This document shows positions 1 through 64,000 of a DNA stretch of 64,000 bases, one piece after another. Origin of the DNA: Pontibacillus chungwhensis (GTDB taxonomy: Bacteria; Bacillota; Bacilli; Bacillales; BH030062). The notes beneath the pieces were generated by a model. The model was not told where the DNA came from, ran no database searches, and saw nothing but the letters and a program-made list of their open reading frames with translations. The position numbers were made by a program, and so were the translations under genes. Location of the stretch: positions 3,472,001 through 3,536,000 of the forward strand of contig NZ_CP126446.1 of NCBI RefSeq assembly GCF_030166655.1, read 5' to 3'. The stretch's first letter is position 1, and the number at the start of each line of letters is the position of its first letter.

Positions 1-1648
1 ATCCTACACGGGTTCCGCCAAACACGGCCTGAAGTTCACCCCTCGCGTCAAAAACAGGAGCGAAGACGTCATAACTATAGAGCGTTCCCTCATGATACCC
101 ACGTTCCCCTTCAAGCGCTTCCCTCTTCACCACATAAGGAGCTTCCGTTTCTTCTAGCCGCACGTAAACCTGTTCTTGAATAAAGGCACGCATCCGCTTA
201 GCCGCTTCTTCTGACACGCTAATACTTGCATATTCAGAACTACCAAGCACCGTCAACATCCCTTTATCAAACGAGAAGATCTGCTGAAGCTGGAACAATA
301 CCGTCTCAAGCAATTCATCCATGTTGAGCGTGATGGATAATGCATGGTTTAACTCATTATAGTGTTCAAGCGTAAGCTTCGTTCGATTCGTTTCTTCTAA
401 AAGCTCTTTTAATTCTTGCTCGGCTTCCACCATATTTGTAATGTCAAACTGAATCACATAATACTGCTCGACCCCTTGACGCTCATTCTTATAAGGAACA
501 ATCGTAGAATCCACCCAATAAAATGAGCCATCTTTCGCTCGGTTCTTCACTTCACCCTTCCAGATTCGACCTTGTCGTAACGTCTGGATCATGCTTTCAT
601 AGAACTCTGGACGGTGCTCAGAATACATAGCAGTATGAGGCTGGCCAATAATGTCTTTCGGGCTATAACCTGAAACCTCACAAAACTTATCATTCACATC
701 TGTAATGACTCCTTGGGTATCCGTAACGGAAAGAATCGTAGCTTCATTAATCGCCATATTTAAATTCTTAATTTCTACTACGGAATCCTCTAGCCTTTCT
801 TGTTGCTCGGTGAGTTCATCCTGTTGAGCCTGTAACTCTTCATTATGAGCCTGCAAATCTTCTTCCCGTTCTTTAATCACAAAAGCCATAGAAGAAAGCG
901 CATTGGCTAACGTTCCAAGCTCATCCCTACGCTTAGTGGACGGGAATGATACATCTTCTCCAAGGGCAAGTTGTTCAGAGGCTTCCGATAACTCCTGTAG
1001 CGGCTGGCCAATACTTTTAGACATCCGCTTCGTGGCAAGACTAATAATGATAAACAAGAGCACAATCAACAAACCGAGCGCATAGGTAATCCGATTTGTG
1101 TTGTCCAAAAAGGCTTCGTGCGCCTCTTCAAGCTCTCGTTCATTTGTAGCCACGATTTCCTTATTCTGAGATAGGTAACGGTTAATTTGAGAGGTTCCAT
1201 CTTCCTCTTGTGATATACTGACAAGCTCTTCGTAATCCCCATTGTCTGCGAATTCCTTAGCTGTTGGCAAAAGAGTAGTCCAGTATTTATCGACGTACTG
1301 AGAAAGATTCTGATAGACCTCCTGTTCTTCCTCGCTTAAATCATACTCTTGTAATTCTTCTAAAAGGCCGACCAGATTGGCATGAGCCTCTTGTGTGAGC
1401 TCCCATTCATTGTTATTCAAAAAAGCTAAATACCCTCTCGCCCTCATAATCATTTCATTATAGGATTGGGCGATTTCCTCTGCGATCTCCGTTTGATTCA
1501 CAAGGGACTCTCTCTCGTTCACATACTTCTCTTTCACCTGTGCTTGAATTGCGAGAATAATAGAAATCCCAACAAGGGCGAGCACAAAGATAGCCATCAT
1601 AATGAACTGAAATTGTCTTCTGATGCTTTTCTTAAAGAAATCACGCAT
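1..1648 (-). CDS. Membrane sensor protein with HAMP, PAS and GAF regions (3' end outside window)
   Basis: Reading the minus strand from the ATG at 1648 gives an open frame to the window edge, so only the N-terminal ~549 residues are visible. There is a membrane segment near residues 10-32, an extracytoplasmic helical region resembling CHASE3/4HB sensors, a second membrane segment near 190-210, a HAMP-like linker, a coiled coil, a PAS domain (about 285-400, with its PAC extension) and a GAF-like region to the edge. Proteins of this layout are usually sensor histidine kinases or diguanylate cyclases; the output domain lies outside the window, so the class is not settled. The start codon overlaps the stop of the upstream receiver gene by 8 nt (ATGCGTGA), implying translational coupling and a shared pathway with the receiver and GGDEF hybrid. 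Confidence 0.8.
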   Translation of the reverse strand, partial: MRDFFKKSIRRQFQFIMMAIFVLALVGISIILAIQAQVKEKYVNERESLVNQTEIAEEIAQSYNEMIMRARGYLAFLNNNEWELTQEAHANLVGLLEELQEYDLSEEEQEVYQNLSQYVDKYWTTLLPTAKEFADNGDYEELVSISQEEDGTSQINRYLSQNKEIVATNERELEEAHEAFLDNTNRITYALGLLIVLLFIIISLATKRMSKSIGQPLQELSEASEQLALGEDVSFPSTKRRDELGTLANALSSMAFVIKEREEDLQAHNEELQAQQDELTEQQERLEDSVVEIKNLNMAINEATILSVTDTQGVITDVNDKFCEVSGYSPKDIIGQPHTAMYSEHRPEFYESMIQTLRQGRIWKGEVKNRAKDGSFYWVDSTIVPYKNERQGVEQYYVIQFDITNMVEAEQELKELLEETNRTKLTLEHYNELNHALSITLNMDELLETVLFQLQQIFSFDKGMLTVLGSSEYASISVSEEAAKRMRAFIQEQVYVRLEETEAPYVVKREALEGERGYHEGTLYSYDVFAPVFDARGELQAVFGGTRVG

Positions 1649-2006
1649 CCAGAATATCCTCCACAAGTTCAATTAATTGAAGAGGGCTGAACGGTTTAGC
1701 CATGTAATATTGAATACCAGCAGCCTTAGACGCATCAACATCCTTTTGCTGGTTCTTAGCCGTTAGCATCATAATCTTCATGTTTTCTTTCCCTTGTAAA
1801 TCTTTAATCTTCTCCGCCACTTCAATTCCTGTCATTCCAGGCATCATATAATCTAGTATAAGAAGATCATAGTCATCGTTTTGCACTTTCTGAAAAGCTT
1901 CATTCCCATCTTCCGCTTCTTCGAGTTCGTACCCTTCTTCCTCTAATGTATCGACAATTAACATACGTAATACTTCTTCATCATCCGCGATCAAAATTCG
2001 CTTCAC
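1641..2006 (-). CDS. Single-domain response regulator (CheY-like receiver)
   Basis: This 121-residue protein is one REC domain with no output domain. It shows the acidic pair near residues 8-10 (IADDEE), the phosphoacceptor Asp in LLILDYMMPG, the conserved Thr in MLTAKNQ and the Lys in MAKPFSP. Such proteins act by protein contact or as phosphate shuttles. It lies 11 nt after the Hpt-REC-GGDEF-REC gene and overlaps the sensor gene by 8 nt, so the three are probably one transcript. A phosphorelay using the Hpt domain of the upstream protein is a reasonable inference, but the partner kinase domain is not seen. Confidence 0.9.
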   Translation of the reverse strand: MKRILIADDEEVLRMLIVDTLEEEGYELEEAEDGNEAFQKVQNDDYDLLILDYMMPGMTGIEVAEKIKDLQGKENMKIMMLTAKNQQKDVDASKAAGIQYYMAKPFSPLQLIELVEDILDA

Positions 2007-2017
2007 ATCTATTCCTC

Positions 2018-3640
2018 CTAAAAGAGCAACCGTTGAGCAAGTCGTTTTACTCGTGCTTCTAGTTCTGAAACGCTAAATGGCTTCGTAATATAATCATCGG
2101 CTCCAAGGTCCAATGCCTTTACGATATCCTGATCTTTTTTTCTTCCCGTCAGCATAATGATGACGAACTGATCAACCGAGCATTCTGACCTTAACTTCCT
2201 CAATACTTCAAGACCATCCATCCTTGGCATCACGCCATCTAACAGCAGCACGAATTTGCCGTCCTGCTGATACCACTTGGATTCAAAGAACTCTTCCCCT
2301 TCACGGAACGTTCTGAGCTCAACCCTGTGACCTTTGAATGTTAATTTCCTTAGATGATCTTGCAACAATTCATGGATAATTGGATCATCATCTATAATTC
2401 CGATCCGCAAGACATCAAGTTTCTGCCCCAATTCTCCTTCGTTCTCATCGTACACGCGAACCTGATTCCGACCGTTCCGCTTTGCCATATAAAGAGCCTG
2501 ATCTGCTTTTGAAATCAACTCATCTCCGTGCTTGATCTCATCTTGAACAGCAGCCACACCGGATGAAAAAGAACAGCTAAACGTAGCTTCTTCTTTCTCA
2601 AACGTCTGGGCAACAAACGCTTGTAAAAGACGATCCACAATAAGACTGGCCTGCTCCTGACTTGTCTTCGGCATCACCAGCATGAACTCTTCCCCGCCAT
2701 AGCGGATAAAGAAATCCCCCTGGCGCTTATTCGTCATAATGGTGGTAGCAAACTGTTTTAGCACTTGATCCCCTGTATCGTGACCGTATGTATCGTTAAT
2801 ATTCTTGAACCGATCTAAATCCAGAAGGGCAACAGAAAAGGTCGTCTCATGGCGTTCATACTCCGCCCATTGGCGCTGTAATTCCTCTTGTAAAAATTTA
2901 CGATTATAGGCCCCAGTTAATTCGTCCAACAGAATCTGAGCTTGCAGGAGACGTTTTAACTCCAGACGATTTTGAATCAGAGCTAAAACTTCCGCATTCT
3001 CAAACGGCGAATGTACAATATCGAAAGCGCCCGCTTCATAGGCTTTCTTCCGGAGCATCGAATGAGGCTCTTCTTCTACAAGCAATGTCGGCACAAAACT
3101 ATGTCTGGCTTTATTGGCAATGCTTGCAAGCACGTTAAATCCATGATCTTCTTTCCGGTGCAAATCGATAATAACGTAATCAGGTTTTTGACTATAAAAT
3201 ACTTCAACCGCCTTCGTCTCGTTCGCTGCCACCATAACGGCATAGTGTTCTTCAAGCATATCTTTCAAATTCGAAATACGGTCAATTTGATCACCAACAA
3301 CCAAAACGAGCGACCCCTTCGAAGAAGTTTCTTGTGCCACACTCTCAACCAATGGCTCCGCTTCGATTTCAACCGACGAATGCTTTTTCAACTCTTCTGT
3401 AAGCGGAGTTAAGAATGAAATCCACCTTTCTTTCTCCCATTCATACCCGTCAGGTGATGGCAACTGCTGCATGAGCCTCGCCGCCACCTCCGTAATAGAA
3501 GGTAAACCAATAGAAGAAGCCGTTCCCTTTAAAGAATGCAAAAACTGATACATCGCCTCATTTGTTATACGTTGATGCTCTGACCAGCTTTGGAGAGTAG
3601 AACGGGTCCGCTTCAGAAATAATGTCTGATACTTTTGCAC
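2018..3640 (-). CDS. Hpt-REC-GGDEF-REC hybrid diguanylate cyclase
   Basis: The 540-residue protein starts at GTG, preceded by AAGGAGAG. Domains in order: an Hpt domain with the phosphorylatable His in HSLKGTASSIG (His about 35); a receiver-like domain (about 112-225) with degenerate N-terminal acidic residues; a GGDEF domain with an active GGEEF motif near residue 325 and an RQGD inhibitory I-site five residues before it; and a C-terminal receiver (about 415-537) with IIDDDP, LLLDGVMP, LTGR and ITKPF. It should make c-di-GMP from two GTP under phosphorelay control, with product inhibition. No membrane segment is seen. It heads the putative operon with the receiver and the membrane sensor. A role in controlling the nearby glycosyltransferase cluster is inference. 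Confidence 0.9.
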   Translation of the reverse strand: MQKYQTLFLKRTRSTLQSWSEHQRITNEAMYQFLHSLKGTASSIGLPSITEVAARLMQQLPSPDGYEWEKERWISFLTPLTEELKKHSSVEIEAEPLVESVAQETSSKGSLVLVVGDQIDRISNLKDMLEEHYAVMVAANETKAVEVFYSQKPDYVIIDLHRKEDHGFNVLASIANKARHSFVPTLLVEEEPHSMLRKKAYEAGAFDIVHSPFENAEVLALIQNRLELKRLLQAQILLDELTGAYNRKFLQEELQRQWAEYERHETTFSVALLDLDRFKNINDTYGHDTGDQVLKQFATTIMTNKRQGDFFIRYGGEEFMLVMPKTSQEQASLIVDRLLQAFVAQTFEKEEATFSCSFSSGVAAVQDEIKHGDELISKADQALYMAKRNGRNQVRVYDENEGELGQKLDVLRIGIIDDDPIIHELLQDHLRKLTFKGHRVELRTFREGEEFFESKWYQQDGKFVLLLDGVMPRMDGLEVLRKLRSECSVDQFVIIMLTGRKKDQDIVKALDLGADDYITKPFSVSELEARVKRLAQRLLF

Positions 3641-3740
3641 AATGCTCTCTCCTTTTCCATCTATAATTCTTACTATCTATTATCTTATACACAACGATAA
3701 AAAGGAAGAAGTTGTCTATAGAAAAAGTACCTTCCAGACA

Positions 3741-3773
3741 ACAAAAAAACTGCACTCACGTTAGTGAGTGCAG
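3741..3773 (-). terminator. Intrinsic terminator of the InhA-like protease gene
   Basis: A 10-bp perfect stem (CTGCACTCAC / GTGAGTGCAG) with a 4-nt loop is followed on the minus strand by a run of Ts. It starts 16 nt after the protease stop codon. Confidence 0.9.
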
Positions 3774-3788
3774 CTTCTCTTTTCATCA

Positions 3789-6185
3789 TTACTTTTTGAA
3801 AATCATAACCTTACCAACCGTACCGTCTTTACTTTCACCCGTAACGCGGAAGTTCAGTCCATATTCAGGAACATTACGTCCGGCGTCAACTAATCCAGGG
3901 TTGGAGTAGTCTTCAGAATCACTGAATAGCGGATTACGTTTGGTATAGTTGTCTTTTAAGGTAATACCAAGTAAATCTTTGTAATCAAGATAGAGCTTCT
4001 CGGACTTATCCAGACTAAAGGCAGCGTCATGTACCTGGTAGCGAGTAGAAGCTACAGATTTATCACTCCACTTAAGCGTCTTTTGGTCCGCATCTACTAC
4101 ACCAACAAACCCTTCACCAGGATGATTTCCTGTCCAGTTGTCACTATACTTCTTATCTACATACCAGACCACTAGGCCGTCATCGAAGGTCATTAAACTA
4201 TCTCCACGACGGATGTTTGCTAAACCTTCATCAACGCCATTATGACTTCTCCATTCAAGAAGGTAGTAGTGTTCACTTCTCTTGATACCGTCTGATTTTG
4301 TGAAGCCATCTAAACCAAATTTAGCATCGCCTTCTGCATCGTCAAATACGACTTCTTCTCCGTCCACGACTACAGATAGGTCATCAGCATATAAACCTGG
4401 TTGGCTAACCGCCCCATCTGTTACATATTCAATCGCCACTTCTACTTCCTGACCAGCGTAAGCAGAAAGGTCGAAGGATGCGTCGATCCAACCATTAGAA
4501 GAACCAGTGATACCGTTCCCTTCATTAGCATCATACGGATTGGCGTCAGTTGTAATATCTGATTTAACGGTCTCACCATTCACCGTTACATACGCATAAT
4601 CCCAGTCTTTCTCAATATCATACCACGTTTTAAAGTTGAATTCTGCTGAAGTAGCATTTGTCAGATCAACTGTTGTCGTTAAGGAATTATTTAAGTCATC
4701 ACCGCTCCCACTAAAGTAGGCATTCTCACCGCTAGCAGGCGTGGTAATAACCGTTTCTTTTTGAGGAAGATTGACTTTTACAACGTCATTGTTTGTCCCT
4801 TTCGTTGCAGCCTCATCCAATAAGAATTCTATTCCTTGTCCATTCACATCTTCTAGATTAACCTCTGTTCCAGTTTGCCAATTCCCTTTTGTCCCTTCAT
4901 TATCGACAACGGCAGAAGCTTGAAGCATTTCCTTCATGTATGGACTAAAGCCAGTAGGCATTGTCCCCGGAATATCTCCTGCCCAGCTACCACTAGACAT
5001 GATTGACCAGTAGCTAACCGGTTCACCTTCACCTGTATACTGCGTGTCATACTCATCCGGAAGACCTAAGTCATGACCGAATTCGTGAGCCATTACCCCA
5101 ACCGCACCGTCTTCTGGTTCGATTGTGTAGTCATATGCTGCCATTGAGCCGCCCCAGTATCCAACAGATGCTTCCGTGTTAGAAATAGGAGTTATGTCGC
5201 CAAGATTCCAGCGGTGAGACCAGATTGCGTCTGAACCTAAGCTTCCGCCGCCTGCTTCTTCACCAACACCAGAATGAATAACCATTAGATGGTCAACTAA
5301 GCCGTCTGGCTCTAAGTAGTCGCCGTCACCGTCTAAGTCGTAGCGGTCCCATTGATCGTAGTCAGAGATATCAACATTTGGATCAGCGCTAGCTGCTTCT
5401 AGTGCTTCTTTTACAAGCCCACGAGCGTTCACATCACTATCTTCCTCTGTCGGGTAGTTTCCACCATATGCAGCAGCGGGTTGACTAGCCGTATACCATC
5501 CTGCTACTTCCCCTTCAACAGAGTAGCTTCCACCAGATTGTTGCTCATAGTATTGTTTCATAGAGTCATAGGTATTACCATCTGGGCCTGTCCAGCCACC
5601 TTCGCCAAACAACATGTCTTGGTAGTGCTCTCTAGAATAAGCATCTTCTCCATCATAATACATGTCTGTTTCATCAGCTGTTAAAGTATTATGAGGCTTG
5701 TCCGGATAATCTACTAATAATACTAGTACTTTATCGGTACGCATCTCCCCATTATAAGCTTCTTCCTCGACCCCATCTGGAGCATTTTTCTTGGCTTGTC
5801 CAAGTTTATTTCCCTTGCCGTTTGTAAGGCTATTTTTATTGATCTCTTTTTGCAGCTTTTCTTTAGTCGTTTGCTCTGCATCCTGAAGTTCACCTTCTTC
5901 TTTCATACTAGCAGCCGATTCCTGCTTAGCCTGTAAGAATTGGTTCAACTTCTCCTGAGCTTGTTCCGCTGATGCATTTTTAGAAATCGTTCCATTCTCT
6001 TTCAACATTTGAATCAATCGCTCATCATTTGCGATCGCCAGGTCAAATGGTGATCCACCTTCTTGATGAACATGCTTGCTTTTACTTACCTCACTTGGCG
6101 ATGGCACTGAAGCATTTACGCTCGCCACTGGGCCGAGCGCTAACGTTAGCGCCAAAGCGGATGTGATTAATTTCCCCTTCTTCAT
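3789..6185 (-). CDS. inhA: Secreted M6-family metalloprotease, immune inhibitor A-like
   Basis: The 798-residue protein has a signal peptide (MKKGKLITSALALTLALG, cleaved about residue 25), a charged propeptide region, and an M6 metalloprotease domain with the zinc motif HEFGHDLGLPDEYD near residues 365-378. The C-terminal half has MAM/VEG-like beta-rich regions (TWYDIEKDWDYAYVTV, QPGLYADDLSV), as in InhA of the Bacillus cereus group. Length matches the family. Many Asp/Glu residues fit a halophile. It is monocistronic, with its own terminator and promoter, between the signalling operon and the divergent glycoside hydrolase. Family members degrade extracellular proteins; the substrate here is unknown. 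Confidence 0.9.
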   Translation of the reverse strand: MKKGKLITSALALTLALGPVASVNASVPSPSEVSKSKHVHQEGGSPFDLAIANDERLIQMLKENGTISKNASAEQAQEKLNQFLQAKQESAASMKEEGELQDAEQTTKEKLQKEINKNSLTNGKGNKLGQAKKNAPDGVEEEAYNGEMRTDKVLVLLVDYPDKPHNTLTADETDMYYDGEDAYSREHYQDMLFGEGGWTGPDGNTYDSMKQYYEQQSGGSYSVEGEVAGWYTASQPAAAYGGNYPTEEDSDVNARGLVKEALEAASADPNVDISDYDQWDRYDLDGDGDYLEPDGLVDHLMVIHSGVGEEAGGGSLGSDAIWSHRWNLGDITPISNTEASVGYWGGSMAAYDYTIEPEDGAVGVMAHEFGHDLGLPDEYDTQYTGEGEPVSYWSIMSSGSWAGDIPGTMPTGFSPYMKEMLQASAVVDNEGTKGNWQTGTEVNLEDVNGQGIEFLLDEAATKGTNNDVVKVNLPQKETVITTPASGENAYFSGSGDDLNNSLTTTVDLTNATSAEFNFKTWYDIEKDWDYAYVTVNGETVKSDITTDANPYDANEGNGITGSSNGWIDASFDLSAYAGQEVEVAIEYVTDGAVSQPGLYADDLSVVVDGEEVVFDDAEGDAKFGLDGFTKSDGIKRSEHYYLLEWRSHNGVDEGLANIRRGDSLMTFDDGLVVWYVDKKYSDNWTGNHPGEGFVGVVDADQKTLKWSDKSVASTRYQVHDAAFSLDKSEKLYLDYKDLLGITLKDNYTKRNPLFSDSEDYSNPGLVDAGRNVPEYGLNFRVTGESKDGTVGKVMIFKK

Positions 6186-6235
6186 TCGTCATCCCCCTAA
6201 ATGTCTGATTTTTTTGTTTTTTCTGAACTATCATT

Positions 6236-6265
6236 ACTATAAACTGGAATCTTAGCGTTAGACAA
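6236..6265 (-). promoter_or_regulatory. Candidate SigA promoter of the InhA-like protease
   Basis: On the minus strand, TTGTCT and TATAGT are separated by 18 nt, about 50 nt before the start codon. The 6186-6470 gap also carries the leader of the divergent hydrolase gene; no equally clear promoter was found for it. Confidence 0.55.
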
Positions 6266-6470
6266 CACTTTATCTCGATATAAAGGGAAAATGAGCGTTT
6301 TGGACGGTTTTATCGACAGCTGTCGACATGTTTTTGTTAGTCCATTCGACTCATTCCGAAGATTAATCGCTTCGACCCACTCACAAAATGAACCAGAAAT
6401 TGAGAATACTGTGTCATATAAAAAGGTATGAGATAATACAAGTAATGGAAATTAAAGAGGGGGAGTTTGG

Positions 6471-9400
6471 ATGAAAAAGTGGCCATTTGTACTAGGAGGA
6501 TTTCTGCTTCTACTGGCCTTTCCGTTTATATGGTGGCTTCTAGAGCCAAAAGAGCCACTCCAAACACTCATCGTGGATAAGACCGTTCCAGATGAGTCAT
6601 ATAGAGAGCATAAAGGACTAACCTGGCTATTAAATTATGAAAAATATACGAAAGCAAACGGGGATCCCTATAATCTTGAAGAAGATTATATCGGGTATCA
6701 TCCTGACAAGAAACAAGCAACCGCTTTGCCAGAAGACTTAAGTGAGTACAAAATGATTTATCTCGCCGATACATACGGTGTCTATAACGCCGATCTCGAA
6801 GGTGAGAATGAAGACGGAGAGAAATCTGCCAAAATCGAGGGCGGTTTAACTGCAGAAGAAGCAAAGCAAATAGAAGCTTCACTCTACGAGAACCCGGCGA
6901 CATTCATCGCAGAATTTAACACGTTTTCAAGCCCCACTAGGGAAGAAGCGCGAAGAACCATTACAAATCTATTAGATATAAAAGCAACAGGCTGGTCTGG
7001 TCGTTATTTTGATGACCTTGCAAAGGACTCAGGAGGGGAGGTACCAAAATGGGCCATTCGCGATTATGAAGAACAGAAGGATCAGAAGTGGTCATTTGAT
7101 GGAGCGGGTTATGTGCTCGTTCACAACGACAACACGATCGTCGTACTTGAAGAAGGAAAAGACGTCTCTGATGAAGGCATTCGTGCTACTTTCACAGATC
7201 AGGGTGTGGAACAGTTCGGACTGAAGAAGAGCCCTCATTATGCCTACTGGTTCGATATCGTCAAACCATATAATAAAGAAAACGTCATCGCCAATTACGA
7301 CTGGGAGTTAACGAAGGAGGGAGAAGAAAAGCTTAACGCGCATAATATCCCCCTTCAATTCCCTGCCGTAACGCGAACGACGAAGAATGATTATCCAGCT
7401 TATTATTTCGCAGGGGATTTTGCAGATATGGAGACGCTCCCTCCCATTCATCAGTACAAAGGGTTGGCTTCATTCCGAAAATGGTTCTCCTTTGGAGATC
7501 AATCAAATCCTGAGCCTTTTTACTGGAAAACTTATATTCCGATGCTCAGGGACATATTAGAAGAGGCAGAGACGCCTGCAAAATCAGAGAGCGCTAACCC
7601 TAAGAAACAGGTCGCAAACGAAGATGGCATCGCCTATCCGACTAGAGTTGGGAAAGAACGCCTTGAAATCTACCAAGACGGGGAATGGAAGCCGACGCTT
7701 ATGAAAGGCGTCAACATCGGCATGGGGAAACCAGGAGCGTTCCCAGGGGAAGCAGCGATCACAGAGCGTGAATATGCCCGCTGGTTTGAGCAAATTGGCG
7801 AGATGAACGCCAATGCTATACGCGTCTACACCCTTCATCCGCCCGGCTTTTACCGAGCCCTGAAGAATTATAATGAAGAAGCTGATGAACCGATCTACGT
7901 CTTTCACGGGGCCTGGGTGGATGAAGAACCTCTTGAACGCCATTTAGACAGTTTCCATGAAGAGAATACAGAGTCGTTTAAAAACGAAATCTCTACTCTC
8001 GTTGATGTGATCCACGGAAATGCCACGGTGGAAGAGAAACCTGGTCATGCGAGCGGGGTCTACAACGCTGATATCTCAGAATACGTCATCGGCTGGATCA
8101 TCGGAATTGAGTGGTATCCTCAAATGGTCGAGAAGACAAACGAGAATCATCAAGACAAGGGTGATTACGAAGGTGACTATATTTATACGGAAAATGCGAA
8201 GCCATTTGAACATTGGCTAGCGTCGATGATGGATTACACGATTCAATATGAAATGGATCAGTATAAGTGGCAACGTCCGATCAGTTTCACAAACTGGCCG
8301 ACAACGGACTTTCTTGACCACCCTTCTGAACCACTTGAGGAGGAAGACTTGGTCGGGGTAAATCCAAATGTCATTCACACGAACGAAGACACGTTCAAGC
8401 CAGGCATGTTCGCAAGTTACCACGTGTACCCGTACTACCCGGACTTCTTGAATCATGACGAAGAGTACCTTTCTTATAAAGACCAGCGCGGCGAGAACAA
8501 TAGCTATGCAGGGTATTTACATGACCTGGTCTCAAAGCATGATATGCCAATCCTCGTTGCTGAATTCGGTGTACCTGGATCTCGAGGGAAGACACATGGC
8601 AACCCATTCGGTTGGGATCAAGGACATCATTCAGAAAAGCAGCAAGGAAACATTAATAAACGCTTATTTGAAGATATTGTAGCAGAAGACACGCTCGGCG
8701 GTCTCGTCTTCACATGGCAGGACGAATGGTTCAAGAGAACGTGGAACACCATGGAACTCGATAACCCGAACAGACGTCCATTCTGGTCCAACGCACAGAC
8801 CAACGAGCAACAATTTGGACTCTTATCCTTTGATCGCTTGAAGCGAACAATTGACGGTAAAGGTGAGTCCTGGAAAGATACAAAAACGGCTTCAACAGAA
8901 AACGGAGACATCCAGTCCATTGCCGCTGACCATGATGAACGATACTTGTACCTTCGTCTTGAGATGAGTGAGAGCTTCCAGTTCGAAGACCAATCCCTGA
9001 ACGTTGCATTCGATACGATTCAGAACCAGGGAATCAAGTCCATTGCGGACGGACTAGAGACAGACGAGGGCATTGATTTTCTTCTGAAAATGGACGGAAA
9101 AGATAAGGCTGAACTTCTCGTTGATAGCTATTACGATCCGTTCTACTATCAGTACGGAGATACGTTGTCGATGATCGAGAAGCAACCCTATGCGAGCGAG
9201 AAGAATAACGGAAACTTCCACCCAATCCGATTAGCGCTTAACCAGCAGCTAACGGTTCCTTCAACTGGTGAAGTCATCCCGTTCTCATCCTATGAAACTG
9301 GCAAGCTCCAACACGGAAATGCAGATCCAGAATCAGAAGACTATAATGCATTAACGGATTATTCCATTGGAGAAAAAGGTAAAGTCATTGAAGTACGCAT

Positions 9401-9653
9401 CCCTTGGCTCCTTCTTAATATCAAAGATCCAAGTCAAAAAGAGCAAATGGCTGATCTGTGGAAAGAAGGCTTAAAAGGATCTCAAAGCTTTAAAGACATC
9501 TCCCTTAAGGCATTCACCGAAGACAACGATACAGTTCGTTCCTCAACCGACTTCCTTTCTTACAGTTGGAAAAACTGGAATGAACCGAAATCAGAAGAAC
9601 GTCTGAAGAAATCCTATGACATTATGAAAGAAGCTTATGAACAAGCCGAATAA
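6471..9653 (+). CDS. Membrane-anchored glycoside hydrolase-like protein (clan A TIM barrel)
   Basis: The 1060-residue protein begins after a strong GAGGGGGAG and has an uncleaved signal-anchor (WPFVLGGFLLLLAFPFIWWL) placing it outside the membrane. Residues about 40-370 form an unrecognised N-terminal region. From about 385 a cellulase-like TIM barrel follows, starting KGVNIGMGKPGAFPGE; candidate catalytic glutamates are in GIEWYP (about 547, acid/base) and LVAEFGVPG (about 700, nucleophile), and GGLVFTWQDEW fits the last barrel strand. The C-terminal ~200 residues resemble a CBM9/DOMON beta-sandwich. It is convergent with a processive glycosyltransferase, so a role in trimming or releasing an exopolysaccharide is inferred. 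Substrate unknown. Confidence 0.7.
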   Translation: MKKWPFVLGGFLLLLAFPFIWWLLEPKEPLQTLIVDKTVPDESYREHKGLTWLLNYEKYTKANGDPYNLEEDYIGYHPDKKQATALPEDLSEYKMIYLADTYGVYNADLEGENEDGEKSAKIEGGLTAEEAKQIEASLYENPATFIAEFNTFSSPTREEARRTITNLLDIKATGWSGRYFDDLAKDSGGEVPKWAIRDYEEQKDQKWSFDGAGYVLVHNDNTIVVLEEGKDVSDEGIRATFTDQGVEQFGLKKSPHYAYWFDIVKPYNKENVIANYDWELTKEGEEKLNAHNIPLQFPAVTRTTKNDYPAYYFAGDFADMETLPPIHQYKGLASFRKWFSFGDQSNPEPFYWKTYIPMLRDILEEAETPAKSESANPKKQVANEDGIAYPTRVGKERLEIYQDGEWKPTLMKGVNIGMGKPGAFPGEAAITEREYARWFEQIGEMNANAIRVYTLHPPGFYRALKNYNEEADEPIYVFHGAWVDEEPLERHLDSFHEENTESFKNEISTLVDVIHGNATVEEKPGHASGVYNADISEYVIGWIIGIEWYPQMVEKTNENHQDKGDYEGDYIYTENAKPFEHWLASMMDYTIQYEMDQYKWQRPISFTNWPTTDFLDHPSEPLEEEDLVGVNPNVIHTNEDTFKPGMFASYHVYPYYPDFLNHDEEYLSYKDQRGENNSYAGYLHDLVSKHDMPILVAEFGVPGSRGKTHGNPFGWDQGHHSEKQQGNINKRLFEDIVAEDTLGGLVFTWQDEWFKRTWNTMELDNPNRRPFWSNAQTNEQQFGLLSFDRLKRTIDGKGESWKDTKTASTENGDIQSIAADHDERYLYLRLEMSESFQFEDQSLNVAFDTIQNQGIKSIADGLETDEGIDFLLKMDGKDKAELLVDSYYDPFYYQYGDTLSMIEKQPYASEKNNGNFHPIRLALNQQLTVPSTGEVIPFSSYETGKLQHGNADPESEDYNALTDYSIGEKGKVIEVRIPWLLLNIKDPSQKEQMADLWKEGLKGSQSFKDISLKAFTEDNDTVRSSTDFLSYSWKNWNEPKSEERLKKSYDIMKEAYEQAE

Positions 9654-9660
9654 TAAAAAA

Positions 9661-9697
9661 AGCTGCCTTCTCCTCTAGCGGAGTAGGCAGCTTTTTT
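9661..9697. terminator. Bidirectional intrinsic terminator
   Basis: Stem AGCTGCC..GGCAGCT with further CTCC/GGAG pairing, flanked by A-rich and T-rich runs. It lies between the convergent hydrolase and glycosyltransferase genes and can serve both. Confidence 0.8.
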
Positions 9698-9719
9698 ATT
9701 ACTGGATGTTGGCGTGGGG

Positions 9720-9824
9720 ATTTAGACGTTAGGTGGGCTTTTCTAGTCATCCCAGATCGCTTTCTGGACGTAAGAGCAGCTTTTCTCGTCATCCCCACTC
9801 GCTTTCTAGACATCCTCCCCCAAC
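9720..9824. repeat. 21-nt phased repeat array A (about 5 units)
   Basis: Units begin at 9741, 9762, 9783 and 9804 with core TTCTNGACRTC (variants TTCTAGTCATC, TTCTGGACGTA, TTCTCGTCATC, TTCTAGACATC), plus a weaker unit at 9720. Spacing is exactly 21 nt. It fills the gap between the terminator and the glycosyltransferase stop codon and belongs to the same family as the arrays at 14654 and 20526. Confidence 0.8.
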
Positions 9825-9826
9825 AC

Positions 9827-11245
9827 TCACTGCGAAATCCCCTTCCGCTTCATCTCTCCCCAACCCTGCTGCTTCCGAGCAACCTGCACAAGGCCAAGGA
9901 GGCGCCAGAATACAGTCAGCGGGCGATACCAGAAGGTCTCAGATAAAGCGTATAAGAATAAGCGGATCACGTGGCGTTCTTTTGGATACCGACGGAGGCT
10001 CCACTCCTCGAGTAGAACAGCACCCATGGAAAGAATCGATCCATATAAAAGGGCAAGGAGAAACATAAGGATGGCTACTTGTACGTTGATGATTCCTGTC
10101 AAAACACCAATCGGAACAAGGATATAACCTAAGACCTCTATAATAGGGCCAAGCAGTTCAATAAATACAAAATAGGGAACAGAGATGAGTCCGATGCTTC
10201 CGTAACGCGGATTAAACAACATCCGTTTATGGTGCCAAAGTGACTCAAACAACCCACGGTGCCAGCGACTTCGCTGACGTTTTAAGATCGTTGTATCTTC
10301 AGGGGCTTCTGTCCAGCACACGGGATCTGGAACATAGACGATTTTGCTAGACTCCTTCTCTTCTTTCATGAAACGGTGGAGCCTTACGACAAGCTCCATA
10401 TCTTCACCCACCGTATCCCGGCGATAGCCACCGGCGCGTATGACCGATTCCTTATGAAAAATCCCAAAGGCACCTGATATGATCAGCAACAAGTTATTCT
10501 GACTCAGACCAATACGCCCCATTAAGAAGGCTCTTAAATACTCGATTACCTGCATGACTACGAGTGGAGATTTTGCTAGCCCAATCTCCATGACCTCACC
10601 CCGTTCAATGCGGCAACCGTTCGCGATTCGAATGCTTCCACCCGCTGCGATCACTTCGCCATCTGATTCTATAATCGGCTTCATCACTTTTAAGAAGGCA
10701 TCTCGCTCTAAAACAGAATCTCCGTCTAACGAACACACGTAAGGATAATGAGAAATATTGATGCCGGCATTTAAAGCATCCGCTTTCCCGCCGTTTTCTT
10801 TGTCGATCATATACACATTGCTATGAATAGATGATTGATAGATTCCGCGTATGGACTCTGTATCAATTTGTTTTCGTACAACGTGTGGGATTCTTTTCAT
10901 ATCGAATGCTTCAATCATGATATCGACCGTTCGATCTTTAGATCCATCGTTCACAACAATAATTTCAAATTCACTATAGTTCATACTGAGGAGCGCCCGC
11001 ACACTGCTATAAATACCAAGCTCTTCGTTGTAGGCCGGAACGATTACAGAGACAGGCTTAGCATCAATGTTGTCCAGGTAGTCCTCATACGGCTCTTTTT
11101 GATTCAATCCATATTGTTCCCTCAGTTGTCTTGAGGAGATCACGAGCATGACGGTATAAAATCCAATTACAACAACCATATATAAGATGAATAAGAGTGT
11201 AAAAAGTTGAAATAGACCTTGTAGGACTAACGCTATGATTTCCAT
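9827..11245 (-). CDS. Processive family-2 glycosyltransferase (BcsA/HAS-like)
   Basis: The 472-residue protein has an N-terminal membrane helix, a GT2 domain (about 60-330), and three to four C-terminal helices. Signatures are VPAYNEE, VVNDGSKDRT, the DxD-type CSLDGDSVL, the base region VGEDMEL, and QRSRWHRG, the QxxRW motif of processive synthases such as cellulose, hyaluronan and poly-GlcNAc synthases. No PilZ domain is seen, so any c-di-GMP effect would need another protein. Its ATG overlaps the end of the HEAT-repeat gene by 13 nt, so the two are translationally coupled. It probably polymerises and exports an extracellular polysaccharide of unknown sugar. Confidence 0.85.
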   Translation of the reverse strand: MEIIALVLQGLFQLFTLLFILYMVVVIGFYTVMLVISSRQLREQYGLNQKEPYEDYLDNIDAKPVSVIVPAYNEELGIYSSVRALLSMNYSEFEIIVVNDGSKDRTVDIMIEAFDMKRIPHVVRKQIDTESIRGIYQSSIHSNVYMIDKENGGKADALNAGINISHYPYVCSLDGDSVLERDAFLKVMKPIIESDGEVIAAGGSIRIANGCRIERGEVMEIGLAKSPLVVMQVIEYLRAFLMGRIGLSQNNLLLIISGAFGIFHKESVIRAGGYRRDTVGEDMELVVRLHRFMKEEKESSKIVYVPDPVCWTEAPEDTTILKRQRSRWHRGLFESLWHHKRMLFNPRYGSIGLISVPYFVFIELLGPIIEVLGYILVPIGVLTGIINVQVAILMFLLALLYGSILSMGAVLLEEWSLRRYPKERHVIRLFLYALSETFWYRPLTVFWRLLGLVQVARKQQGWGEMKRKGISQ

Positions 11246-12288
11246 GCAGCTCCCTCACTTTCTAACCACTGATGAGCCATATCCCGGGCGTATGGATCAA
11301 CACTCGTTTCAAACACATGGGACAAAATCATATCCCCGTCATTATAAACGGTAAGTGCCTCCCCCGCAGCTTGTCGAACAAACCAGTTAGAATCAGACAA
11401 CAGATCCACAAGGACGGACTTATACCGTTCTTTCTCGGTCACTCTTGCAATCCGCGCAACCATCATACGCTCCTGAAAATGGTCTGAGGTTTTCAACGCA
11501 AGGATCACATCATGATTCGAGACGTAACCAAACGATTCAAGAACTTTTAACAGACTCATCCGAAGTTCAAATGAGGCCTCTGACAGGCGCACTTCCAAAA
11601 ATGGAATTCGACTGTAATCCTTCATCTCTCCAATCCACTCCACAACAGCTTGCTGAAGAGGAACAGGGAGAGAATCAAATTGATCTAAAAAGCGCTCGAA
11701 ATCAACTTGTAGAAGCCTCCTGAAGATCTCTTTATACAGGAACTTCGGATATGGATGATGCTCCCCGAGAAGATCATAAACCAATTCATCTGAATGAAGA
11801 GCACTAAGCGTTCGGACAATCTGATAATGTTCAGCCGTGTTTTTATAACGCTTTTGTTTATACCGTTGCCACAACTCTTCGTGAAAGCTTTGAATTTTAA
11901 AATCTTCTATTTGGTAAAGAGCATTCATTCGTAAACTGAAGCGTCGATGAGCAAGCAAACGTTTATAATAGTCCGTCATTGTCCATTGAGCAAATGAGTT
12001 CACACGCATTTTGACAGAGGAATCTTTAAGCGTTGTCGTGATTTCTTCTAGTAATTCAGATAGGGCTTCATACACGATCCGGTCATGTTGAATGAGACTC
12101 GAATGGCCTTCTTCCCCTGAGATGACCACTTGTTGAACAACCGGCTTTAATTTTCTCTTATACTCTTTTTTCCTCTCTTCGTACCGTATCGTTCTTCCCT
12201 TTTGGGCGAGAAGGAACAAGAGTAAGCCTGTTAACAATAGCGCAAGTAAGATTACAAAAAGCGCCACCCAGGCAAGCGTTATAGTCAT
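11233..12288 (-). CDS. Membrane-anchored HEAT-repeat protein coupled to the glycosyltransferase
   Basis: I place the start at the ATG at 12288 (MTITLAWVALFV), which has AAGGGGGG upstream; longer readings lack a site. The 351-residue product has one N-terminal membrane segment (about 2-28), a basic linker, and a cytoplasmic region of helical pairs resembling HEAT/PBS repeats (RIPFLEVRLSEASFELRMS, LLSDSNWFVRQAAGEAL). It overlaps the GT2 gene by 13 nt. HEAT-repeat partners of GT2 synthases recur in Firmicutes and probably act as scaffold or regulator; that role is inferred, and no catalytic motif is seen. Confidence 0.75.
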   Translation of the reverse strand: MTITLAWVALFVILLALLLTGLLLFLLAQKGRTIRYEERKKEYKRKLKPVVQQVVISGEEGHSSLIQHDRIVYEALSELLEEITTTLKDSSVKMRVNSFAQWTMTDYYKRLLAHRRFSLRMNALYQIEDFKIQSFHEELWQRYKQKRYKNTAEHYQIVRTLSALHSDELVYDLLGEHHPYPKFLYKEIFRRLLQVDFERFLDQFDSLPVPLQQAVVEWIGEMKDYSRIPFLEVRLSEASFELRMSLLKVLESFGYVSNHDVILALKTSDHFQERMMVARIARVTEKERYKSVLVDLLSDSNWFVRQAAGEALTVYNDGDMILSHVFETSVDPYARDMAHQWLESEGAAWKS

Positions 12289-12352
12289 GAATAATAGGTC
12301 CCCCCTTAAATGGTAAACTTCCTTGCAGTATATGGATTCAATAGTTAGAACT

Positions 12353-13312
12353 TTACACACTTCCCCGTTCGACCAGTTCAAATGGATAGATCGTTGACGT
12401 CTTGTCTTTCTTCACGACTTTCTCAACAAGATTCACCCCAACCTCATGAAGGGGCAAATGAATCGTAGTCAGGTCAAGCGCTTCCGCAATAGGATGGTTG
12501 TCAAATCCAAGAATAGCCACATTATTAGGAATCTGAATTTGCTGCTTCTGGGCCTCCATCATAAATCCAGCAGCCACCTGATCACTTGTAATAAGTAAGG
12601 CGGATGGTTTCTCGTTAAGCGCCGCATATTCACTCACGACCCGCTTCCCATCTTCAATCGTTAAACAACCATTAAAAATCCACTCTTCACGAAAAGGCTG
12701 TCCGATCCTTTCCAGTTCCTCACAATAAGCTTTCTCTCTTAGCTTACTATTTGTTCCATTTCTACGTCCAATACAATACCCGATTTTCTGATGACCCTGA
12801 TCCACCATGTAGCGCATACCAAAGCGAAAGGCTTCATAGTGATCAACTGAGACACATGGAATCGTCTCATGAGAAGCTGTTTCACATACAACAATAGATC
12901 CAAAAGATTGATAGGATTCGATCGCTTCCCATTCACTCGCGCGAGAAAGAATGAGTAACGCATCCACTTGCTTCTGCTTTAACGCTTCAAAAGCCTTATG
13001 CTCTTCTTCCTTCATGTAGTTCGTCTGATAAAAAACGAGATTATACCCCTGTACAAGCGCCTGATCCGCAATCCCCTTCAGCAGCGTGGAGAAATAAGAA
13101 TGATTAATGTATGGAATCACAACCCCAATCAGTCTCGTTTCACCAGTAGATAAATGAATGGCATTAATGTTTTGGAAATAGCCAAGTTCCTCCATGGCCC
13201 TCTCCACCGCCACCCGCTTCTCCTCTGTGACGTAGGGGTGCTGATTCAATACCCGGGACACCGTCGTTACCGACACTTCAGCCTGTTTCGCCACATCTCG
13301 TATATTCGCCAT
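12353..13312 (-). CDS. LacI-family transcriptional regulator
   Basis: The 319-residue protein has the LacI helix-turn-helix at the N-terminus (MANIRDVAKQAEVSVTTVSR) with the hinge VAVERAMEELGY, followed by a periplasmic-binding-protein-like sugar domain (GVVIPYINHSYF, CVSVDHYEAF, PSALLITSDQVAAGF, ILGFDNHPIAEALDLTTI). GAGGTGAGG precedes the ATG. It ends 64 nt before the HEAT-repeat gene, so it may be cotranscribed with the polysaccharide genes. A perfect LacI-type palindrome lies 38 nt upstream, suggesting autoregulation and control of the divergent small gene. Effector unknown. Confidence 0.9.
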   Translation of the reverse strand: MANIRDVAKQAEVSVTTVSRVLNQHPYVTEEKRVAVERAMEELGYFQNINAIHLSTGETRLIGVVIPYINHSYFSTLLKGIADQALVQGYNLVFYQTNYMKEEEHKAFEALKQKQVDALLILSRASEWEAIESYQSFGSIVVCETASHETIPCVSVDHYEAFRFGMRYMVDQGHQKIGYCIGRRNGTNSKLREKAYCEELERIGQPFREEWIFNGCLTIEDGKRVVSEYAALNEKPSALLITSDQVAAGFMMEAQKQQIQIPNNVAILGFDNHPIAEALDLTTIHLPLHEVGVNLVEKVVKKDKTSTIYPFELVERGSV

Positions 13313-13344
13313 ACCCTCACCTCAAACGTTATGTAAAAAAACTC

Positions 13345-13375
13345 TTGTTCTGAAACGCGTTTCATACCCTATAGT
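13345..13375 (+). promoter_or_regulatory. Candidate promoter of the 40-residue membrane protein
   Basis: TTGTTC (13345-13350) and TATAGT (13370-13375) are separated by 19 nt; the LacI-type operator fills most of the spacer. The gap is slightly long, so strength is uncertain. Confidence 0.5.
13351..13364. promoter_or_regulatory. LacI-family operator
   Basis: Perfect 14-bp palindrome TGAAACGCGTTTCA in the divergent region between the lacI-type gene and the small membrane protein gene. It is LacI/GalR-like but its centre is GC, not the CG of cre, so a local regulator is more likely than CcpA. Confidence 0.75.
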
Positions 13376-13411
13376 AAATTTAACAAGAACAAAAAGAAAG
13401 GAAGATTGATC

Positions 13412-13534
13412 ATGTTCACAGGAATCCTAACCCTCCTTTTCCTAACCCTATTCGAATGGGGAACCATTCACTACCTTCACAATCAGAACAAAGAAGAAGT
13501 AGAAACCTACTACGAGAATCTCTACTACGACTAA
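13412..13534 (+). CDS. 40-residue predicted membrane protein, divergent from lacI
   Basis: ATG at 13412 follows AAAGGAAG with 7-nt spacing. The product starts MFTGILTLLFLTLFEWGTIH, one membrane helix, then a charged Tyr/Glu-rich tail ending YYENLYYD. No family is recognised. A promoter-like sequence with a LacI-type operator inside lies just upstream, supporting a regulated gene. It could be a small modulator of the neighbouring synthase, but nothing in the sequence shows this. Confidence 0.6.
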   Translation: MFTGILTLLFLTLFEWGTIHYLHNQNKEEVETYYENLYYD

Positions 13535-13550
13535 GAAACAGCAGATTAGC

Positions 13551-13617
13551 GCACTAAAGCACGAAAGGGTGCCAGACACCGTTTAGCCCTTTAGTGCACT
13601 GACGCGTGTCTGACACC
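13551..13617. repeat. GTGTCTGACACC-family intergenic repeat
   Basis: Contains GGTGCCAGACACC (13568-13580) and GTGTCTGACACC (13606-13617), with GCACTAAAG (13551-13559) inverted against CTTTAGTGC (13589-13597). The same words recur near 30.7, 31.0 and 51.4 kb. It sits beside the aldo/keto reductase terminator. Confidence 0.75.
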
Positions 13618-13635
13618 CTGCAATCCTTTAACGTA

Positions 13636-13676
13636 AAAAAGGTACCTGCTCCTTATGCGGAGGCAGATACCTTTTG
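13636..13676 (-). terminator. Terminator of the aldo/keto reductase gene
   Basis: Stem of AAAAGGTAYCTG..CTCC type with one bulge, ending in a T-run on the minus strand, 14 nt after the stop codon. Confidence 0.85.
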
Positions 13677-13689
13677 TTTGAGACATGGT

Positions 13690-14517
13690 TTAGAAATCGA
13701 AGTTGTCCGGGTCTGGACCGACGCGGTGATTTTCGTTTAACGCGCTGATCTTCACGACTTCTTCATCTGTTAATTCAAAATCGAACACATCGGCGTTTTC
13801 TTGAATGCGATGTTGTTTCGTTGATTTTGGAATGGTAACAATACCAATTTGAAGATCCCAACGAATCACGATTTGAGCAGCTGTTTTATTATATTTATCA
13901 GCTAACTCTTTAATTACAGGTTCTTCTAAGATTTGCCCTTGCATAAGGGGACTCCATGCTTCCACTACAATATCATGCTTGGCACAGTAGTCACGAACTT
14001 CCTGTTGAGAAAGTTTCGGATGAAGTTCTACCTGGTCGATCACCGGTGTCACTTCTGCATCTTTTAATAAATCATCTAAGTGATGAGGATGGAAGTTACT
14101 TACACCAATCGCACGGATTTTACCGTCATGGTAAAGCTTCTCCATCGCTTTCCAAGATTCTTTATATTTGCCTTCAACTGGCCAGTGAATTAAATAAAGA
14201 TCTAAATACTCAAGGCCTAGCTTCTCGAGGCTTGTTTCAAATGCTTGCAACGTTTCCTCATAACCTTGGTCAGAGTTCCAAAGCTTAGACGTTACAAAAA
14301 TCTCATCACGGCTTAGTCCGGATTCTTTCAGCGCTTTTCCTACGCCTTCCTCATTCTTGTAGGCAGCTGCTGTATCAATGCTGCGATAGCCGTGTTCTAA
14401 GGCCCACTTAACTGAATTGATGACTTCATCGCCATCTTCTACTTTAAATACGCCTAATCCTAACCGAGGCATGTCTACACCATTATTAAGCTTGATCGTA
14501 TCTTGTAAACTGTTCAT
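13690..14517 (-). CDS. yvgN: Aldo/keto reductase, YvgN-like (glyoxal/methylglyoxal reductase)
   Basis: The 275-residue protein is a full-length AKR (AKR5G-like) closely resembling B. subtilis YvgN. The tetrad is visible: Asp in SIDTAAAY, Tyr in AAAYKNEEGVG, Lys in FVTSKLWN and His in YLIHWPVEG. NADPH-binding signatures include GVSNFHPHHL and TIPKSTKQHR. It reduces glyoxal, methylglyoxal and related aldehydes with NADPH in the cytosol. GAGGAGAG precedes the start. It is monocistronic with its own terminator. Confidence 0.9.
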   Translation of the reverse strand: MNSLQDTIKLNNGVDMPRLGLGVFKVEDGDEVINSVKWALEHGYRSIDTAAAYKNEEGVGKALKESGLSRDEIFVTSKLWNSDQGYEETLQAFETSLEKLGLEYLDLYLIHWPVEGKYKESWKAMEKLYHDGKIRAIGVSNFHPHHLDDLLKDAEVTPVIDQVELHPKLSQQEVRDYCAKHDIVVEAWSPLMQGQILEEPVIKELADKYNKTAAQIVIRWDLQIGIVTIPKSTKQHRIQENADVFDFELTDEEVVKISALNENHRVGPDPDNFDF

Positions 14518-14653
14518 GATTATTACTCTCCTCGAATCGATTTTGAGCTCTCTGGCTCAGCTTTTTTAGCGTATCACCAGCCCAGGGAAGAATACAAAAA
14601 TCCAGCTTACTGATGGCACATCAGTGGGGGAAGTAACTCAGTGATCTAGAAGT

Positions 14654-14905
14654 TTTTCGACGGTAGAGCTCTGGTTCTAGACATAAACCACTCTTTTCTA
14701 GACGTTACCCATTGGATTTTCGACGTCAGCCTTTCTTTTATAGACATCAGAGGGCTCTTTCTCGACGTCCTCCTGCACTTTCTAGACATCAAGAACCTTT
14801 TTCTCGATGTCCGTCTTTCTTTTCTAGCCATCACCCTCACCTTTCTCGACGTCCCATCCCTAATTCTAGACATCACGGCGCCCATTCTCGACGTCCGCCC
14901 TCTCA
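14654..14905. repeat. 21-nt phased repeat array B (12 units)
   Basis: Twelve units start at 14654 and every 21 nt to 14885 with no slip. From 14738 they alternate between TCTAGACATC-like and TCTCGACGTC-like cores, separated by variable T/C-rich filler. One minus frame reads as a heptad repeat (TSRK.../MSRK...), a by-product of the 21-nt period. It lies just beyond the SIS gene terminator. Confidence 0.9.
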
Positions 14906-14934
14906 TCCTCTCCCCACCCCGAACTACACATAAA

Positions 14935-14959
14935 ACCAGCACCCAATTCAGATGCTGGT
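14935..14959 (-). terminator. Terminator of the nag gene cluster
   Basis: Stem ACCAGCA/TGCTGGT with an 11-nt loop followed by TTTTA on the minus strand, 11 nt after the SIS gene stop. Confidence 0.7.
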
Positions 14960-14970
14960 CTCTCCCATTA

Positions 14971-15693
14971 CTAAAAATCAATTCGTTCCCGATAGACCTC
15001 AATCAGACGCTCATTATGATCACTTGCCCCTTCTACATTCCCACTCTTGAAAATAGGCGGGGTGTTGCCTCGTTTTTTCATCTCTACAACGACTCTTGTA
15101 AACACTTCATGAATGAGCGCTGCACCGACGGCGGTTGACGTTGGGCCAAAGGGCTGGTCGATGCCCTCTTCTTGTAATATCGCATCGCCGACAGGGACAC
15201 GGGTGTCGAGAACCGCATCCACTACTTCCTCGAGGCGCTTGCCACTCTCATGACGGGAACTCTGAGTTTCTTGATAAGAGAGGGATTGAAGCCCTATTGT
15301 GAAAGCACCGCGACGGTTTGCTTCCAACGTGACTTCGATCGGAACAGGATTACGTCCGGACGTTGAGATCACGATAACGACGTCCTCTTCTCGTATATCC
15401 AAATCCTTAATGAACGTATCTCCAAAAGCCGGATCCCGCTCCCGCTCTGACGACTGAAGGGCACCATTATGAAGCAGAAGTTCATCCACTAAAACCGGTT
15501 TGACCGGCACAAGCCCGCCTGCCCGGTAATACGGTTCCTGGGCTAGCAGACTCGAGTGGCCACTTCCGAATAGCTGAATAATACCTCCTCGCTCTAGGCG
15601 GTCGGCTATTTGTCCCGCTAAATGAAGCAAATGATCCCGATCTTTTTCTTCAATATAAGAAAGATTGTCTATGAGCTGTTTCAAGTACGACAT
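14971..15693 (-). CDS. SIS-domain phosphosugar-binding protein (UPF0309-like)
   Basis: Start placed at the ATG at 15693, which has GAGGTG 8 nt upstream. The 240-residue protein is a single SIS domain: LFGSGHSSLLAQE (phosphate-binding loop), VVIVISTSGRNPVPIE, and FGPTSTAVGAALIHEVF. Such proteins bind or isomerise phosphosugars; relatives include MurQ and GmhA, though the MurQ signature is not evident. As the last gene of the nag cluster, 10 nt after nagR, it likely handles an amino-sugar phosphate. Confidence 0.85.
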   Translation of the reverse strand: MSYLKQLIDNLSYIEEKDRDHLLHLAGQIADRLERGGIIQLFGSGHSSLLAQEPYYRAGGLVPVKPVLVDELLLHNGALQSSERERDPAFGDTFIKDLDIREEDVVIVISTSGRNPVPIEVTLEANRRGAFTIGLQSLSYQETQSSRHESGKRLEEVVDAVLDTRVPVGDAILQEEGIDQPFGPTSTAVGAALIHEVFTRVVVEMKKRGNTPPIFKSGNVEGASDHNERLIEVYRERIDF

Positions 15694-15703
15694 CCCATCA
15701 CCT

Positions 15704-16429
15704 CTATTTCCGAATGATGTCACTGCTGAATTTATAACGATCCGCTCGGTAAGCTGACTTCACGACCTCGAAAGGAGTCCCATCTGTTAAGAAAGAATTC
15801 CGTTCGATGACGAGCACTGGGGACGAAAGTGGGACTTGAAGGAGTTCTGCTTCCTGCTGATCTACGATGGTCGCTTCAATGACCTGTGTGGCTCTTCCGA
15901 TTTTGTAGCCATGCTTGGCTTCCATATATTCATAGAGCGATCCTTGCACAATGTCCTTGCTTAAACCAGGAACTAATTTTGCCGGAATGAACGTAGTCTC
16001 CACAGCCATCGGTTCCCCGTCTGCGAAGCGGATACGTTGGATCAGGAAAAGCTCCTCCTCTTCCTGAAGACCCAGCTTCTCTGCCATCTCTGGCTGAGCT
16101 GGAACCACATCGAAATGGAGCAAGCGACTGCTCGGGACGAGGCCGCGTGCTTTCATATCCTCCGTGAAACTCGTCATTCCTTGTAACGTTTGTTCAATCT
16201 TTTGCTCGGCCACAAACGTGCCGCGACCTTTTTCCCGATACAGGATTCCGTCGTTCACCATATTCGTAATCGACTGGCGAACCGTCATGCGACTCACATC
16301 ATAGGTTTCAGAGAGCTCTCGCTCAGACGGAATCATTTCCCCCGGTAGAAACGCACCCTTTTGAATTTGTTGTTTAATATGTTCTTCAATCTGGTAGTAC
16401 ATCGGCAGGGGGGATCGTTTATCCAACAT
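15704..16429 (-). CDS. nagR: GntR/HutC-family regulator NagR (YvoA-like)
   Basis: The 241-residue protein has a winged-helix domain (PSERELSETYDVSRMTVRQ; RGTFVAE) and a UTRA effector domain (MTSFTEDMKARGLVP ... LLQVPLSSPVLVIERNSF). It matches NagR/YvoA, which represses GlcNAc genes and is released by amino-sugar phosphates. A NagR-like (dre) operator is visible at 20382-20397 before the PTS gene. It lies 15 nt after nagB. Confidence 0.9.
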   Translation of the reverse strand: MLDKRSPLPMYYQIEEHIKQQIQKGAFLPGEMIPSERELSETYDVSRMTVRQSITNMVNDGILYREKGRGTFVAEQKIEQTLQGMTSFTEDMKARGLVPSSRLLHFDVVPAQPEMAEKLGLQEEEELFLIQRIRFADGEPMAVETTFIPAKLVPGLSKDIVQGSLYEYMEAKHGYKIGRATQVIEATIVDQQEAELLQVPLSSPVLVIERNSFLTDGTPFEVVKSAYRADRYKFSSDIIRK

Positions 16430-16444
16430 GAAAAACGCCTCCTC

Positions 16445-17176
16445 TTAATTTTGCACAGTTTGATAAGCAGCCAGGTCTACAATAAGCGTGACATCTGGAT
16501 GACGGTGAAGGGCTGACGCTGGGAAATCTTCGCTTACGTCCTGAGACAGAAGCTTCTGAATCGCGTCCGCTTTCTTCTCTCCGCTTGCGATCAGCACAAT
16601 CTTCTTCGCTTTCATGATGGATTGGATACCCATTGTTATGGCCTTTGTCGGAACTTCCTCAATGGATGTGAAGAAACGCGCATTCGCTTCACGAGTAGAA
16701 TCCGCCAGCTCCACGACATGCGTCTCACTCTCAAAGGAACTCCCAGGCTCATTAAATCCGATATGACCGTTATGCCCAATCCCTAATAACTGAATATCAG
16801 GGGGACCAACCTCTTCTATCAATGCTTCATAGCGAGCGCATTCTTCTTTCAAATCCACTGCCTGACCATCTGGAATATGAGCCTTTCTCGTATCCATATT
16901 AACATGCTTGAAAAGGTTTTCCTGCATAAACGAGCGGTAACTTTGAGGATGACTTTTCGGGACACCTACATATTCATCAAGGTTCAATGTCGTCACATTA
17001 GAGAAGTCCATTTCCCCAGATTCATAACGCCTGATCAGTTCTTGATAAGTCCCAAGAGGCGTACCTCCAGTCGCCAGTCCAAGGACACACTCAGACTCAG
17101 GCTTGTTCCTTTGCTGCAGCAGGTCCGCAGCTTTTTGGCTCATTTCCTGCTCGTCTTTCGTTACAATGATATTCAT
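16445..17176 (-). CDS. nagB: Glucosamine-6-phosphate deaminase
   Basis: The 243-residue protein has LGLATGGTPLGTY (phosphate loop), TLNLDEYVG (catalytic Asp), GIGHNGHIGFNEPG (active-site His) and the short C-terminus typical of monomeric/dimeric Bacillus NagB. It converts glucosamine-6-P to fructose-6-P and ammonia. Its ATG overlaps the nagA stop by 4 nt. Confidence 0.95.
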   Translation of the reverse strand: MNIIVTKDEQEMSQKAADLLQQRNKPESECVLGLATGGTPLGTYQELIRRYESGEMDFSNVTTLNLDEYVGVPKSHPQSYRSFMQENLFKHVNMDTRKAHIPDGQAVDLKEECARYEALIEEVGPPDIQLLGIGHNGHIGFNEPGSSFESETHVVELADSTREANARFFTSIEEVPTKAITMGIQSIMKAKKIVLIASGEKKADAIQKLLSQDVSEDFPASALHRHPDVTLIVDLAAYQTVQN

Positions 17177-18348
17177 GAAAGCTCCCCTCCTTTCTGATAA
17201 CTGATAACCCCTTTACAGAATGTCGCAACGAGGTTCATCGACTCATCCATCAAGACGAGATCAGCATCTTTTCCGGCTGAAATGCTTCCTTTCCTGTCAA
17301 AAACCCCGAGCTGCTTAGCTGCGTTCTCTGACGTCACTTGAACAATCTCACGCTTTGTCAGATCGTTAATCGAGCGCATCCGCTTCGCCGCTTCCTGAAG
17401 GGTTAAAATACTACCAGCTAATGTCCCATCCTCAAGTCTCGCTTCACCATTCTTCACGTGCACATCCTGGCCACCGAGATCATACACACCTTCTGGCAGG
17501 CATTTCGCACGCATTGCATCGGTAATTAGAATCGTATGCTCAGACCCCTTTTGCGCATAGGCAAGTCGAATCGCATCAAGATGAACATGAATGCCATCTA
17601 CAATCATTTCGGTCTTCAGCTCAGGATGCAAAAGAGCTCCCCCTACAACACCAGGTTCCCGGTGATGCAGCCCGCTCATTTGATTAAACAGATGAGTAAC
17701 ATGCTTCGCACCGCAATCCACCGCTTCTTTTACCTGCTGAAAGGTCGCATTCGAGTGACCGATCGATGGCACAACACCACTCTGTGAAAGATAGGCAATA
17801 AAATCAAGAGCGCCATCTGATTCCGGAGCAAGCGTGACAAGCTTAATGTGGTCGCCACTCTTCTTCTGCCACTTTTGAAAAAGCTCTTTGTTCGGTGGCA
17901 CAATGTGCTCATGAGGCTGTGCCCCTGCTTTATCTGTTGAAATAAACGGTCCTTCTAAATGAATACCGAGCGCTTCTGCTCTGCCATCTGCTTGTTGCCT
18001 AGCAATATAGTGTCCTGCATTTTCAACCGCTCGTTCGATTCGCTCATGGGACTGCGTCATCGTTGTCGCCAGAAAACTTGTTGTCCCCTCGTTTGGCAGA
18101 ACCCGACTCATTTCCTCTAGCGCTTCTTCCGTTCCGTCCATGACGTCACAGCCGTTAGCACCATGGATATGAACATCAATAAAACCAGGATAAAGGGTTA
18201 ACCCCTGATCGGTACCATCAAATAGAACAACAGCATCACCGATCTCGTCTGTTCCAATCTTTTGTATCTTCCCGTCTTGAATGAAGACGTTCCCGTTCTC
18301 AACCGTCCCGTCTTCTAAGACAAGGTCTACGTTCTGAATAACATACAT
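17173..18348 (-). CDS. nagA: N-acetylglucosamine-6-phosphate deacetylase
   Basis: Start placed at 18348 because GAGGAGGT lies 5 nt upstream. The 391-residue amidohydrolase shows PGFIDVHIHGANG (metal-binding HxH), LEGPFIS (metal-ligand Glu), GHSNAT and THLFNQMSG (His ligands) and LITDAM (catalytic Asp). It removes acetate from GlcNAc-6-P, feeding nagB. It is 51 nt downstream of the PTS gene across a hairpin and overlaps nagB by 4 nt. Confidence 0.95.
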   Translation of the reverse strand: MYVIQNVDLVLEDGTVENGNVFIQDGKIQKIGTDEIGDAVVLFDGTDQGLTLYPGFIDVHIHGANGCDVMDGTEEALEEMSRVLPNEGTTSFLATTMTQSHERIERAVENAGHYIARQQADGRAEALGIHLEGPFISTDKAGAQPHEHIVPPNKELFQKWQKKSGDHIKLVTLAPESDGALDFIAYLSQSGVVPSIGHSNATFQQVKEAVDCGAKHVTHLFNQMSGLHHREPGVVGGALLHPELKTEMIVDGIHVHLDAIRLAYAQKGSEHTILITDAMRAKCLPEGVYDLGGQDVHVKNGEARLEDGTLAGSILTLQEAAKRMRSINDLTKREIVQVTSENAAKQLGVFDRKGSISAGKDADLVLMDESMNLVATFCKGVISYQKGGELS

Positions 18349-18367
18349 ATGAGACCTCCTCATAAGA

Positions 18368-18391
18368 AAGGGAGAGCAGCCACTCTCCCTT
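18368..18391 (-). terminator. Intercistronic hairpin between nag PTS gene and nagA
   Basis: Perfect 9-bp stem AAGGGAGAG/CTCTCCCTT with a 6-nt loop but only a weak T-run. It may be a leaky terminator or mRNA stabiliser that lowers nagAB relative to the transporter. Confidence 0.55.
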
Positions 18392-18399
18392 GTATTGAT

Positions 18400-20310
18400 T
18401 TACTTTTGTACGTGTACGATATTAGTCGTTTGCGCATCCTGGTCGCCAGTTTTCTCAAGTTTCAGCGTCTCACCATCCAGGTTTGTAAACACAATTGGTG
18501 TCACAACAGATGGAACCTGGTCACGAATGGCGTCAAAGTCCACTTTAATAAGAGGCGTTCCTTGTGAAACGGTCTGTCCGTCTTCAACAAGAAGCTCAAA
18601 CCCTTCACCTTGAAGCTTCACCGTGTCGAGTCCAATATGAATCAGGATCTCTACTCCATTCTCTGTTTCAAGACCAATCGCATGTTTCGTCGGGAAGACG
18701 TTAACGACTTTCCCGTCAACTGGGGACGTAAACGTATCACCTTTTGGATCTACGGCGAAACCAGGACCCATCATACCTTGTGCAAAGACTTCATCTGGTA
18801 CTTCCGAAAGTTCCATCACACGACCTGCAATCGGCAAGGCAAAAGCTTCACCGCTCATCGCTTTTCCGGCATCTGTCTGTTCTTCTTTAGATTCCACTTC
18901 CTCAGGCTGATCCGGAGCCGAAGTATCTCCACGGTCCATGCGCTTTCGTATTGCATCAGCCACAAATTCAACCGTTGTACCGACGATTACTTGAAGGTTT
19001 TTCCCCTTCATTTTCATAACACCACGAGCACCCAGTCGCTTCAGTTTCTTCTCATCGACCTGCTCCTGATCGGTCACCTGCATACGCAGGCGCGTCGTAC
19101 AATAATCAAGGCTTTCAATATTGTTCAGACCACCAAGGGCTTCAATATAGTGATAAGCTTTCGCGTCATAGTCACCTTTCTCTGTTTCAACCATGTCCTC
19201 TTCCTCATCTTCATCCTCACGCCCAGGCGTTTTCAGATCCAATTTAATAATTAGGAAGTAGAAGACGACAAAGTAGATGACTCCCATAACAATTCCAAGA
19301 CCAGCCAGTAACAGTGGATTCTGAGCTAATGTAAAGTTCAATAGGTAATCAATTAAACCTGCCGAGAATCCAAATCCATGTCGGGTATCTAATAAGTATG
19401 CTGCTACCATCGACACGCCCGTTAACAGCGCGTGAACGACGTATAATAATGGGGATAAGAACATAAAGGAGAATTCAATAGGTTCTGTCACACCCGTTAA
19501 GAAAGATGTAAACGCGATCGAGAATAACATGCCACCTACAGCCGCTTTACGCTCTTTCTTCGCGGCCATATACATTGCCGCACAAGCTGCCGGTAAGCCA
19601 AACATCATAACCGGGAAGAAGCCAGCAAGGAAATACCCAGCTTCCGGGTCACCGTTTAAGAAACGATTAATCTCCCCGTGGAAGACCTCACCTGAAGCCG
19701 TTGTAAATGAACCAAAATCAAACCAGATCACCGCGTTCATCACGTGGTGTAATCCAACCGGAATCAACAGACGGTTTAACACGCCATAAATGCCAACACC
19801 CGCTGTACCTGCATTTAAAATCCAGTTCCCAAGTGAATCAAGTCCATCTTGTACCGGCGGCCAAACAAATCCTAATAGAAAGGCCACCACAACCATCGTC
19901 AGCGATGTGATAATGGGGACAAACCGCTTCCCGCCAAAGAAGGCGAGCCAGTCCGGAAACTTCACATTATAGTACTTGTTATAGAGCAAACCACCGGCTA
20001 TACCAGCAATCACCCCGCCAAACACTTTCATATCTATATCAGGGTCAATCGATTGAGCCCCTTCTGTTAAAACAAGGTACCCAATGGCACCAGCAAGGGC
20101 TGCTCCCCCACTCCCATCGTGGGATAACCCCATTGCAATACCAATCGCAAATATAATCGCAAGGTTACCTAGAATCCCGTTCCCCGCTGCTGTAATGAAC
20201 GGAATATCGAGCATATCTTCTTTCCCCAGGCGCACAAGAAGCGCAGCCGCAGGAAGAGTCGCAATCGGAAACATTAAAGACTTCCCAATGCGTTGCAAAA
20301 AGTTGAGCAT
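18400..20310 (-). CDS. nagE: PTS N-acetylglucosamine-specific EIICBA
   Basis: Start placed at 20310 (MLNFLQRIGKS) with GAGGAGGGAG upstream. The 636-residue fusion has an EIIC membrane domain (about 1-380, including PVGLHHVMNAVIW and TGVTEPIEFSFMFL), an EIIB domain with the phosphocysteine in SLDYCTTRLRM, and an EIIA domain with the phospho-His in ILIHIGLDTVKL. It imports and phosphorylates GlcNAc; glucose-family relatives are the alternative, but linkage to nagA/nagB/nagR favours GlcNAc. A cre-like site and a NagR operator lie upstream. Confidence 0.92.
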   Translation of the reverse strand: MLNFLQRIGKSLMFPIATLPAAALLVRLGKEDMLDIPFITAAGNGILGNLAIIFAIGIAMGLSHDGSGGAALAGAIGYLVLTEGAQSIDPDIDMKVFGGVIAGIAGGLLYNKYYNVKFPDWLAFFGGKRFVPIITSLTMVVVAFLLGFVWPPVQDGLDSLGNWILNAGTAGVGIYGVLNRLLIPVGLHHVMNAVIWFDFGSFTTASGEVFHGEINRFLNGDPEAGYFLAGFFPVMMFGLPAACAAMYMAAKKERKAAVGGMLFSIAFTSFLTGVTEPIEFSFMFLSPLLYVVHALLTGVSMVAAYLLDTRHGFGFSAGLIDYLLNFTLAQNPLLLAGLGIVMGVIYFVVFYFLIIKLDLKTPGREDEDEEEDMVETEKGDYDAKAYHYIEALGGLNNIESLDYCTTRLRMQVTDQEQVDEKKLKRLGARGVMKMKGKNLQVIVGTTVEFVADAIRKRMDRGDTSAPDQPEEVESKEEQTDAGKAMSGEAFALPIAGRVMELSEVPDEVFAQGMMGPGFAVDPKGDTFTSPVDGKVVNVFPTKHAIGLETENGVEILIHIGLDTVKLQGEGFELLVEDGQTVSQGTPLIKVDFDAIRDQVPSVVTPIVFTNLDGETLKLEKTGDQDAQTTNIVHVQK

Positions 20311-20338
20311 AAGCTCCCTCCTCAAGAACATAATAAAA

Positions 20339-20352
20339 TGAAAACGCTTTTT
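20339..20352 (-). promoter_or_regulatory. cre-like site (CcpA)
   Basis: TGAAAACGCTTTTT matches the cre consensus at the left half and centre, with two mismatches at the last two positions. It lies between the promoter and the start codon, a roadblock position. Confidence 0.5.
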
Positions 20353-20361
20353 CATACATCT

Positions 20362-20390
20362 ACCATACCACTCAGGTATCTAGTTGTCTA
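20362..20390 (-). promoter_or_regulatory. Candidate promoter of the nag cluster
   Basis: On the minus strand TAGACA, 17 nt, then TATGGT. The -35 lies inside the NagR operator, so repressor binding would block it. Confidence 0.55.
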
Positions 20391-20397
20391 TACCAGT
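20382..20397 (-). promoter_or_regulatory. NagR (dre-type) operator
   Basis: Minus strand ACTGGTATAGACAACT, matching the known NagR/DasR-type site almost base for base. It overlaps the -35 element. Confidence 0.8.
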
Positions 20398-20525
20398 TAT
20401 AGATTTGATGGAATGGGACTATATAGTGTGTTCGGTGAGTGGGTCGTTGGTTGGGGCGGTTGTGGAGGGAAATTGTTTTTCTGGGTGCTTTGGGCGGGGT
20501 TAGGTTGGGGGGCTTTTATGGGGTG

Positions 20526-20945
20526 TTCTGGCGCTTCAGGTTGTCGTCCTGACACTTGGGTGGGGCGTTCTAGCGCTTTGGGCGGATGTTCTGACACTTG
20601 GGTGGAGCGTTCTGGCGCTTCAGGCTGTCGTCCTGACACTTGGGTGGAGCGTTCTGGCACTTCAGGCTGTCGTCCTGACACTTGGGTGGAGCGTTCTGGC
20701 GCTTCAGGCTGTCGTCCTGACACTTGGGTGAAGCGTTCTGGCGCTTCAGGCTGTCGTCCTGACACTTAGGCGGGGCGTTCTGGCACTTCAGGCTGTCGTC
20801 CCGACACTTTTAACGGTGGTCTCGTCACTTTAGCCTGTGGTCTCGACACTTTTACGAGCCGTCCGGGCACTATTAGCTTAGATTCGGACACTCTCCCCAC
20901 GTATCCCGACGCTTTCCACGTCTGTTCGGGCACTCCATCCAACCA
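20526..20945. repeat. 21-nt phased repeat array C (20 units)
   Basis: Twenty consecutive 21-nt units from 20526 to 20945 with no indel. The central units alternate TTCTGGCGCTTCAGGCTGTCG and TCCTGACACTTGGGTGGAGCG-like sequences, forming a 42-nt higher-order repeat; the right-hand units are diverged (TCTCGACACTTTT, TTCGGGCACTCC). It fills the gap between the lipoprotein terminator and the nag promoter. Minus ORFs across it (14-residue repeat) are judged spurious. From 20400 to 20525 the sequence is G-rich and only loosely similar. Confidence 0.92.
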
Positions 20946-20974
20946 AAATAAAAAGAGCAGTTTCAAAACTGCCC
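20946..20974 (-). terminator. Terminator of the lipoprotein gene
   Basis: Stem GGGCAGTTT/AAACTGCTC (one G-T pair) followed by CTTTTTATTTT on the minus strand. Confidence 0.75.
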
Positions 20975-20999
20975 TTGCTGTAGTCAATCTATTTTTCAT

Positions 21000-21614
21000 T
21001 TAAGGTTCCATACGTTCCTCAATCTTCATATGTAACACCAGCACAACGGCACTTTCTTCAATAATCTCAAGTAACTCTTCCTCATCCCTAGAATCTCTAA
21101 TCTTGACTACATCTTTTTGAGGAGCTTGGAAATACACCGCCAGTGCTTTAGTTTCACCCAGCTGTAACGTTACATCTTCGTCTTCCTCTATTGTAAAACC
21201 ATAAGAAGTAGGATAGCCTTCCTCAAACAGCCGCCCTACACTGACAGGCTCTAATTTCATGTCTTCCGCATAAAGAAACATCGACGCATCATCCGAATTC
21301 GTCCGAAGAATCCCAAGTCCAAGTGACCCTTCTTCATAGTTTTCCGGATTGTTTCCATAAGATAGTTCAATTAAAGGATTCTCATCTTTCTTCCCATCCC
21401 TATATCGATCCACCCATACGTTCACCCATCGATTATTAGCCTCTGGCAATTGATAGGAAAAATCGAATAGCTTTCCTATTCCCAGCTCTTTAAATGTGTC
21501 TTGATACTTCGAATCGCCATATGCACGAATTGTCGATTGATCAGGTTGGCTTTGGCAACCCACACTCATCATAATTGTAAAAATCATTAAAACGGCTAGA
21601 ATCCATTTCTTCAA
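21000..21614 (-). CDS. Predicted lipoprotein, unknown function
   Basis: TTG start at 21614 with AAGGGAGAG 7 nt upstream, overlapping the stop of the preceding small gene. The 204-residue protein has a signal peptide ending in a lipobox-like MSVGC. The rest is acidic and beta-rich with no recognised domain (FAVYFQAP-like beta segments, EEELLEIIEESAVVLVLHM near the end). Translational coupling with the small membrane protein upstream suggests a joint role. Confidence 0.75.
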   Translation of the reverse strand: MKKWILAVLMIFTIMMSVGCQSQPDQSTIRAYGDSKYQDTFKELGIGKLFDFSYQLPEANNRWVNVWVDRYRDGKKDENPLIELSYGNNPENYEEGSLGLGILRTNSDDASMFLYAEDMKLEPVSVGRLFEEGYPTSYGFTIEEDEDVTLQLGETKALAVYFQAPQKDVVKIRDSRDEEELLEIIEESAVVLVLHMKIEERMEP

Positions 21615-21838
21615 GATAACTCTCCCTTCCTGTGTAACCGATATTTCACATACCGTTTCGCTCGGTACACAATCATAACGGCGAAATACACATACGCAAG
21701 GACCACCCCGAAGTAAGTCCAGTTACTAGTAGGACCATCCAGCAAAACCAGGTAAATGACAAATTGAGCAAGACCAACCGCTAAAATCGTCATAAACAAA
21801 TTATATCCATGAGCATCTTTCGTTTTTGAAGAAAACAT
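21611..21838 (-). CDS. Small two-helix membrane protein
   Basis: Start placed at the ATG at 21838, with GGAAGGTG about 8 nt upstream; the longer reading begins at TTG without a site. The 75-residue product has two membrane helices (FMTILAVGLAQFVIYLVLL and TYFGVVLAYVYFAVMIVY) and a basic tail. No family recognised. Coupled to the downstream lipoprotein gene. Confidence 0.7.
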   Translation of the reverse strand: MFSSKTKDAHGYNLFMTILAVGLAQFVIYLVLLDGPTSNWTYFGVVLAYVYFAVMIVYRAKRYVKYRLHRKGELS

Positions 21839-21894
21839 CCCAGTCACACCTTCCAAAATATTCTAATAATTCTATTGTATTACAAAAATTCTTA

Positions 21895-21924
21895 CAAAAA
21901 AAGAAGAGCTTTTTTAGCTCTTCT
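21895..21924 (-). terminator. Terminator of minJ
   Basis: Stem AGAAGAGCT/AGCTCTTCT with a 5-nt loop, followed on the minus strand by TTTTTTT. Confidence 0.85.
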
Positions 21925-21937
21925 TCTTCGATCCAAT

Positions 21938-23128
21938 CTATTTTGCCTTTTTCTGCTTCGCGTACTGATCTTTAACAAACACAAGACCTAATTCATAATG
22001 ATCGTTCTCATACATCGCCCGTTTAGCAAAACGAATCTCACCAGCGGTATCCTTCACAGCAATCTTGCAATAAGCAAGATTCGATTGGACAGCATAGTAA
22101 AAGTCCTGTTCGTTCGTCACGTTTAGACCATTGACTTTTTCGATCGTTTCCCCGACGACGAGATTCATCTGATCTGCTGGAGACCCTGGTATTACACCCA
22201 GGATCGGCAACCCGTCATACCTCGGGGTAAAGTATGGATTCTTGCCATGGTCGCGCCATCTTAATAAGAAGGAACTAATCTCACGACCTACTGGAGCAAG
22301 AACAATCGCCACAAGAGCAAGAATCGGTACATAAAAACTGGCTACAGATAAGCCCAGTACAAGAATTGCAAGAACAACCAGAGAAGATCTCATTGTTAAA
22401 GCAGCACTCCTTGGAGAAACGCCACGTACGACATGCTCAAACCCTAGCAAAATAGGCGCTGCCATAAGTCCGTACGTTCCATCCCCGATCTCAAAGATCG
22501 GCCACCAACCTGCAAAAGGCTCAATCGCCCCACCTGGAATTAAGAAAAAGACCGGCAGAAAGCCTAGACGCTTCAAGCGATGCTGCCCAATTAACTTCCC
22601 GCGGCTTCCCTTTACATACTGTGGGAACGAGTCGTTATTACGAAAACGGTGGAACAGGATCGCTTCCAGGATAAGAAAGACACCCATTAAGAGCCCAAGG
22701 GCTGTAAAACTGGTATTCTCAAAAGCCGTCACCCACGAATCAGGAAGAAAAGATGTATTCAGCTCAGGCAGCCATAATAGAAGCACAGCCGTGAGAGCTA
22801 ACGTGTACGCTGGAGATATCCAACTAAACCGAAGCGAAAGCGTCAGAAGAATGACCACCGCTGAGTATAGGAGAACGACTGGGTAAGGAAGAGAAAAACC
22901 AACTGCTATGGAAACAATGGATAAAATAAGTCCAAAAAGCAAGCTTATCCCAATCGTCTTACGCCACTCGGCAAAGATATGAAAGATCTTACTCCCAAAA
23001 TCCCGCCGCTCTCGCTTAATCCGCTTCACCGAAGCCATCATCAAAAGCAACACAGTCCAATACGTAACCGGCTGCATAAACAACCGCCCGAACCCTTTCA
23101 TAAGTTCAAAAAACCAATCAGAAATCAT
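21938..23128 (-). CDS. minJ: Cell-division topological factor MinJ (membrane PDZ protein)
   Basis: The 396-residue protein has about six to eight membrane segments and a C-terminal PDZ domain (about 300-380: LPILGVIPGSPADQMNLVVGE, IEKVNGLNV). Length, topology and position beside ctpB match B. subtilis MinJ (YvjD), which bridges DivIVA to MinD at septa and poles. B. subtilis has swrA between minJ and ctpB; here there is a palindromic element instead. Confidence 0.88.
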   Translation of the reverse strand: MISDWFFELMKGFGRLFMQPVTYWTVLLLMMASVKRIKRERRDFGSKIFHIFAEWRKTIGISLLFGLILSIVSIAVGFSLPYPVVLLYSAVVILLTLSLRFSWISPAYTLALTAVLLLWLPELNTSFLPDSWVTAFENTSFTALGLLMGVFLILEAILFHRFRNNDSFPQYVKGSRGKLIGQHRLKRLGFLPVFFLIPGGAIEPFAGWWPIFEIGDGTYGLMAAPILLGFEHVVRGVSPRSAALTMRSSLVVLAILVLGLSVASFYVPILALVAIVLAPVGREISSFLLRWRDHGKNPYFTPRYDGLPILGVIPGSPADQMNLVVGETIEKVNGLNVTNEQDFYYAVQSNLAYCKIAVKDTAGEIRFAKRAMYENDHYELGLVFVKDQYAKQKKAK

Positions 23129-23157
23129 GATGTATACCTCCTAAACTGAAATGCTGA

Positions 23158-23255
23158 GGGCCGCGTTTAGACACGGCAGTCATAAGACAAACAACGCAGT
23201 GAGGTGCTCTTTCCTCACGAAGTTGTTTGACTTATGTACAGAGTGTCTGCGGCCC
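23158..23255. repeat. Large imperfect palindromic element
   Basis: A 98-nt inverted repeat: GGGCCGC...GCGGCCC at the ends, with inner matches AGACAC/GTGTCT, CATAAG/CTTATG, CAAACAAC/GTTGTTTG and GTGAGG/CCTCAC around a short loop. It is followed by GAAGCTGGACACTAG. It lies between minJ and ctpB. Confidence 0.85.
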
Positions 23256-23379
23256 GAAGCTGGACACTAGAAATGCGCAGGCGGGTTAAAAACATTAGAG
23301 GAAGTTCGATTAAATTCGCCACGTCCTGTGACAACCTCGAACGCTCCCACCTCGTGTTCGGCCCCCCATTCACGAAAAA

Positions 23380-23404
23380 AATCCGCAGCGATATGCTACG
23401 GATT
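23380..23404 (-). terminator. Terminator of ctpB
   Basis: Stem AATCCGTAGC/GCTGCGGATT followed by TTTTTTT on the minus strand, 34 nt after the ctpB stop. The 23256-23379 stretch between it and the palindromic element shows nothing else recognisable. Confidence 0.85.
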
Positions 23405-23437
23405 TAATTCGATAGAAATCGTTAAATTCCTGCTACC

Positions 23438-24952
23438 TTATTCACTAAACAATACGTCCAGTGCTTTTTTCATTTGGGTGTCGTTTTCTTTGTTTTGAAC
23501 TTTTTCAATGACTTGAGCTTGAATTTCAGAAGCCGTGTCTTTGTTCACTTCACCCGTCGCTTTAAGATCATTGGCTTGTTGGAAAGCCTTAACCGCTTGC
23601 GTCGTTTCTTTGCTGAAGTACCCATCTTTTCGGCCAGGTTTGTAGCCAATGCCTTCTAGCATTTTTTGAACGTTTGCGATCTTTTCACTATTTTGATCAT
23701 AGGTTAATGGTTTGTCTTCAATTTGAACCGGATTCGTATAGAAGTAATCAGGTAAATCCGCTTTTACAGTTGGCTCGATTCCTTTTTTGTGAATCCAGTT
23801 GCCATCTGGTGTAAGCCACTTGTAAACCGTTAGCTTCATACTGCTGCCGTCGCCCATTGGAAGAGGCTGTTGCACCGTACCTTTACCAAACGATTTATTC
23901 CCAACAAGGTCATAGTCACCCGCTTCTTTCATAGCGCCTGCTAGAATTTCAGATGCGGAAGCACTACCCTCATCGATTAGAACAGTAATCGGGTACTCTT
24001 TCTTGCCATCCCGCTCCGTGAAGTAACGCTCTTTCTGACCTTCACTATTTTCTACCTGAACCATTGGTTTATCTTTCGGGATAAAGTTCTTCAAGATCTC
24101 TTGAACGGATGTGAACAAACCACCCGGGTTACCTCGCACATCAATCACAAGACCTTCAATGCCTTTGTCCTCTAGTTCTTTTAGTTGCGTATTAAAATCT
24201 TTCGCTGTGTTTTCAGAGAAAGAGGTAATCTCAATAACGCCCGCTTTCTTGCCATCTACTTCTTTAACGCTTGAGTAGACCGTTTCAATTGGAATCGTGT
24301 CTCGTACGACATCGATCTTAAGCGGTTCTTGTACACCTGGACGATCAATCTCTAACGTTACGGTCGTCCCTTTTTCACCACGGATCTTAAGAACCGCGTC
24401 ATATAAATCTAAGCCTTCGATGTTTTCCCCATCGACACTGATAATCTGATCCTTAGGCTTCAAGCCCGCCTTCTCAGCCGGTGAACCCTTAAACGGAGAA
24501 ACGATCGTCACTTTTCCATCGACCATGCTCACTTCTGTTCCAATCCCCTCAAATGATGAAGAAATGGAATTGTTAAACTGCTCCATCGTTTCTTGATCCA
24601 TGTACACACTGTACGGATCCTCTAACGTTTCGAGCATTCCTTGAATCGCGCCTTCAACTAACTCCTGTGACTCAACGTCCTGTACGTATTTCTCTTTAAT
24701 AAGAGAATAGGCTCGATCCACTTTTGAAAGCTCGCCACCGTTATCTTCTTTCAATCCATCGAGGATATCCCCAATTGATTTTTTTGAACCTTCACTTTCA
24801 TCTGCGGAAGCCTGACTTTCGCTGTTTGTGACCTCGCTCTTAGCCTGTCCTTCTCCAGGGCCAACGAGTTGGACGCCTGCGTACGTAATAATCGCTCCGA
24901 TCACCATGGAGGCAACGAGCAGGACGGCCAGATACCGTTTTCTTAGGTTCAT
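23438..24952 (-). CDS. ctpB: Carboxy-terminal processing protease CtpB (S41)
   Basis: The 504-residue protein has an N-terminal membrane anchor (about 5-28), a PDZ domain (about 120-205, SPAEKAGLKPKDQIISVDGE), an S41 serine protease domain with DVRGNPGG and the catalytic Ser in LIDEGSASASEILAGAM and Lys in GKGTVQQ, and a C-terminal peptidoglycan-binding domain (LEGIGYKPGRKDGYFSKETT). CtpB cleaves signalling proteins such as SpoIVFA outside the membrane. Synteny with minJ and ftsEX supports the name. Confidence 0.93.
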   Translation of the reverse strand: MNLRKRYLAVLLVASMVIGAIITYAGVQLVGPGEGQAKSEVTNSESQASADESEGSKKSIGDILDGLKEDNGGELSKVDRAYSLIKEKYVQDVESQELVEGAIQGMLETLEDPYSVYMDQETMEQFNNSISSSFEGIGTEVSMVDGKVTIVSPFKGSPAEKAGLKPKDQIISVDGENIEGLDLYDAVLKIRGEKGTTVTLEIDRPGVQEPLKIDVVRDTIPIETVYSSVKEVDGKKAGVIEITSFSENTAKDFNTQLKELEDKGIEGLVIDVRGNPGGLFTSVQEILKNFIPKDKPMVQVENSEGQKERYFTERDGKKEYPITVLIDEGSASASEILAGAMKEAGDYDLVGNKSFGKGTVQQPLPMGDGSSMKLTVYKWLTPDGNWIHKKGIEPTVKADLPDYFYTNPVQIEDKPLTYDQNSEKIANVQKMLEGIGYKPGRKDGYFSKETTQAVKAFQQANDLKATGEVNKDTASEIQAQVIEKVQNKENDTQMKKALDVLFSE

Positions 24953-25193
24953 ACCTTTTCACCTCGAATAAATCGATTTTCTCTACCGAAAATACTGCAC
25001 AAATGGGCATCACACTGCCTTGTGAGATGCCTTATATTTCTACTATATGCCAGAAACAATTCCGACATGTCCACGATAAAAAAGAAATGCTTTCTACTAA
25101 ATCCTTACCTACTAGTGTACACCATTTTTTGGAGTCACAAAAGATATAAACATAAGATATTGCCCTTCTGAGCACTTTTTGACCATAATAAAG

Positions 25194-25223
25194 CCGGCAC
25201 TAATCTCTCTCGATCAGTGCCGG
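25194..25223 (-). terminator. Terminator of the HAD hydrolase gene
   Basis: Stem CCGGCACT/AGTGCCGG followed by CTTTATT on the minus strand. Confidence 0.75.
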
Positions 25224-25230
25224 GTAATCG

Positions 25231-25899
25231 TTATTCTTTAATCCATTCTAGTATGCCATTTAAGTCATCGTAGATGGTATCAGGCTCAAGGTTCAGCTCT
25301 TCAACTGGTAAACCATTTCGGTTAATCCAAGCCGTTTGGAACCCAAAATTCTTCGCTCCTGATATATCCCATCCATTTGAAGACATAAAGAGTACTTCTT
25401 CTCTTTTCACACCAAGTTGATCTAACGCATAAAGGTAGGAATCCTGAGAAGGCTTAAACTGCTTAATACCATCTACGCTTAACACTTTATCCACGTAATC
25501 CGTAAGACCCGCATTCTCGAGAAGGGGGTGGAGCGTTTCAGGTGTGCCATTTGAGAAAACAACGCGCTGGTACCCTTCAAGTTTTCCGAGAACCTCTTCC
25601 ACTTCATCATAATGGGTAAGGTGCAAATACGCCTCCATCAACGCATCGCTTTGTTCCTGCGTGATCTCCTCCCCGTGCTTTTTCACTGCATAATGAAGCG
25701 CATTAGTGGTCACGACAGGGAATCGTCGATATTTCCCCATCACCTGGTATAAAAAGAAATACTCGAGCTGTTTCTCCCGCCAGGACTGGCTAATAGCCTC
25801 CCCTTTTTCCGGGAAAAACTCCTCACATTTCTCCTTTACGGTATGAACGTCAAAAAGCGTGCCATACACATCAAATATAAAAGCTTTAATCGGTGCCAT
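25231..25899 (-). CDS. HAD hydrolase, haloacid dehalogenase type II-like
   Basis: Start placed at 25899 (MAPIKAFIFDVYGTLFD) because GGAGG lies 10 nt upstream. The 222-residue protein has motif I FDVYGTLFD with nucleophile Asp, motif II VVFSNGTPE, a Lys in IKQFKPS and motif IV region MSSNGWDISGAK. These fit L-2-haloacid dehalogenases, which hydrolyse 2-haloalkanoic acids; many annotated members have other substrates. Single gene. Confidence 0.88.
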   Translation of the reverse strand: MAPIKAFIFDVYGTLFDVHTVKEKCEEFFPEKGEAISQSWREKQLEYFFLYQVMGKYRRFPVVTTNALHYAVKKHGEEITQEQSDALMEAYLHLTHYDEVEEVLGKLEGYQRVVFSNGTPETLHPLLENAGLTDYVDKVLSVDGIKQFKPSQDSYLYALDQLGVKREEVLFMSSNGWDISGAKNFGFQTAWINRNGLPVEELNLEPDTIYDDLNGILEWIKE

Positions 25900-26032
25900 C
25901 GTATCCATTCCTCCAAACATAACTTGTTCATGACTTTACCCTTTTTCAAGTTCTATAATCTTATCAGATGCGCGGAAATAGGTAGTAAACGGACGTGATC
26001 TTCTCCTTTGCCCCCTCCACCATCACAAAAAA

Positions 26033-26057
26033 GAGCCCCACCTCGAAAGGTAGAGCT
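26033..26057 (-). terminator. Terminator of the M23 peptidase gene
   Basis: Stem GAGCTCTACCT/AGGTGGGGCTC (with G-T pairs) and a T6 run on the minus strand. Confidence 0.85.
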
Positions 26058-26077
26058 CCTAGTGATAGAGTCATAGA

Positions 26078-27478
26078 TTAAAAGTTAATGTAGCTAGCTG
26101 GGTTCACAGCGTTACTCTTTGAAGCGTTCCATGGGCCTTTGTGTAGTTCAAAGTGTAAGTGTGGTCCAGTGGAATAACCAGTGGATCCCATTTGACCAAG
26201 AACTTGTCCTTGAGATACGGACTGACCGTCAGAAACGTTACGGCTTGACATGTGTGCATACACCGTTGTGTAAACTTGTCCGCCAATAGAGTGAGTAAGG
26301 AATACTACGTTACCATAGCTTGAAGAATAATAGGACTTGATAACCGTTCCTGATGCTGCTGCTTTAATTGGGTTAGAAGAACCAGAACGTCCTAAGTCGA
26401 TTCCAGGGTGTGTCGTTCCCCAACGAGCACCGAATGTAGATGTAACAGGGCCTGCTGCCGGGCGAATAAACCCGCTTACGCTTGGCGCCGGCGCCGGAGT
26501 GCTTACGGAGCCTCCGCTGTTACTACTGCTATTGCTACTACCGTTATTGCTACTACTATTATTGTTCTTCCTAGCTTGCTCTGCTGCTCTTTTAGCGGCA
26601 AGAGCTTCTGCTTCACGTTGTTCTGCAGCTGACTTCGCTTGTTCCGTACGGCGTTGTTCAGCTTTCATAGCTGCCGCTTGACCTTGAAGGACTTCAGCTT
26701 GCTCTGCGAATTCCATTTTCTTATCGTGAAGTTCTTGTTCTTGGTGCTCAAGCTCGGCCATTAGGTCGCGCTTTTGATCTAACTGCTTATCAAGCTGTGC
26801 TTTTAGAGATTCTAATTGTTGCTTTTGCTCTTCTAAGTTCGCTTTTTTCGTTTCAAGATTTTTCTTTTTCTCTTCTACTTCGATTTTCTTTTCTTCTAAC
26901 GCTTTCTTCTCAGATTGATGAGTTTCTAAGATCTTTTGATCCTGTCCCATAATCTTGTTAACAGCTGATGTGCGGTTTAAGAAATCACCAAAGTCTTTAG
27001 ACTCCATAATAACTTCTAGATAGCTAATATCTCCGCCGTTTTTCTGAAGGGTACGAAGGCGGTCTTTCAAAAGCTGCTCACGCTTGGCGATGCTTTCGAT
27101 TAGTTCTTTGATTTCTTTCTTAAGCTGTGCGATCTCTTTTTCTGTTTGCTCAATTTCGTCGTTCGTTTTAGCAATTTGTTCTTCTTTTGCACGGATATCA
27201 CTTGATGTCTTAGATACCTTCTGGTCTAACTCTTTCATTTGTGCATCGATTTTTTCTTGCTTTGCAATATTGCTACTAAGTTCTGATTCTGTTTCACTTT
27301 TGTTCTCAAGTGCGTCTTCTCGTTTCGCGTCTAGTTCTGACTGTTTCTGCTTCAATTCTTCAATCTCTTGTTGTAATTCTTTAGAAGACTTAGCCGCTGA
27401 TACGTGTTCAGTAGGACCTGCGAACGTCCCGGCTAACATAAGTGCAAAGATCGAAAAAAAGCCCATTAACTTTCTCAT
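26078..27478 (-). CDS. Secreted M23 endopeptidase with coiled coil (EnvC/CwlO-like)
   Basis: The 466-residue protein has a signal peptide (about 1-28), a long coiled coil (about 30-290), a Ser/Asn-rich linker, and an M23 domain whose metal-binding residues are seen in HPGIDLGRSG, VYAHMSS and HLHFELH. It cleaves peptidoglycan cross-bridges. It lies directly after ftsX; FtsEX proteins activate such coiled-coil hydrolases, so control by FtsEX is likely. AAAAGGTGG precedes the start. Confidence 0.92.
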   Translation of the reverse strand: MRKLMGFFSIFALMLAGTFAGPTEHVSAAKSSKELQQEIEELKQKQSELDAKREDALENKSETESELSSNIAKQEKIDAQMKELDQKVSKTSSDIRAKEEQIAKTNDEIEQTEKEIAQLKKEIKELIESIAKREQLLKDRLRTLQKNGGDISYLEVIMESKDFGDFLNRTSAVNKIMGQDQKILETHQSEKKALEEKKIEVEEKKKNLETKKANLEEQKQQLESLKAQLDKQLDQKRDLMAELEHQEQELHDKKMEFAEQAEVLQGQAAAMKAEQRRTEQAKSAAEQREAEALAAKRAAEQARKNNNSSSNNGSSNSSSNSGGSVSTPAPAPSVSGFIRPAAGPVTSTFGARWGTTHPGIDLGRSGSSNPIKAAASGTVIKSYYSSSYGNVVFLTHSIGGQVYTTVYAHMSSRNVSDGQSVSQGQVLGQMGSTGYSTGPHLHFELHKGPWNASKSNAVNPASYINF

Positions 27479-27516
27479 ATTCCACCTTTTCCCCTTCCCT
27501 ATCTAAATGCTTCTAT

Positions 27517-28410
27517 TTATACTTTCAGGAACTTGCGAACGCTCATAACGCTTCCCCATACACCGATGAAGGCGCCAATTGCAAGTAATATTAATGCTAA
27601 CTGCCATGCTAGTGGATCAAATGGTATGATCTCAACAAATGAGAAGTTAATCTTCTCTCTTAAGTTGTTGTAGACATAGTAATAGGCCCCTACGGTTACT
27701 CCAATCGGAATGAGAGCACCAAGGATTCCAAGTAACATGCCTTCAATAAAGAATGGCCAGCGAATAAAGCTGTTAGTTGCTCCGACAAGTTTCATAATGC
27801 CAATTTCTTTACTACGTGCCGTGATCGTCAGTTTAATCGTGTTGGAAATGAGGAATATAGCTGTAAAGACTAATCCAGCAATAAGCCCAGCTCCGACGTA
27901 GCGTGAGTACTTCGTAAATTTCAGTAATTTCTCTACTACTTGTTGCCCGTATGTAACTTCATCAATGTTATCAAACTCGGCAATCTCATCCGCTACATCA
28001 AAAGTGTCAATTGGATTCTCAGTTTTAACGACGAACGCATCATTCAGTGGGTTGTCCTGTTCGAATAACTCCCATTGCTCGCCTTCTTCTCCCATATCCT
28101 GCATTAAACTTTCGAGTTCTTCTTCTTTTGAGGAAAACTCGACACTTGATACTTCAGAAATATCTCTTATTTTGGATTCGATTGTTTCAATGTCTTCATC
28201 TTGAGCTGTTAAATCTACTAAAACCCTGATTTCTACATCGTCTTCTACGTTGGTCGCCATCTGGTTTAAGTTCAACATTAGGGCAATAAAGATTCCAACG
28301 AGTAAAAGAGTTGTTGTTACGGCACCAATAGAGGCTATTGTCATCCAACCGTTCCGGTAGATGTTCTTACCACCTTCACGTATATGGCGCCCGACTGTTC
28401 TAAGCTTCAT
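27517..28410 (-). CDS. ftsX: Cell-division permease-like protein FtsX
   Basis: Start placed at 28410 (MKLRTVGRHIREG), with GAGGTG upstream, 11 nt before the end of ftsE. The 297-residue protein has one N-terminal membrane helix, an extracytoplasmic domain (about 50-165) and three C-terminal helices, the FtsX layout. With FtsE it forms an ABC-like complex that switches on peptidoglycan hydrolases across the membrane. Confidence 0.95.
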   Translation of the reverse strand: MKLRTVGRHIREGGKNIYRNGWMTIASIGAVTTTLLLVGIFIALMLNLNQMATNVEDDVEIRVLVDLTAQDEDIETIESKIRDISEVSSVEFSSKEEELESLMQDMGEEGEQWELFEQDNPLNDAFVVKTENPIDTFDVADEIAEFDNIDEVTYGQQVVEKLLKFTKYSRYVGAGLIAGLVFTAIFLISNTIKLTITARSKEIGIMKLVGATNSFIRWPFFIEGMLLGILGALIPIGVTVGAYYYVYNNLREKINFSFVEIIPFDPLAWQLALILLAIGAFIGVWGSVMSVRKFLKV

Positions 28411-29086
28411 AACCGTAATCACCTCGATGCTCATCGCGTACAATTCGACCATTTTCGACTGCTATTACGCGTTTCTTGATCGTATTTACGATGTCTTTGC
28501 TGTGTGTTGCCATAATCACGGTAGTTCCTTTTGCGTTGATCTCCTCAAAGATACGCATAATATCCCATGATGTTTCTGGATCTAAGTTTCCTGTTGGTTC
28601 ATCTGCAATCACCGTTTTCGGATGATTCACAATCGCTCGTGCAATCGAGACACGCTGTTGTTCCCCGCCGGATAATTCATCCGGAATATGACGAGCTTTG
28701 TGTTTGAGGTTAACGAGATCGAGGACTTCCATAACTCTGCGGCGAATATTCTTTGGAGATTCTTCAATAACTTCCAGTGCGAAAGCGATATTTTCATAGA
28801 CTGTTAGCCTCGGAAGCAACTTAAAGTCCTGATACACAACGCCAATCTCTCTTCTTAAATACGGAATCTTGCGTTCTTTCAGTTTATTTAAATAAACTCC
28901 ATTAATTGAAATGGAGCCGTTTGTAGCTTTTTCCTCACGATACATCATGCCGACAAGGGTGGATTTACCTGCACCACTAGGCCCCACGACATAGACGAAT
29001 TCCCCTTGCTCAATAGAAAGATTCACTCCATTTAAAGCGGAAACGCCATTCGAGTATGTTTTCGACACATCTTTCATTTCGATCAT
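28400..29086 (-). CDS. ftsE: Cell-division ATP-binding protein FtsE
   Basis: Start at ATG 29086, with GGTGGT 7 nt upstream; the upstream TTG reading has no site. The 228-residue ATPase has Walker A GPSGAGKST, Q-loop VYQDFKLL, signature LSGGEQQR, Walker B TVIADEPTGNLD and the H-loop ATHS. It powers FtsX and shares an operon with ftsX and probably the M23 gene. Confidence 0.96.
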   Translation of the reverse strand: MIEMKDVSKTYSNGVSALNGVNLSIEQGEFVYVVGPSGAGKSTLVGMMYREEKATNGSISINGVYLNKLKERKIPYLRREIGVVYQDFKLLPRLTVYENIAFALEVIEESPKNIRRRVMEVLDLVNLKHKARHIPDELSGGEQQRVSIARAIVNHPKTVIADEPTGNLDPETSWDIMRIFEEINAKGTTVIMATHSKDIVNTIKKRVIAVENGRIVRDEHRGDYGYEA

Positions 29087-29310
29087 AAGCAAACCACCTG
29101 TACATGTATGATTAATCTTGGTTGTCAGTTGTCAAAGTCTGTCTTCATATCTAAATTTCATTTCGTTTTTCGTCCTACTTATTATAACATCTATTTTCTG
29201 TTTTTTTAGACATAATTTTATTACATTTTCATTTCAAATGTTGTCATAATTTGAAATCTCCTAGCGAATGGTAAGAAAGGTCTCAAAGGATTGGAAAATA
29301 CACACGAAAA

Positions 29311-29339
29311 AAGCCCAAAGTACGGAGTACCGAGGGCTT
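29311..29339 (-). terminator. Terminator of cccB
   Basis: Stem AAGCCC..GTAC/GTAC..GGGCTT followed by TTTT on the minus strand. Confidence 0.85.
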
Positions 29340-29371
29340 CTTCAATACGTAAGTTCAATTAAAATAAGTCC

Positions 29372-29785
29372 TTATTTCTTAGACGCTAACCAAGATGCAA
29401 CGGTATCTGCTTCTTCATCACTAAGATTCTGAGCTGGCATACCGCCTTGACCATTCTTGATAATGTCTACAATCTTGCCCTTGTCATACTTAGAGCCGAT
29501 TGTTTGAAGAGATGGACCTACTTGACCAGATAAGTCGTTTGCATGGCAACCTGCACAAGTTTGCTTGTAAATCTTCTCAGCAGCTGCAGTATCGACTTCA
29601 CCGCCGCCTTCGCCTTCTGTGCTTTCGCCACCGTCTGTACCTGTGTCACCGTTTGTTCCTTCTTCTGTTTGCGTGTCTTCGCCATTGTCTTTAGTGGCGT
29701 CTTCTCCACCATCATCGCCACCGCCACCACATGCACTAAGTACAAGAGCGGATCCGAATAACAGGGCTAACAATTTGCTTTTCAT
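29372..29785 (-). CDS. cccB: Lipoprotein cytochrome c551 CccB
   Basis: The 137-residue protein has a lipoprotein signal (LVLSAC), a Gly/Asp/Glu/Thr-rich linker (about 20-65), and a small cytochrome c domain with heme motif CAGCH and the distal Met in GGMPAQNLS. It carries electrons on the outer face of the membrane. The very acidic linker fits a halophile. Placed between ftsE and a YitT-family gene as in B. subtilis. Confidence 0.93.
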
Positions 29786-29839
29786 GTTACTTCCCCCTAA
29801 CGAAGTAGTGTAGTTTCCATCAAGGATATTATAACCAAT

Positions 29840-30706
29840 TCAGGAAGTTTTAAAACCCTCCCCAAGTACCTCAGCTGCGTCCATTGCAATGACGAAAGCT
29901 GTGGGGTCAATACTCTTGACGGTTTGTGTCAATTTGGTGAATTCACTCTGCTCCACCACGACCATGATGATATGGCGATCTTCGTTCGTATAGCCGCCCT
30001 TCCCGTTTAACACGGTTACACCACGATCAATTTCCTTGATGATAGCTTGCCTCACTTCTTCTAATTCATTCGAAATAATCATGACATTTTTTGAACGATT
30101 TAATCCGACCTGTACAAGATCAATGGTTCTAGACGTTGCAAATAATCCAATAAGAGCAAAAAGTCCCTTCTCAATATCAAACACAATCGCCGCTGTTGTG
30201 ACAATCATCCCATCGACCATCGCCACACAAAGACCTAATGGAATGTGCGTATACTTGTGAATGACCTGAGCAATTAAATCAATGCCACCCGTTGAAGCAC
30301 GGCCTCTGAATACGATCCCAAGTCCAATTCCAACGCCCATTCCTCCGAAAATCGCTGCCAAAAGTGCATTGTCGGTCGCTGGCTCAATTCCACTTGTCAG
30401 CTTAACGAAAAACGGTAACGCAAGCGTTCCAACAAGGGATTTCGCCCCAAAGTTCTTCCCAAGAATAATCACTCCAAGTATAAAGAGCGGAATATTTAAC
30501 GCCCACTGCACATAAGCCGGATCCCAACCGAATAACCCTTTCGTTATGGTACTGATTCCAGCCACACCGCCAGAGGCGATCTCATTCGGTAAAAGGAAAA
30601 TATTAAATGCGGTCGCCACAAAAGCAGACCCCACAATAACCAACGTATACTCAATCAAATTCTTGAGCCAAGCCGGCATCGGCTCCCTCCGATACTTCTT
30701 CATCAT
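29840..30706 (-). CDS. yvjA: YitT-family membrane protein (YvjA-like)
   Basis: Start taken at the ATG at 30706, with AAAGGGG nearby; the TTG at 30712 is less likely. The 288-residue protein has five to six membrane helices and a C-terminal cytoplasmic DUF2179 domain (VTVLNGKGGYTNEDRHIIMVVV). Function of the family is not established. Synteny with cccB and prfB identifies it as the YvjA orthologue. Confidence 0.85.
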   Translation of the reverse strand: MMKKYRREPMPAWLKNLIEYTLVIVGSAFVATAFNIFLLPNEIASGGVAGISTITKGLFGWDPAYVQWALNIPLFILGVIILGKNFGAKSLVGTLALPFFVKLTSGIEPATDNALLAAIFGGMGVGIGLGIVFRGRASTGGIDLIAQVIHKYTHIPLGLCVAMVDGMIVTTAAIVFDIEKGLFALIGLFATSRTIDLVQVGLNRSKNVMIISNELEEVRQAIIKEIDRGVTVLNGKGGYTNEDRHIIMVVVEQSEFTKLTQTVKSIDPTAFVIAMDAAEVLGEGFKTS

Positions 30707-30738
30707 CCCCAAAAACCCCTTTCCTTTAGCACACTACA

Positions 30739-30782
30739 GAGTGTCAGACACCCTTTACTGGAGTAAAGGGTGTCTGACACTC
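30739..30782. repeat. Perfect 21-bp inverted repeat of the GTGTCTGACAC family
   Basis: Arms at 30739-30759 and 30762-30782 are perfect reverse complements separated by 2 nt. They contain GTGTCAGACACCC and its complement. Located in the gap upstream of the YitT gene. Confidence 0.9.
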
Positions 30783-30960
30783 GCTGTTACGGTAAAGCTT
30801 AAAAGCGCCATGAACGTCCTTTCTTTGATTGTGTGCATTTCAGGACCTGTTCACTCGCCTATGTACGTATTTTCATAAAAGTCCGTTATGGAGTATAGCA
30901 CCAAACCCTGTAGGTGTAAACGACACCGAAATAACGCATTAGCGCGGTAAAGGAATGCAG

Positions 30961-31071
30961 GGTGTCAGGTACGCTTTTGCGCTTTAGAGTACTGCTTGGT
31001 GTCTGAGACGCTTTCTTGCTTTAGTTCGCTACCAGGTGTCTGACACGCTTCTGTACTTTAGTGCACGAAAA
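30961..31071. repeat. 37-nt tandem repeat (3 units) of the GTGTCTGACAC family
   Basis: Units start at 30961, 30998 and 31035, each with GGTGTCWGR..ACGCTT then a CTTTAG core; the third runs to about 31071. It abuts the prfB terminator. A diverged copy may begin near 30912. The rest of 30783-30960 shows nothing recognisable. Confidence 0.88.
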
Positions 31072-31073
31072 AA

Positions 31074-31094
31074 AGCCTGCCGGGGTGGCAGGCT
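31074..31094 (-). terminator. Terminator of prfB
   Basis: Stem AGCCTGCC/GGCAGGCT with a 5-nt loop, followed by TTTTTT on the minus strand. Confidence 0.9.
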
Positions 31095-31102
31095 TTTGGT
31101 AT

Positions 31103-32204
31103 TTAGTTGATTAGGGAGCGTAGGTAGGCGTCGATGAATGGGTCGAGATCGCCGTCCATGACTCCTTGTACGTTTCCGACTTCTTTGTTTGTACGGTGGT
31201 CTTTCACCATTGAATATGGATGGAAGACGTAGGAACGAATCTGGCTTCCCCAGCCGATTTCTTTCTGTTCACCGCGGATCTCATCAAGCTCGCGCTGCTG
31301 ACGTTCGATTTCTAGTTGGTATAGCTTCGATTTCAGCATTTTCATGGCTTGCTCACGGTTTTTGATCTGAGAACGTTCAGACTGACACGTTACAATCGTG
31401 TTTGTTGGGATATGCGTAATACGAACAGCAGAGTCTGTCGTGTTAACGTGCTGACCGCCGGCACCACTTGCACGGTACGTATCCACTTTCAGGTCTTCTG
31501 AACGAACTTCAATATCAATGTCATCATTAAACTCAGGCATGACTTCACAAGATGTGAAGGACGTGTGGCGACGGCCTCCTGAGTCAAACGGTGAAATACG
31601 GACTAAACGGTGAACCCCTTTTTCCGCTTTCAGATAGCCGTAGGCATTATGGCCCTGAATGTTTAGCGTAACGCTTTTCACACCAGCTTCTTCACCTGGA
31701 AGATAGTCCATGGTTTCGACCTTGAATCCACGCTCTTCTGCCCAGCGTGTATACATACGAAGCAGCATGCTCGCCCAGTCCTGAGACTCGGTACCACCAG
31801 CACCTGGGTGTAATTCTAAGATCGCGTTGTTCTTATCATAAGGTTCACTTAGAAGCATTTGAAGTTCAAATTCATTGAGGGCTTCGCTCAGCTTCTTAAG
31901 GTCTTCCTCTAGTTCTTCAGCGAGCTCTTCATCGCCTTCTTCTTTTACAAGCTCATAGGAAACCTCAAGGTTCTCTAATGACTCCACGTGTTCTTCAAAC
32001 GTGTGCACGTAGCCTTTAAGCCCGTTTACTTCGCCAATTACTTTTTGAGCTGTATCCTGGTCATCCCAGAAGCTTGGGTCCGCCATTTGCTCTTCTAATT
32101 CAGCAATGCGCTCTTTCTTTTGATCGAGGTCAAAGAGACCCCCTAAAGTCCGCTAAACGATTAGCCATTTTGTCAATCTCTTGCTTAATATCTACTAGTT
32201 CCAT
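31103..32204 (-). CDS. prfB: Peptide chain release factor 2, with programmed +1 frameshift
   Basis: Translation starts at ATG 32204 (GAGGTG upstream), reads 24 codons ([20 protein letters not shown]...), and meets an in-frame UGA at 32130-32132 in the classical CTTTGAC context preceded by AGGGGGT. A +1 shift there continues into the long frame, giving 366 residues. RF2 recognises UAA and UGA, so the frameshift is autoregulation; it is not a mutation. The GGQ motif is in [10 protein letters not shown]. The next gene upstream is secA, as in B. subtilis. Confidence 0.97.
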
Positions 32205-32276
32205 GACATCACCTCATCAAATTTTAAGCCAAAATAGGGAAGACACCCTCTTTATTTAAGAGCGTGCCCTCGCCTG

Positions 32277-34793
32277 TTATTGACCGTGACAGTTCTTGTA
32301 TTTCTTACCGCTACCGCAAGGACAAGGGTCATTGCGCTTTACGTGGTCAGTTTTCACAACAGGTTTACGTTTCTTCTCTTTTTGCTGACTCTCTCCGCCA
32401 CCAGAAACTGCCTGTGCTCCTTTAGCAACTTCCTGGCGCTGCAGGTTCTCACGAATTTGAGCTTTCATCACATATTTAGAAACTTCTTCTTCAATAGCTG
32501 CAATCATCTTCTCAAACATCGCGAAACCTTCGAACTGATACTCACGCAGTGGATCGTTCTGGCCATACGCACGAAGGTGAATACCCTGGCGCAATTGGTC
32601 CATCTGATCAATGTGATCCATCCACTTCGAATCAACTGTACGAAGGAGGATAACTTTCTCGAACTCACGCATCTGTTCAGGCGTTAGTTCTTCTTCCTTC
32701 TTGTCATAGCGTTCTTTCACTTTGTCCATGATCAGTTCGATCATCTCTTCAGGGTCTTTCCCTTTCAATTCTGAAGCTTCAATATCGCCTTCTTCAAGGA
32801 CATTCGCTTTCAGATAAGCGACTAAAGCATCAAGATCCCAGTTCTCGTCCATCTCATCTTCGGTGTGAAGACCAACTTGACGCTCAACGGTGGATTTCAT
32901 CATTTCCTCAATGATTTCACGCAGGTTGTCAGAGGTTAAAACATCAAAACGTTGCTTGTAAATGACCTCACGCTGCTGACGAAGAACGTCGTCATACGCA
33001 AGAAGCGTTTTACGAGCATCAAAGTTATTCCCCTCAACGCGTTTTTGCGCAGATTCAACGGCACGAGATACCATTTTACTCTCGATCGGTTGAGAGTCAT
33101 CCATACCAAGGCGGTCCATCATGTTGCGCATGTTGTCAGAACCGAAGCGACGCATTAATTCGTCTTCCATCGCAAGATAGAACTGAGACACACCAGGGTC
33201 ACCCTGACGTCCGGAACGACCGCGCAACTGGTTATCGATACGGCGTGATTCGTGGCGCTCTGTACCGATTACGGCTAGTCCACCAAGTTCACGAACACCA
33301 TCGCCAAGCTTGATATCCGTACCACGACCGGCCATGTTCGTGGCAATCGTCACAGCGCCTTTTTGACCAGCGTTTTCGATAATTTCGGCTTCACGGAAGT
33401 GGTTCTTCGCGTTTAGCACATTGTGCGGTACTTTCGCTTTATCCAAGTATTTTGAAATAAGCTCAGAGGTTTCAACGGCTACCGTACCAACAAGAACGGG
33501 CTGTCCATTTTTATAACGTTCTTTAATGTCTTCTACAACGGCAAGGAATTTGGCATCCGTTGATTTATAAATCATGTCCGCCTTGTCATCACGAGCGATT
33601 GGTTTGTTCGTCGGAATGACCACAACGTTCATATTATAAATGTTACGGAACTCTTCTTCTTCCGTTTTCGCTGTACCAGTCATACCAGAGATCTTCTCGT
33701 ACATACGGAAGTAGTTCTGGAATGTAATTGTGGCAAGCGTCTGGCTTTCGTTACGAATCTGAAGGCCTTCTTTCGCCTCAATCGCCTGATGTAAGCCGTC
33801 GCTGTAGCTACGACCTTTCATTAGACGACCGGTAAATTGGTCAACGATGACCACTTCGCCTTCCTGCACAACGTAATCCTGGTCGCGAAGCATAGACGTG
33901 TGTGCTTTTAGCGCCTGGTTAATGTGGTGTGTGATCGATACGTTAGAAAGATCATACAAGTTCTCAATATTGAAGAAACGTTCGGCTTTATTAATCCCTT
34001 GTTCTGTAAGCTGAACGCCTTTTGTCTTCTCATCGTACGTGTAGTCGTCTTCTTCCTTCAGTGTACGCACGTATTGGTCTGCCTGGTGATACAGGTTTGC
34101 TGACTTCTGTGCAGAACCTGAAATAATTAGCGGTGTACGCGCCTCGTCAATTAAGATCGAGTCAACTTCATCAATGATGGCAAAATGAAGCGGGCGCTGT
34201 ACCATTTGTTCTTTATATAACACCATATTGTCACGCAGGTAATCGAACCCGAATTCGTTGTTCGTACCATACGTAATATCAGCGTCGTAAGCTTCTTTCT
34301 TCTCTTCCTTCGACATGCCGTTTAAGTTTAATCCAACAGTCAGTCCAAGGAATTCGTGTAATTGTCCCATTTCACTGGAGTCACGAGTCGCCAAGTAATC
34401 GTTGACGGTGATAATGTGAACCCCTTTACCTGTAATGGCGTTTAAATAGGCTGGTAGTGCTGAGGCTAGCGTTTTACCTTCACCCGTTTTCATCTCGGCA
34501 ATATCCCCTTCATGAAGGGCCACTGCACCTGATAGCTGAACCGGGTAAGGGCGCAATCCTAGTACACGTTTCGCTCCTTCACGAACGACCGCGTAGGCAT
34601 CTGGAAGAATATCATTCAGATCTTCACCTTTTTGATAACGTTCTTTAAATTCTTCTGTTTTCGCACGAAGATCCTCATCAGAGTACTTCTCATATTGAGG
34701 TTCTAAAGATTCAATTTGATCGACGACACGCTGCATCTTCTTAAGCTGGCGTGAATTATCGTCTCCAAATACTTTTTTCAGCAAAGCACGCAT
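32277..34793 (-). CDS. secA: Preprotein translocase ATPase SecA
   Basis: The 838-residue protein has Walker [15 protein letters not shown]-like [18 protein letters not shown], helicase motif [11 protein letters not shown], and a C-terminal zinc-binding SEC-C tail [14 protein letters not shown]. It drives proteins through SecYEG. Length and tail identify the housekeeping SecA, in contrast to the paralogue at the window end. GGGGAG precedes the start. Confidence 0.97.
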
Positions 34794-34901
34794 GTATAAC
34801 GCTCCCCTATTTATAGAAATCCGTTACTTAAATATTTGATACATCTGCCAATTATCATAACACTTTTAGGTAGGAAGTGACAACTTATCACAAAAGCTCA
34901 A

Positions 34902-35001
34902 GGCGCCTTGTTAACCACCGATAAGCTTAAGGCAAAACGGGCTATGAGTTGCCTTTTACTCATAGCCCGTTTTGCCTTAAGACCTCGAGGTGGTAGGCGC
35001 C
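34902..35001. repeat. Large palindromic element with 24-bp perfect arms
   Basis: Perfect arms at 34926-34949 and 34958-34981 with an 8-nt loop; outer matches are ACCACC/GGTGGT and GGCGCC/GGCGCC. It ends in GGAGCTGGATG, resembling the tail of the 23158 element. It lies between secA and the small gene upstream. The 35002-35136 stretch shows nothing else. Confidence 0.88.
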
Positions 35002-35136
35002 GGAGCTGGATGTCGCTTAACATCTACCATGAGCTACAATGAGAAAAGGACAACTCGAGGATGAGCCGCCCTTTTGGGTGAGGTGGGGTGATGCGAGGTC
35101 CCGTGAAGGTGAGGTGAGGGTGCAAAAACGGGGGTT

Positions 35137-35298
35137 TTACGTGTAGAGGTGATGAAGCTCGACGCGACGCTGCCGTTGATCAAGTTCCGTCACTTTGCGA
35201 TTTGTGACAGCGAGGATTTCTAAGAGCTGCGTGATGAACTCTTCCTGCTTCTTCAGCTTATGGTACAGCTCCTGGTAGGAAAGATCGTTTTCTTTCAT
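35137..35298 (-). CDS. 53-residue hypothetical protein
   Basis: ATG at 35298 follows AAAGGAGG with 7-nt spacing, a strong site. The product (MKENDLSYQELYHKLKKQEE...) is highly charged, predicted helical or coiled-coil, and ends HHLYT. No family recognised. It could be a small adaptor; the good ribosome site and codon pattern support a real gene. Confidence 0.65.
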   Translation of the reverse strand: MKENDLSYQELYHKLKKQEEFITQLLEILAVTNRKVTELDQRQRRVELHHLYT

Positions 35299-35370
35299 GA
35301 GCACGCCTCCTTTCATCGTTATATTATTTATACCATGGGATCTTTGTAATGAGCGAACGACAGAAAATGA

Positions 35371-35420
35371 AAAACTGCAACAGGGAACCCCGGCAAATCA
35401 AGGTTCTCTGTTGCAGTTTT
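35371..35420. terminator. Strong hairpin, probable bidirectional terminator
   Basis: 19-bp stem (one mismatch) AAAACTGCAACAG.../...CTGTTGCAGTTTT with a 12-nt loop. T-runs follow on both strands. Confidence 0.75.
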
Positions 35421-35525
35421 TGAATTTTGGTAGGCTGCGGGCTAAAAACTGTTCTTTTTCGAGTAATTATGAGGAAATTTTTAGGGGGTGATAGGTGGAG
35501 TGTTTCCGTTGCTCTTGGTAAGTGA

Positions 35526-35654
35526 AAGGAGGGCTGGGAAATCACTCGCTTTCCACGGGCGAGCTGCCGAGCCTCCTCGGGCAAAAAACGTGCCCTCCGG
35601 GGTCTCGTCTATCTCTTTCTCCCGTAGGAGTCTCGCAATTTCCCAGCCCTCCTT
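35526..35654 (-). repeat. Dispersed ~127-bp inverted-repeat element, copy 1
   Basis: Terminal inverted repeats AAGGAGGGCTGGGAAAT / ATTTCCCAGCCCTCCTT enclose ACTCGCTTTCC..GAGCC..GGGGTCTCGTC..AGGAGTCTCGC. It is in the opposite orientation to the copies at 50240, 51555 and 59197. Confidence 0.9.
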
Positions 35655-35719
35655 AATGTTAAAAAGAAAAACGGAAACGCTACATCCCTCCCCTAAAAAG
35701 GAGGTAAAGATAACATCAA

Positions 35720-35752
35720 AAAAGTTGCCTCCCATTAATGGGAGGCAACTTT
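35720..35752 (-). terminator. Terminator of hpf
   Basis: Perfect 12-bp stem AGTTGCCTCCCA/TGGGAGGCAACT with loop TTAA and T-runs, 11 nt after the hpf stop. Confidence 0.92.
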
Positions 35753-35763
35753 CTCATACTTTA

Positions 35764-36315
35764 TTAATTTGGTTCGATTAAACCATATTTGCCGTCGCGG
35801 CGACGGTATACAACGTTTGTGTTGTTCGTGTCGCTGTTTGTGAAGACGAAGAAGCTATGGCCCAGCATATCCATTTGTAATACCGCTTCTTCAGAATCCA
35901 TTGGTTTCAGGTCAAATCGCTTGTTTTTAACAATTTCAATATCTTCGTCATCATAAGGATCAGCTTGCTGTGAGCTCTTTTCCATTTCCGCGAAAACGTA
36001 CTTAGGTGCGCCTTCGTTACGGAATTTACGGTTAATTTTTGTTTTATGCTTGCGGATTTGGCGTTCTAACTTCCCTACCACAAGGTCAATGGCAGCGTAT
36101 AAGTCCACGTGCCGTTCTTCAGCACGGAGTAAGAGATTTTTCATTGGAATTGTAACCTCAATTTGCTGCTCATCATTATAGACACTTAAATTGACATGTA
36201 CCTCTGATGTAGGCTCCTCATCAAAGTAACGGCCTAACTTACCAATCTTCTTCTCGACGTAATCATTAATCGCCGCCGTTACCTCAAGATTTTCACCACG
36301 AATGTTGTACTTCAT
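35764..36315 (-). CDS. hpf: Ribosome hibernation promoting factor, long form
   Basis: The 183-residue protein has the N-terminal HPF/RaiA domain (MKYNIRGENLEVTAAINDYVEKK) and the C-terminal dimerisation domain (DLKPMDSEEAVLQMDMLGHSFFVF) of long HPF (YvyD). It dimerises 70S ribosomes into 100S in stationary phase or stress. AAAGGAGG precedes the start. The 36316-36633 upstream region should carry its promoter. Confidence 0.96.
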   Translation of the reverse strand: MKYNIRGENLEVTAAINDYVEKKIGKLGRYFDEEPTSEVHVNLSVYNDEQQIEVTIPMKNLLLRAEERHVDLYAAIDLVVGKLERQIRKHKTKINRKFRNEGAPKYVFAEMEKSSQQADPYDDEDIEIVKNKRFDLKPMDSEEAVLQMDMLGHSFFVFTNSDTNNTNVVYRRRDGKYGLIEPN

Positions 36316-36633
36316 AGAAAGTGTCCTCCTTTCATCCTTATGTGTAATCTATTCTACCACAACTACTAGAATACCCGCTAGAATTTTTAGAGTTTTTTGA
36401 ATACTTTGCGTCAGTAATTGTTGGAAAATAGGATAAGGATGGTTTATTAGGGATACTTCCCCTTAAACCGAGCTGATTAAACCGCCTATTCTTACTTTTC
36501 TCCAGAAAATCGACAACAGCTTTTGTAAGGGCTTCCCTCACTTTTATTATACACCTTAACGACTCATATAGAGACGTATTATGCTTGGCGAATTGGTGAA
36601 CGTTTTGTGGAGATATTATGACACGAAGTGATT
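36316..36633. other. Intergenic region upstream of hpf
   Basis: 318 nt between hpf and the flagellar operon terminator. It holds a GGGTAT-like word about 70 nt before hpf that could be a SigB -10, but no convincing -35 was found. The 67-codon GTG frame here has no ribosome site and is not called. Confidence 0.4.
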
Positions 36634-36664
36634 TTCAAAAAGAAACCCGCTATCCAAAGCAGGT
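36634..36664 (-). terminator. Terminator of the flagellar operon
   Basis: Stem ACCTGCT/AGCGGGT (one T-G pair) followed by TTCTTTTT on the minus strand, 9 nt after the last gene. Confidence 0.7.
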
Positions 36665-36672
36665 AACGGATC

Positions 36673-37056
36673 CTAATGTTGAATATAAGGTTTTAACAGC
36701 TGATGCATACTCATCCGCCAACTTTCAAAATTCGGCGCAACTCTACCACTAATAAGAGACTTCTTGTCTAAATTAGTTGGCTTCTCAAACCACTCAGACA
36801 TCATTTCGACAATCTCCTGAAAATCAACGATTTGATACTTCAATTGTTCCGTATCTCCAATGAAAGCCGCTAGCTGCTGGTTCCCTTGATGAAGCTGTTG
36901 CATAGCCTGTACAAGGTCACTGAAGACTTGGTCCACTTCTGCAGGTGCTTCTTCTCCGAGATTTTCTTCTATGTAATCGAACCCCTCACTCATTGTGTAA
37001 AGGAGCTGATCGTACTGTTGTAAGAATTGCACTTTCTCTTCTGTTAGTTCTACCAC
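36673..37056 (-). CDS. Hypothetical protein at the end of the flagellar operon
   Basis: GTG start at 37056 with AGGTGA just upstream, 8 nt after fliT. The 127-residue product is acidic and almost wholly helical, with no recognised domain. Its place right after fliT and before the operon terminator suggests a small flagellar chaperone or accessory factor (inference). Confidence 0.65.
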   Translation of the reverse strand: MVELTEEKVQFLQQYDQLLYTMSEGFDYIEENLGEEAPAEVDQVFSDLVQAMQQLHQGNQQLAAFIGDTEQLKYQIVDFQEIVEMMSEWFEKPTNLDKKSLISGRVAPNFESWRMSMHQLLKPYIQH

Positions 37057-37064
37057 ACGCTCAC

Positions 37065-37418
37065 CTACTTCTTCTTGTCTAGAAACATCCCATCGTATGA
37101 AGACACACTTTGATAGGGGTTAGTGTATTTCTGATTTGATGTTTTTCGTTTTTTCATGTGAGCAATTTCTGTTTTCAATTGCTTCATATGAATTGAAACA
37201 CGTTCATTCACGACTTTGTTCATCCGAATGACCTCTTGGCCTTTTTCCCGTTCTTCATCTGTATAAGGGCCTTCTAAACCCTCTATAAGCCTTTCTCTTT
37301 GCTCTAGTAAACCAGTAAGCTTCTCAACAAACTCTTCACGCTCAGTCGCTTTTGGCGGCTGTTGAGATAGTTCGTATAGCTCTGAAGTAATGTCATGAAG
37401 TTGATCAACTTGACTCAT
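37065..37418 (-). CDS. fliT: Flagellar protein FliT
   Basis: Start placed at ATG 37418, which overlaps the fliS stop (TAATG) and uses GGTGGG inside fliS. The 117-residue protein is helical with the basic C-terminal tail expected of Bacillus FliT, a chaperone for the FliD cap protein. Order fliD-fliS-fliT supports the name; sequence similarity alone is weak. Confidence 0.8.
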   Translation of the reverse strand: MSQVDQLHDITSELYELSQQPPKATEREEFVEKLTGLLEQRERLIEGLEGPYTDEEREKGQEVIRMNKVVNERVSIHMKQLKTEIAHMKKRKTSNQKYTNPYQSVSSYDGMFLDKKK

Positions 37419-37816
37419 TAAGCGTTCCCACCTGCGCCAAACTGTTGTTGACGCGTTTGTTTTACAACTTCTTTCCACGTATCCCGGAAATCTGTCATAA
37501 TCCCAAATGCTTCATCTAAAATGGTCGCATCATTCTTAAGATTCGCATCCATTAAGCGGCGGTTCACATAATCATAAAGCGGCATAACTTCCTGTGTAAT
37601 GGAGTAATCTGGATTCATCGTAATCATAAGCTCCTGAACGATTTTTTGAGCCTTCTGAATGTTGGTATTACGAAGCTCAATATTCTTCTCTTCAATGCCC
37701 TTTTTCGCCAGTTTCATAAACTTTAAGCAGCCGTTATACAGCATCAGCGTTAGTTCACCTGGTGATGCTGTTTCTACAGAGTTATTTTGATACGCTTGAT
37801 AGGCCTGCATAGACAT
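37418..37816 (-). CDS. fliS: Flagellin chaperone FliS
   Basis: Start placed at 37816 (MSMQAYQAYQNNS) with AAAGGAG upstream; the longer frame lies inside fliD. The 132-residue helical-bundle protein shows AYQNNSVETASPGELTLMLY and the conserved ITMNPDYSIT. It binds the C-terminus of flagellin in the cytoplasm before export. Confidence 0.95.
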   Translation of the reverse strand: MSMQAYQAYQNNSVETASPGELTLMLYNGCLKFMKLAKKGIEEKNIELRNTNIQKAQKIVQELMITMNPDYSITQEVMPLYDYVNRRLMDANLKNDATILDEAFGIMTDFRDTWKEVVKQTRQQQFGAGGNA

Positions 37817-37836
37817 ATCGTTAGACACTCCTTTTA

Positions 37837-39390
37837 TTATCCAAACTGACTCATTAGCTGAGCCGATTGTGAATTTAGCTTTTGAATAGCTTTTTCCATA
37901 GCAGTAAATTGGGACCAATACCGATCTTCTATTTGAGTTAAGCGATCTTCGAAATCTCTCATTTCATCTTTAATAGAATCTAATTCTTTTCCGATTCGGA
38001 AGTTGTTGCTGACACTTGTTGATTTCCCAGCTTTCGCTTCAATCTGTTTCATGCCATTTCTAAGGGATTCTTCTAATTTATCAGCAATCCCTTTCTTATC
38101 GCCCTCACCGGAAAATAGCTTGTATACTGATTCCGGATCATTTTCTAGTGCCGATCTTAGTTCACTTTCCGTAATTAAAAGCTTTCCGCCATCACGATAG
38201 TTAGAAGAAGTTTTAATACCGATATCAGTAATGGTGTTAAAATTGCCGCTTGTTTCAACTGATTCATACCATTGGTTACGCATCGAGAAAAGGGTTCCCT
38301 CAATAGCAGAGTCGTTACTTAGAAGCCCTTTCTTTGCTTGTTCTTCCCATAGCTCTATTTCTTTTTCTTCCATCGCTTCTTTTTCTTTATCAGTAAGCGG
38401 TTTGTAATCGCGATTTTTCCGTTCACTAACTTGCTTATTTGCGCTCTCAATGATTTCATTATATTTGGCTACAAATTTTGTGATTTTATCCACGGCGTGG
38501 TCAACATTGTTGTTTACTGTAACAGAAGCATTCTTCCCATCTGTTACGTCTTTAAATTGGAAGTTCACACCATTTAATTTGTAAGAATTGTCGTGAGAAG
38601 TAATGGTTAAAGCATTATTGTAGACGAATTCAGCATCTTTGCCCCCTACTTCTGTTTTAACCCAGTTCCCGTCTTTGTCTTGTTTGCTATTCCAAACCCC
38701 AAAAGTTTGAGTTAAAAGGTTAGCGCTATCACTCTGAAAGCCAATTTCAGCACCACGAAATTCTCCCGTTTGATTGAAGTCTCCAGTCTTTGTACGTTCA
38801 AGAACAACTTGGTCAGCCTGTTCATTGTAGAAAGCTCTCACACCAAGATCGGAGTTATTAATCTTTTTAAATATATCGTTCATAGACATGTCTTTCGTTA
38901 TATCTATGGTTACATCGTTAGTAGATCCATCTTCGTTATAAGTCTTCATTGTTAAATCTAGATTCGTTAAATCAATTCCGTTTTTAAACTTATTCTGCTG
39001 ACTCTCAAGCGAAGCATTCAAATCAAGTGTTTCTCCGTTTTTCGTTATTGCCCCTCGACTCGTATTAATCGCAGCCGAAGCAAGTTGCTTCACTTGAACA
39101 CTATAATTCCCATTACTCGCTCCCGAATCAGCTGTAGCCGTAACAGCATCAGACATAGTGGAAGAAGTAGTCTTCGTATTATAAACGTCAGAGAACTTCA
39201 TATCAGAAGCCATTGTTTCAAGTTCATCAAAATTTTTATTCATATCCCGGTAAGCATCCCGCTGCCAAGTTAACCATGTTTTCTCTTGCTCCATTTTATT
39301 TAAAGGAATTCGCTCAGCCTTCATAAGGTCACCGACAATTTTATCAATGTCCATACCTGTCGCCAGACCACCAATTCGCATATCACTCAT
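37837..39390 (-). CDS. fliD: Flagellar hook-associated protein 2 (filament cap) FliD
   Basis: The 517-residue protein has the FliD N-terminus (RIGGLATGMDIDKIVGDLMKAER), a variable middle, and the C-terminal coiled coil (DRYWSQFTAMEKAIQKLNSQS). It forms the filament cap that folds flagellin. AAGGTGG precedes the start, 15 nt after flaG. Confidence 0.96.
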   Translation of the reverse strand: MSDMRIGGLATGMDIDKIVGDLMKAERIPLNKMEQEKTWLTWQRDAYRDMNKNFDELETMASDMKFSDVYNTKTTSSTMSDAVTATADSGASNGNYSVQVKQLASAAINTSRGAITKNGETLDLNASLESQQNKFKNGIDLTNLDLTMKTYNEDGSTNDVTIDITKDMSMNDIFKKINNSDLGVRAFYNEQADQVVLERTKTGDFNQTGEFRGAEIGFQSDSANLLTQTFGVWNSKQDKDGNWVKTEVGGKDAEFVYNNALTITSHDNSYKLNGVNFQFKDVTDGKNASVTVNNNVDHAVDKITKFVAKYNEIIESANKQVSERKNRDYKPLTDKEKEAMEEKEIELWEEQAKKGLLSNDSAIEGTLFSMRNQWYESVETSGNFNTITDIGIKTSSNYRDGGKLLITESELRSALENDPESVYKLFSGEGDKKGIADKLEESLRNGMKQIEAKAGKSTSVSNNFRIGKELDSIKDEMRDFEDRLTQIEDRYWSQFTAMEKAIQKLNSQSAQLMSQFG

Positions 39391-39405
39391 CTTTACGTCA
39401 CCACC

Positions 39406-39768
39406 TTATACTTTTCGATCCACAAGAAAGCCTAGAAATTCCGCCATAGATGCATAAATATCTAACAGCTTCTTAGGAGGAATTTCCTTTATTACTTCAT
39501 CTGTCTCAGGGTTCACTAACGTTACGTAATATTCTTCTAATTTATCATGAAATTCAAATTTAAGTTCGGTTTGCGCAGGCTCCAAAAATTCATTCATACT
39601 CTGAACAATTTCTTTAGCCTCTTCTTTGTCTAATAGTTTCTCTGTTTCCTGATAGGGAACGCTTGATTTTTTGTCCTCAACCAAACCCTCTGACGATGTT
39701 GTATTCACATTGATGCGCTCAGCCCGTTGCAGAAGTAGGGAATCATGTACAATGTTACCCACTTTCAC
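39406..39768 (-). CDS. flaG: FlaG family protein (YvyC)
   Basis: Start taken at GTG 39768 because AAGGAG lies 10 nt upstream; the longer reading has no site. The 120-residue protein has a variable N-terminus and the FlaG domain (LKFEFHDKLEEYYVTLVNPE, VIKEIPPKKLLDIYASMAEF). FlaG affects filament length. It heads the flaG-fliD-fliS-fliT run, separated from hag by the homing endonuclease gene. Confidence 0.88.
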   Translation of the reverse strand: MKVGNIVHDSLLLQRAERINVNTTSSEGLVEDKKSSVPYQETEKLLDKEEAKEIVQSMNEFLEPAQTELKFEFHDKLEEYYVTLVNPETDEVIKEIPPKKLLDIYASMAEFLGFLVDRKV

Positions 39769-39935
39769 TGTCAGCCAGCTCCTTTTCACATCTTTATATT
39801 TTATATCGGTTTGATCTGTCAAAAGTTAAATAAATAGGTTTTATAATTAAAAGAATAAAGGATCAAAATGAGGTTGATAGAGGGTATAGTAGAATAAGGA
39901 TTTAAGAACCATATGTTAAAAGTGAGGTGAATGTA

Positions 39936-40880
39936 TTGACACTATATGTTCATTACAATGAACAATTTTTAGAGTTTATAACTGGGAAGCTCTTAGGAGA
40001 TGGAAACATCGTAATACAAGATCAAAGAACACCCCGTTTTCGCTTCGCTCACACTATGGCTGATCGTGAATGGGCTGTAAAAGGATATCAAATGCTCCAA
40101 CAAACTATTGAAACGCCTCCACCTGTTTTCAGACAACTATATGATAAAAGAACGAACAAGTATTATAGACAATACTACGTGCAATCATAATCTTCTGAAG
40201 GGATGAACGATTTAAAAGATCTATGGTATCAAGATTATAAAAAGGTTGTTCCTATACAATTTGTGAAACGCTACATTTCACCATTTTGCTTAGCGACATG
40301 GTACCAGGATGATGGGCATTTAAAAAAACGTAAAAACACTCCTCAAAAGCTGATCTTATCCACAGATTGTTTCTCCAGAAGAGATGTTGAACAGTTACAA
40401 AAGTTATTAAAAGAAACCTACTCTCTAAACTTTCACCAAGATGGACAAAATCGTTTACTCTTATATGACCAGCCCTCTATTTATTATTTCCTAACAATTA
40501 TAAGACCCTACTTAACCTCTTGTATGAGAAGAAAAGATATATTTTTGAAGGCTGTTGAAACTAATAAAACAAAATCCCTTAGAACTACGATTTACCTTCC
40601 TGAGACATTCATCTTAACGAAACCTACTTCAGAACTCAGAGATTTATTGCACAGTTTAAAGGAGATTAATAGATCCTTAAGCAATTCTTCTTTTTATCAA
40701 AAGGCATATACCTTGTTACAAAATGCAAAATATGAATCTAGCTCAGATCAAAAGAGTTACCAAGTAACCCTTACAGGCTGCATCGTGAAGGAATTAAAAG
40801 CGTTCAAACGAAAGACAGGACGCCAATATGGTGAAGCGGTCCACCTTTGTAAATTAAACAAAAATGGTCGCCTCATATGA
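39936..40880 (+). pseudogene. LAGLIDADG homing endonuclease, free-standing, with in-frame TAA
   Basis: One frame from TTG 39936 (GAGGTG upstream) to TGA 40880 encodes a two-motif LAGLIDADG enzyme of the PF03161 type: motif 1 FITGKLLGDGNIVIQ near residue 15 and motif 2 SPFCLATWYQDDGHLK, with KKVVP between and IIRPYLTSCM after. TAA at 40188-40190 (codon 85) splits it; both parts stay in the same frame, so it is a nonsense change, not a frameshift. A restart at ATG 40203 (GAAGG upstream) could make the second part alone. The C-terminal ~110 residues are not recognised. It is antisense to the flagellar genes and lies outside the hag intron. Confidence 0.85.
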
Positions 40881-40890
40881 GGCGACCATT
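40863..40890. terminator. Bidirectional terminator shared by hag and the endonuclease gene
   Basis: Perfect palindrome with 14-bp arms AATGGTCGCCTCAT/ATGAGGCGACCATT, A-rich on one side and T-rich on the other. The endonuclease stop codon lies inside it; the hag stop is 10 nt away. Confidence 0.9.
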
Positions 40891-40900
40891 TCTTTTAAAA

Positions 40901-42623
40901 TTAACGTAATAGTTGAAGTACTCCTTGAGGCTGTTGGTTTGCTTTTGCAAGCATCGCTTGAGAAGCCTGAGCCAGAATACTTTCTTTTGTTTGGTTCATC
41001 ATTTCTTTGGCCATCGTGCCACAATCACTCTCATGATTGACCAGACTATATCTTCACCCTCTATTGTACTAGTAGGGGTCGGGCACTTCGGAAGATGTTA
41101 ACCTCCCTACGGATTTCATCACCTGAAACGGTGGTTTATCCTAGTCGTTGAACCTTCTCCATCCTTTCGGAACAGGAGCTTGGCTGCTGATTGCCCAATC
41201 CTTTTATTTCTCCACGTTCACGTTTGCCGTTTCCAGCTCCGTTGTCGCATAAAAGGCTCTAAGGGGTTTCCAGCAATTCACCCGATTGTAATCCTAACCG
41301 TTACCCGTTAGGACGACTGTGCTCCATAGCTGCTTATGCAACCGAAGCATAATCTACGTCGCGGATTCGAGATTCCGCTGCTGTTAAGTTTTCAGAAGAT
41401 GTACCTAAATTGTTAATCGTATGTTCTAGACGGTTTTGATTTGCACCTAGTTTTGCACGTTCTTCTGAAACACTTTTAATAGCATTGTCAATTGTAGTAA
41501 TTGCAGACTCTGCTCCTGATTGTGTAGAAATATCTACTCCATTAATTCCTAAAGCTTCTGATCTCATATCACCTATTGTCATTGAGGTGGTTTGGTTCTC
41601 GTTAGCACCAATTTGGAATCGAATACCATCACCAGAAACCTCTATGTCTGTATCACCACTGTTATTAGTTAATGTGTTATCAACCGATAATTCTAATCCA
41701 CCGATTTTCACTTTACCGTCAGTAGTAACTTCATCCGTTAGAGTGGCAACTGTATTTGAGTTGCTGTCGGCTAATGCATAAGTAGCAGTTTCACCCACTG
41801 TAAAACTAGCTGTTCCATTGGAGGAAATTGCTGTATTATCTATTGTCAATTCATCGCTACCTACACTAAAAGTGGTATTGCCAGATGATGTATTAATATT
41901 ATCAGCCGCACTCCCTACAAGTGCACCTGTAGAATCTAATAGAGAAACTTTTTTCGTTCCTGGACTTGATCCGTCTTCAACCTTCAGTGAATAAGCGTCA
42001 CCAATATTGAAGTCACCATTAGTTGTAGTTGATAAACTAACCTTAGTTGAATTGTCAAGCCCCGTACCACCATCATTAATATCAGTTGCTACTTCATCAG
42101 CTGATGTTATAGTTAATGAATAAGTATCCTCTACCATAAATTCCTTCACTTTTACACCCTGGATATTTGCAGTCCCAGGTGTAGATAATTCTGAGGATTG
42201 GTTTTGCTCACCATTCAATAAGCTCTTAGTATTAAATTCGGTAGTATTACCAATTCGGTCAATCTCAGATTGTAATTGCTCCACTTCCGCTTGTAATGAT
42301 TCACGATCATCATCAGTTTGCGTTCCGTTAGAAGCCTGTGCAGACAATTCACGCATACGTTGTAAAATACTGTGAGTTTCATTTAATGCACCTTCTGCAG
42401 TTTGAATCATAGAGATAGCATCTTGTGAGTTTCTATTAGCTTGATCTAATCCACGAATTTGACCTCTCATTTTCTCAGAAATTGCTAGTCCGGCAGCGTC
42501 GTCTCCAGCCTTGTTAATACGTAGACCTGAAGATAGTTTCTCCATAGAAGCAGCTGAACCATTATTTGCACTGTTTAACTGACGATAAGTATTCAACGCC
42601 GCAATATTATGATTAATTCTCAT
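40901..42623 (-). CDS. hag: Flagellin Hag, split by a group I intron
   Basis: Exon 1 (42623-41352, 424 codons) has the flagellin N-domain (MRINHNIAALNTYRQLNSAN), a variable Thr/Ser/Asp-rich centre and the C-domain up to ESRIRDVD. Exon 2 (41014-40901) encodes MAKEMMNQTKESILAQASQA and ends GVLQLLR, the canonical C-terminus. Joining them restores DVD-MAKEMM in frame and gives 461 residues. Without splicing, translation adds YASVA and stops at 41334, losing the terminal D0 helix that binds FliS and is needed for filament assembly. AGGAGG precedes the start; a SigD promoter and CsrA hairpin lie upstream. Confidence 0.93.
41015..41351 (-). ncRNA. Group I self-splicing intron in hag
   Basis: 337 nt. 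The exon before it ends in U and the intron ends in G, the group I rule. Core elements in order on the transcript: P AATTGCTGGAAA (41267-41278), Q AATCAGCAGCCAAGC (41178-41192), R GTTCAACGACTAGG (41140-41153), S AAGATATAGTCTGG (41041-41054). P7 pairing is visible (ACTA with TAGT). A tentative P1 pairs exon CGUAG(A)U with GCUAUG, giving U-G at the splice site with one bulged A. No ORF inside. Splicing has not been shown here. Confidence 0.92.
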
Positions 42624-42647
42624 TTAAAATTTCCTCCTTGAATGTAA

Positions 42648-42669
42648 AGTTTCACGTCCCTGTGAAACT
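42648..42669 (-). promoter_or_regulatory. CsrA-binding hairpin in the hag leader
   Basis: 8-bp stem AGTTTCAC/GTGAAACT presenting loop AGGGAC; ACAGGGACGU matches the CsrA consensus ACARGGAUGU at nine of ten positions. A second GGA is in the ribosome site AAGGAGG downstream, the two-site arrangement known for B. subtilis hag. Confidence 0.75.
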
Positions 42670-42731
42670 AACTAAGTATTTTGGCTAAAGTCTAAAGTCG
42701 GCCGCCTTTATTCCTTAACCTTCTACATCTT

Positions 42732-42758
42732 TTATCGGCAGGAGTTGACAAAGGTTTA
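42732..42758 (-). promoter_or_regulatory. SigD promoter of hag
   Basis: TAAA, exactly 15 nt, then GCCGATAA on the minus strand. It overlaps the last codons of csrA. Confidence 0.88.
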
Positions 42759-42983
42759 CTCTTTTTTGAAACTTTTTAGCAAATTAATAAGGTCGTCTGA
42801 CGCGTTACTTGCTTCCTGATTCTCTTCTTGGATCTTTATGTAAATTTCCTTTCTGTACACATCAACAGAGCGAGGAGCTTCTATACCAATTTTTATCTGA
42901 TCCCCTTCAACGGCAACTACTTTAATTTCAATATCATCGCCAATTTGAATTGATTCATCTTTCTTTCTATTCAGTATGAGCAT
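42756..42983 (-). CDS. csrA: Translational regulator CsrA
   Basis: Start taken at ATG 42983 ([20 protein letters not shown]), the usual CsrA N-terminus; the GTG three codons earlier is less likely. The 75-residue protein represses hag translation by binding GGA hairpins in its leader and is sequestered by FliW. It overlaps fliW by 17 nt. Confidence 0.95.
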
Positions 42984-43416
42984 CCGTGTCACCGCCTTCA
43001 GCTATAAGATGCCTTGTCATGTAAGGAGTATTTGTTAAAATGAGCTGCTTTCCTTTTTGGTTACTTTTATTCACAATAATCGGTGCCTGAAGGTTTGCTG
43101 TTGTGTCACTAAATGGTTCTCGCAGTGTAAGAACAGAAAATACGGCTACATCCTCAGGTCTCTCAATATGTAAGGTATCTAGCGTTTGATCATCTAGTTC
43201 AAACTCATAATTCTTAAAGAAAAGATATGGGTTCGCGATTACCAATGACACCTCTTCTTTATGAACGGACTGCATAGAATGATAGATTCCTCCTTCATCA
43301 ATCGGAAGAATCACAAACTCTAGCTCCTCTTCAAAACCTGGTAACCCATTTGGGAAAATAACCACTTCTTCTTCTTTAACTTCCACTTCTCCAAAGTACT
43401 TTGTGTTTATATTCAT
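42967..43416 (-). CDS. fliW: Flagellar assembly factor FliW
   Basis: The 149-residue protein matches FliW throughout ([26 protein letters not shown]). FliW binds either flagellin or CsrA; free flagellin releases FliW, which then blocks CsrA. csrA-fliW overlap keeps their amounts linked. Confidence 0.95.
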
Positions 43417-43429
43417 AACTCACCACTTC

Positions 43430-44023
43430 TTATATATTGGTTTCAAATCGATAACCCTTAAATGTTAAGTTCTTAAAATCTATATTCACATCAGAATATT
43501 GCTCAATCCTTGCTGTGACTTGTCCCCGCTCATATTGGAACTGTGGCTCATTTCTCGTTGCTCTTAGAATCGGCTCGTTGCGCTTCACATCTATCGTTGC
43601 TCTGCCAGTATTAAATGAAAGGTCTACCAATTCATAAGCCGGACGACCACCAGGGTTAATAGTGAAGTCCCAAAGACCTTCTACTGTTCTTTTGGCTTGA
43701 GATGCAATGGGATTACCTCCATTTTCGATCCTCATTAGTTCATCGCCTTCTTGCGCCATAGTAGCTATATGTTCTAAACCTTTTTGTTTGGCATGACTGG
43801 CGTATTCTTCTGCGCGGACAAAAACACTTTTTAACCCGATATTTTGCCATGCTTTTGTTTGATTAATAGATAGCTTTGGGGATTCTTGCTTAATAGATAG
43901 GTCTGCCTTTGGCTGTTGAATCTGTTGCTCTGCTGGTCGTTGTTTATATGTATGTTTAGCATTTTGTATGGTTAAGCCAATCTTAGCTAGAGTTGTCTGT
44001 ATTTGAATTTGAGGAGTCTTCAT
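43430..44023 (-). CDS. yviE: YviE-like flagellar-operon protein (DUF6470)
   Basis: Start taken at ATG 44023, with AGAGGTG upstream. The 197-residue protein begins MKTPQIQIQTTLAKIGL and contains the Gln-rich and PGGRPAYEL regions typical of YviE. Function is not established. It lies between flgL and fliW as in B. subtilis. Confidence 0.85.
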   Translation of the reverse strand: MKTPQIQIQTTLAKIGLTIQNAKHTYKQRPAEQQIQQPKADLSIKQESPKLSINQTKAWQNIGLKSVFVRAEEYASHAKQKGLEHIATMAQEGDELMRIENGGNPIASQAKRTVEGLWDFTINPGGRPAYELVDLSFNTGRATIDVKRNEPILRATRNEPQFQYERGQVTARIEQYSDVNIDFKNLTFKGYRFETNI

Positions 44024-44072
44024 TTGGTTCACCTCTGATTAGAGTAAAAAAGCTATCTGATGAACAGATAGC

Positions 44073-44957
44073 TTATCTTAGAAAATCCATTAATGTCGGC
44101 TGAATAATACGCGCCCCTACACTAAGTGCCGCTCGGTGCACACTTTCCTGGGTCTTTAATTTTGTAATGACTTTTTCTAACTCTGCATCTTCATTATCAG
44201 AAAGAATTCGATTAGCCATAACTTCTTGGCTTGAAAGGCGATCTTCTACAAGCTCTACTCGGTTCATACGTGCCCCGAGGTCTGCCCTGGTATTCACCAC
44301 ATCATTAATATTACGATCTATTGCAGCAATAGATTCCTCAAGGCCTTCTCCTGAGCTTAAGTTATCAATAAACTGATCAACATTTGCGAAAAGATCCTTC
44401 CCGAAAACCTTATTGCCGTCTACGTTAACATTTAATTTGGTTCCAGCTGAAACTTCCATGTTAACAAACTCTTGGTTAAAGTTCTTACTCAAACTTCCGT
44501 CCCCCACATTAACGGTTACAGGAGGCTCAGACGTGTTGGTTCCATTAAAGATATACTTGTTATTTACTTTCGTATTTGCAAGGTCTTTTAAATGAGCCTT
44601 AAGTTGCTTTACTTCTTCAGCTATATTCTCACGTTGCCCGGTCTCGTAAGTATCATTACTAGCCTGAACCGCTAGCTCCCGCAATCGTTGCAACGCTTTC
44701 GTTGTCTTATCAAGAGCCGCATCCGAGTTATTCATCCAATTATGAACTTCACCAATATTACGCTGAAACTGCTCAATTTCTGTTAACTGGCTCCGATAGT
44801 TCATACCTTTCATAGCGACAACAGGATCATCGGAAGGTCGGCTGATCTTCTTCCCAGTAGAAAGTTGCTCCTGATACTTACCCATTTGCTCATAGCTCTT
44901 ACTCATATTACTCAGCATATTATTCGTTAACATGCTCTGCGTTACACGAATAGCCAT
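44073..44957 (-). CDS. flgL: Flagellar hook-associated protein 3 FlgL
   Basis: The 294-residue flagellin-like protein has N- and C-terminal D0/D1 helices (MAIRVTQSMLTNNMLSNM; YEQMGKYQEQLSTGKKISRP; ALSVGARIIQPTLMDFLR). FlgL is the hook-filament junction protein next to FlgK. It begins 11 nt after flgK. Confidence 0.95.
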   Translation of the reverse strand: MAIRVTQSMLTNNMLSNMSKSYEQMGKYQEQLSTGKKISRPSDDPVVAMKGMNYRSQLTEIEQFQRNIGEVHNWMNNSDAALDKTTKALQRLRELAVQASNDTYETGQRENIAEEVKQLKAHLKDLANTKVNNKYIFNGTNTSEPPVTVNVGDGSLSKNFNQEFVNMEVSAGTKLNVNVDGNKVFGKDLFANVDQFIDNLSSGEGLEESIAAIDRNINDVVNTRADLGARMNRVELVEDRLSSQEVMANRILSDNEDAELEKVITKLKTQESVHRAALSVGARIIQPTLMDFLR

Positions 44958-44968
44958 CGATCACTCAC

Positions 44969-46543
44969 CTACCTTCCAACCCGGCCCATGCCGTTGATTA
45001 TTTTATCTAGCATCTCGTCAATCGTTGTTAAATTTCGCGCTGCTGCGTTATACGCGTGCTGGTACTTAATTATATTGGACATCTCTTCATCAAGGGACAC
45101 GCCGCTTACTGATTGACGGCGTTCTTCAACAGATTGTTTCAACGTTTCAGAGTTGCCTTCTAACCGGCGGGCTTCTTGAGACTCAACTGCCATCTCGCCA
45201 ATCATGCCTTCATAATAGCTATTAAAAGAGGTCGTTTTGCCATCAATGACAATGGAATCAGACGCTTCTCCAAGCTTTATAGCATTTTCTCCGCCGCCAA
45301 GCGTAGGATCATTTCCATCCGCTTCAGCCGCAATATTGAAGAGATCGTTTTTAATTCCACTTGCTACCGCCATGGAACCGGCATACCCTTCCGTTTCCGC
45401 TGATTTAGTGAAGAAGTTTCCATCATAATCCTCGTCTTCAACGCCATTCATTTCATTGAGACTCAATCCACTCTTATGAATACTGTTGAAACTATCGGCA
45501 AAGCCTGCTGCCAATTTATCTAGCTCAGTTAGCATATCGGGATAGATGCCTTGTTCTGCACCCTCAGCTTTATAACCATAGGACTCCATTAGCCCTTTCA
45601 ATTTACCAGAACCTAATGCATCTAAACTCGCTCCTGACAGAGAAGAGGTAACAGCATCATCCTTTGATTTAGGATCGATCATCGCAAGCTTAGTTACGGG
45701 TCCGTCTGCGTCCTCACCGTCAGCTCCATCCGATGCATAAACGACATCAAGTTCTCTGTACGAATTATTTTTTCCATCCACCAGGGGCTCAGATGCGCCA
45801 ATGATTTCGATTGTATATTTCCCTTCCGCTATCTCAAGAGAAGAATCACTCGTTTCAACTGTACTCACTTTAATGTCCACAAGCTCAGATAATTCATCCA
45901 CCAGTTGATCCCGTTTGTCATAGAGATCGTTCGGTAAGTATCCGTGTGGTTCGACATCGCCAATTTGATCATTGATATCTTTAATCTGCTTAGCAATTGA
46001 ACTAATATCTTTCGCTGTAATATCAATCTGATTTTTAAAATCGGTTTGAATCCCCTGTAAGGAGTCTGATAAGTAATTAAAAGTCTCAGCTACGGCTGTC
46101 CCACGTTGCCTAACGACAGAACGAGCCCCCTCATCTTTCGGATTCGTAGACAAATCCTGAAGCGACTGCCAGAACTGATCCATCGTCTTCGATAACCCAT
46201 TCTCAGAAGGCTCGTTCATAATCTCTTCCATCTTCTGAAGTGCCTCAGCCTTCGTTGACCAGTAGCCTGCTTTCGTATTCTCTCCCCGGTACTGAGCGTC
46301 CAGAAAACTTTCTCTGACACGCTCGATCGTACCCGCTTCAACACCAGATCCAACCTGACCTGGAATTTCCGGACGATTTCGAGATGCTGGTGGATACGGG
46401 GCTGTTTGTTCAAAGTTCACGCGCTGCCTGGAGTAGCCAGGGGTGTTCGCGTTTGAGATGTTGTGACCTGTTGTATATAAAGCCGACTGCTGCGCGTACA
46501 TGGCGCGCTTCGCGACTTCTAAACCGTTAAAAGTCGAACCCAT
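44969..46543 (-). CDS. flgK: Flagellar hook-associated protein 1 FlgK
   Basis: The 524-residue protein has the FlgK N-terminus (GSTFNGLEVAKRAMYAQQSA; TTGHNISNANTPGYSRQRV) and C-terminus (VSLDEEMSNIIKYQHAYNAA). It joins hook to filament. GAGGAGAAAGG precedes the start, 18 nt after flgN. Confidence 0.96.
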   Translation of the reverse strand: MGSTFNGLEVAKRAMYAQQSALYTTGHNISNANTPGYSRQRVNFEQTAPYPPASRNRPEIPGQVGSGVEAGTIERVRESFLDAQYRGENTKAGYWSTKAEALQKMEEIMNEPSENGLSKTMDQFWQSLQDLSTNPKDEGARSVVRQRGTAVAETFNYLSDSLQGIQTDFKNQIDITAKDISSIAKQIKDINDQIGDVEPHGYLPNDLYDKRDQLVDELSELVDIKVSTVETSDSSLEIAEGKYTIEIIGASEPLVDGKNNSYRELDVVYASDGADGEDADGPVTKLAMIDPKSKDDAVTSSLSGASLDALGSGKLKGLMESYGYKAEGAEQGIYPDMLTELDKLAAGFADSFNSIHKSGLSLNEMNGVEDEDYDGNFFTKSAETEGYAGSMAVASGIKNDLFNIAAEADGNDPTLGGGENAIKLGEASDSIVIDGKTTSFNSYYEGMIGEMAVESQEARRLEGNSETLKQSVEERRQSVSGVSLDEEMSNIIKYQHAYNAAARNLTTIDEMLDKIINGMGRVGR

Positions 46544-46561
46544 TGCCTTTCTCCTCTCCCC

Positions 46562-47059
46562 TTACGCTTTCGAATCAAACATCGAACGATTTGATTCGCT
46601 TTTCGCTTGCTGTCCCTTCGGATTTCCGTAATTCATATTCTTCGTTTGAGGCTGAATCATATTAAGTGTGAGGTCTACAAACTGAAGCGATTGTTGTGTG
46701 AGCTCGGTGTTCAGCTGTTCCTGTTCTTTCAACTGTGCAAGAACCATTACAAAGGACTCAAGCAAATCAGCTAACGCTTGTTTCTCTTCGCCCTCAGGTA
46801 ACACACGTAACATAGCAGAGACCGTGTACTCTTCTGTTTGGGGAGAATGGAACCGAAACCATTCTCCTACCAGCTGCGCTCGCTTACTCTCCATTCCATT
46901 AATTCCCTGCACATGCTTTCGTTCCTGAACAAGTAATGTCTGGATTGTATCGATATCATCTGATTTCAGCGCTTCTGTTTTCTTTTTAGAGAGCGTTAGC
47001 AAACTCTCATGCAAAGCGTAGTGCTTCTTTAATACTTCCAAAATAGGTTGTACGGACAC
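46562..47059 (-). CDS. flgN: FlgN-type flagellar chaperone (YvyG)
   Basis: GTG start at 47059 with AGGAGGGG 8 nt upstream. The 165-residue helical protein has the FlgN-like N-terminus (ILEVLKKHYALHESLLTLSK) and a variable tail. It should bind FlgK and FlgL before export. Position between flgM and flgK supports this. Confidence 0.88.
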   Translation of the reverse strand: MSVQPILEVLKKHYALHESLLTLSKKKTEALKSDDIDTIQTLLVQERKHVQGINGMESKRAQLVGEWFRFHSPQTEEYTVSAMLRVLPEGEEKQALADLLESFVMVLAQLKEQEQLNTELTQQSLQFVDLTLNMIQPQTKNMNYGNPKGQQAKSESNRSMFDSKA

Positions 47060-47075
47060 GCGTCATGCCCCTCCT

Positions 47076-47339
47076 TTAGCGATTCTTCCAAAAGTTGACC
47101 ATACTCGCTGCTGTCTGCTTCGCATCAACCTGGTATTCACCTGAATCGACCTTTTGTTTTAAGGATTCAATGTGCTGCTTTCTCGTTTCTTTCGCTTTCT
47201 GGTGTTCTTGCATCTGTTTAGCTTCATTCGAAATTTCTATTTTATCTTTTTTAGCGGACGTTTCTCCCGCTTGTTGTTGAGTATTTATGTTCTTCCTATA
47301 AGGGTTAAAGTTTGAATGATTTGGTCCGTTGATTCTCAT
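47076..47339 (-). CDS. flgM: Anti-sigma-D factor FlgM
   Basis: Start taken at ATG 47339 (MRINGPNHSNFNPYRK), with GAGGTG 6 nt upstream. The 87-residue protein has the FlgM C-terminus (IESLKQKVDSGEYQVDAKQT). It holds SigD inactive until the hook is finished. A SigD promoter lies upstream. Confidence 0.93.
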   Translation of the reverse strand: MRINGPNHSNFNPYRKNINTQQQAGETSAKKDKIEISNEAKQMQEHQKAKETRKQHIESLKQKVDSGEYQVDAKQTAASMVNFWKNR

Positions 47340-47387
47340 TCCGCTCACCTCTTTCTAATTTCGATCCGTGTAAAGAGTCTACCCTTT

Positions 47388-47414
47388 ATATCGGTATAGA
47401 AACGGATTTCTTAA
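47388..47414 (-). promoter_or_regulatory. SigD promoter of flgM operon
   Basis: TTAA, 15 nt, ACCGATAT on the minus strand, just after the yvyF stop region. One mismatch each in -35 and -10. Confidence 0.75.
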
Positions 47415-47421
47415 GTGAGTC

Positions 47422-47823
47422 TTATTTCTCAAAATTGTAGTAGGTTGAAACTTTTTTGTCGTTCCCTTTAAGACTTTCAACCTTCTCTTCCTGCTCAAGA
47501 TCGCTTCGAATGTCTTCTGAACACTCACCACATATTTTACCATCTGTGATAAGTGATTGACACCGTTCACAAGGATAAGCCATATTCGGAAACATAGATG
47601 TCCGTAACCGCTGCTCCTTCACAAACTTCATAATCAAATCTCGATCTACTCCAGTCGCCTCAGAAACCTGATCAATTGTCGCTGCACGGTTCTTTTGCTT
47701 TCGAATAAATTTATACACTTTATCAAACTCAGCTTCTTCTTCTTTATAGCAATTCGGGCAAATATCCTTTACATTTTTCACAAATAACGCATTACAGCGC
47801 GGGCAATTCGATAACTCTCCCAT
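47422..47823 (-). CDS. yvyF: Zinc-ribbon flagellar-operon protein YvyF
   Basis: Start taken at ATG 47823, with AGGGAGG upstream. The 133-residue protein has CPRCNALF, CPNC, CERCQSLI and CGECSEDI, likely two zinc ribbons around a helix-turn-helix-like part (TIDQVSEATGVDRDLIMKFV). Function is not established. Placement between comFC and flgM as in B. subtilis. Confidence 0.88.
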   Translation of the reverse strand: MGELSNCPRCNALFVKNVKDICPNCYKEEEAEFDKVYKFIRKQKNRAATIDQVSEATGVDRDLIMKFVKEQRLRTSMFPNMAYPCERCQSLITDGKICGECSEDIRSDLEQEEKVESLKGNDKKVSTYYNFEK

Positions 47824-47905
47824 AACCAAAGTCCTCCCTTTTCTCTCTACTTCTTATATCGACAACATAGCGAGAATCAAAAGGGGGAAAGAATGAGTTT
47901 TTCAG

Positions 47906-48571
47906 TTATCCTCGGATTAGGGTATAAGAAAAAACAGTTGATGCTCCCGCTTCTTTTAGGAGGTGAGCTGCATGTTGAAGCGTTCTGCCTGTTGTGTAGA
48001 TGTCATCGATAAGAAGAACTGGTTTTGAGATAGATGCGTTAAGCGAAAATGGATTCTCTGTGGTCATCCGATCCCGACGAGATTTTTTCGATTGTTTCTC
48101 AGAATGGATTCTACTTAAAAGATTTCCCCTTTGAAGTGGCAAAGCGTTCGCCAGAGCCTCAGATTGATTGAACCCTCGTTCTACCATACGCTCATCCGAA
48201 AGAGGAACTGGTACAAGAATTGTTTCTTCAGATACTCTCAGAGTCTCGAACCGCTTCTTGAAATCTTCCATAAACAAATCAACTAACACATAATCCCCTC
48301 GGTACTTCCACTTAGCCACAACCTCTTTCAGAAAATCGTTATACTTGTAAAGAGAGACATTCCAATCAAGACCAGCCCCTCCCCATCGAACACAGTCTTC
48401 ACATATATCTTCACTATCCATCTCCCGAGAACACTGAGGACAGGTAGGCCCCTGAATGAGCACCATCTGCTCCTTACAGCCCTGACAGATCACCTCATCC
48501 TCCGGGAGCTTAAACAGATTATTCCAATTCACCTCTTTTATAATCTCAGCATCACACCATAAACAATGCAT
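47906..48571 (-). CDS. comFC: Competence-associated phosphoribosyltransferase-like ComFC
   Basis: The 221-residue protein has N-terminal zinc-binding Cys pairs (CLWC, CQGC, CPQC, CEDC), VPVPLSDERMVERGFNQ, and the PRPP motif VLLIDDIYTTGRT. ComFC is needed for DNA uptake. Its ATG directly follows the comFA TAG (TAGATG), so they are coupled; comFB is absent from between them. Confidence 0.92.
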   Translation of the reverse strand: MHCLWCDAEIIKEVNWNNLFKLPEDEVICQGCKEQMVLIQGPTCPQCSREMDSEDICEDCVRWGGAGLDWNVSLYKYNDFLKEVVAKWKYRGDYVLVDLFMEDFKKRFETLRVSEETILVPVPLSDERMVERGFNQSEALANALPLQRGNLLSRIHSEKQSKKSRRDRMTTENPFSLNASISKPVLLIDDIYTTGRTLQHAAHLLKEAGASTVFSYTLIRG

Positions 48572-49987
48572 CTACTCCGCCCCCTTCTCAGCCAACTTAT
48601 TCATACGGCGAATCGAATCTCGTGCATTAACCATTCCATCAGAAGCACCATTATGAAAGAACACAACATCCCCTGAAGGATCATCCGGGCTCCGCCCCGC
48701 ACGACCCGCTATCTGAACAAGTGCCGCTTCATCAAACACATCATGCCCAGCATCAAGCACCGCTACATCAATAGACGGAAACGTAACCCCTCGCTCCAGA
48801 ATCGTCGTCGTAATCAAAAGGTCCACCTCTTTTTCACGGAAGCGCTGAATCTTCGTCTCCCGTTCCGGATCTTCACTGTGAGCAGCTATACTACCAGGCA
48901 ACTCAATCGTTAACTTCTCAGCTTTTTCAATAGTAGAAGCAAACAAAAGAACCCGACGCCCTGCCTTCTTCTTTTCTTGCAGCCACACTTTCAAACCTTT
49001 TGGCACAACACGCCTCTTCAAATCAAAACTAGAACGAAAAACCGGAACAGGCAGTGGATGACCATGAAATCGTTGAGGTACAAAAACAGTAGGAAGAATA
49101 TTAAGGTGAGAGCGAATTTTGAGGTCTAACCGAGGAGTAGCCGTGAGGTAAATAAGAGAGCCATCTGTTTTCAACGCTCTGGCAGAAGAGTACGGAAGCA
49201 TAGGATCAGAGTGATAAGGAAAAGCATCCACCTCATCAATAATCATCACATCAAAAGCCCTTGCGTAATAAAGTAGCTGATGAGTCGTCGCCAAAAGGAA
49301 CTGAGCCCCCTCATCCACCTCCTCACTCCCCCCATAACGAGCCACAATCTTAATATCAGGGAAAGCACGAGCAAACCGAGGCCTCAACTCCCGAACCACA
49401 TCAGCCCGAGGCGTAGCCAAACAAACCCGCTTCCCCTCCGCAAAAGCCTTCTCAAGCCCAGCAAACAACATCTCCGTCTTCCCAGCACCACAAACCGCCC
49501 AGACCAAAAGACGAGACCGCTCATCAACCGCCTCCCGAATCCGACCCGAAGCAGTACGCTGATATCGCGAAAGCTCCCCCTCCCAAGCACAAGCATTACT
49601 CAAACATGGAAAAGAAGCCCGCGGCCCCGTCCAAATATAAAGAGAAGAACAAAAACTCACCCGCCCCATCACCACACACTTCCGACAATACACACAATCA
49701 CCACACCGACAAGGCCAAGAACCAAAAAAACGCTGCACCCGGTTCCCACAACGATGACACGTATAGTCAAAATGTTTCTTCGTAATAGCAGGAATTTTCG
49801 TAAGATACTTCTTCTGAATAAGTTCATCCTTATCAACAGGAAGCTGATGCTCAAGCAGAAGTTTACCAGAGAGGGTAAGAGAATAAGGGGATTGTTCATC
49901 AGTAGAATCATTCGGGGATAACGGCGAAACAACCAAAAACTGCCTATCATATCGGCCATCCCACCAATTGATCAAACGTTTGATCAA
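48572..49987 (-). CDS. comFA: Competence DNA-uptake helicase ComFA
   Basis: TTG start at 49987 with AAAGGAGG 7 nt upstream; the start lies inside a 20-bp palindrome. The 471-residue protein has a zinc finger (CHRCGNRV...CRCGDCVYCRKC), Walker A AVCGAGKTEM, DEAD-like MIIDEVDAFPYHSD, motif III TATPR and motif VI QIAGRAGRS. It is the ATPase that drives single-stranded DNA entry. The plus strand over this gene is strongly A/C-rich. Confidence 0.93.
   Translation of the reverse strand: MIKRLINWWDGRYDRQFLVVSPLSPNDSTDEQSPYSLTLSGKLLLEHQLPVDKDELIQKKYLTKIPAITKKHFDYTCHRCGNRVQRFFGSWPCRCGDCVYCRKCVVMGRVSFCSSLYIWTGPRASFPCLSNACAWEGELSRYQRTASGRIREAVDERSRLLVWAVCGAGKTEMLFAGLEKAFAEGKRVCLATPRADVVRELRPRFARAFPDIKIVARYGGSEEVDEGAQFLLATTHQLLYYARAFDVMIIDEVDAFPYHSDPMLPYSSARALKTDGSLIYLTATPRLDLKIRSHLNILPTVFVPQRFHGHPLPVPVFRSSFDLKRRVVPKGLKVWLQEKKKAGRRVLLFASTIEKAEKLTIELPGSIAAHSEDPERETKIQRFREKEVDLLITTTILERGVTFPSIDVAVLDAGHDVFDEAALVQIAGRAGRSPDDPSGDVVFFHNGASDGMVNARDSIRRMNKLAEKGAE
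49968..49987. promoter_or_regulatory. Perfect 20-bp palindrome at the comFA start
   Basis: TTGATCAAACGTTTGATCAA equals its own reverse complement. It includes the TTG start and codons 2-6, so it could be a protein site or an mRNA hairpin hiding the start. Confidence 0.6.
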
Positions 49988-50239
49988 GAAGATTCCTCCT
50001 TTATTATTTAATTAATAAAGCTCTTAGAAAAAGAAATTCAGGATAGAAAATAGAGGTAATAAAATAATCTAGAATGAAGTAATAGAATTTGTTTTTAAGG
50101 TTGGAATAAATGTAAACGAAAACGAGGGGGAATGATTATAAATAAGTAGATTCTCACAAAGGTATCAAAACCATTAAGAGGTTGGAAATGGGAGGTTTTA
50201 AGGAGTATCTTAAAGCGGCCGTTAACCAAAATTAAGCCA

Positions 50240-50366
50240 GGGGTGGCAGCGGGACTGCGAGACTCCCGCGGGGCAAGGAGCCTAGGCAAGACCCCACAGA
50301 GAGCGCAAGCGAACGAGGAGGCTTGCCAGCTCCCCGCAGGAAAGCGAGTAGTCCCGCAGCCACCCC
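50240..50366 (+). repeat. Dispersed ~127-bp inverted-repeat element, copy 2
   Basis: Ends GGGGTGGC/GCCACCCC; contains TGCGAGACTCCCGCGGG, AAGACCCCACAGAGAGCG, CGAACGAGGAGGCTTGCC and CAGGAAAGCGAGTAG. It lies in the degV-comFA gap; the rest of 49988-50239 is AT-rich with no clear feature. Confidence 0.92.
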
Positions 50367-50396
50367 AAGCACTCCACAAAAGCAAAGGCCTACCAG

Positions 50397-51239
50397 CTAC
50401 CGCTCAAACCACCCAATACCAAGCGCACCCTCACCTAAATGCGTCCCAATAACAGGCCCAAAATAACTAAGCACAAACTCAACATTCGGATACTTCTCCT
50501 GAAGCTCATCCAAAATCTCCTGCGCATCCTCTTCACGATTCGCATGAATAATCGTCGCCTTCATCGGCTGCCCCTTTTCAGCAACCTCTTCAAACAACCC
50601 TTTCACACGCTTAAGCGCCTTTTTGCGCGTACGAATCTTTTCAAACGGAACAATTACCTTGTCCACAAAATGAAGAACCGGCTTCACCTGAAGCAAACTC
50701 CCCACAAGCGCCTGGGCACCATTCAAACGTCCACCACGATGGAGATGAGAAAGATCATCTACCATAAAGTAAGCCCGTATCGAAGACTGCATCTCATTCA
50801 CGCGCGCCATAATCTGTTCAGGCATCGCTCCATTATCAGCCATCTCAGCCGCTTCTAACACATAAAAGCCCTGAACCATACAGCTAATTTCAGAATCGAA
50901 CACATGAAGGTCAATCGAATCCACCATATCATCCGCACTCGCAATTGCCTGATACGTTCCGCTAATGCCACTTGAAAGCGTGATCGCCACAACGGCATCA
51001 TACTCAACCGAAAGCTCTTCTAATTTATTCGTTACAACGCCAATCGAAGGCTGAGACGTCTTCGGCAGTTCCTGAGCACCGCGCACCATATCGTAGAAAT
51101 CCGAAGCGGACAAATCCATTTCCTCACGATACGTTTCTTCCCCAATCGTCACGCTCAGGGGAACCATATGAATGTTCCAGCGGTCCCGAAGCTCCTGAGG
51201 GATGTAAGCCGTACTATCCGTTAAGATCGCTGTTTTCAT
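50397..51239 (-). CDS. degV: DegV-family fatty-acid-binding protein (YviA)
   Basis: Start taken at ATG 51239 (MKTAILTDSTAYIPQEL) with GGGAG upstream. The 280-residue protein has the DegV signatures TDSTAYIP, QPSIGVV, ITLSSGISGTY and the His in PVIGTHLGEGALGIGW. Such proteins bind acyl chains, some acting with fatty acid kinase. Position between degU and comFA matches B. subtilis yviA. Confidence 0.93.
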   Translation of the reverse strand: MKTAILTDSTAYIPQELRDRWNIHMVPLSVTIGEETYREEMDLSASDFYDMVRGAQELPKTSQPSIGVVTNKLEELSVEYDAVVAITLSSGISGTYQAIASADDMVDSIDLHVFDSEISCMVQGFYVLEAAEMADNGAMPEQIMARVNEMQSSIRAYFMVDDLSHLHRGGRLNGAQALVGSLLQVKPVLHFVDKVIVPFEKIRTRKKALKRVKGLFEEVAEKGQPMKATIIHANREEDAQEILDELQEKYPNVEFVLSYFGPVIGTHLGEGALGIGWFER

Positions 51240-51410
51240 CTTATCGTACTCCCTTTTCATTAAAATAATTTCCATTATGTATAACCTATGAAGGTTGTCT
51301 AGTCGTTATGAAAAAATCGGTAAAGCTACTCTCATTTTACCGCAACTCCCACCCCATTGCACCCACTAAATTCAATCCCTCAAACCCCTTTATCACAGTA
51401 ACAAACCACA

Positions 51411-51440
51411 GCGTGCCAGACACCCTGCACCCCACTAAAG
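51411..51440. repeat. GTGTCTGACACC-family half element
   Basis: GCGTGCCAGACACCCTGC followed by CACTAAAG, matching the 13551 element. The rest of 51240-51554 shows nothing recognisable; the short plus ORF across it is rejected. Confidence 0.6.
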
Positions 51441-51554
51441 AATTAAAAGATCCTACATCATTTCATTGTCTTTTGACCTTTAGGAAGTACTTTGTAACTT
51501 GAATGGTCTCCCTCCCTAACCAAACCCCAGAGTTTCCGTTATCCAAACACCGCA

Positions 51555-51679
51555 AAGGCGGGCTGGGAAACTGCGAGACTCCTGTGGGAAGAAGAGTTAG
51601 ACGAGACCCCGCAGGGTGGTTTTCCCGAGGAGGCTCGACAGCTCGCCCACGGAAAGCGAGTAGTTTCCCAGCCCGCCTT
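51555..51679 (+). repeat. Dispersed ~127-bp inverted-repeat element, copy 3
   Basis: Terminal repeats AAGGCGGGCTGGGAAACT/AGTTTCCCAGCCCGCCTT enclose TGCGAGACTCCTGTGGG, CGAGACCCCGCAGG, CGAGGAGGCTCGACAGC and GGAAAGCGAGTAG. Confidence 0.92.
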
Positions 51680-51710
51680 ACACTCCCCCTAAATAAACGG
51701 AAACACCCAC

Positions 51711-51746
51711 AAAAAAAGCCCCGAAACCATTCAGGTTCCAGAGCCT
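51711..51746 (-). terminator. Terminator of degU
   Basis: Imperfect stem GGCTCTGGAACC/GGTTTCGGGGCT followed by TTTTTTT on the minus strand. Confidence 0.75.
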
Positions 51747-51754
51747 TCCTCACA

Positions 51755-52447
51755 TTATAATACTTCAACCCAACCGTTCTTAATCGCTGTCACAACAGCC
51801 TGCGTACGGTCGTTTACGTTCATTTTTTGTAAGATATTACTCACATGGTTCTTTACCGTCTTCTCACTAATATAAAGGGACTCCGCTACCCCGCGGTTGC
51901 TTTTCCCGTCTGCAAGTAACTGAAGAACTTCACACTCACGGCGTGTTAGCAGGTGAAGTGGTTTACGGTACTCAATTGTACGGCCTTGCTGGCTGCTTGA
52001 GCCGCTTCGGCTACCATCTTCTGATAGACGACGGTATTCTTTTACAAGATTATGGGTGACACGTGGATGCAAGTAAGAGCCGCCTTCGCTTACGACTTTG
52101 ATTGCTTCAATTAAGGCGTCTGAATCCATTTCTTTTAATAGATATCCTTGAGCACCTGTCTTAAGAGCGTGTGTCACGTAGTTCTCATCATCGTGAATCG
52201 ATAGAATGATAACCTTCATGTCCGGATATTTTGCAATCAGCTCAGCTGTTGCTTGTACCCCGTTCATTTGTGGCATGTTGATATCCATAAGCACGACGTC
52301 TGGGCGATGTTCATCTACTAAAGCCGAAGCTGATTCACCGTCGTCCCCTTCTGCTACTACATTGAAGGATGGTTCAAATTCTAAGATTCGCTTTACGCCT
52401 TCACGAAATAATTTATGGTCGTCAATTAATACTATGTTCGTATTCAT
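51755..52447 (-). CDS. degU: Response regulator DegU
   Basis: Start taken at ATG 52447 ([18 protein letters not shown]), with GGGAGG upstream. The 230-residue protein has a REC domain (phospho-Asp in [13 protein letters not shown], Thr/Ser in ILSIHDD, Lys in LLKEMDSD) and a LuxR-type HTH ([32 protein letters not shown]). It controls exoenzymes, motility and competence. degS is 191 nt upstream. Confidence 0.95.
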
Positions 52448-52638
52448 GGCTCGAGCCTCCCGTGTCCATTTTCCGTTTATTTTTACAATCCTAATTTCAA
52501 TTCTATAAAACAATGATCCCTAAACATTACCTATTATGTTGTTACACAATCGTCTCGGGTGGGAATACTTATCACTTATTCGTAACCATTACATTTTTAT
52601 TATAATATAAAAGATTGGTAGAATATAGTCTTGCCTGA

Positions 52639-53775
52639 TTAGTTCAGGGGCACTTGAATCATGATGATCGTACCTGAACCAACCTGAGAATCAATGGTGA
52701 TCTCCCCATCAAGCATTTCTACCCGCTCTCTCATACCGACAAGTCCGAATGATTTTTCTTTCTTTTGGCTTGTGTCGAATCCTTTTCCATCATCTTTTAC
52801 AATAATGTTCACTAGCGAGCGTTTCAGTTCGAATTTTACCTCAATTCGCGATGCTTCCGCGTGCTTCACAGCATTCTGCACAGCTTCTTGAACGAGTCTG
52901 AATAAAGCTACTTCGTATTTTGGATCGAGACGTTTTTCTACTCCATACGGCGTGAACGGAATTTCAATACTGTTGTACTCTTCAACAGTCGCTAAGTATT
53001 TCTTAAGCGTTGGCACAAGCCCAAGGTCATCCAAGGCCATTGGTCTTAAATCGTAAATAATACGACGCACTTCATAGAGTGCCGATCGGACCATGCCACG
53101 CACTTCCTTAATTTCTTTCAACGCTTCATTAACGCCCCGCTGCCTGAATGTCCGGTCGATTAAGTCAGAACGAAGCATCACGTTTGCGAGCATTTGCGCC
53201 GGTCCATCGTGGATCTCTCGTGATAAACGACGACGTTCCTCCTCTTGTGCCTCAATAATCTGAAGCCCAAACGCCTGCTTTTCCTTCGCATCCTCCAGTG
53301 CCTCTGTCACTTGTCTGAAGTCATCATTTAAGTAGTTAAGAACAACTGATATCTTCCCACCTAATGCATCGGCACGTTCGACCGTATCTTCAAGTTTTCT
53401 TAAGCGACGTTCTAATTCATCTCTTCGTTCCCGGAGTTGTTTTTCCTGCTCACGCTTGACGGAAAGTTGCATTTGGAGTTGATGCGTCTGCTCATACACT
53501 TCGCGAATCTCCTGCTCGGAGTAACGGTCGAAATGCTTACTAACTTCAGATAATCGCATCCTGGAGAAACGCACTTGTCGTTCTAGCGTATCTCCCGCAT
53601 CTATAATTTCAACAACTTGCATTTTCGTGTCTTTCAATTCACGATCAAGTTGTTCGAACTCATTTCGGGACTGCTCGCCGATTTGAAATATTTCGTCTTT
53701 ACTATTTGTCACAGTATCGATCATCTCTTGGATGATGGAATCAAGTGCTTTTTCACCAATTTTACTCTCCGGCAT
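52639..53775 (-). CDS. degS: Sensor histidine kinase DegS
   Basis: The 378-residue cytosolic kinase has a long N-terminal coiled-coil sensor (about 1-180), the HisKA_3 motif SREIHDGPAQML with the phospho-His, and an ATPase domain (DDGKGFD, GLVGMRERVEML). It phosphorylates DegU. No membrane segment. GGAGAC precedes the start. Confidence 0.96.
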   Translation of the reverse strand: MPESKIGEKALDSIIQEMIDTVTNSKDEIFQIGEQSRNEFEQLDRELKDTKMQVVEIIDAGDTLERQVRFSRMRLSEVSKHFDRYSEQEIREVYEQTHQLQMQLSVKREQEKQLRERRDELERRLRKLEDTVERADALGGKISVVLNYLNDDFRQVTEALEDAKEKQAFGLQIIEAQEEERRRLSREIHDGPAQMLANVMLRSDLIDRTFRQRGVNEALKEIKEVRGMVRSALYEVRRIIYDLRPMALDDLGLVPTLKKYLATVEEYNSIEIPFTPYGVEKRLDPKYEVALFRLVQEAVQNAVKHAEASRIEVKFELKRSLVNIIVKDDGKGFDTSQKKEKSFGLVGMRERVEMLDGEITIDSQVGSGTIIMIQVPLN

Positions 53776-53892
53776 AAAACGTCTCCTCCATCTATTTCAC
53801 ATACTCATTCGTTCGACCCATGTCTATTTCTGGGGGTAATTCTTAAAAAAGTTGAAATTTATCTATATTTTGGTAAGAACAGTCAAAATGAT

Positions 53893-53921
53893 TTGCCGTT
53901 CGACATCTACATCTTTATAAT
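53893..53921 (+). promoter_or_regulatory. Candidate SigA promoter of yvyE-tagU
   Basis: TTGCCG, 17 nt, TATAAT, about 25 nt before the start of yvyE. Confidence 0.65.
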
Positions 53922-53946
53922 GAAGTTTTAGGAGGTTAAATGCAAG

Positions 53947-54597
53947 ATGCTAAACAATTATCTGACAGTAAATGGTGAAGGTTTTGAAGAAATTGTTATT
54001 CAGAAGTCTCGTTTCATTGGATATGTAAAACGTGTAGAAACAGAAGAAGAAGCAAAAGCATTTGTACAAGAGATTAAGAAGAAGCACAATAACGCCACTC
54101 ATAACTGCTCCGCTTATATGGTAGGAGAACATGATCAAATACAAAAAGCACACGATGACGGGGAACCAAGCGGAACCGCCGGTGTGCCGATTTTAAATGT
54201 CTTAAAGAAAAAAGGGTTAAAAGACACCGCCGTAGTCGTTACCCGTTACTTTGGGGGGATTAAACTTGGTGCCGGAGGTTTAATTCGTGCCTACTCAAGT
54301 GCAACCTCTGCAGGTCTTGAAACGACTGGTATTGTAAGACGTCAATTAATGCGAACGATGAAAGTGACAGCTGACTACACACTTCTTGGCAAGCTTGAGA
54401 ACGAGCTCAGGAACAGCCAATATGCCATAAAAGGGATTGAATACCTCGAACATGTGGAAATAGAAGTATATGTAGTCGAAGGCGAAGAAGATTCGTTTAC
54501 GTCTTGGATGGTCGATCTCACCAGTGACCAGGCGAAGATTACGCAAGAAGAAGTTTCCTACATGGAAACGGATGTCACGGCTGAAAAAGGAGACTAA
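53947..54597 (+). CDS. yvyE: YigZ/IMPACT-family protein YvyE
   Basis: The 216-residue protein has the UPF0029 N-terminal domain (KSRFIGYVKRV, HNATHNCSAYMVGE, DDGEPSGTAGVPIL, VTRYFGGIKLGAGGLIRAYS) and a C-terminal DUF1949 domain. Function is uncertain; relatives act on translation. Divergent from degS, as in B. subtilis. Confidence 0.93.
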   Translation: MLNNYLTVNGEGFEEIVIQKSRFIGYVKRVETEEEAKAFVQEIKKKHNNATHNCSAYMVGEHDQIQKAHDDGEPSGTAGVPILNVLKKKGLKDTAVVVTRYFGGIKLGAGGLIRAYSSATSAGLETTGIVRRQLMRTMKVTADYTLLGKLENELRNSQYAIKGIEYLEHVEIEVYVVEGEEDSFTSWMVDLTSDQAKITQEEVSYMETDVTAEKGD

Positions 54598-54601
54598 ACT
54601 C

Positions 54602-55648
54602 ATGAAACGCAAAAGAACATCGAAGAAAAAAGTTTTTCTTTGGTCCTTTATTGTTCTTTTCTTATTAGGAGCAGGCATCGTATCAGGATATGGAGCCTAC
54701 TTAACCGACAAAGCGAAACAAGCGACAACAAGCTCTCAGCTTGAGCTAAAGCGTGGCGATATGTCGAAAAAACGTGATGAAATCGTCGATCCATACCAGG
54801 ACAACATCTCGATTCTATTCCTCGGCGTTGACGATAGTGAAAAGCGAGACTATGACAGTAATGCTCGCTCAGATGCAATGGTGCTCGCCACATTAAACGA
54901 GGAAGAGAAATCTATTAAACTCGTAAGCATACCCCGTGACTCTTATGCCTACATTCCACAAATGGACAAGATGGATAAAATCACTCACGCCCATGCCTAC
55001 GGAGGAGTCGATTACGCGGTATCAACTGTTGAGAACTTATTTGATGTCCCTGTCGATTACTATGTACGCCTGAACTTCAATGCATTCGTTGAAACAGTGG
55101 ACACCCTTGGTGGTATCGAGTTTGACGTACCGTTTGATATGACGGAGAAAAATAGTGATGACCAGCATGGCGCCATTCAGCTTGAAGAAGGGCAGCAAGA
55201 TATTACCGGGGAAGAAGCTCTAGCCCTTGCTCGTTCCCGGCAGTATGACAGTGACCAGGCTCGCGGTAAACGACAAATGGAGATTCTTCAATCGATCTTT
55301 GACGAAGCGTCAGACATGAAATCCGTTACCAAATACGGCTCTCTGATTGATTCGATCGGTAACAATATGAAGACAAACATGAGCTTTGATGAAATGAGCG
55401 CACTTCACAATTACGTACTAAACCGTAATATCTCGTTTGAAACGATGCAGCTAGACGGGGAAGGTACCTATATAAACGATCTCTATTATTTCAAAGTATA
55501 CGATGACAGCCTCGCTTCCATTCAAAATGAGTTACAAACACACCTTGATCTAACCCAACCCAATGACACCATAGATGAGAAAAATAAAAAGGATAGCTCC
55601 TATGCTAAAAAATCATCTTCAGAAAAAGAAGAAGACAAAGATTATTAA
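54602..55648 (+). CDS. tagU: LytR-CpsA-Psr family transferase (TagU-like)
   Basis: Start taken at ATG 54602 with AAGGAG upstream, 4 nt after the yvyE stop. The 348-residue protein has a membrane anchor (about 10-32) and an LCP domain with ISILFLGVDDSEKRD, RSDAMVLATLN, VSIPRDSY, GGVDYAV and LARSRQYDSDQARGKRQ. LCP enzymes attach wall teichoic acids to peptidoglycan; tagO nearby fits. Confidence 0.93.
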   Translation: MKRKRTSKKKVFLWSFIVLFLLGAGIVSGYGAYLTDKAKQATTSSQLELKRGDMSKKRDEIVDPYQDNISILFLGVDDSEKRDYDSNARSDAMVLATLNEEEKSIKLVSIPRDSYAYIPQMDKMDKITHAHAYGGVDYAVSTVENLFDVPVDYYVRLNFNAFVETVDTLGGIEFDVPFDMTEKNSDDQHGAIQLEEGQQDITGEEALALARSRQYDSDQARGKRQMEILQSIFDEASDMKSVTKYGSLIDSIGNNMKTNMSFDEMSALHNYVLNRNISFETMQLDGEGTYINDLYYFKVYDDSLASIQNELQTHLDLTQPNDTIDEKNKKDSSYAKKSSSEKEEDKDY

Positions 55649-55672
55649 TAGCAAAAGCTGTCTTAAAATAGG

Positions 55673-55702
55673 AATGGTAGCAAGGAAAACCTTGCTACCA
55701 TT
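55673..55702. terminator. Bidirectional terminator
   Basis: Perfect 13-bp stem AATGGTAGCAAGG/CCTTGCTACCATT with AAAA loop and T-run, between the convergent tagU and glucosaminidase genes. Confidence 0.92.
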
Positions 55703-55727
55703 TTTTATATCTTATTCTTCTGTAGAA

Positions 55728-57242
55728 TTAGTTAGATTCTGAAGAAGTTTCTACATCTGTTGTGCCTTCCTCTTTATCACTAAAGTCCTTCTCACCTGCT
55801 TGAGGCTCTTCCTTTTCTCCAGCATCTGCCACCGGATCCGGTTCCCCTGTTAACAAGTTACGGTCTTTATTTCCTAACCAATTATCAGCACGGTACATAT
55901 GACCGGCGATCTTTTGACCCCAATACGGATCAGATGCATATTTTACGTTCATACCTTCAGCTTTATTCCCAAGATAGTCCCCATTGGATCTATAGTCTGT
56001 ACCAATTTCCCCCAGATAATTCTGAGACACAAACTGAGCTGCATATAGGATATTCGCTTCAACGGAAATGAATTTGTCCGCATTCACATAAGGGTTATCG
56101 TCACTTGCATTCAAGCCAAAGAAGTTGTTCTTATCCTGCGCAATACGACTTAATCCCCACGCACTTTCGTGGATCGCGTGTGCCATTAAATAAAGGGCGT
56201 TCACACCGTATTTCTCTTGTGCTTTCATGAACGCTTCTCCCTGCCCAACAAGAGGGCTATTTGGGGCGTTCTCTTTAATATACTGATCGATATCTTCTGC
56301 AGTATAATCCGTTTTTGTTTTTAATGATAACTGGTTAAACATTGGTGTATCTGTATCATTCAGGTGAACAATCCCATCTGGAGTATATACCTTTTCCCCT
56401 TCTGCCATGGACTCCGGTGCATCTCCGTAGGTATAGCTCACATAATATCCGTTATAAAATAGGTGGTGAACAAGTTCTCCGTTTTGATTCGTATAATACG
56501 ACTGTCCATCAATAAACTGAGGAGGAAGCAAATAAACATCAGTTGGCTTTACATACAATACCTCACCTGCCAACCGTACTTTCAGTGAATTTCCTCCCTC
56601 AGATCCGATATACTCTAGTTCAGCATCGCTATTCACATACGTAACCGATGAATTTAAATTCTTATCGGCATACAAAATCGTAAACTTCTTCGTACGCGCG
56701 AGTCCCTCAGGAATCCATACGACCTCATTGCGATAGAAGATCACTTCACTTCCGTCTTGCAACGCATCAGCTTTTGCTTCAGCAAATGTGTCAAACGACC
56801 TTCCATATGTATAAGAATCTTTCCCACTCATCTTAGCAATTTGATAATCTCTCGATACATTGAACGATTTTTTTACTGAGAATTCCATAGGTTTATTTCC
56901 TTGTTCAGAACGTAATCCTTGTTTCACGTATAACGTATAAGTTTGGCCCACCGTGTAGTCTTGACTCGGTACGACACGGATCGCCTTCTTATCTTCTGTT
57001 TGTTGCAACGTTACGGCGTGGCGCTCCCCGCTTGAGCTATTCTCCACATAAACCTGATCCTTATTTACACTTTCAGGTTTTACTGGTGTATTCAATTGAA
57101 TCGTCCACACCTTATCCGTCTGTACGTTCATCCTTTTACCCCAATCTTGCCAGGATTGACTAGCCGCCTGCGCAACTTCCGTCATCCCAAAGAACGTAAC
57201 AAGTAAAACGACACTAAACACCCAAACCATTGCCTTTCTCAT
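55728..57242 (-). CDS. Secreted N-acetylglucosaminidase with SbsA-like Ig domain
   Basis: The 504-residue protein has a signal peptide (to about 27), a SbsA/Big_5-type Ig domain (about 40-125, VWTIQLNTPVKPESV), a middle region without recognised fold, and a GH73-like glucosaminidase domain (about 330-460) with the catalytic Glu in AHAIHESAWGLS and NNFFGLNA. It cuts peptidoglycan glycan strands. The tail is acidic, Ser/Glu-rich. The Ig domain is similar to that in the amidase at 60857. Confidence 0.9.
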   Translation of the reverse strand: MRKAMVWVFSVVLLVTFFGMTEVAQAASQSWQDWGKRMNVQTDKVWTIQLNTPVKPESVNKDQVYVENSSSGERHAVTLQQTEDKKAIRVVPSQDYTVGQTYTLYVKQGLRSEQGNKPMEFSVKKSFNVSRDYQIAKMSGKDSYTYGRSFDTFAEAKADALQDGSEVIFYRNEVVWIPEGLARTKKFTILYADKNLNSSVTYVNSDAELEYIGSEGGNSLKVRLAGEVLYVKPTDVYLLPPQFIDGQSYYTNQNGELVHHLFYNGYYVSYTYGDAPESMAEGEKVYTPDGIVHLNDTDTPMFNQLSLKTKTDYTAEDIDQYIKENAPNSPLVGQGEAFMKAQEKYGVNALYLMAHAIHESAWGLSRIAQDKNNFFGLNASDDNPYVNADKFISVEANILYAAQFVSQNYLGEIGTDYRSNGDYLGNKAEGMNVKYASDPYWGQKIAGHMYRADNWLGNKDRNLLTGEPDPVADAGEKEEPQAGEKDFSDKEEGTTDVETSSESN

Positions 57243-57456
57243 CTCGTATGTCCTCCCCGTTTCATAGAATCTACCATCTATTATAAATAGAATAGAGGTA
57301 GATTCATAGAGGGCTTTGGAATTTAAGGCAAAATTTGAGAGCTTTTTGTAGAATACTTGAAAAGAATCATCTAAATTCCAGGGAATATTACTGCTTTTTT
57401 GACACAGTATTTCCCGGGAAAACCTTTTGTGCGTTTTTTCGACGGTAAAGGGAAAT

Positions 57457-59019
57457 CTAAGTCAATTTATGCGCCAACAAGTACCCTGATGTCGCATTCA
57501 ATCCTCCACCAGGCCACGTAGCTGCGCCTACCATATATAAATTCTTAATCGGAGTATGATATCTTGAATACCCGGGTACAGGGCGGAACGCATAATTCTG
57601 ATGAAGATGATGACTCCCGCTCACACTATCTCCCCCAACTAAATTCGGGTTATCCGCCTCTAAATCTCCAGGAGATAGAACGATTTTATGAGATAACACT
57701 TCTCTGACATTCGGAGCATAGTGTGCAAGTTTATCCAGGACCCGTTCCGCGTAAGCTTCCTTGATATCCTCCCAGCCCCCAGGTGCAATTTCCCCCAGAC
57801 TATCTTCCTTAACGCTCGCAGGTAGCGCTCGAACCTGAATCCAGAGGGTATGCTTCCCCTCCGGCGCCCTTGAAGCATCAATGGTTGTAGGTTGACCAAC
57901 CACGAGCAACGGACTATTTGGCAACACCCCGTTCAGGCTTTGCGTATACGTACGAGACAAATCTTCCACATAAGGGCCAATATGAATGTAAGCAAAATCT
58001 CCATATTCTTCACCTGCTTTCCACTCAAGAGGCGAGTCTAATTCGAGGTGAACCATCATGGTACCTGGGCCATACTGATAGTTCTTTGCCTTCTCCACAT
58101 AAGAGGAATCGATTTTCTTCTGATCAAGCAACCGGGTAATAAGCTGGGTCGGCGTTACATTCCCAATAACCGCTTTCTTCGCATAAGCTATTTCACCTGA
58201 AGTAAGCTTAACGCCAACCGCTTTTCCGTCCTCAACAAGGATCTCATCCACATCAGCCCCTGTGCGAACCACTCCTCCCCTCTTTTCAATCCCTTTAATT
58301 AAGCTATTCATCAACTGTCCTATTCCACCTCTGGAGAAAGCCATCCCATTGCGCTGATTTAAAACCGACTCAAGAAACGGAAAGACAGCACCGTTTGACA
58401 CATCCGGTGCAAAGTCCAAATGAAAGCCCCACGGAACTATGAGAGATTTCATCTTCTTCTCCGTAAACCAACGATCTACAAACTCTCGAGGTGATTGAAG
58501 CAACTGGCTTCCAAGCTGAAGCAGCCCGCTAATCTTAAAATGACGGTACATCTTCCAAAACTGTTTCCCCGCCTCAAATGAAGGAAGTTCCATTTGCATG
58601 AGCGGCATAAAATAAGGAGCGGTCTGATCAAAGTAATCGTTTAACCGAACCCATGAGTCAGCATCCCCTTGAGAAAAAGCAGAAAGGGTTTGATACGTCT
58701 TCTCACGATCCTGATAAATCCCAAGCCCCGTCCCATCCGGAAACACACTCGCATAAGGATGATCACTCACAACCGGCTCAAACCCATGCTCTAAAAGCTC
58801 CTCCTTATACTCCTCATAAAACTGAGATCCTAAAAACAACCCAATATTCATCGCATACAAATCATGAACAAACCCATTAGCCTCCACCGACTTCGAAGCA
58901 CCCCCAGGCAAATCCGCCTTCTCAAGCACCAACACCCGAAAGCCCTTCTCAGCCAACATAAAGGCAGAAACCAACCCATTATGCCCACTACCAATCACAA
59001 CCACATCCACATTCTCCAT
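57457..59019 (-). CDS. Phytoene desaturase-like FAD oxidoreductase
   Basis: The 520-residue protein has the N-terminal dinucleotide motif VVVIGSGHNGLVSAFMLAEK followed by LEKADLPGGASKS, and the C-terminal FAD motif MVGAATWPGGGLNATSG. It belongs to the CrtI/pyridine nucleotide-disulfide-like amine oxidase superfamily. No crtM or other carotenoid gene is next to it, so the substrate is open. GAGGGGTG precedes the start. Confidence 0.85.
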   Translation of the reverse strand: MENVDVVVIGSGHNGLVSAFMLAEKGFRVLVLEKADLPGGASKSVEANGFVHDLYAMNIGLFLGSQFYEEYKEELLEHGFEPVVSDHPYASVFPDGTGLGIYQDREKTYQTLSAFSQGDADSWVRLNDYFDQTAPYFMPLMQMELPSFEAGKQFWKMYRHFKISGLLQLGSQLLQSPREFVDRWFTEKKMKSLIVPWGFHLDFAPDVSNGAVFPFLESVLNQRNGMAFSRGGIGQLMNSLIKGIEKRGGVVRTGADVDEILVEDGKAVGVKLTSGEIAYAKKAVIGNVTPTQLITRLLDQKKIDSSYVEKAKNYQYGPGTMMVHLELDSPLEWKAGEEYGDFAYIHIGPYVEDLSRTYTQSLNGVLPNSPLLVVGQPTTIDASRAPEGKHTLWIQVRALPASVKEDSLGEIAPGGWEDIKEAYAERVLDKLAHYAPNVREVLSHKIVLSPGDLEADNPNLVGGDSVSGSHHLHQNYAFRPVPGYSRYHTPIKNLYMVGAATWPGGGLNATSGYLLAHKLT

Positions 59020-59196
59020 CCACTCACCCCTCGCTCTTCTTTAATAAGATCTATAACCATACCACCATTAGAGGGATATAAACGTGTATGGGCACATGGA
59101 TAAGTTTCATGGAGTTATCTTCAATTACGGGATGTTTCTTGGATCTTGTTGAGGAGGGATTTTCTAGCATTGCTTTTTGTTTAGCCATCTTACCGC

Positions 59197-59328
59197 AAAG
59201 GGTGGACGAGGTAACGGCGAGACTCCCGCGGAAAGACGGGATTCCGTGATCCCACAGAGAGCGTAGCGAACGAGGAAGCTCGGGAGAACGTCCGCAGGAA
59301 AGCGAGTGTTTTCCCCAACATACCTTCC
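59197..59328 (+). repeat. Dispersed ~127-bp inverted-repeat element, copy 4
   Basis: GGCGAGACTCCCGCGG, GATCCCACAGAGAGCG, CGAACGAGGAAGCTCGGG and CGCAGGAAAGCGAGTG match the other copies; outer repeats are degenerate. It lies between tagO and the oxidoreductase. Confidence 0.88.
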
Positions 59329-59363
59329 TCTCACTAAAGCAAACAAAAACGAGCCCACAAAAA

Positions 59364-59391
59364 AGCACCAGCGCAAAAGTGCGCTGGTGCT
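59364..59391 (-). terminator. Terminator of tagO
   Basis: Perfect 12-bp stem AGCACCAGCGCA/TGCGCTGGTGCT with 4-nt loop and T6, 6 nt after the tagO stop. Confidence 0.92.
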
Positions 59392-59396
59392 AATAT

Positions 59397-60446
59397 TTAT
59401 CGCTTCGTACGATAATCACGTATTAAATTCAAGATTGGACGGTAATTTTGACTAATTAACCCTGTCACTTCAACCACAAGCTCGATTAAAATGAGCAGCG
59501 TAAACAGGACAAATACGGATCCAAACATAGTAGCCTGGGAGAAAATAACCGCCGCTAAGCTAAACAGCGCAGCCATTGCATAAATCATAAGAACCGTCTC
59601 AGGATGAGTATATCCTAATCGTAGCAAGCAATGGTGCAAGTGAGATTTATCTGGCGACGATAGCGGTTTGCGTTGAACAAACCTTCTCACAATCGCGAAA
59701 ATCGTATCAGAAATTGGAACGCCTAGAATAATAACCGGGATAATGAACGAGAATAACGTAATGTTCTTAAAGCCAAGGAGAGATAGAACACTAATAATGA
59801 AGCCTAAGAATAAAGCTCCTGTGTCTCCCATAAAGATCTTAGCCGGATAGAAGTTGTAAACAAGAAAGCCTAACGTACTTCCTAGTGTAATCAGACCGAC
59901 CATGGAAACAAAGATATCGCCCATTGAAATCGCCATACCTGAGATGGTTAACAAAGCAATTGACGATACGCCAGCTGCTAACCCATCAAGACCATCAATT
60001 AAATTGATCGCGTTTGTAATCCCTACAATCCAAAGAATCGTAATGGGGATACTAAACCAACCAAACTGGAGAGTATCTCCAAATGGAATGTTGATGTACT
60101 CAACTTTCACATTTCCAGCTATAACGACAATAAGAGCAGCCGCAAGCTGACCTGCCATCTTCCACTTTGGCGATAGCTCCTTCATATCATCAAGCACGCC
60201 CGTTATGATAATGATCGTGCTTCCGATGATTAGCGGCCAGGTATAAGGTGAATCAGGGTAGAATAGAAGGACGCCTGCGATAAAACTAAGAAATATCGCT
60301 AAGCCACCTAAACGTGGCATTAATTTTTGGTGTACTTTTCGTTCATTCGGTTTATCCGTCGCTCCAATTTTAACAGCTAACTTCTTCACAACAGGTGTGA
60401 TGAGGATTGAAGCAATGAAACATAATAATAAGGCCTTAAACTCCAT
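59397..60446 (-). CDS. tagO: UDP-GlcNAc:undecaprenyl-P GlcNAc-1-P transferase TagO
   Basis: Start taken at ATG 60446, with GAGGAGGG upstream. The 349-residue integral membrane protein (about 10-11 helices) has GVLDDMKEL, NAINLIDGLDGLAAG, FMGDTGALFLGF and the cytoplasmic HLHHCLLRLG. It starts wall teichoic acid and other undecaprenyl-linked glycans. tagU in the window attaches such polymers. Confidence 0.93.
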   Translation of the reverse strand: MEFKALLLCFIASILITPVVKKLAVKIGATDKPNERKVHQKLMPRLGGLAIFLSFIAGVLLFYPDSPYTWPLIIGSTIIIITGVLDDMKELSPKWKMAGQLAAALIVVIAGNVKVEYINIPFGDTLQFGWFSIPITILWIVGITNAINLIDGLDGLAAGVSSIALLTISGMAISMGDIFVSMVGLITLGSTLGFLVYNFYPAKIFMGDTGALFLGFIISVLSLLGFKNITLFSFIIPVIILGVPISDTIFAIVRRFVQRKPLSSPDKSHLHHCLLRLGYTHPETVLMIYAMAALFSLAAVIFSQATMFGSVFVLFTLLILIELVVEVTGLISQNYRPILNLIRDYRTKR

Positions 60447-60822
60447 TTTAAAGACCCTCCTCGGTTCTAGTATGTCCAATTTTGGTGATCACGAAGCAGT
60501 TATTACTTTCCAAATTCATGTATATGGTTCTTCATTTCTGTGCAAACTAACAATAGGATTATAACATAACGGGGCTGCGGCTAGAATATCGGATTTACAC
60601 TTTTATTTACCTTTTTTTGTCGACTCTAAACGACGTTTCTCGAAAGAAGTATGTAAAAGCCTTTGTCGAACGGTAGCAAACATTCCATCTTTTTATTAGA
60701 CGATCCTTCACCATTATAAGTTTCACCATTTTTAATTATGTATAAAATTCGTTTAGAATCGTTTCATTTATGACTGTCGCGGGTATTAAATTAACTAAGA
60801 GCTAATTAAACATAAAAAAAGA
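60447..60822. other. Intergenic region upstream of tagO
   Basis: 376 nt. A TATAAT at 60713-60718 (minus strand) may be the tagO -10, without a good -35. Nothing else recognised. Confidence 0.35.
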
Positions 60823-60850
60823 AGACACCCTTAACGTATAAGGATGCCTT
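60823..60850 (-). terminator. Terminator of the amidase gene
   Basis: Stem GGCATCCTTA/TTAAGGGTGTC-like followed by TTTTTTT on the minus strand. Confidence 0.8.
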
Positions 60851-60856
60851 GTCAGT

Positions 60857-62080
60857 TTAGTTTACTTCTTCTTCGTAGTAGTCGACAATCCCTTGAGTAA
60901 TCGCTTGTGCGTAAAGATCACGGTAATGATCTGACGTAAGCTTTTCGTAATCTTCACTGTTTGTAACGAATCCAAGCTCAACTAGAACACTTGGCAATGT
61001 ATTGTAATGAATGACGTGCCAGTTGTTATCCTTCACACCACGGTCATACATATCTACAACATCGACCAGTTGCCTTTGGATTTTATCAGCTAGAATACGC
61101 CCTTCTTCCACATTACTTAACTTCCTTGTATCGTAAAATACTTCAGAACCTTTCGCACTGCGGTAAGCTGCATTCGTGTGAATACTTACAAAGAGATCTC
61201 CATTTACTTCTTGCGCATAGTCCACACGTCCTTGAAGCGTCACGAACTTGTCTGAGTCACGCGTCATAATCGGTGTTGCACCTAGCTCTTTCAAACGCTC
61301 AGCTACACGCTGGGATACATCTAAATTAATTTCCTTTTCTTGTGTGCCTCGGTCTTGTGCACCTGGATCATGGTCCCCATGTCCAGCATCGATAACAACA
61401 CGTTGTCCTTCGATAGCTGTACCGCCTTCTTTACGCAGTTTCATATAGGTCTTATGCACATAACCTGTCTTTCCACCATACTCAATTTCTGCCCAGAAAC
61501 CGTCAAAATCATAAACTTTTACTTTTTCGCCTCGTGAAATCGAACCCATTCTTTCATAATTTGCACTCGGTCCACTACGTACATTTAATATATCCGCTGT
61601 GACCGTTCCAGTTGATAAGATCTCTTTCTCTTCAATTGGTTTTTCTTCTGGTTCTTCTGGTTGTTCAGGATCTGGCTTTGTTTGTGGCTTTTCCTCGTAC
61701 TGTTTAATGCGGAACTTCTTCTTGTACCCTTTTTCCATCTCTTTACCTTGCGCAGATGAAATTTCCTTCTTCACTGAAAGCTGATAGTACTCCTCACTAT
61801 TGTATCCGTCTTTAGGAGGGTGAATGGTAATCTTCTTCCCATCAGCACTCACGTCAAATGAAGGAGTGTACTGTCCATTGTTTAATGTTCGAACTGAAAT
61901 GTTATCTTTGACCGTTGCTTCATTAATTGATGTGTTGAATTCAATTGTCCATGTCTTATCTGGTTCTACGTCTGATGCGTCAGGTAATTCTACCCATTCT
62001 GTCTCTGCTTGGGCTATTACCGGTGCTAAAAACAAAACAAATAAACTTAGAAGGGTCCCTACGAAATGTCTAGCTGTCAT
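60857..62080 (-). CDS. N-acetylmuramoyl-L-alanine amidase with SbsA-like Ig and SH3b domains
   Basis: The 407-residue protein has a signal peptide (about 1-26), a SbsA-like Ig domain (about 30-128, KTWTIEFNTSINEAT), a Pro/Glu-rich linker, a bacterial SH3 domain (about 158-217, LNVRSGPSANYERMGSI), and an Amidase_3 domain (about 228-405) with zinc ligands in IDAGHGDHDPG, HTNAAY and catalytic Glu in LVELGFVTN. It cleaves the amide between MurNAc and the stem peptide. Confidence 0.94.
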   Translation of the reverse strand: MTARHFVGTLLSLFVLFLAPVIAQAETEWVELPDASDVEPDKTWTIEFNTSINEATVKDNISVRTLNNGQYTPSFDVSADGKKITIHPPKDGYNSEEYYQLSVKKEISSAQGKEMEKGYKKKFRIKQYEEKPQTKPDPEQPEEPEEKPIEEKEILSTGTVTADILNVRSGPSANYERMGSISRGEKVKVYDFDGFWAEIEYGGKTGYVHKTYMKLRKEGGTAIEGQRVVIDAGHGDHDPGAQDRGTQEKEINLDVSQRVAERLKELGATPIMTRDSDKFVTLQGRVDYAQEVNGDLFVSIHTNAAYRSAKGSEVFYDTRKLSNVEEGRILADKIQRQLVDVVDMYDRGVKDNNWHVIHYNTLPSVLVELGFVTNSEDYEKLTSDHYRDLYAQAITQGIVDYYEEEVN

Positions 62081-62451
62081 CTAAGTTCCTCCAATTCATG
62101 GTTAATCTAGCATAGATGATAGCACGAATAAGAGGGAAAATTCTAGCCTTATTGATAAATTTAGGAAAATTTATGGACTTCTTTACACGTTTGTGTCGTT
62201 TTTTACAAATCTTTTATCGAATCCTGTTGAATTTCATATTGTCTTTCACTTAACTTGAAGCTTTTTTAACCTAACGTTTCTATAAAGCTACAAAGCACTC
62301 CCTCCCCATCCATTTATTCTCCTAGGAATCTACCATTTTTCCCTGAAAAACCTCTTCCATCCCTGCCAAATCTAGTAAGACCATGGTGAATATCCTGAAA
62401 TTTCGTGATATACTAATAATCGGTAATTACAGACATTGAGGAGCGTATAGT
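62081..62451. other. Intergenic region between amidase and secA2
   Basis: 371 nt of AT-rich sequence holding divergent promoters. TATACT near 62410 could be the secA2 -10; no convincing -35 seen. No gene or repeat recognised. Confidence 0.35.
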
Positions 62452-64000
62452 ATGCTTGAGACGATAAAGCAATATTACGGAGATAAGAAGTCAGAGCGTC
62501 AGTTAAAAATCTATAAGAAGAATGTCGACACCATTAATGAATGGGAACATAAAATTGAAACCTTAACAGATGAAGAACTTCAACATAAAACTGTTGAATT
62601 TAAAGAACGAATAGCAGAAGGAGCTACCGTTGATACCATAAAAGAAGAAGCGTTTGCTGTAGTACGTGAGGCTGCCAAACGTAAATTAGGCATGCGCCAT
62701 TATGATGTGCAGTTAATCGGCGGACTTGTTTTGCTTGAAGGAAATATCGCTGAAATGATGACGGGAGAAGGAAAAACACTCGTTGCTTCCCTTCCAAGTT
62801 ATTTACGAGCACTAGAAGGCAAAGGTGTCCACGTTATTACAGTGAACGAATACTTAGCCCAACGTGACCGGGAGTTAATTGGTCCGATCCACGAATTTTT
62901 AGGCCTTACGGTTGGCTTAAATATTACCCAGATGTCACCTGAAGAGAAAAAGCAAGCTTATCAGGCAGACATCACCTACGGCATCGGAACAGAGTTTGGC
63001 TTTGATTACCTTCGGGATAACATGGCTCAACAACCGGCACAACGCGTTCAGCGCCCCTATCATTATGCCATTGTCGATGAAATTGATAGTGTGCTAGTTG
63101 ATGAAGCCAAAACCCCGCTTATTATTGCCGGTAAAACAATGGCAAGCCCTCAACTGCACCGCGTTTGTGCAAAGCTCGCCAAATCATTTAAAGCAGAACG
63201 AGATTACAACTTCGACGTTACTACAAAGGCTACTAGTCTGACTGAAGATGGAATTACGAAGGTGGAACGTGCCTTTGGTGTAGATAATCTATTTGAATTA
63301 GAGCACCAAACGCTTTATCACTATATGATCCAAGGCGTTCGTGCACACGTCATGTTCGAGCGCGACGTGGATTACATTGTTGATGAAGGTCAGGTTAAAC
63401 TGATCGATATGTTCACAGGACGTATGATGGAAGGGCGCACCCTTTCAGACGGATTACACCAGGCCATCGAAGCCAAGGAAGGCCTTGAAATTACAGAAGA
63501 GAACAAGACACAAGCCAACATTACAATCCAAAACTACTTCCGCATGTACCCGATCCTCTCAGGTATGACAGGTACAGCCAAAACGGAAGAGAAGGAATTC
63601 CAGCATACGTACAACATGGATGTTATTCAAATTCCTACGAATAAGCCTATCATTCGTCAGGATCTTGAAGATTATATTTATGCTACCAAAGAGCAGAAAT
63701 ATAAAGCCATGCTTGATGATGTGAAAGAACGTCACAGCAATGGGCAACCCATCTTAATTGGTACCACCTCCATTCTTCAGTCTGAGACAGTAGCAAACTA
63801 TCTTGATGAAGAGAACATTCCTTATGAACTATTGAATGCCAAGAGTGTGGAACAAGAAGTACGCCTAATTTCTCTTGCAGGTCAAAAAGGACAAGTCACA
63901 ATCGCCACCAACATGGCCGGTCGTGGTACAGACATTATGCTTGGAGAGGGCGCTGCAGAGGCAGGCGGTCTTCACGTCCTAGGTACTGAGCGTCATGAAT
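62452..64000 (+). CDS. secA2: Accessory translocase ATPase SecA2-like (3' end outside window)
   Basis: ATG 62452 follows GAGGAG with 8-nt spacing; 516 codons are visible. It has Walker A MMTGEGKTLV, DEAD-like [29 protein letters not shown] and [12 protein letters not shown]. It clearly differs from the housekeeping SecA at 32277. SecA2 proteins export selected wall or S-layer proteins; the neighbouring hydrolases are possible clients (inference). The C-terminus, including any SEC-C tail, is not seen. Confidence 0.88.
   Translation, partial: MLETIKQYYGDKKSERQLKIYKKNVDTINEWEHKIETLTDEELQHKTVEFKERIAEGATVDTIKEEAFAVVREAAKRKLGMRHYDVQLIGGLVLLEGNIAEMMTGEGKTLVASLPSYLRALEGKGVHVITVNEYLAQRDRELIGPIHEFLGLTVGLNITQMSPEEKKQAYQADITYGIGTEFGFDYLRDNMAQQPAQRVQRPYHYAIVDEIDSVLVDEAKTPLIIAGKTMASPQLHRVCAKLAKSFKAERDYNFDVTTKATSLTEDGITKVERAFGVDNLFELEHQTLYHYMIQGVRAHVMFERDVDYIVDEGQVKLIDMFTGRMMEGRTLSDGLHQAIEAKEGLEITEENKTQANITIQNYFRMYPILSGMTGTAKTEEKEFQHTYNMDVIQIPTNKPIIRQDLEDYIYATKEQKYKAMLDDVKERHSNGQPILIGTTSILQSETVANYLDEENIPYELLNAKSVEQEVRLISLAGQKGQVTIATNMAGRGTDIMLGEGAAEAGGLHVLGTERHE

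Follow-up and report, generated by a model that had tools for sequence, protein, structure and literature searches.

The reading frame of the flagellin gene hag at this locus stops early, and the missing C-terminus is encoded farther along the same strand. What lies between the two parts, and how did it come to be there? We analyzed a window of 64,000 nucleotides of Pontibacillus chungwhensis DNA, to which all coordinates given for this gene and its neighbors refer. The unspliced hag ORF (41334-42623, minus strand, 429 aa) runs through ...AESRIRDVD into five intron codons, YASVA, and then meets a stop; an earlier note on this DNA had described the frame as ending early at 41334 after ESRIRDVD, and both the ORF and its translation bore this out. 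Exon 1 (41352..42623, minus strand) has 424 codons, ends in ...SRIRDVD with GAU as the final codon, and holds Flagellin_N together with positions 1-52 of the 86 in Flagellin_C (Pfam). Exon 2 (40901..41014, minus strand) supplies 37 codons and a stop and encodes MAKEMM...VLQLLR. Excision of the 337 nt in between (41015..41351, minus strand) joined GAT to ATG and gave on translation a single 461-aa frame ending in ...VLQLLR, the in-frame flagellin that the note had expected from exact removal. A cmscan of the window, which the note had proposed as a check, placed RF00028 (Intron_gpI) at 41022-41337 on the minus strand over the full model (1-253) with 87.1 bits and an E-value of 7.6e-21, well above the gathering score of 50 bits. 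The core elements P, Q, R and S, an exon ending in U and an intron ending in G were likewise found as described.

Over the 4.17-Mb genome no match to RF00028 was reported besides the window intron, and blastn with the 337-nt intron against the same genome returned the self-match and no second copy. The earlier note had also raised the question of an intact hag elsewhere. No separate intact hag was found in the genome by a Flagellin_N search, whose sole other match was a FlgL-like protein of 294 aa (44073-44957), so nothing turned up that might take the place of the split gene. By these sequence comparisons 41015-41351 was confirmed as a group I intron interrupting the only hag detected in the genome. 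It is a fresh member of an already published group, the flagellin group I introns. Since the unspliced product lacks the last 37 residues of flagellin, motility in this strain very probably depends on splicing.

We compared 135 distinct sequences of the intron with its 12-nt flanks at this insertion site (site A), the window's included, which represent 134 distinct introns. The finder demanded an intron start of TATG, the P7 strand GATATAGTC, an intron end of CACG or CGCG and an exon start of ATGGC, and therefore missed variants outside these motifs; it also had a maximum length, beyond which introns would be missed, and the lengths recovered were 336-372 nt. Exon GAU was paired with intron GUC, with a U.G at the 5' cut, in all 135 sequences, which fixes the splice boundary. 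T or C was allowed as the exon end, while the intron-final G was forced by CACG/CGCG and was not free to vary. In the window the internal guide sequence GUC lies at 41315..41317 on the minus strand (intron positions 35-37) and pairs with the exon GAU at 41352-41354. P3, P4 and P7 were paired in 135/135 at each tested pair, as was P9 (135), and P2 and P6 were each paired in 134-135 of 135. The 5' strand of P7 in the window, GACUA (41142..41146, minus strand), pairs with UAGUC (41044..41048, minus strand), which is element S by both the covariance match and the 135-sequence comparison. Changes on both sides that preserved pairing were found in P1, P2, P3, P6 and P9; P4 and P7 are almost invariant and so gave no covariation information. 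The fit was weaker in P5 (100, 135 and 130 of 135 for its pairs) and variable in P8, which ranged from 104/130 up to 135/135 and had one mismatch column at 0/135, and P1 contained one A-C column that paired in 0/135. The final exon base was T in 126/126 occupied site-A alleles, and in the 21 empty alleles, which have the same protein motif, it was T in 11 and C in 10.

These comparisons bear on whether the intron splices poorly, which would leave hag in effect disrupted and the strain non-motile. Flagellin introns of thermophiles reportedly splice in a temperature-dependent manner (statements in PMC4853749), but in the window copy pairing is kept throughout the core helices and at the splice-site U.G, except for one P1 and one P8 mismatch common to nearly all 135 sequences, and exon 2, in which decay would otherwise be expected, is intact. 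We regard poor splicing as quite improbable.

Directly beyond the hag stop, between hag and flaG (39406..39822, minus strand; Pfam FlaG), the next gene of the flagellar cluster, lies a free-standing LAGLIDADG_2 endonuclease gene convergent to hag. It falls into two pieces. The first (39927..40190, plus strand) carries the motif GKLLGDG, ends in an in-frame TAA and matched positions 2-62 of the PF03161 profile with an E-value of 2.1e-4 and 21.7 bits, which taken alone is under the curated cut-off of 25. The second, I-SceI-like piece (40203..40880, plus strand) carries WYQDDG and matched profile positions 77-148 (E = 2.2e-16) and I-SceI itself (PDB 3oor, E = 1e-12). Treated as one place (39927-40880) with one TAA inside, the two scored 94.5 bits against PF03161 (E = 1.6e-26). 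The reading frame is not intact: alignment with open relatives placed the TAA between the half-domains, with both catalytic motifs, GKLLGDG and WYQDDG, kept, and judged from this the window's enzyme gene is probably dead. A terminator-like hairpin seen by eye at 40866..40887, between the convergent genes and on neither strand in particular, holds the last endonuclease codons in its stem.

This neighbor, which the earlier note had overlooked, is likely the key to the spread of the intron, broken as it is. Our preferred reading, to which we give a probability of roughly 0.8, is collaborative homing, in which the hag intron would have been spread by the adjacent I-SceI-like endonuclease and splicing would persist although the window copy of the enzyme gene has probably decayed. 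In the message, guanosine would attack after GAU, the exons would join as GAU-AUG and the intron would leave the hag mRNA, so that full-length flagellin would be made from the spliced message only. At the DNA level the enzyme, encoded just beyond hag on the opposite strand, would cleave unoccupied hag alleles at the conserved RDVD-MAKEMM; with the occupied allele as repair template, the intron, exon 2 and the endonuclease gene would then be copied in together. Because of the stop between the half-domains, which would have cost the enzyme its activity, the unit in the window is probably immobile and vertically inherited, and splicing would have to persist.

Blastn with the window intron gave a match in 164 of 397 genomes of the order (E 0.001), an upper figure for site A since the matches include introns of a second hag site (site B, described below) and perhaps group I introns of other genes. 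The exact intron-exon 2 junction pattern occurred in at least 118 stretches of the named GTDB set, and the genera among the matches listed were Halobacillus, Planococcus, Psychrobacillus, Oceanobacillus, Neobacillus, Rossellomorea, Sporosarcina, Anoxybacillus and others. The earlier note had associated flagellin introns with thermophilic Bacillaceae; such cases are in print, but the introns are not limited to thermophiles, as Halobacillus, Planococcus, Psychrobacillus and Oceanobacillus illustrate. The exon after the junction began with MA, as flagellin exon 2 does, in all 80 loci listed. In one locus (L219) exon 2 was cut off by the locus end. Exon 2 behind the site-A intron stopped after 7 residues in L151 (4013) and after 3 in L168 (7863), and these hag copies look broken. 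The site-A 3' junction pattern had no match in viral contigs. In arrays of two or three hag copies (L081, L074, L087, L069 and L082) the copies carried the site-A intron, except for the empty third hag of L082.

A profile search with PF03161 was positive in 49 of the 397 genomes; a pattern scan of genome contigs for relatives of the second piece had yielded 57 stretches, of which 0 were confirmed. By eye from the two match lists, an intron match was present in 45 of the 49 endonuclease genomes and in 119 of the 348 without (Fisher p = 3.8e-15; the Fisher tests, like the shuffle test below, take related sequences as independent). Within the window's family, PF03161 was found in the window genome alone among 9 genomes. 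Its genus, with 8 genomes, had the intron in 3 (G000, G003 and G007); the hag sites seen in G001, G002, G004, G005 and G006 were uninterrupted, and G001 gave a weak blastn match to the intron. In G003 and G007 flaG directly follows hag with no endonuclease insert, and the intron is kept. No endonuclease remnant was seen between hag and flaG in these two genomes (best tblastn E 0.15), and a search for repeats downstream of hag there gave nothing of use. In G003 (L114), which has no endonuclease gene, one hag holds the site-A intron, whereas site A of a second hag is unoccupied and near consensus.

This distribution bears on a possible maturase role, in which the free-standing LAGLIDADG protein would help the intron to splice, as some LAGLIDADG proteins do. 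There is a bacterial precedent, a LAGLIDADG maturase of a Thermotoga group I intron mentioned in PMC3984707, but 119 of the 164 intron-matching genomes lack a PF03161 match, the intron is retained without the gene in G003 and G007, and the gene is broken in the window. We rejected the maturase as the main explanation because of the genome counts and the broken gene, and consider it very improbable. The same data touch the suggestion in the earlier note that splicing is a control point. A regulatory motility switch would be compatible with collaborative homing, and both the 37 residues lost from the unspliced message and the temperature dependence reported for thermophile introns (statements in PMC4853749) would suit it; however, the window held no Rfam aptamer at or above its gathering score, and neither the patchy presence in the genus nor the signs of a mobile element are what a conserved switch would lead one to expect. 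We think a regulatory switch unlikely.

Collaborative homing also has to be weighed against a spliced intron beside an endonuclease gene of no relation to it, a free-standing element for which the hag 3' end would be no more than a common insertion hot spot and which would not cut the intron site. The position of the window gene beyond the hag stop, rather than within hag, would suit such a hot spot, as would one copy (G383) about 10 kb from hag. We examined 50 endonuclease places, comprising all PF03161 places with split matches merged and the window's included. A hag C-terminus was present in 44 of the 50 stretches (about 4 kb on either side where the contig allows), and the nearest listed hag was convergent with the endonuclease gene in 43 of the 44. 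The exception, L084 (G283), is unique among the 44 in having the endonuclease gene and the nearest hag on the same strand. A tree of 46 frames of at least 150 aa (L104, L108, L109 and L111, being shorter, were omitted) contained clade 2 with 17 rows (support 99/99), clade 1 with 25 rows including the window's second piece (support 90/92, below the tree tool's own mark) and four outliers with no hag nearby.

The two clades differed in the intron site occupied next to them. With clade 1, site A was occupied in 23/25 and site B in 6/25; with clade 2, site B was occupied in 17/17 and site A in 6/17 (Fisher, clade versus site: 1.5e-4 for A and 4.8e-7 for B; for L069 and L097 the sites were labeled by eye). 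The two clade 1 exceptions are L078, a stretch without hag, and L082, in which the nearest hag is empty and two more hags of the array are occupied. In the named set, where all loci have site A by construction and a stretch may end before a neighbor, site B was present in 9/9 loci with clade 2, 5/21 with clade 1 and 17/50 with no endonuclease seen; after removal of near-copies of tree rows the figures were 6/6, 3/15 and 17/50. Such crosswise specificity gives the strongest reason to assign each enzyme to an intron site of its own instead of to a common hot spot: each clade is tied to its own site and far less to the other, and with the intron match in nearly all endonuclease genomes it makes an unrelated element unlikely.

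At the level of sequence the match of clade to site is strong, with exceptions in G383, G334, G226 and G341. Uninterrupted hag genes were searched for in 46 endonuclease genomes, all of the 49 but G037, G072 and G232. An uninterrupted hag and an open clade 1 gene occurred in the same genome in G334 and G226, where the sites have diverged, and in G383, where the site is near consensus; G341 has a short clade 1 frame (165 aa) and three uninterrupted hag-like genes, of which one site was examined. We had considered strict self-protection, by which an open enzyme gene would mean that every hag site is filled. This fails for G383, whose empty site is close to the consensus; a genome can thus carry an enzyme gene and still have unfilled hag sites. 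The open clade 1 gene of that genome (L078, 3950-4927) lies near fliD/fliS-like ORFs recognized by eye, and it is this copy that is some 10 kb from the uninterrupted hag. Broken endonuclease genes adjoin empty sites in G191 and G108, which fits decay, although the cases are too few.

As evidence on mobility, intron and hag distances were compared at 33 loci with both parts (35 of the 40 listed loci gave an intron). The closest cross-family introns differed by 4-6%, and these pairs were 20-29% apart in their N-terminal hag DNA; the cross-family means over all pairs were 14% for the intron and 29% for hag. Intron and hag distances were correlated at 0.26 over 528 pairs. The nearest neighbor lay in the same family for 16/27 introns and 7/27 hag sequences, and the figure for the introns implies that transfer is not unlimited. 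Synonymous diversity near the site was 0.187 in occupied alleles versus 0.402 in empty ones, of which there were 21 only, and farther from the site it was 0.396 versus 0.450; the near-site difference was reached by 1 of 500 label shuffles. The low near-site diversity fits a recognition footprint or co-conversion, though its source could instead be the exon needs of the ribozyme rather than recognition by an endonuclease. Of 9 pairs of endonuclease genes, 6 gave dN/dS values of 0.10-0.35, with a high dS in some of them, and the other 3 were saturated.

Site B, the place of a second group I intron, lies near the hag 3' end, after GCN in ...AMLA-Q.... With a finder that demanded neither codon copy we collected 79 distinct introns, which are also distinct over a shorter stretch; this supersedes an earlier count of 55, which demanded both codon copies and was hence biased. 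The exon ended in T in 79/79 and the guide sequence was GGCGTC in 76/79, so that exon GCU can pair with GGC as GAU does with GUC at site A. An alternative 5' splice site at the LQLL codons, noted by eye, was dropped because of this pairing. In 77 of the 79 (L071, L086 and L088 are examples) the intron opens with a spare set of C-terminus codons and a stop, most commonly QSNQMPQGVLQLLR, and the codons behind the intron encode QANQQPQGVLQLLR or similar in 77/79, the other two lying near the locus end. The two introns without a spare copy, L011 659 (G352) and L105 3180 (G040), perhaps represent the ancestral state or a secondary loss.

The last residue was identical between the spare and the later copy in 72/75. 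Diversity at codon positions 1, 2 and 3 was 0.20, 0.07 and 0.42 in the spare, 0.13, 0.05 and 0.40 in the later copy, and 0.15, 0.06 and 0.47 in 79 genes without a site-B intron, a pattern by which both copies look translated. Unspliced site-B mRNA should accordingly still encode a whole flagellin, as spliced mRNA should. The same residue was specified by different codons in 475 of 873 comparisons between the copies, and the second residue was Ser in 65/75 spares versus 3/79 native genes. We infer that the spare was recoded so that the enzyme no longer recognizes it. Site-B introns thereby suggest a route for an intron to be harmless, spliced or not.

Taken together, we lean, somewhat beyond even odds, toward a broader version of collaborative homing in bacterial chromosomes. 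Two related hag introns in the Bacillus order would each be moved by its own free-standing LAGLIDADG clade parked beyond the gene, and at site B the recoded spare would give two C-terminal isoforms and, through changes next to the cut that are mostly Ala to Ser, would protect the occupied allele from the enzyme. If this is true, a mobile pairing described from phages also works in bacterial chromosomes, with the flagellar filament gene as its target. Given two sites with two matched clades in many culturable species, specificity and the origin of mobile introns would be directly testable, as would the decay of the homing cycle, in which the intron outlasts the enzyme, the situation of the window and its genus. 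For annotation, split hag genes with a site-A junction of the GAT-ATG type are better read as probably spliced than as pseudogenes.

Among the matches listed from the open-access literature, titles and the starts of abstracts held no pairing of a flagellin intron with a LAGLIDADG or I-SceI-like gene, and such absence is not proof that it is unpublished; the word intron is absent from the available part of PMC5109656. Bacterial group I introns coupled to a second function are represented by IStrons and by the c-di-GMP riboswitch-ribozyme of C. difficile (passages in PMC3984707; IStron survey PMC4227781). We rejected an IStron, as the intron is 337 nt long and the scanned neighbors are hag, the LAGLIDADG gene and flaG, with no transposase. 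We also rejected a c-di-GMP riboswitch-ribozyme, as only RF00028 and RF01690 reach their gathering scores in the window. The latter, Bacillaceae-1 RNA, lies at 23294-23360 on the plus strand, where its 41.9 bits exceed the gathering score of 35.

Likenesses are also found in three other known systems. I-SceI (PDB 3oor, 1r7m) is a homologous two-motif LAGLIDADG protein, which the protein of L080 matched with an E-value of 2.2e-16; for the one clade 2 protein compared, that of L092, the PDB search was negative at E 0.01. The PDB entries give I-SceI as intron-encoded, whereas the hag-adjacent genes are free-standing. Group I introns with temperature-dependent splicing are described in flagellin genes of thermophilic Bacillus in passages of PMC3984707 and PMC4853749, which cite Hayakawa and Ishizuka 2009 and 2012 for Geobacillus stearothermophilus and thermophilic Bacillus. 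These are alike in being group I introns in the flagellin gene of related bacteria, but here one site is occupied across many non-thermophilic genera, part of them with a matched neighboring endonuclease gene. Collaborative homing is described for phages, in the relevant passages of PMC10448857 and PMC3984707, as an endonuclease gene beside an ORF-less intron, with cleavage at the intron insertion site as the defining step. At hag, too, the endonuclease gene is adjacent to but outside an ORF-less intron. In contrast to the phage cases, the hag systems, known from their sequences, sit in bacterial chromosomes, with an I-SceI-like gene convergent to its target gene and two clades for two sites, and this architecture, with a matched enzyme clade for each of the two sites, appears to be a new form of collaborative homing.
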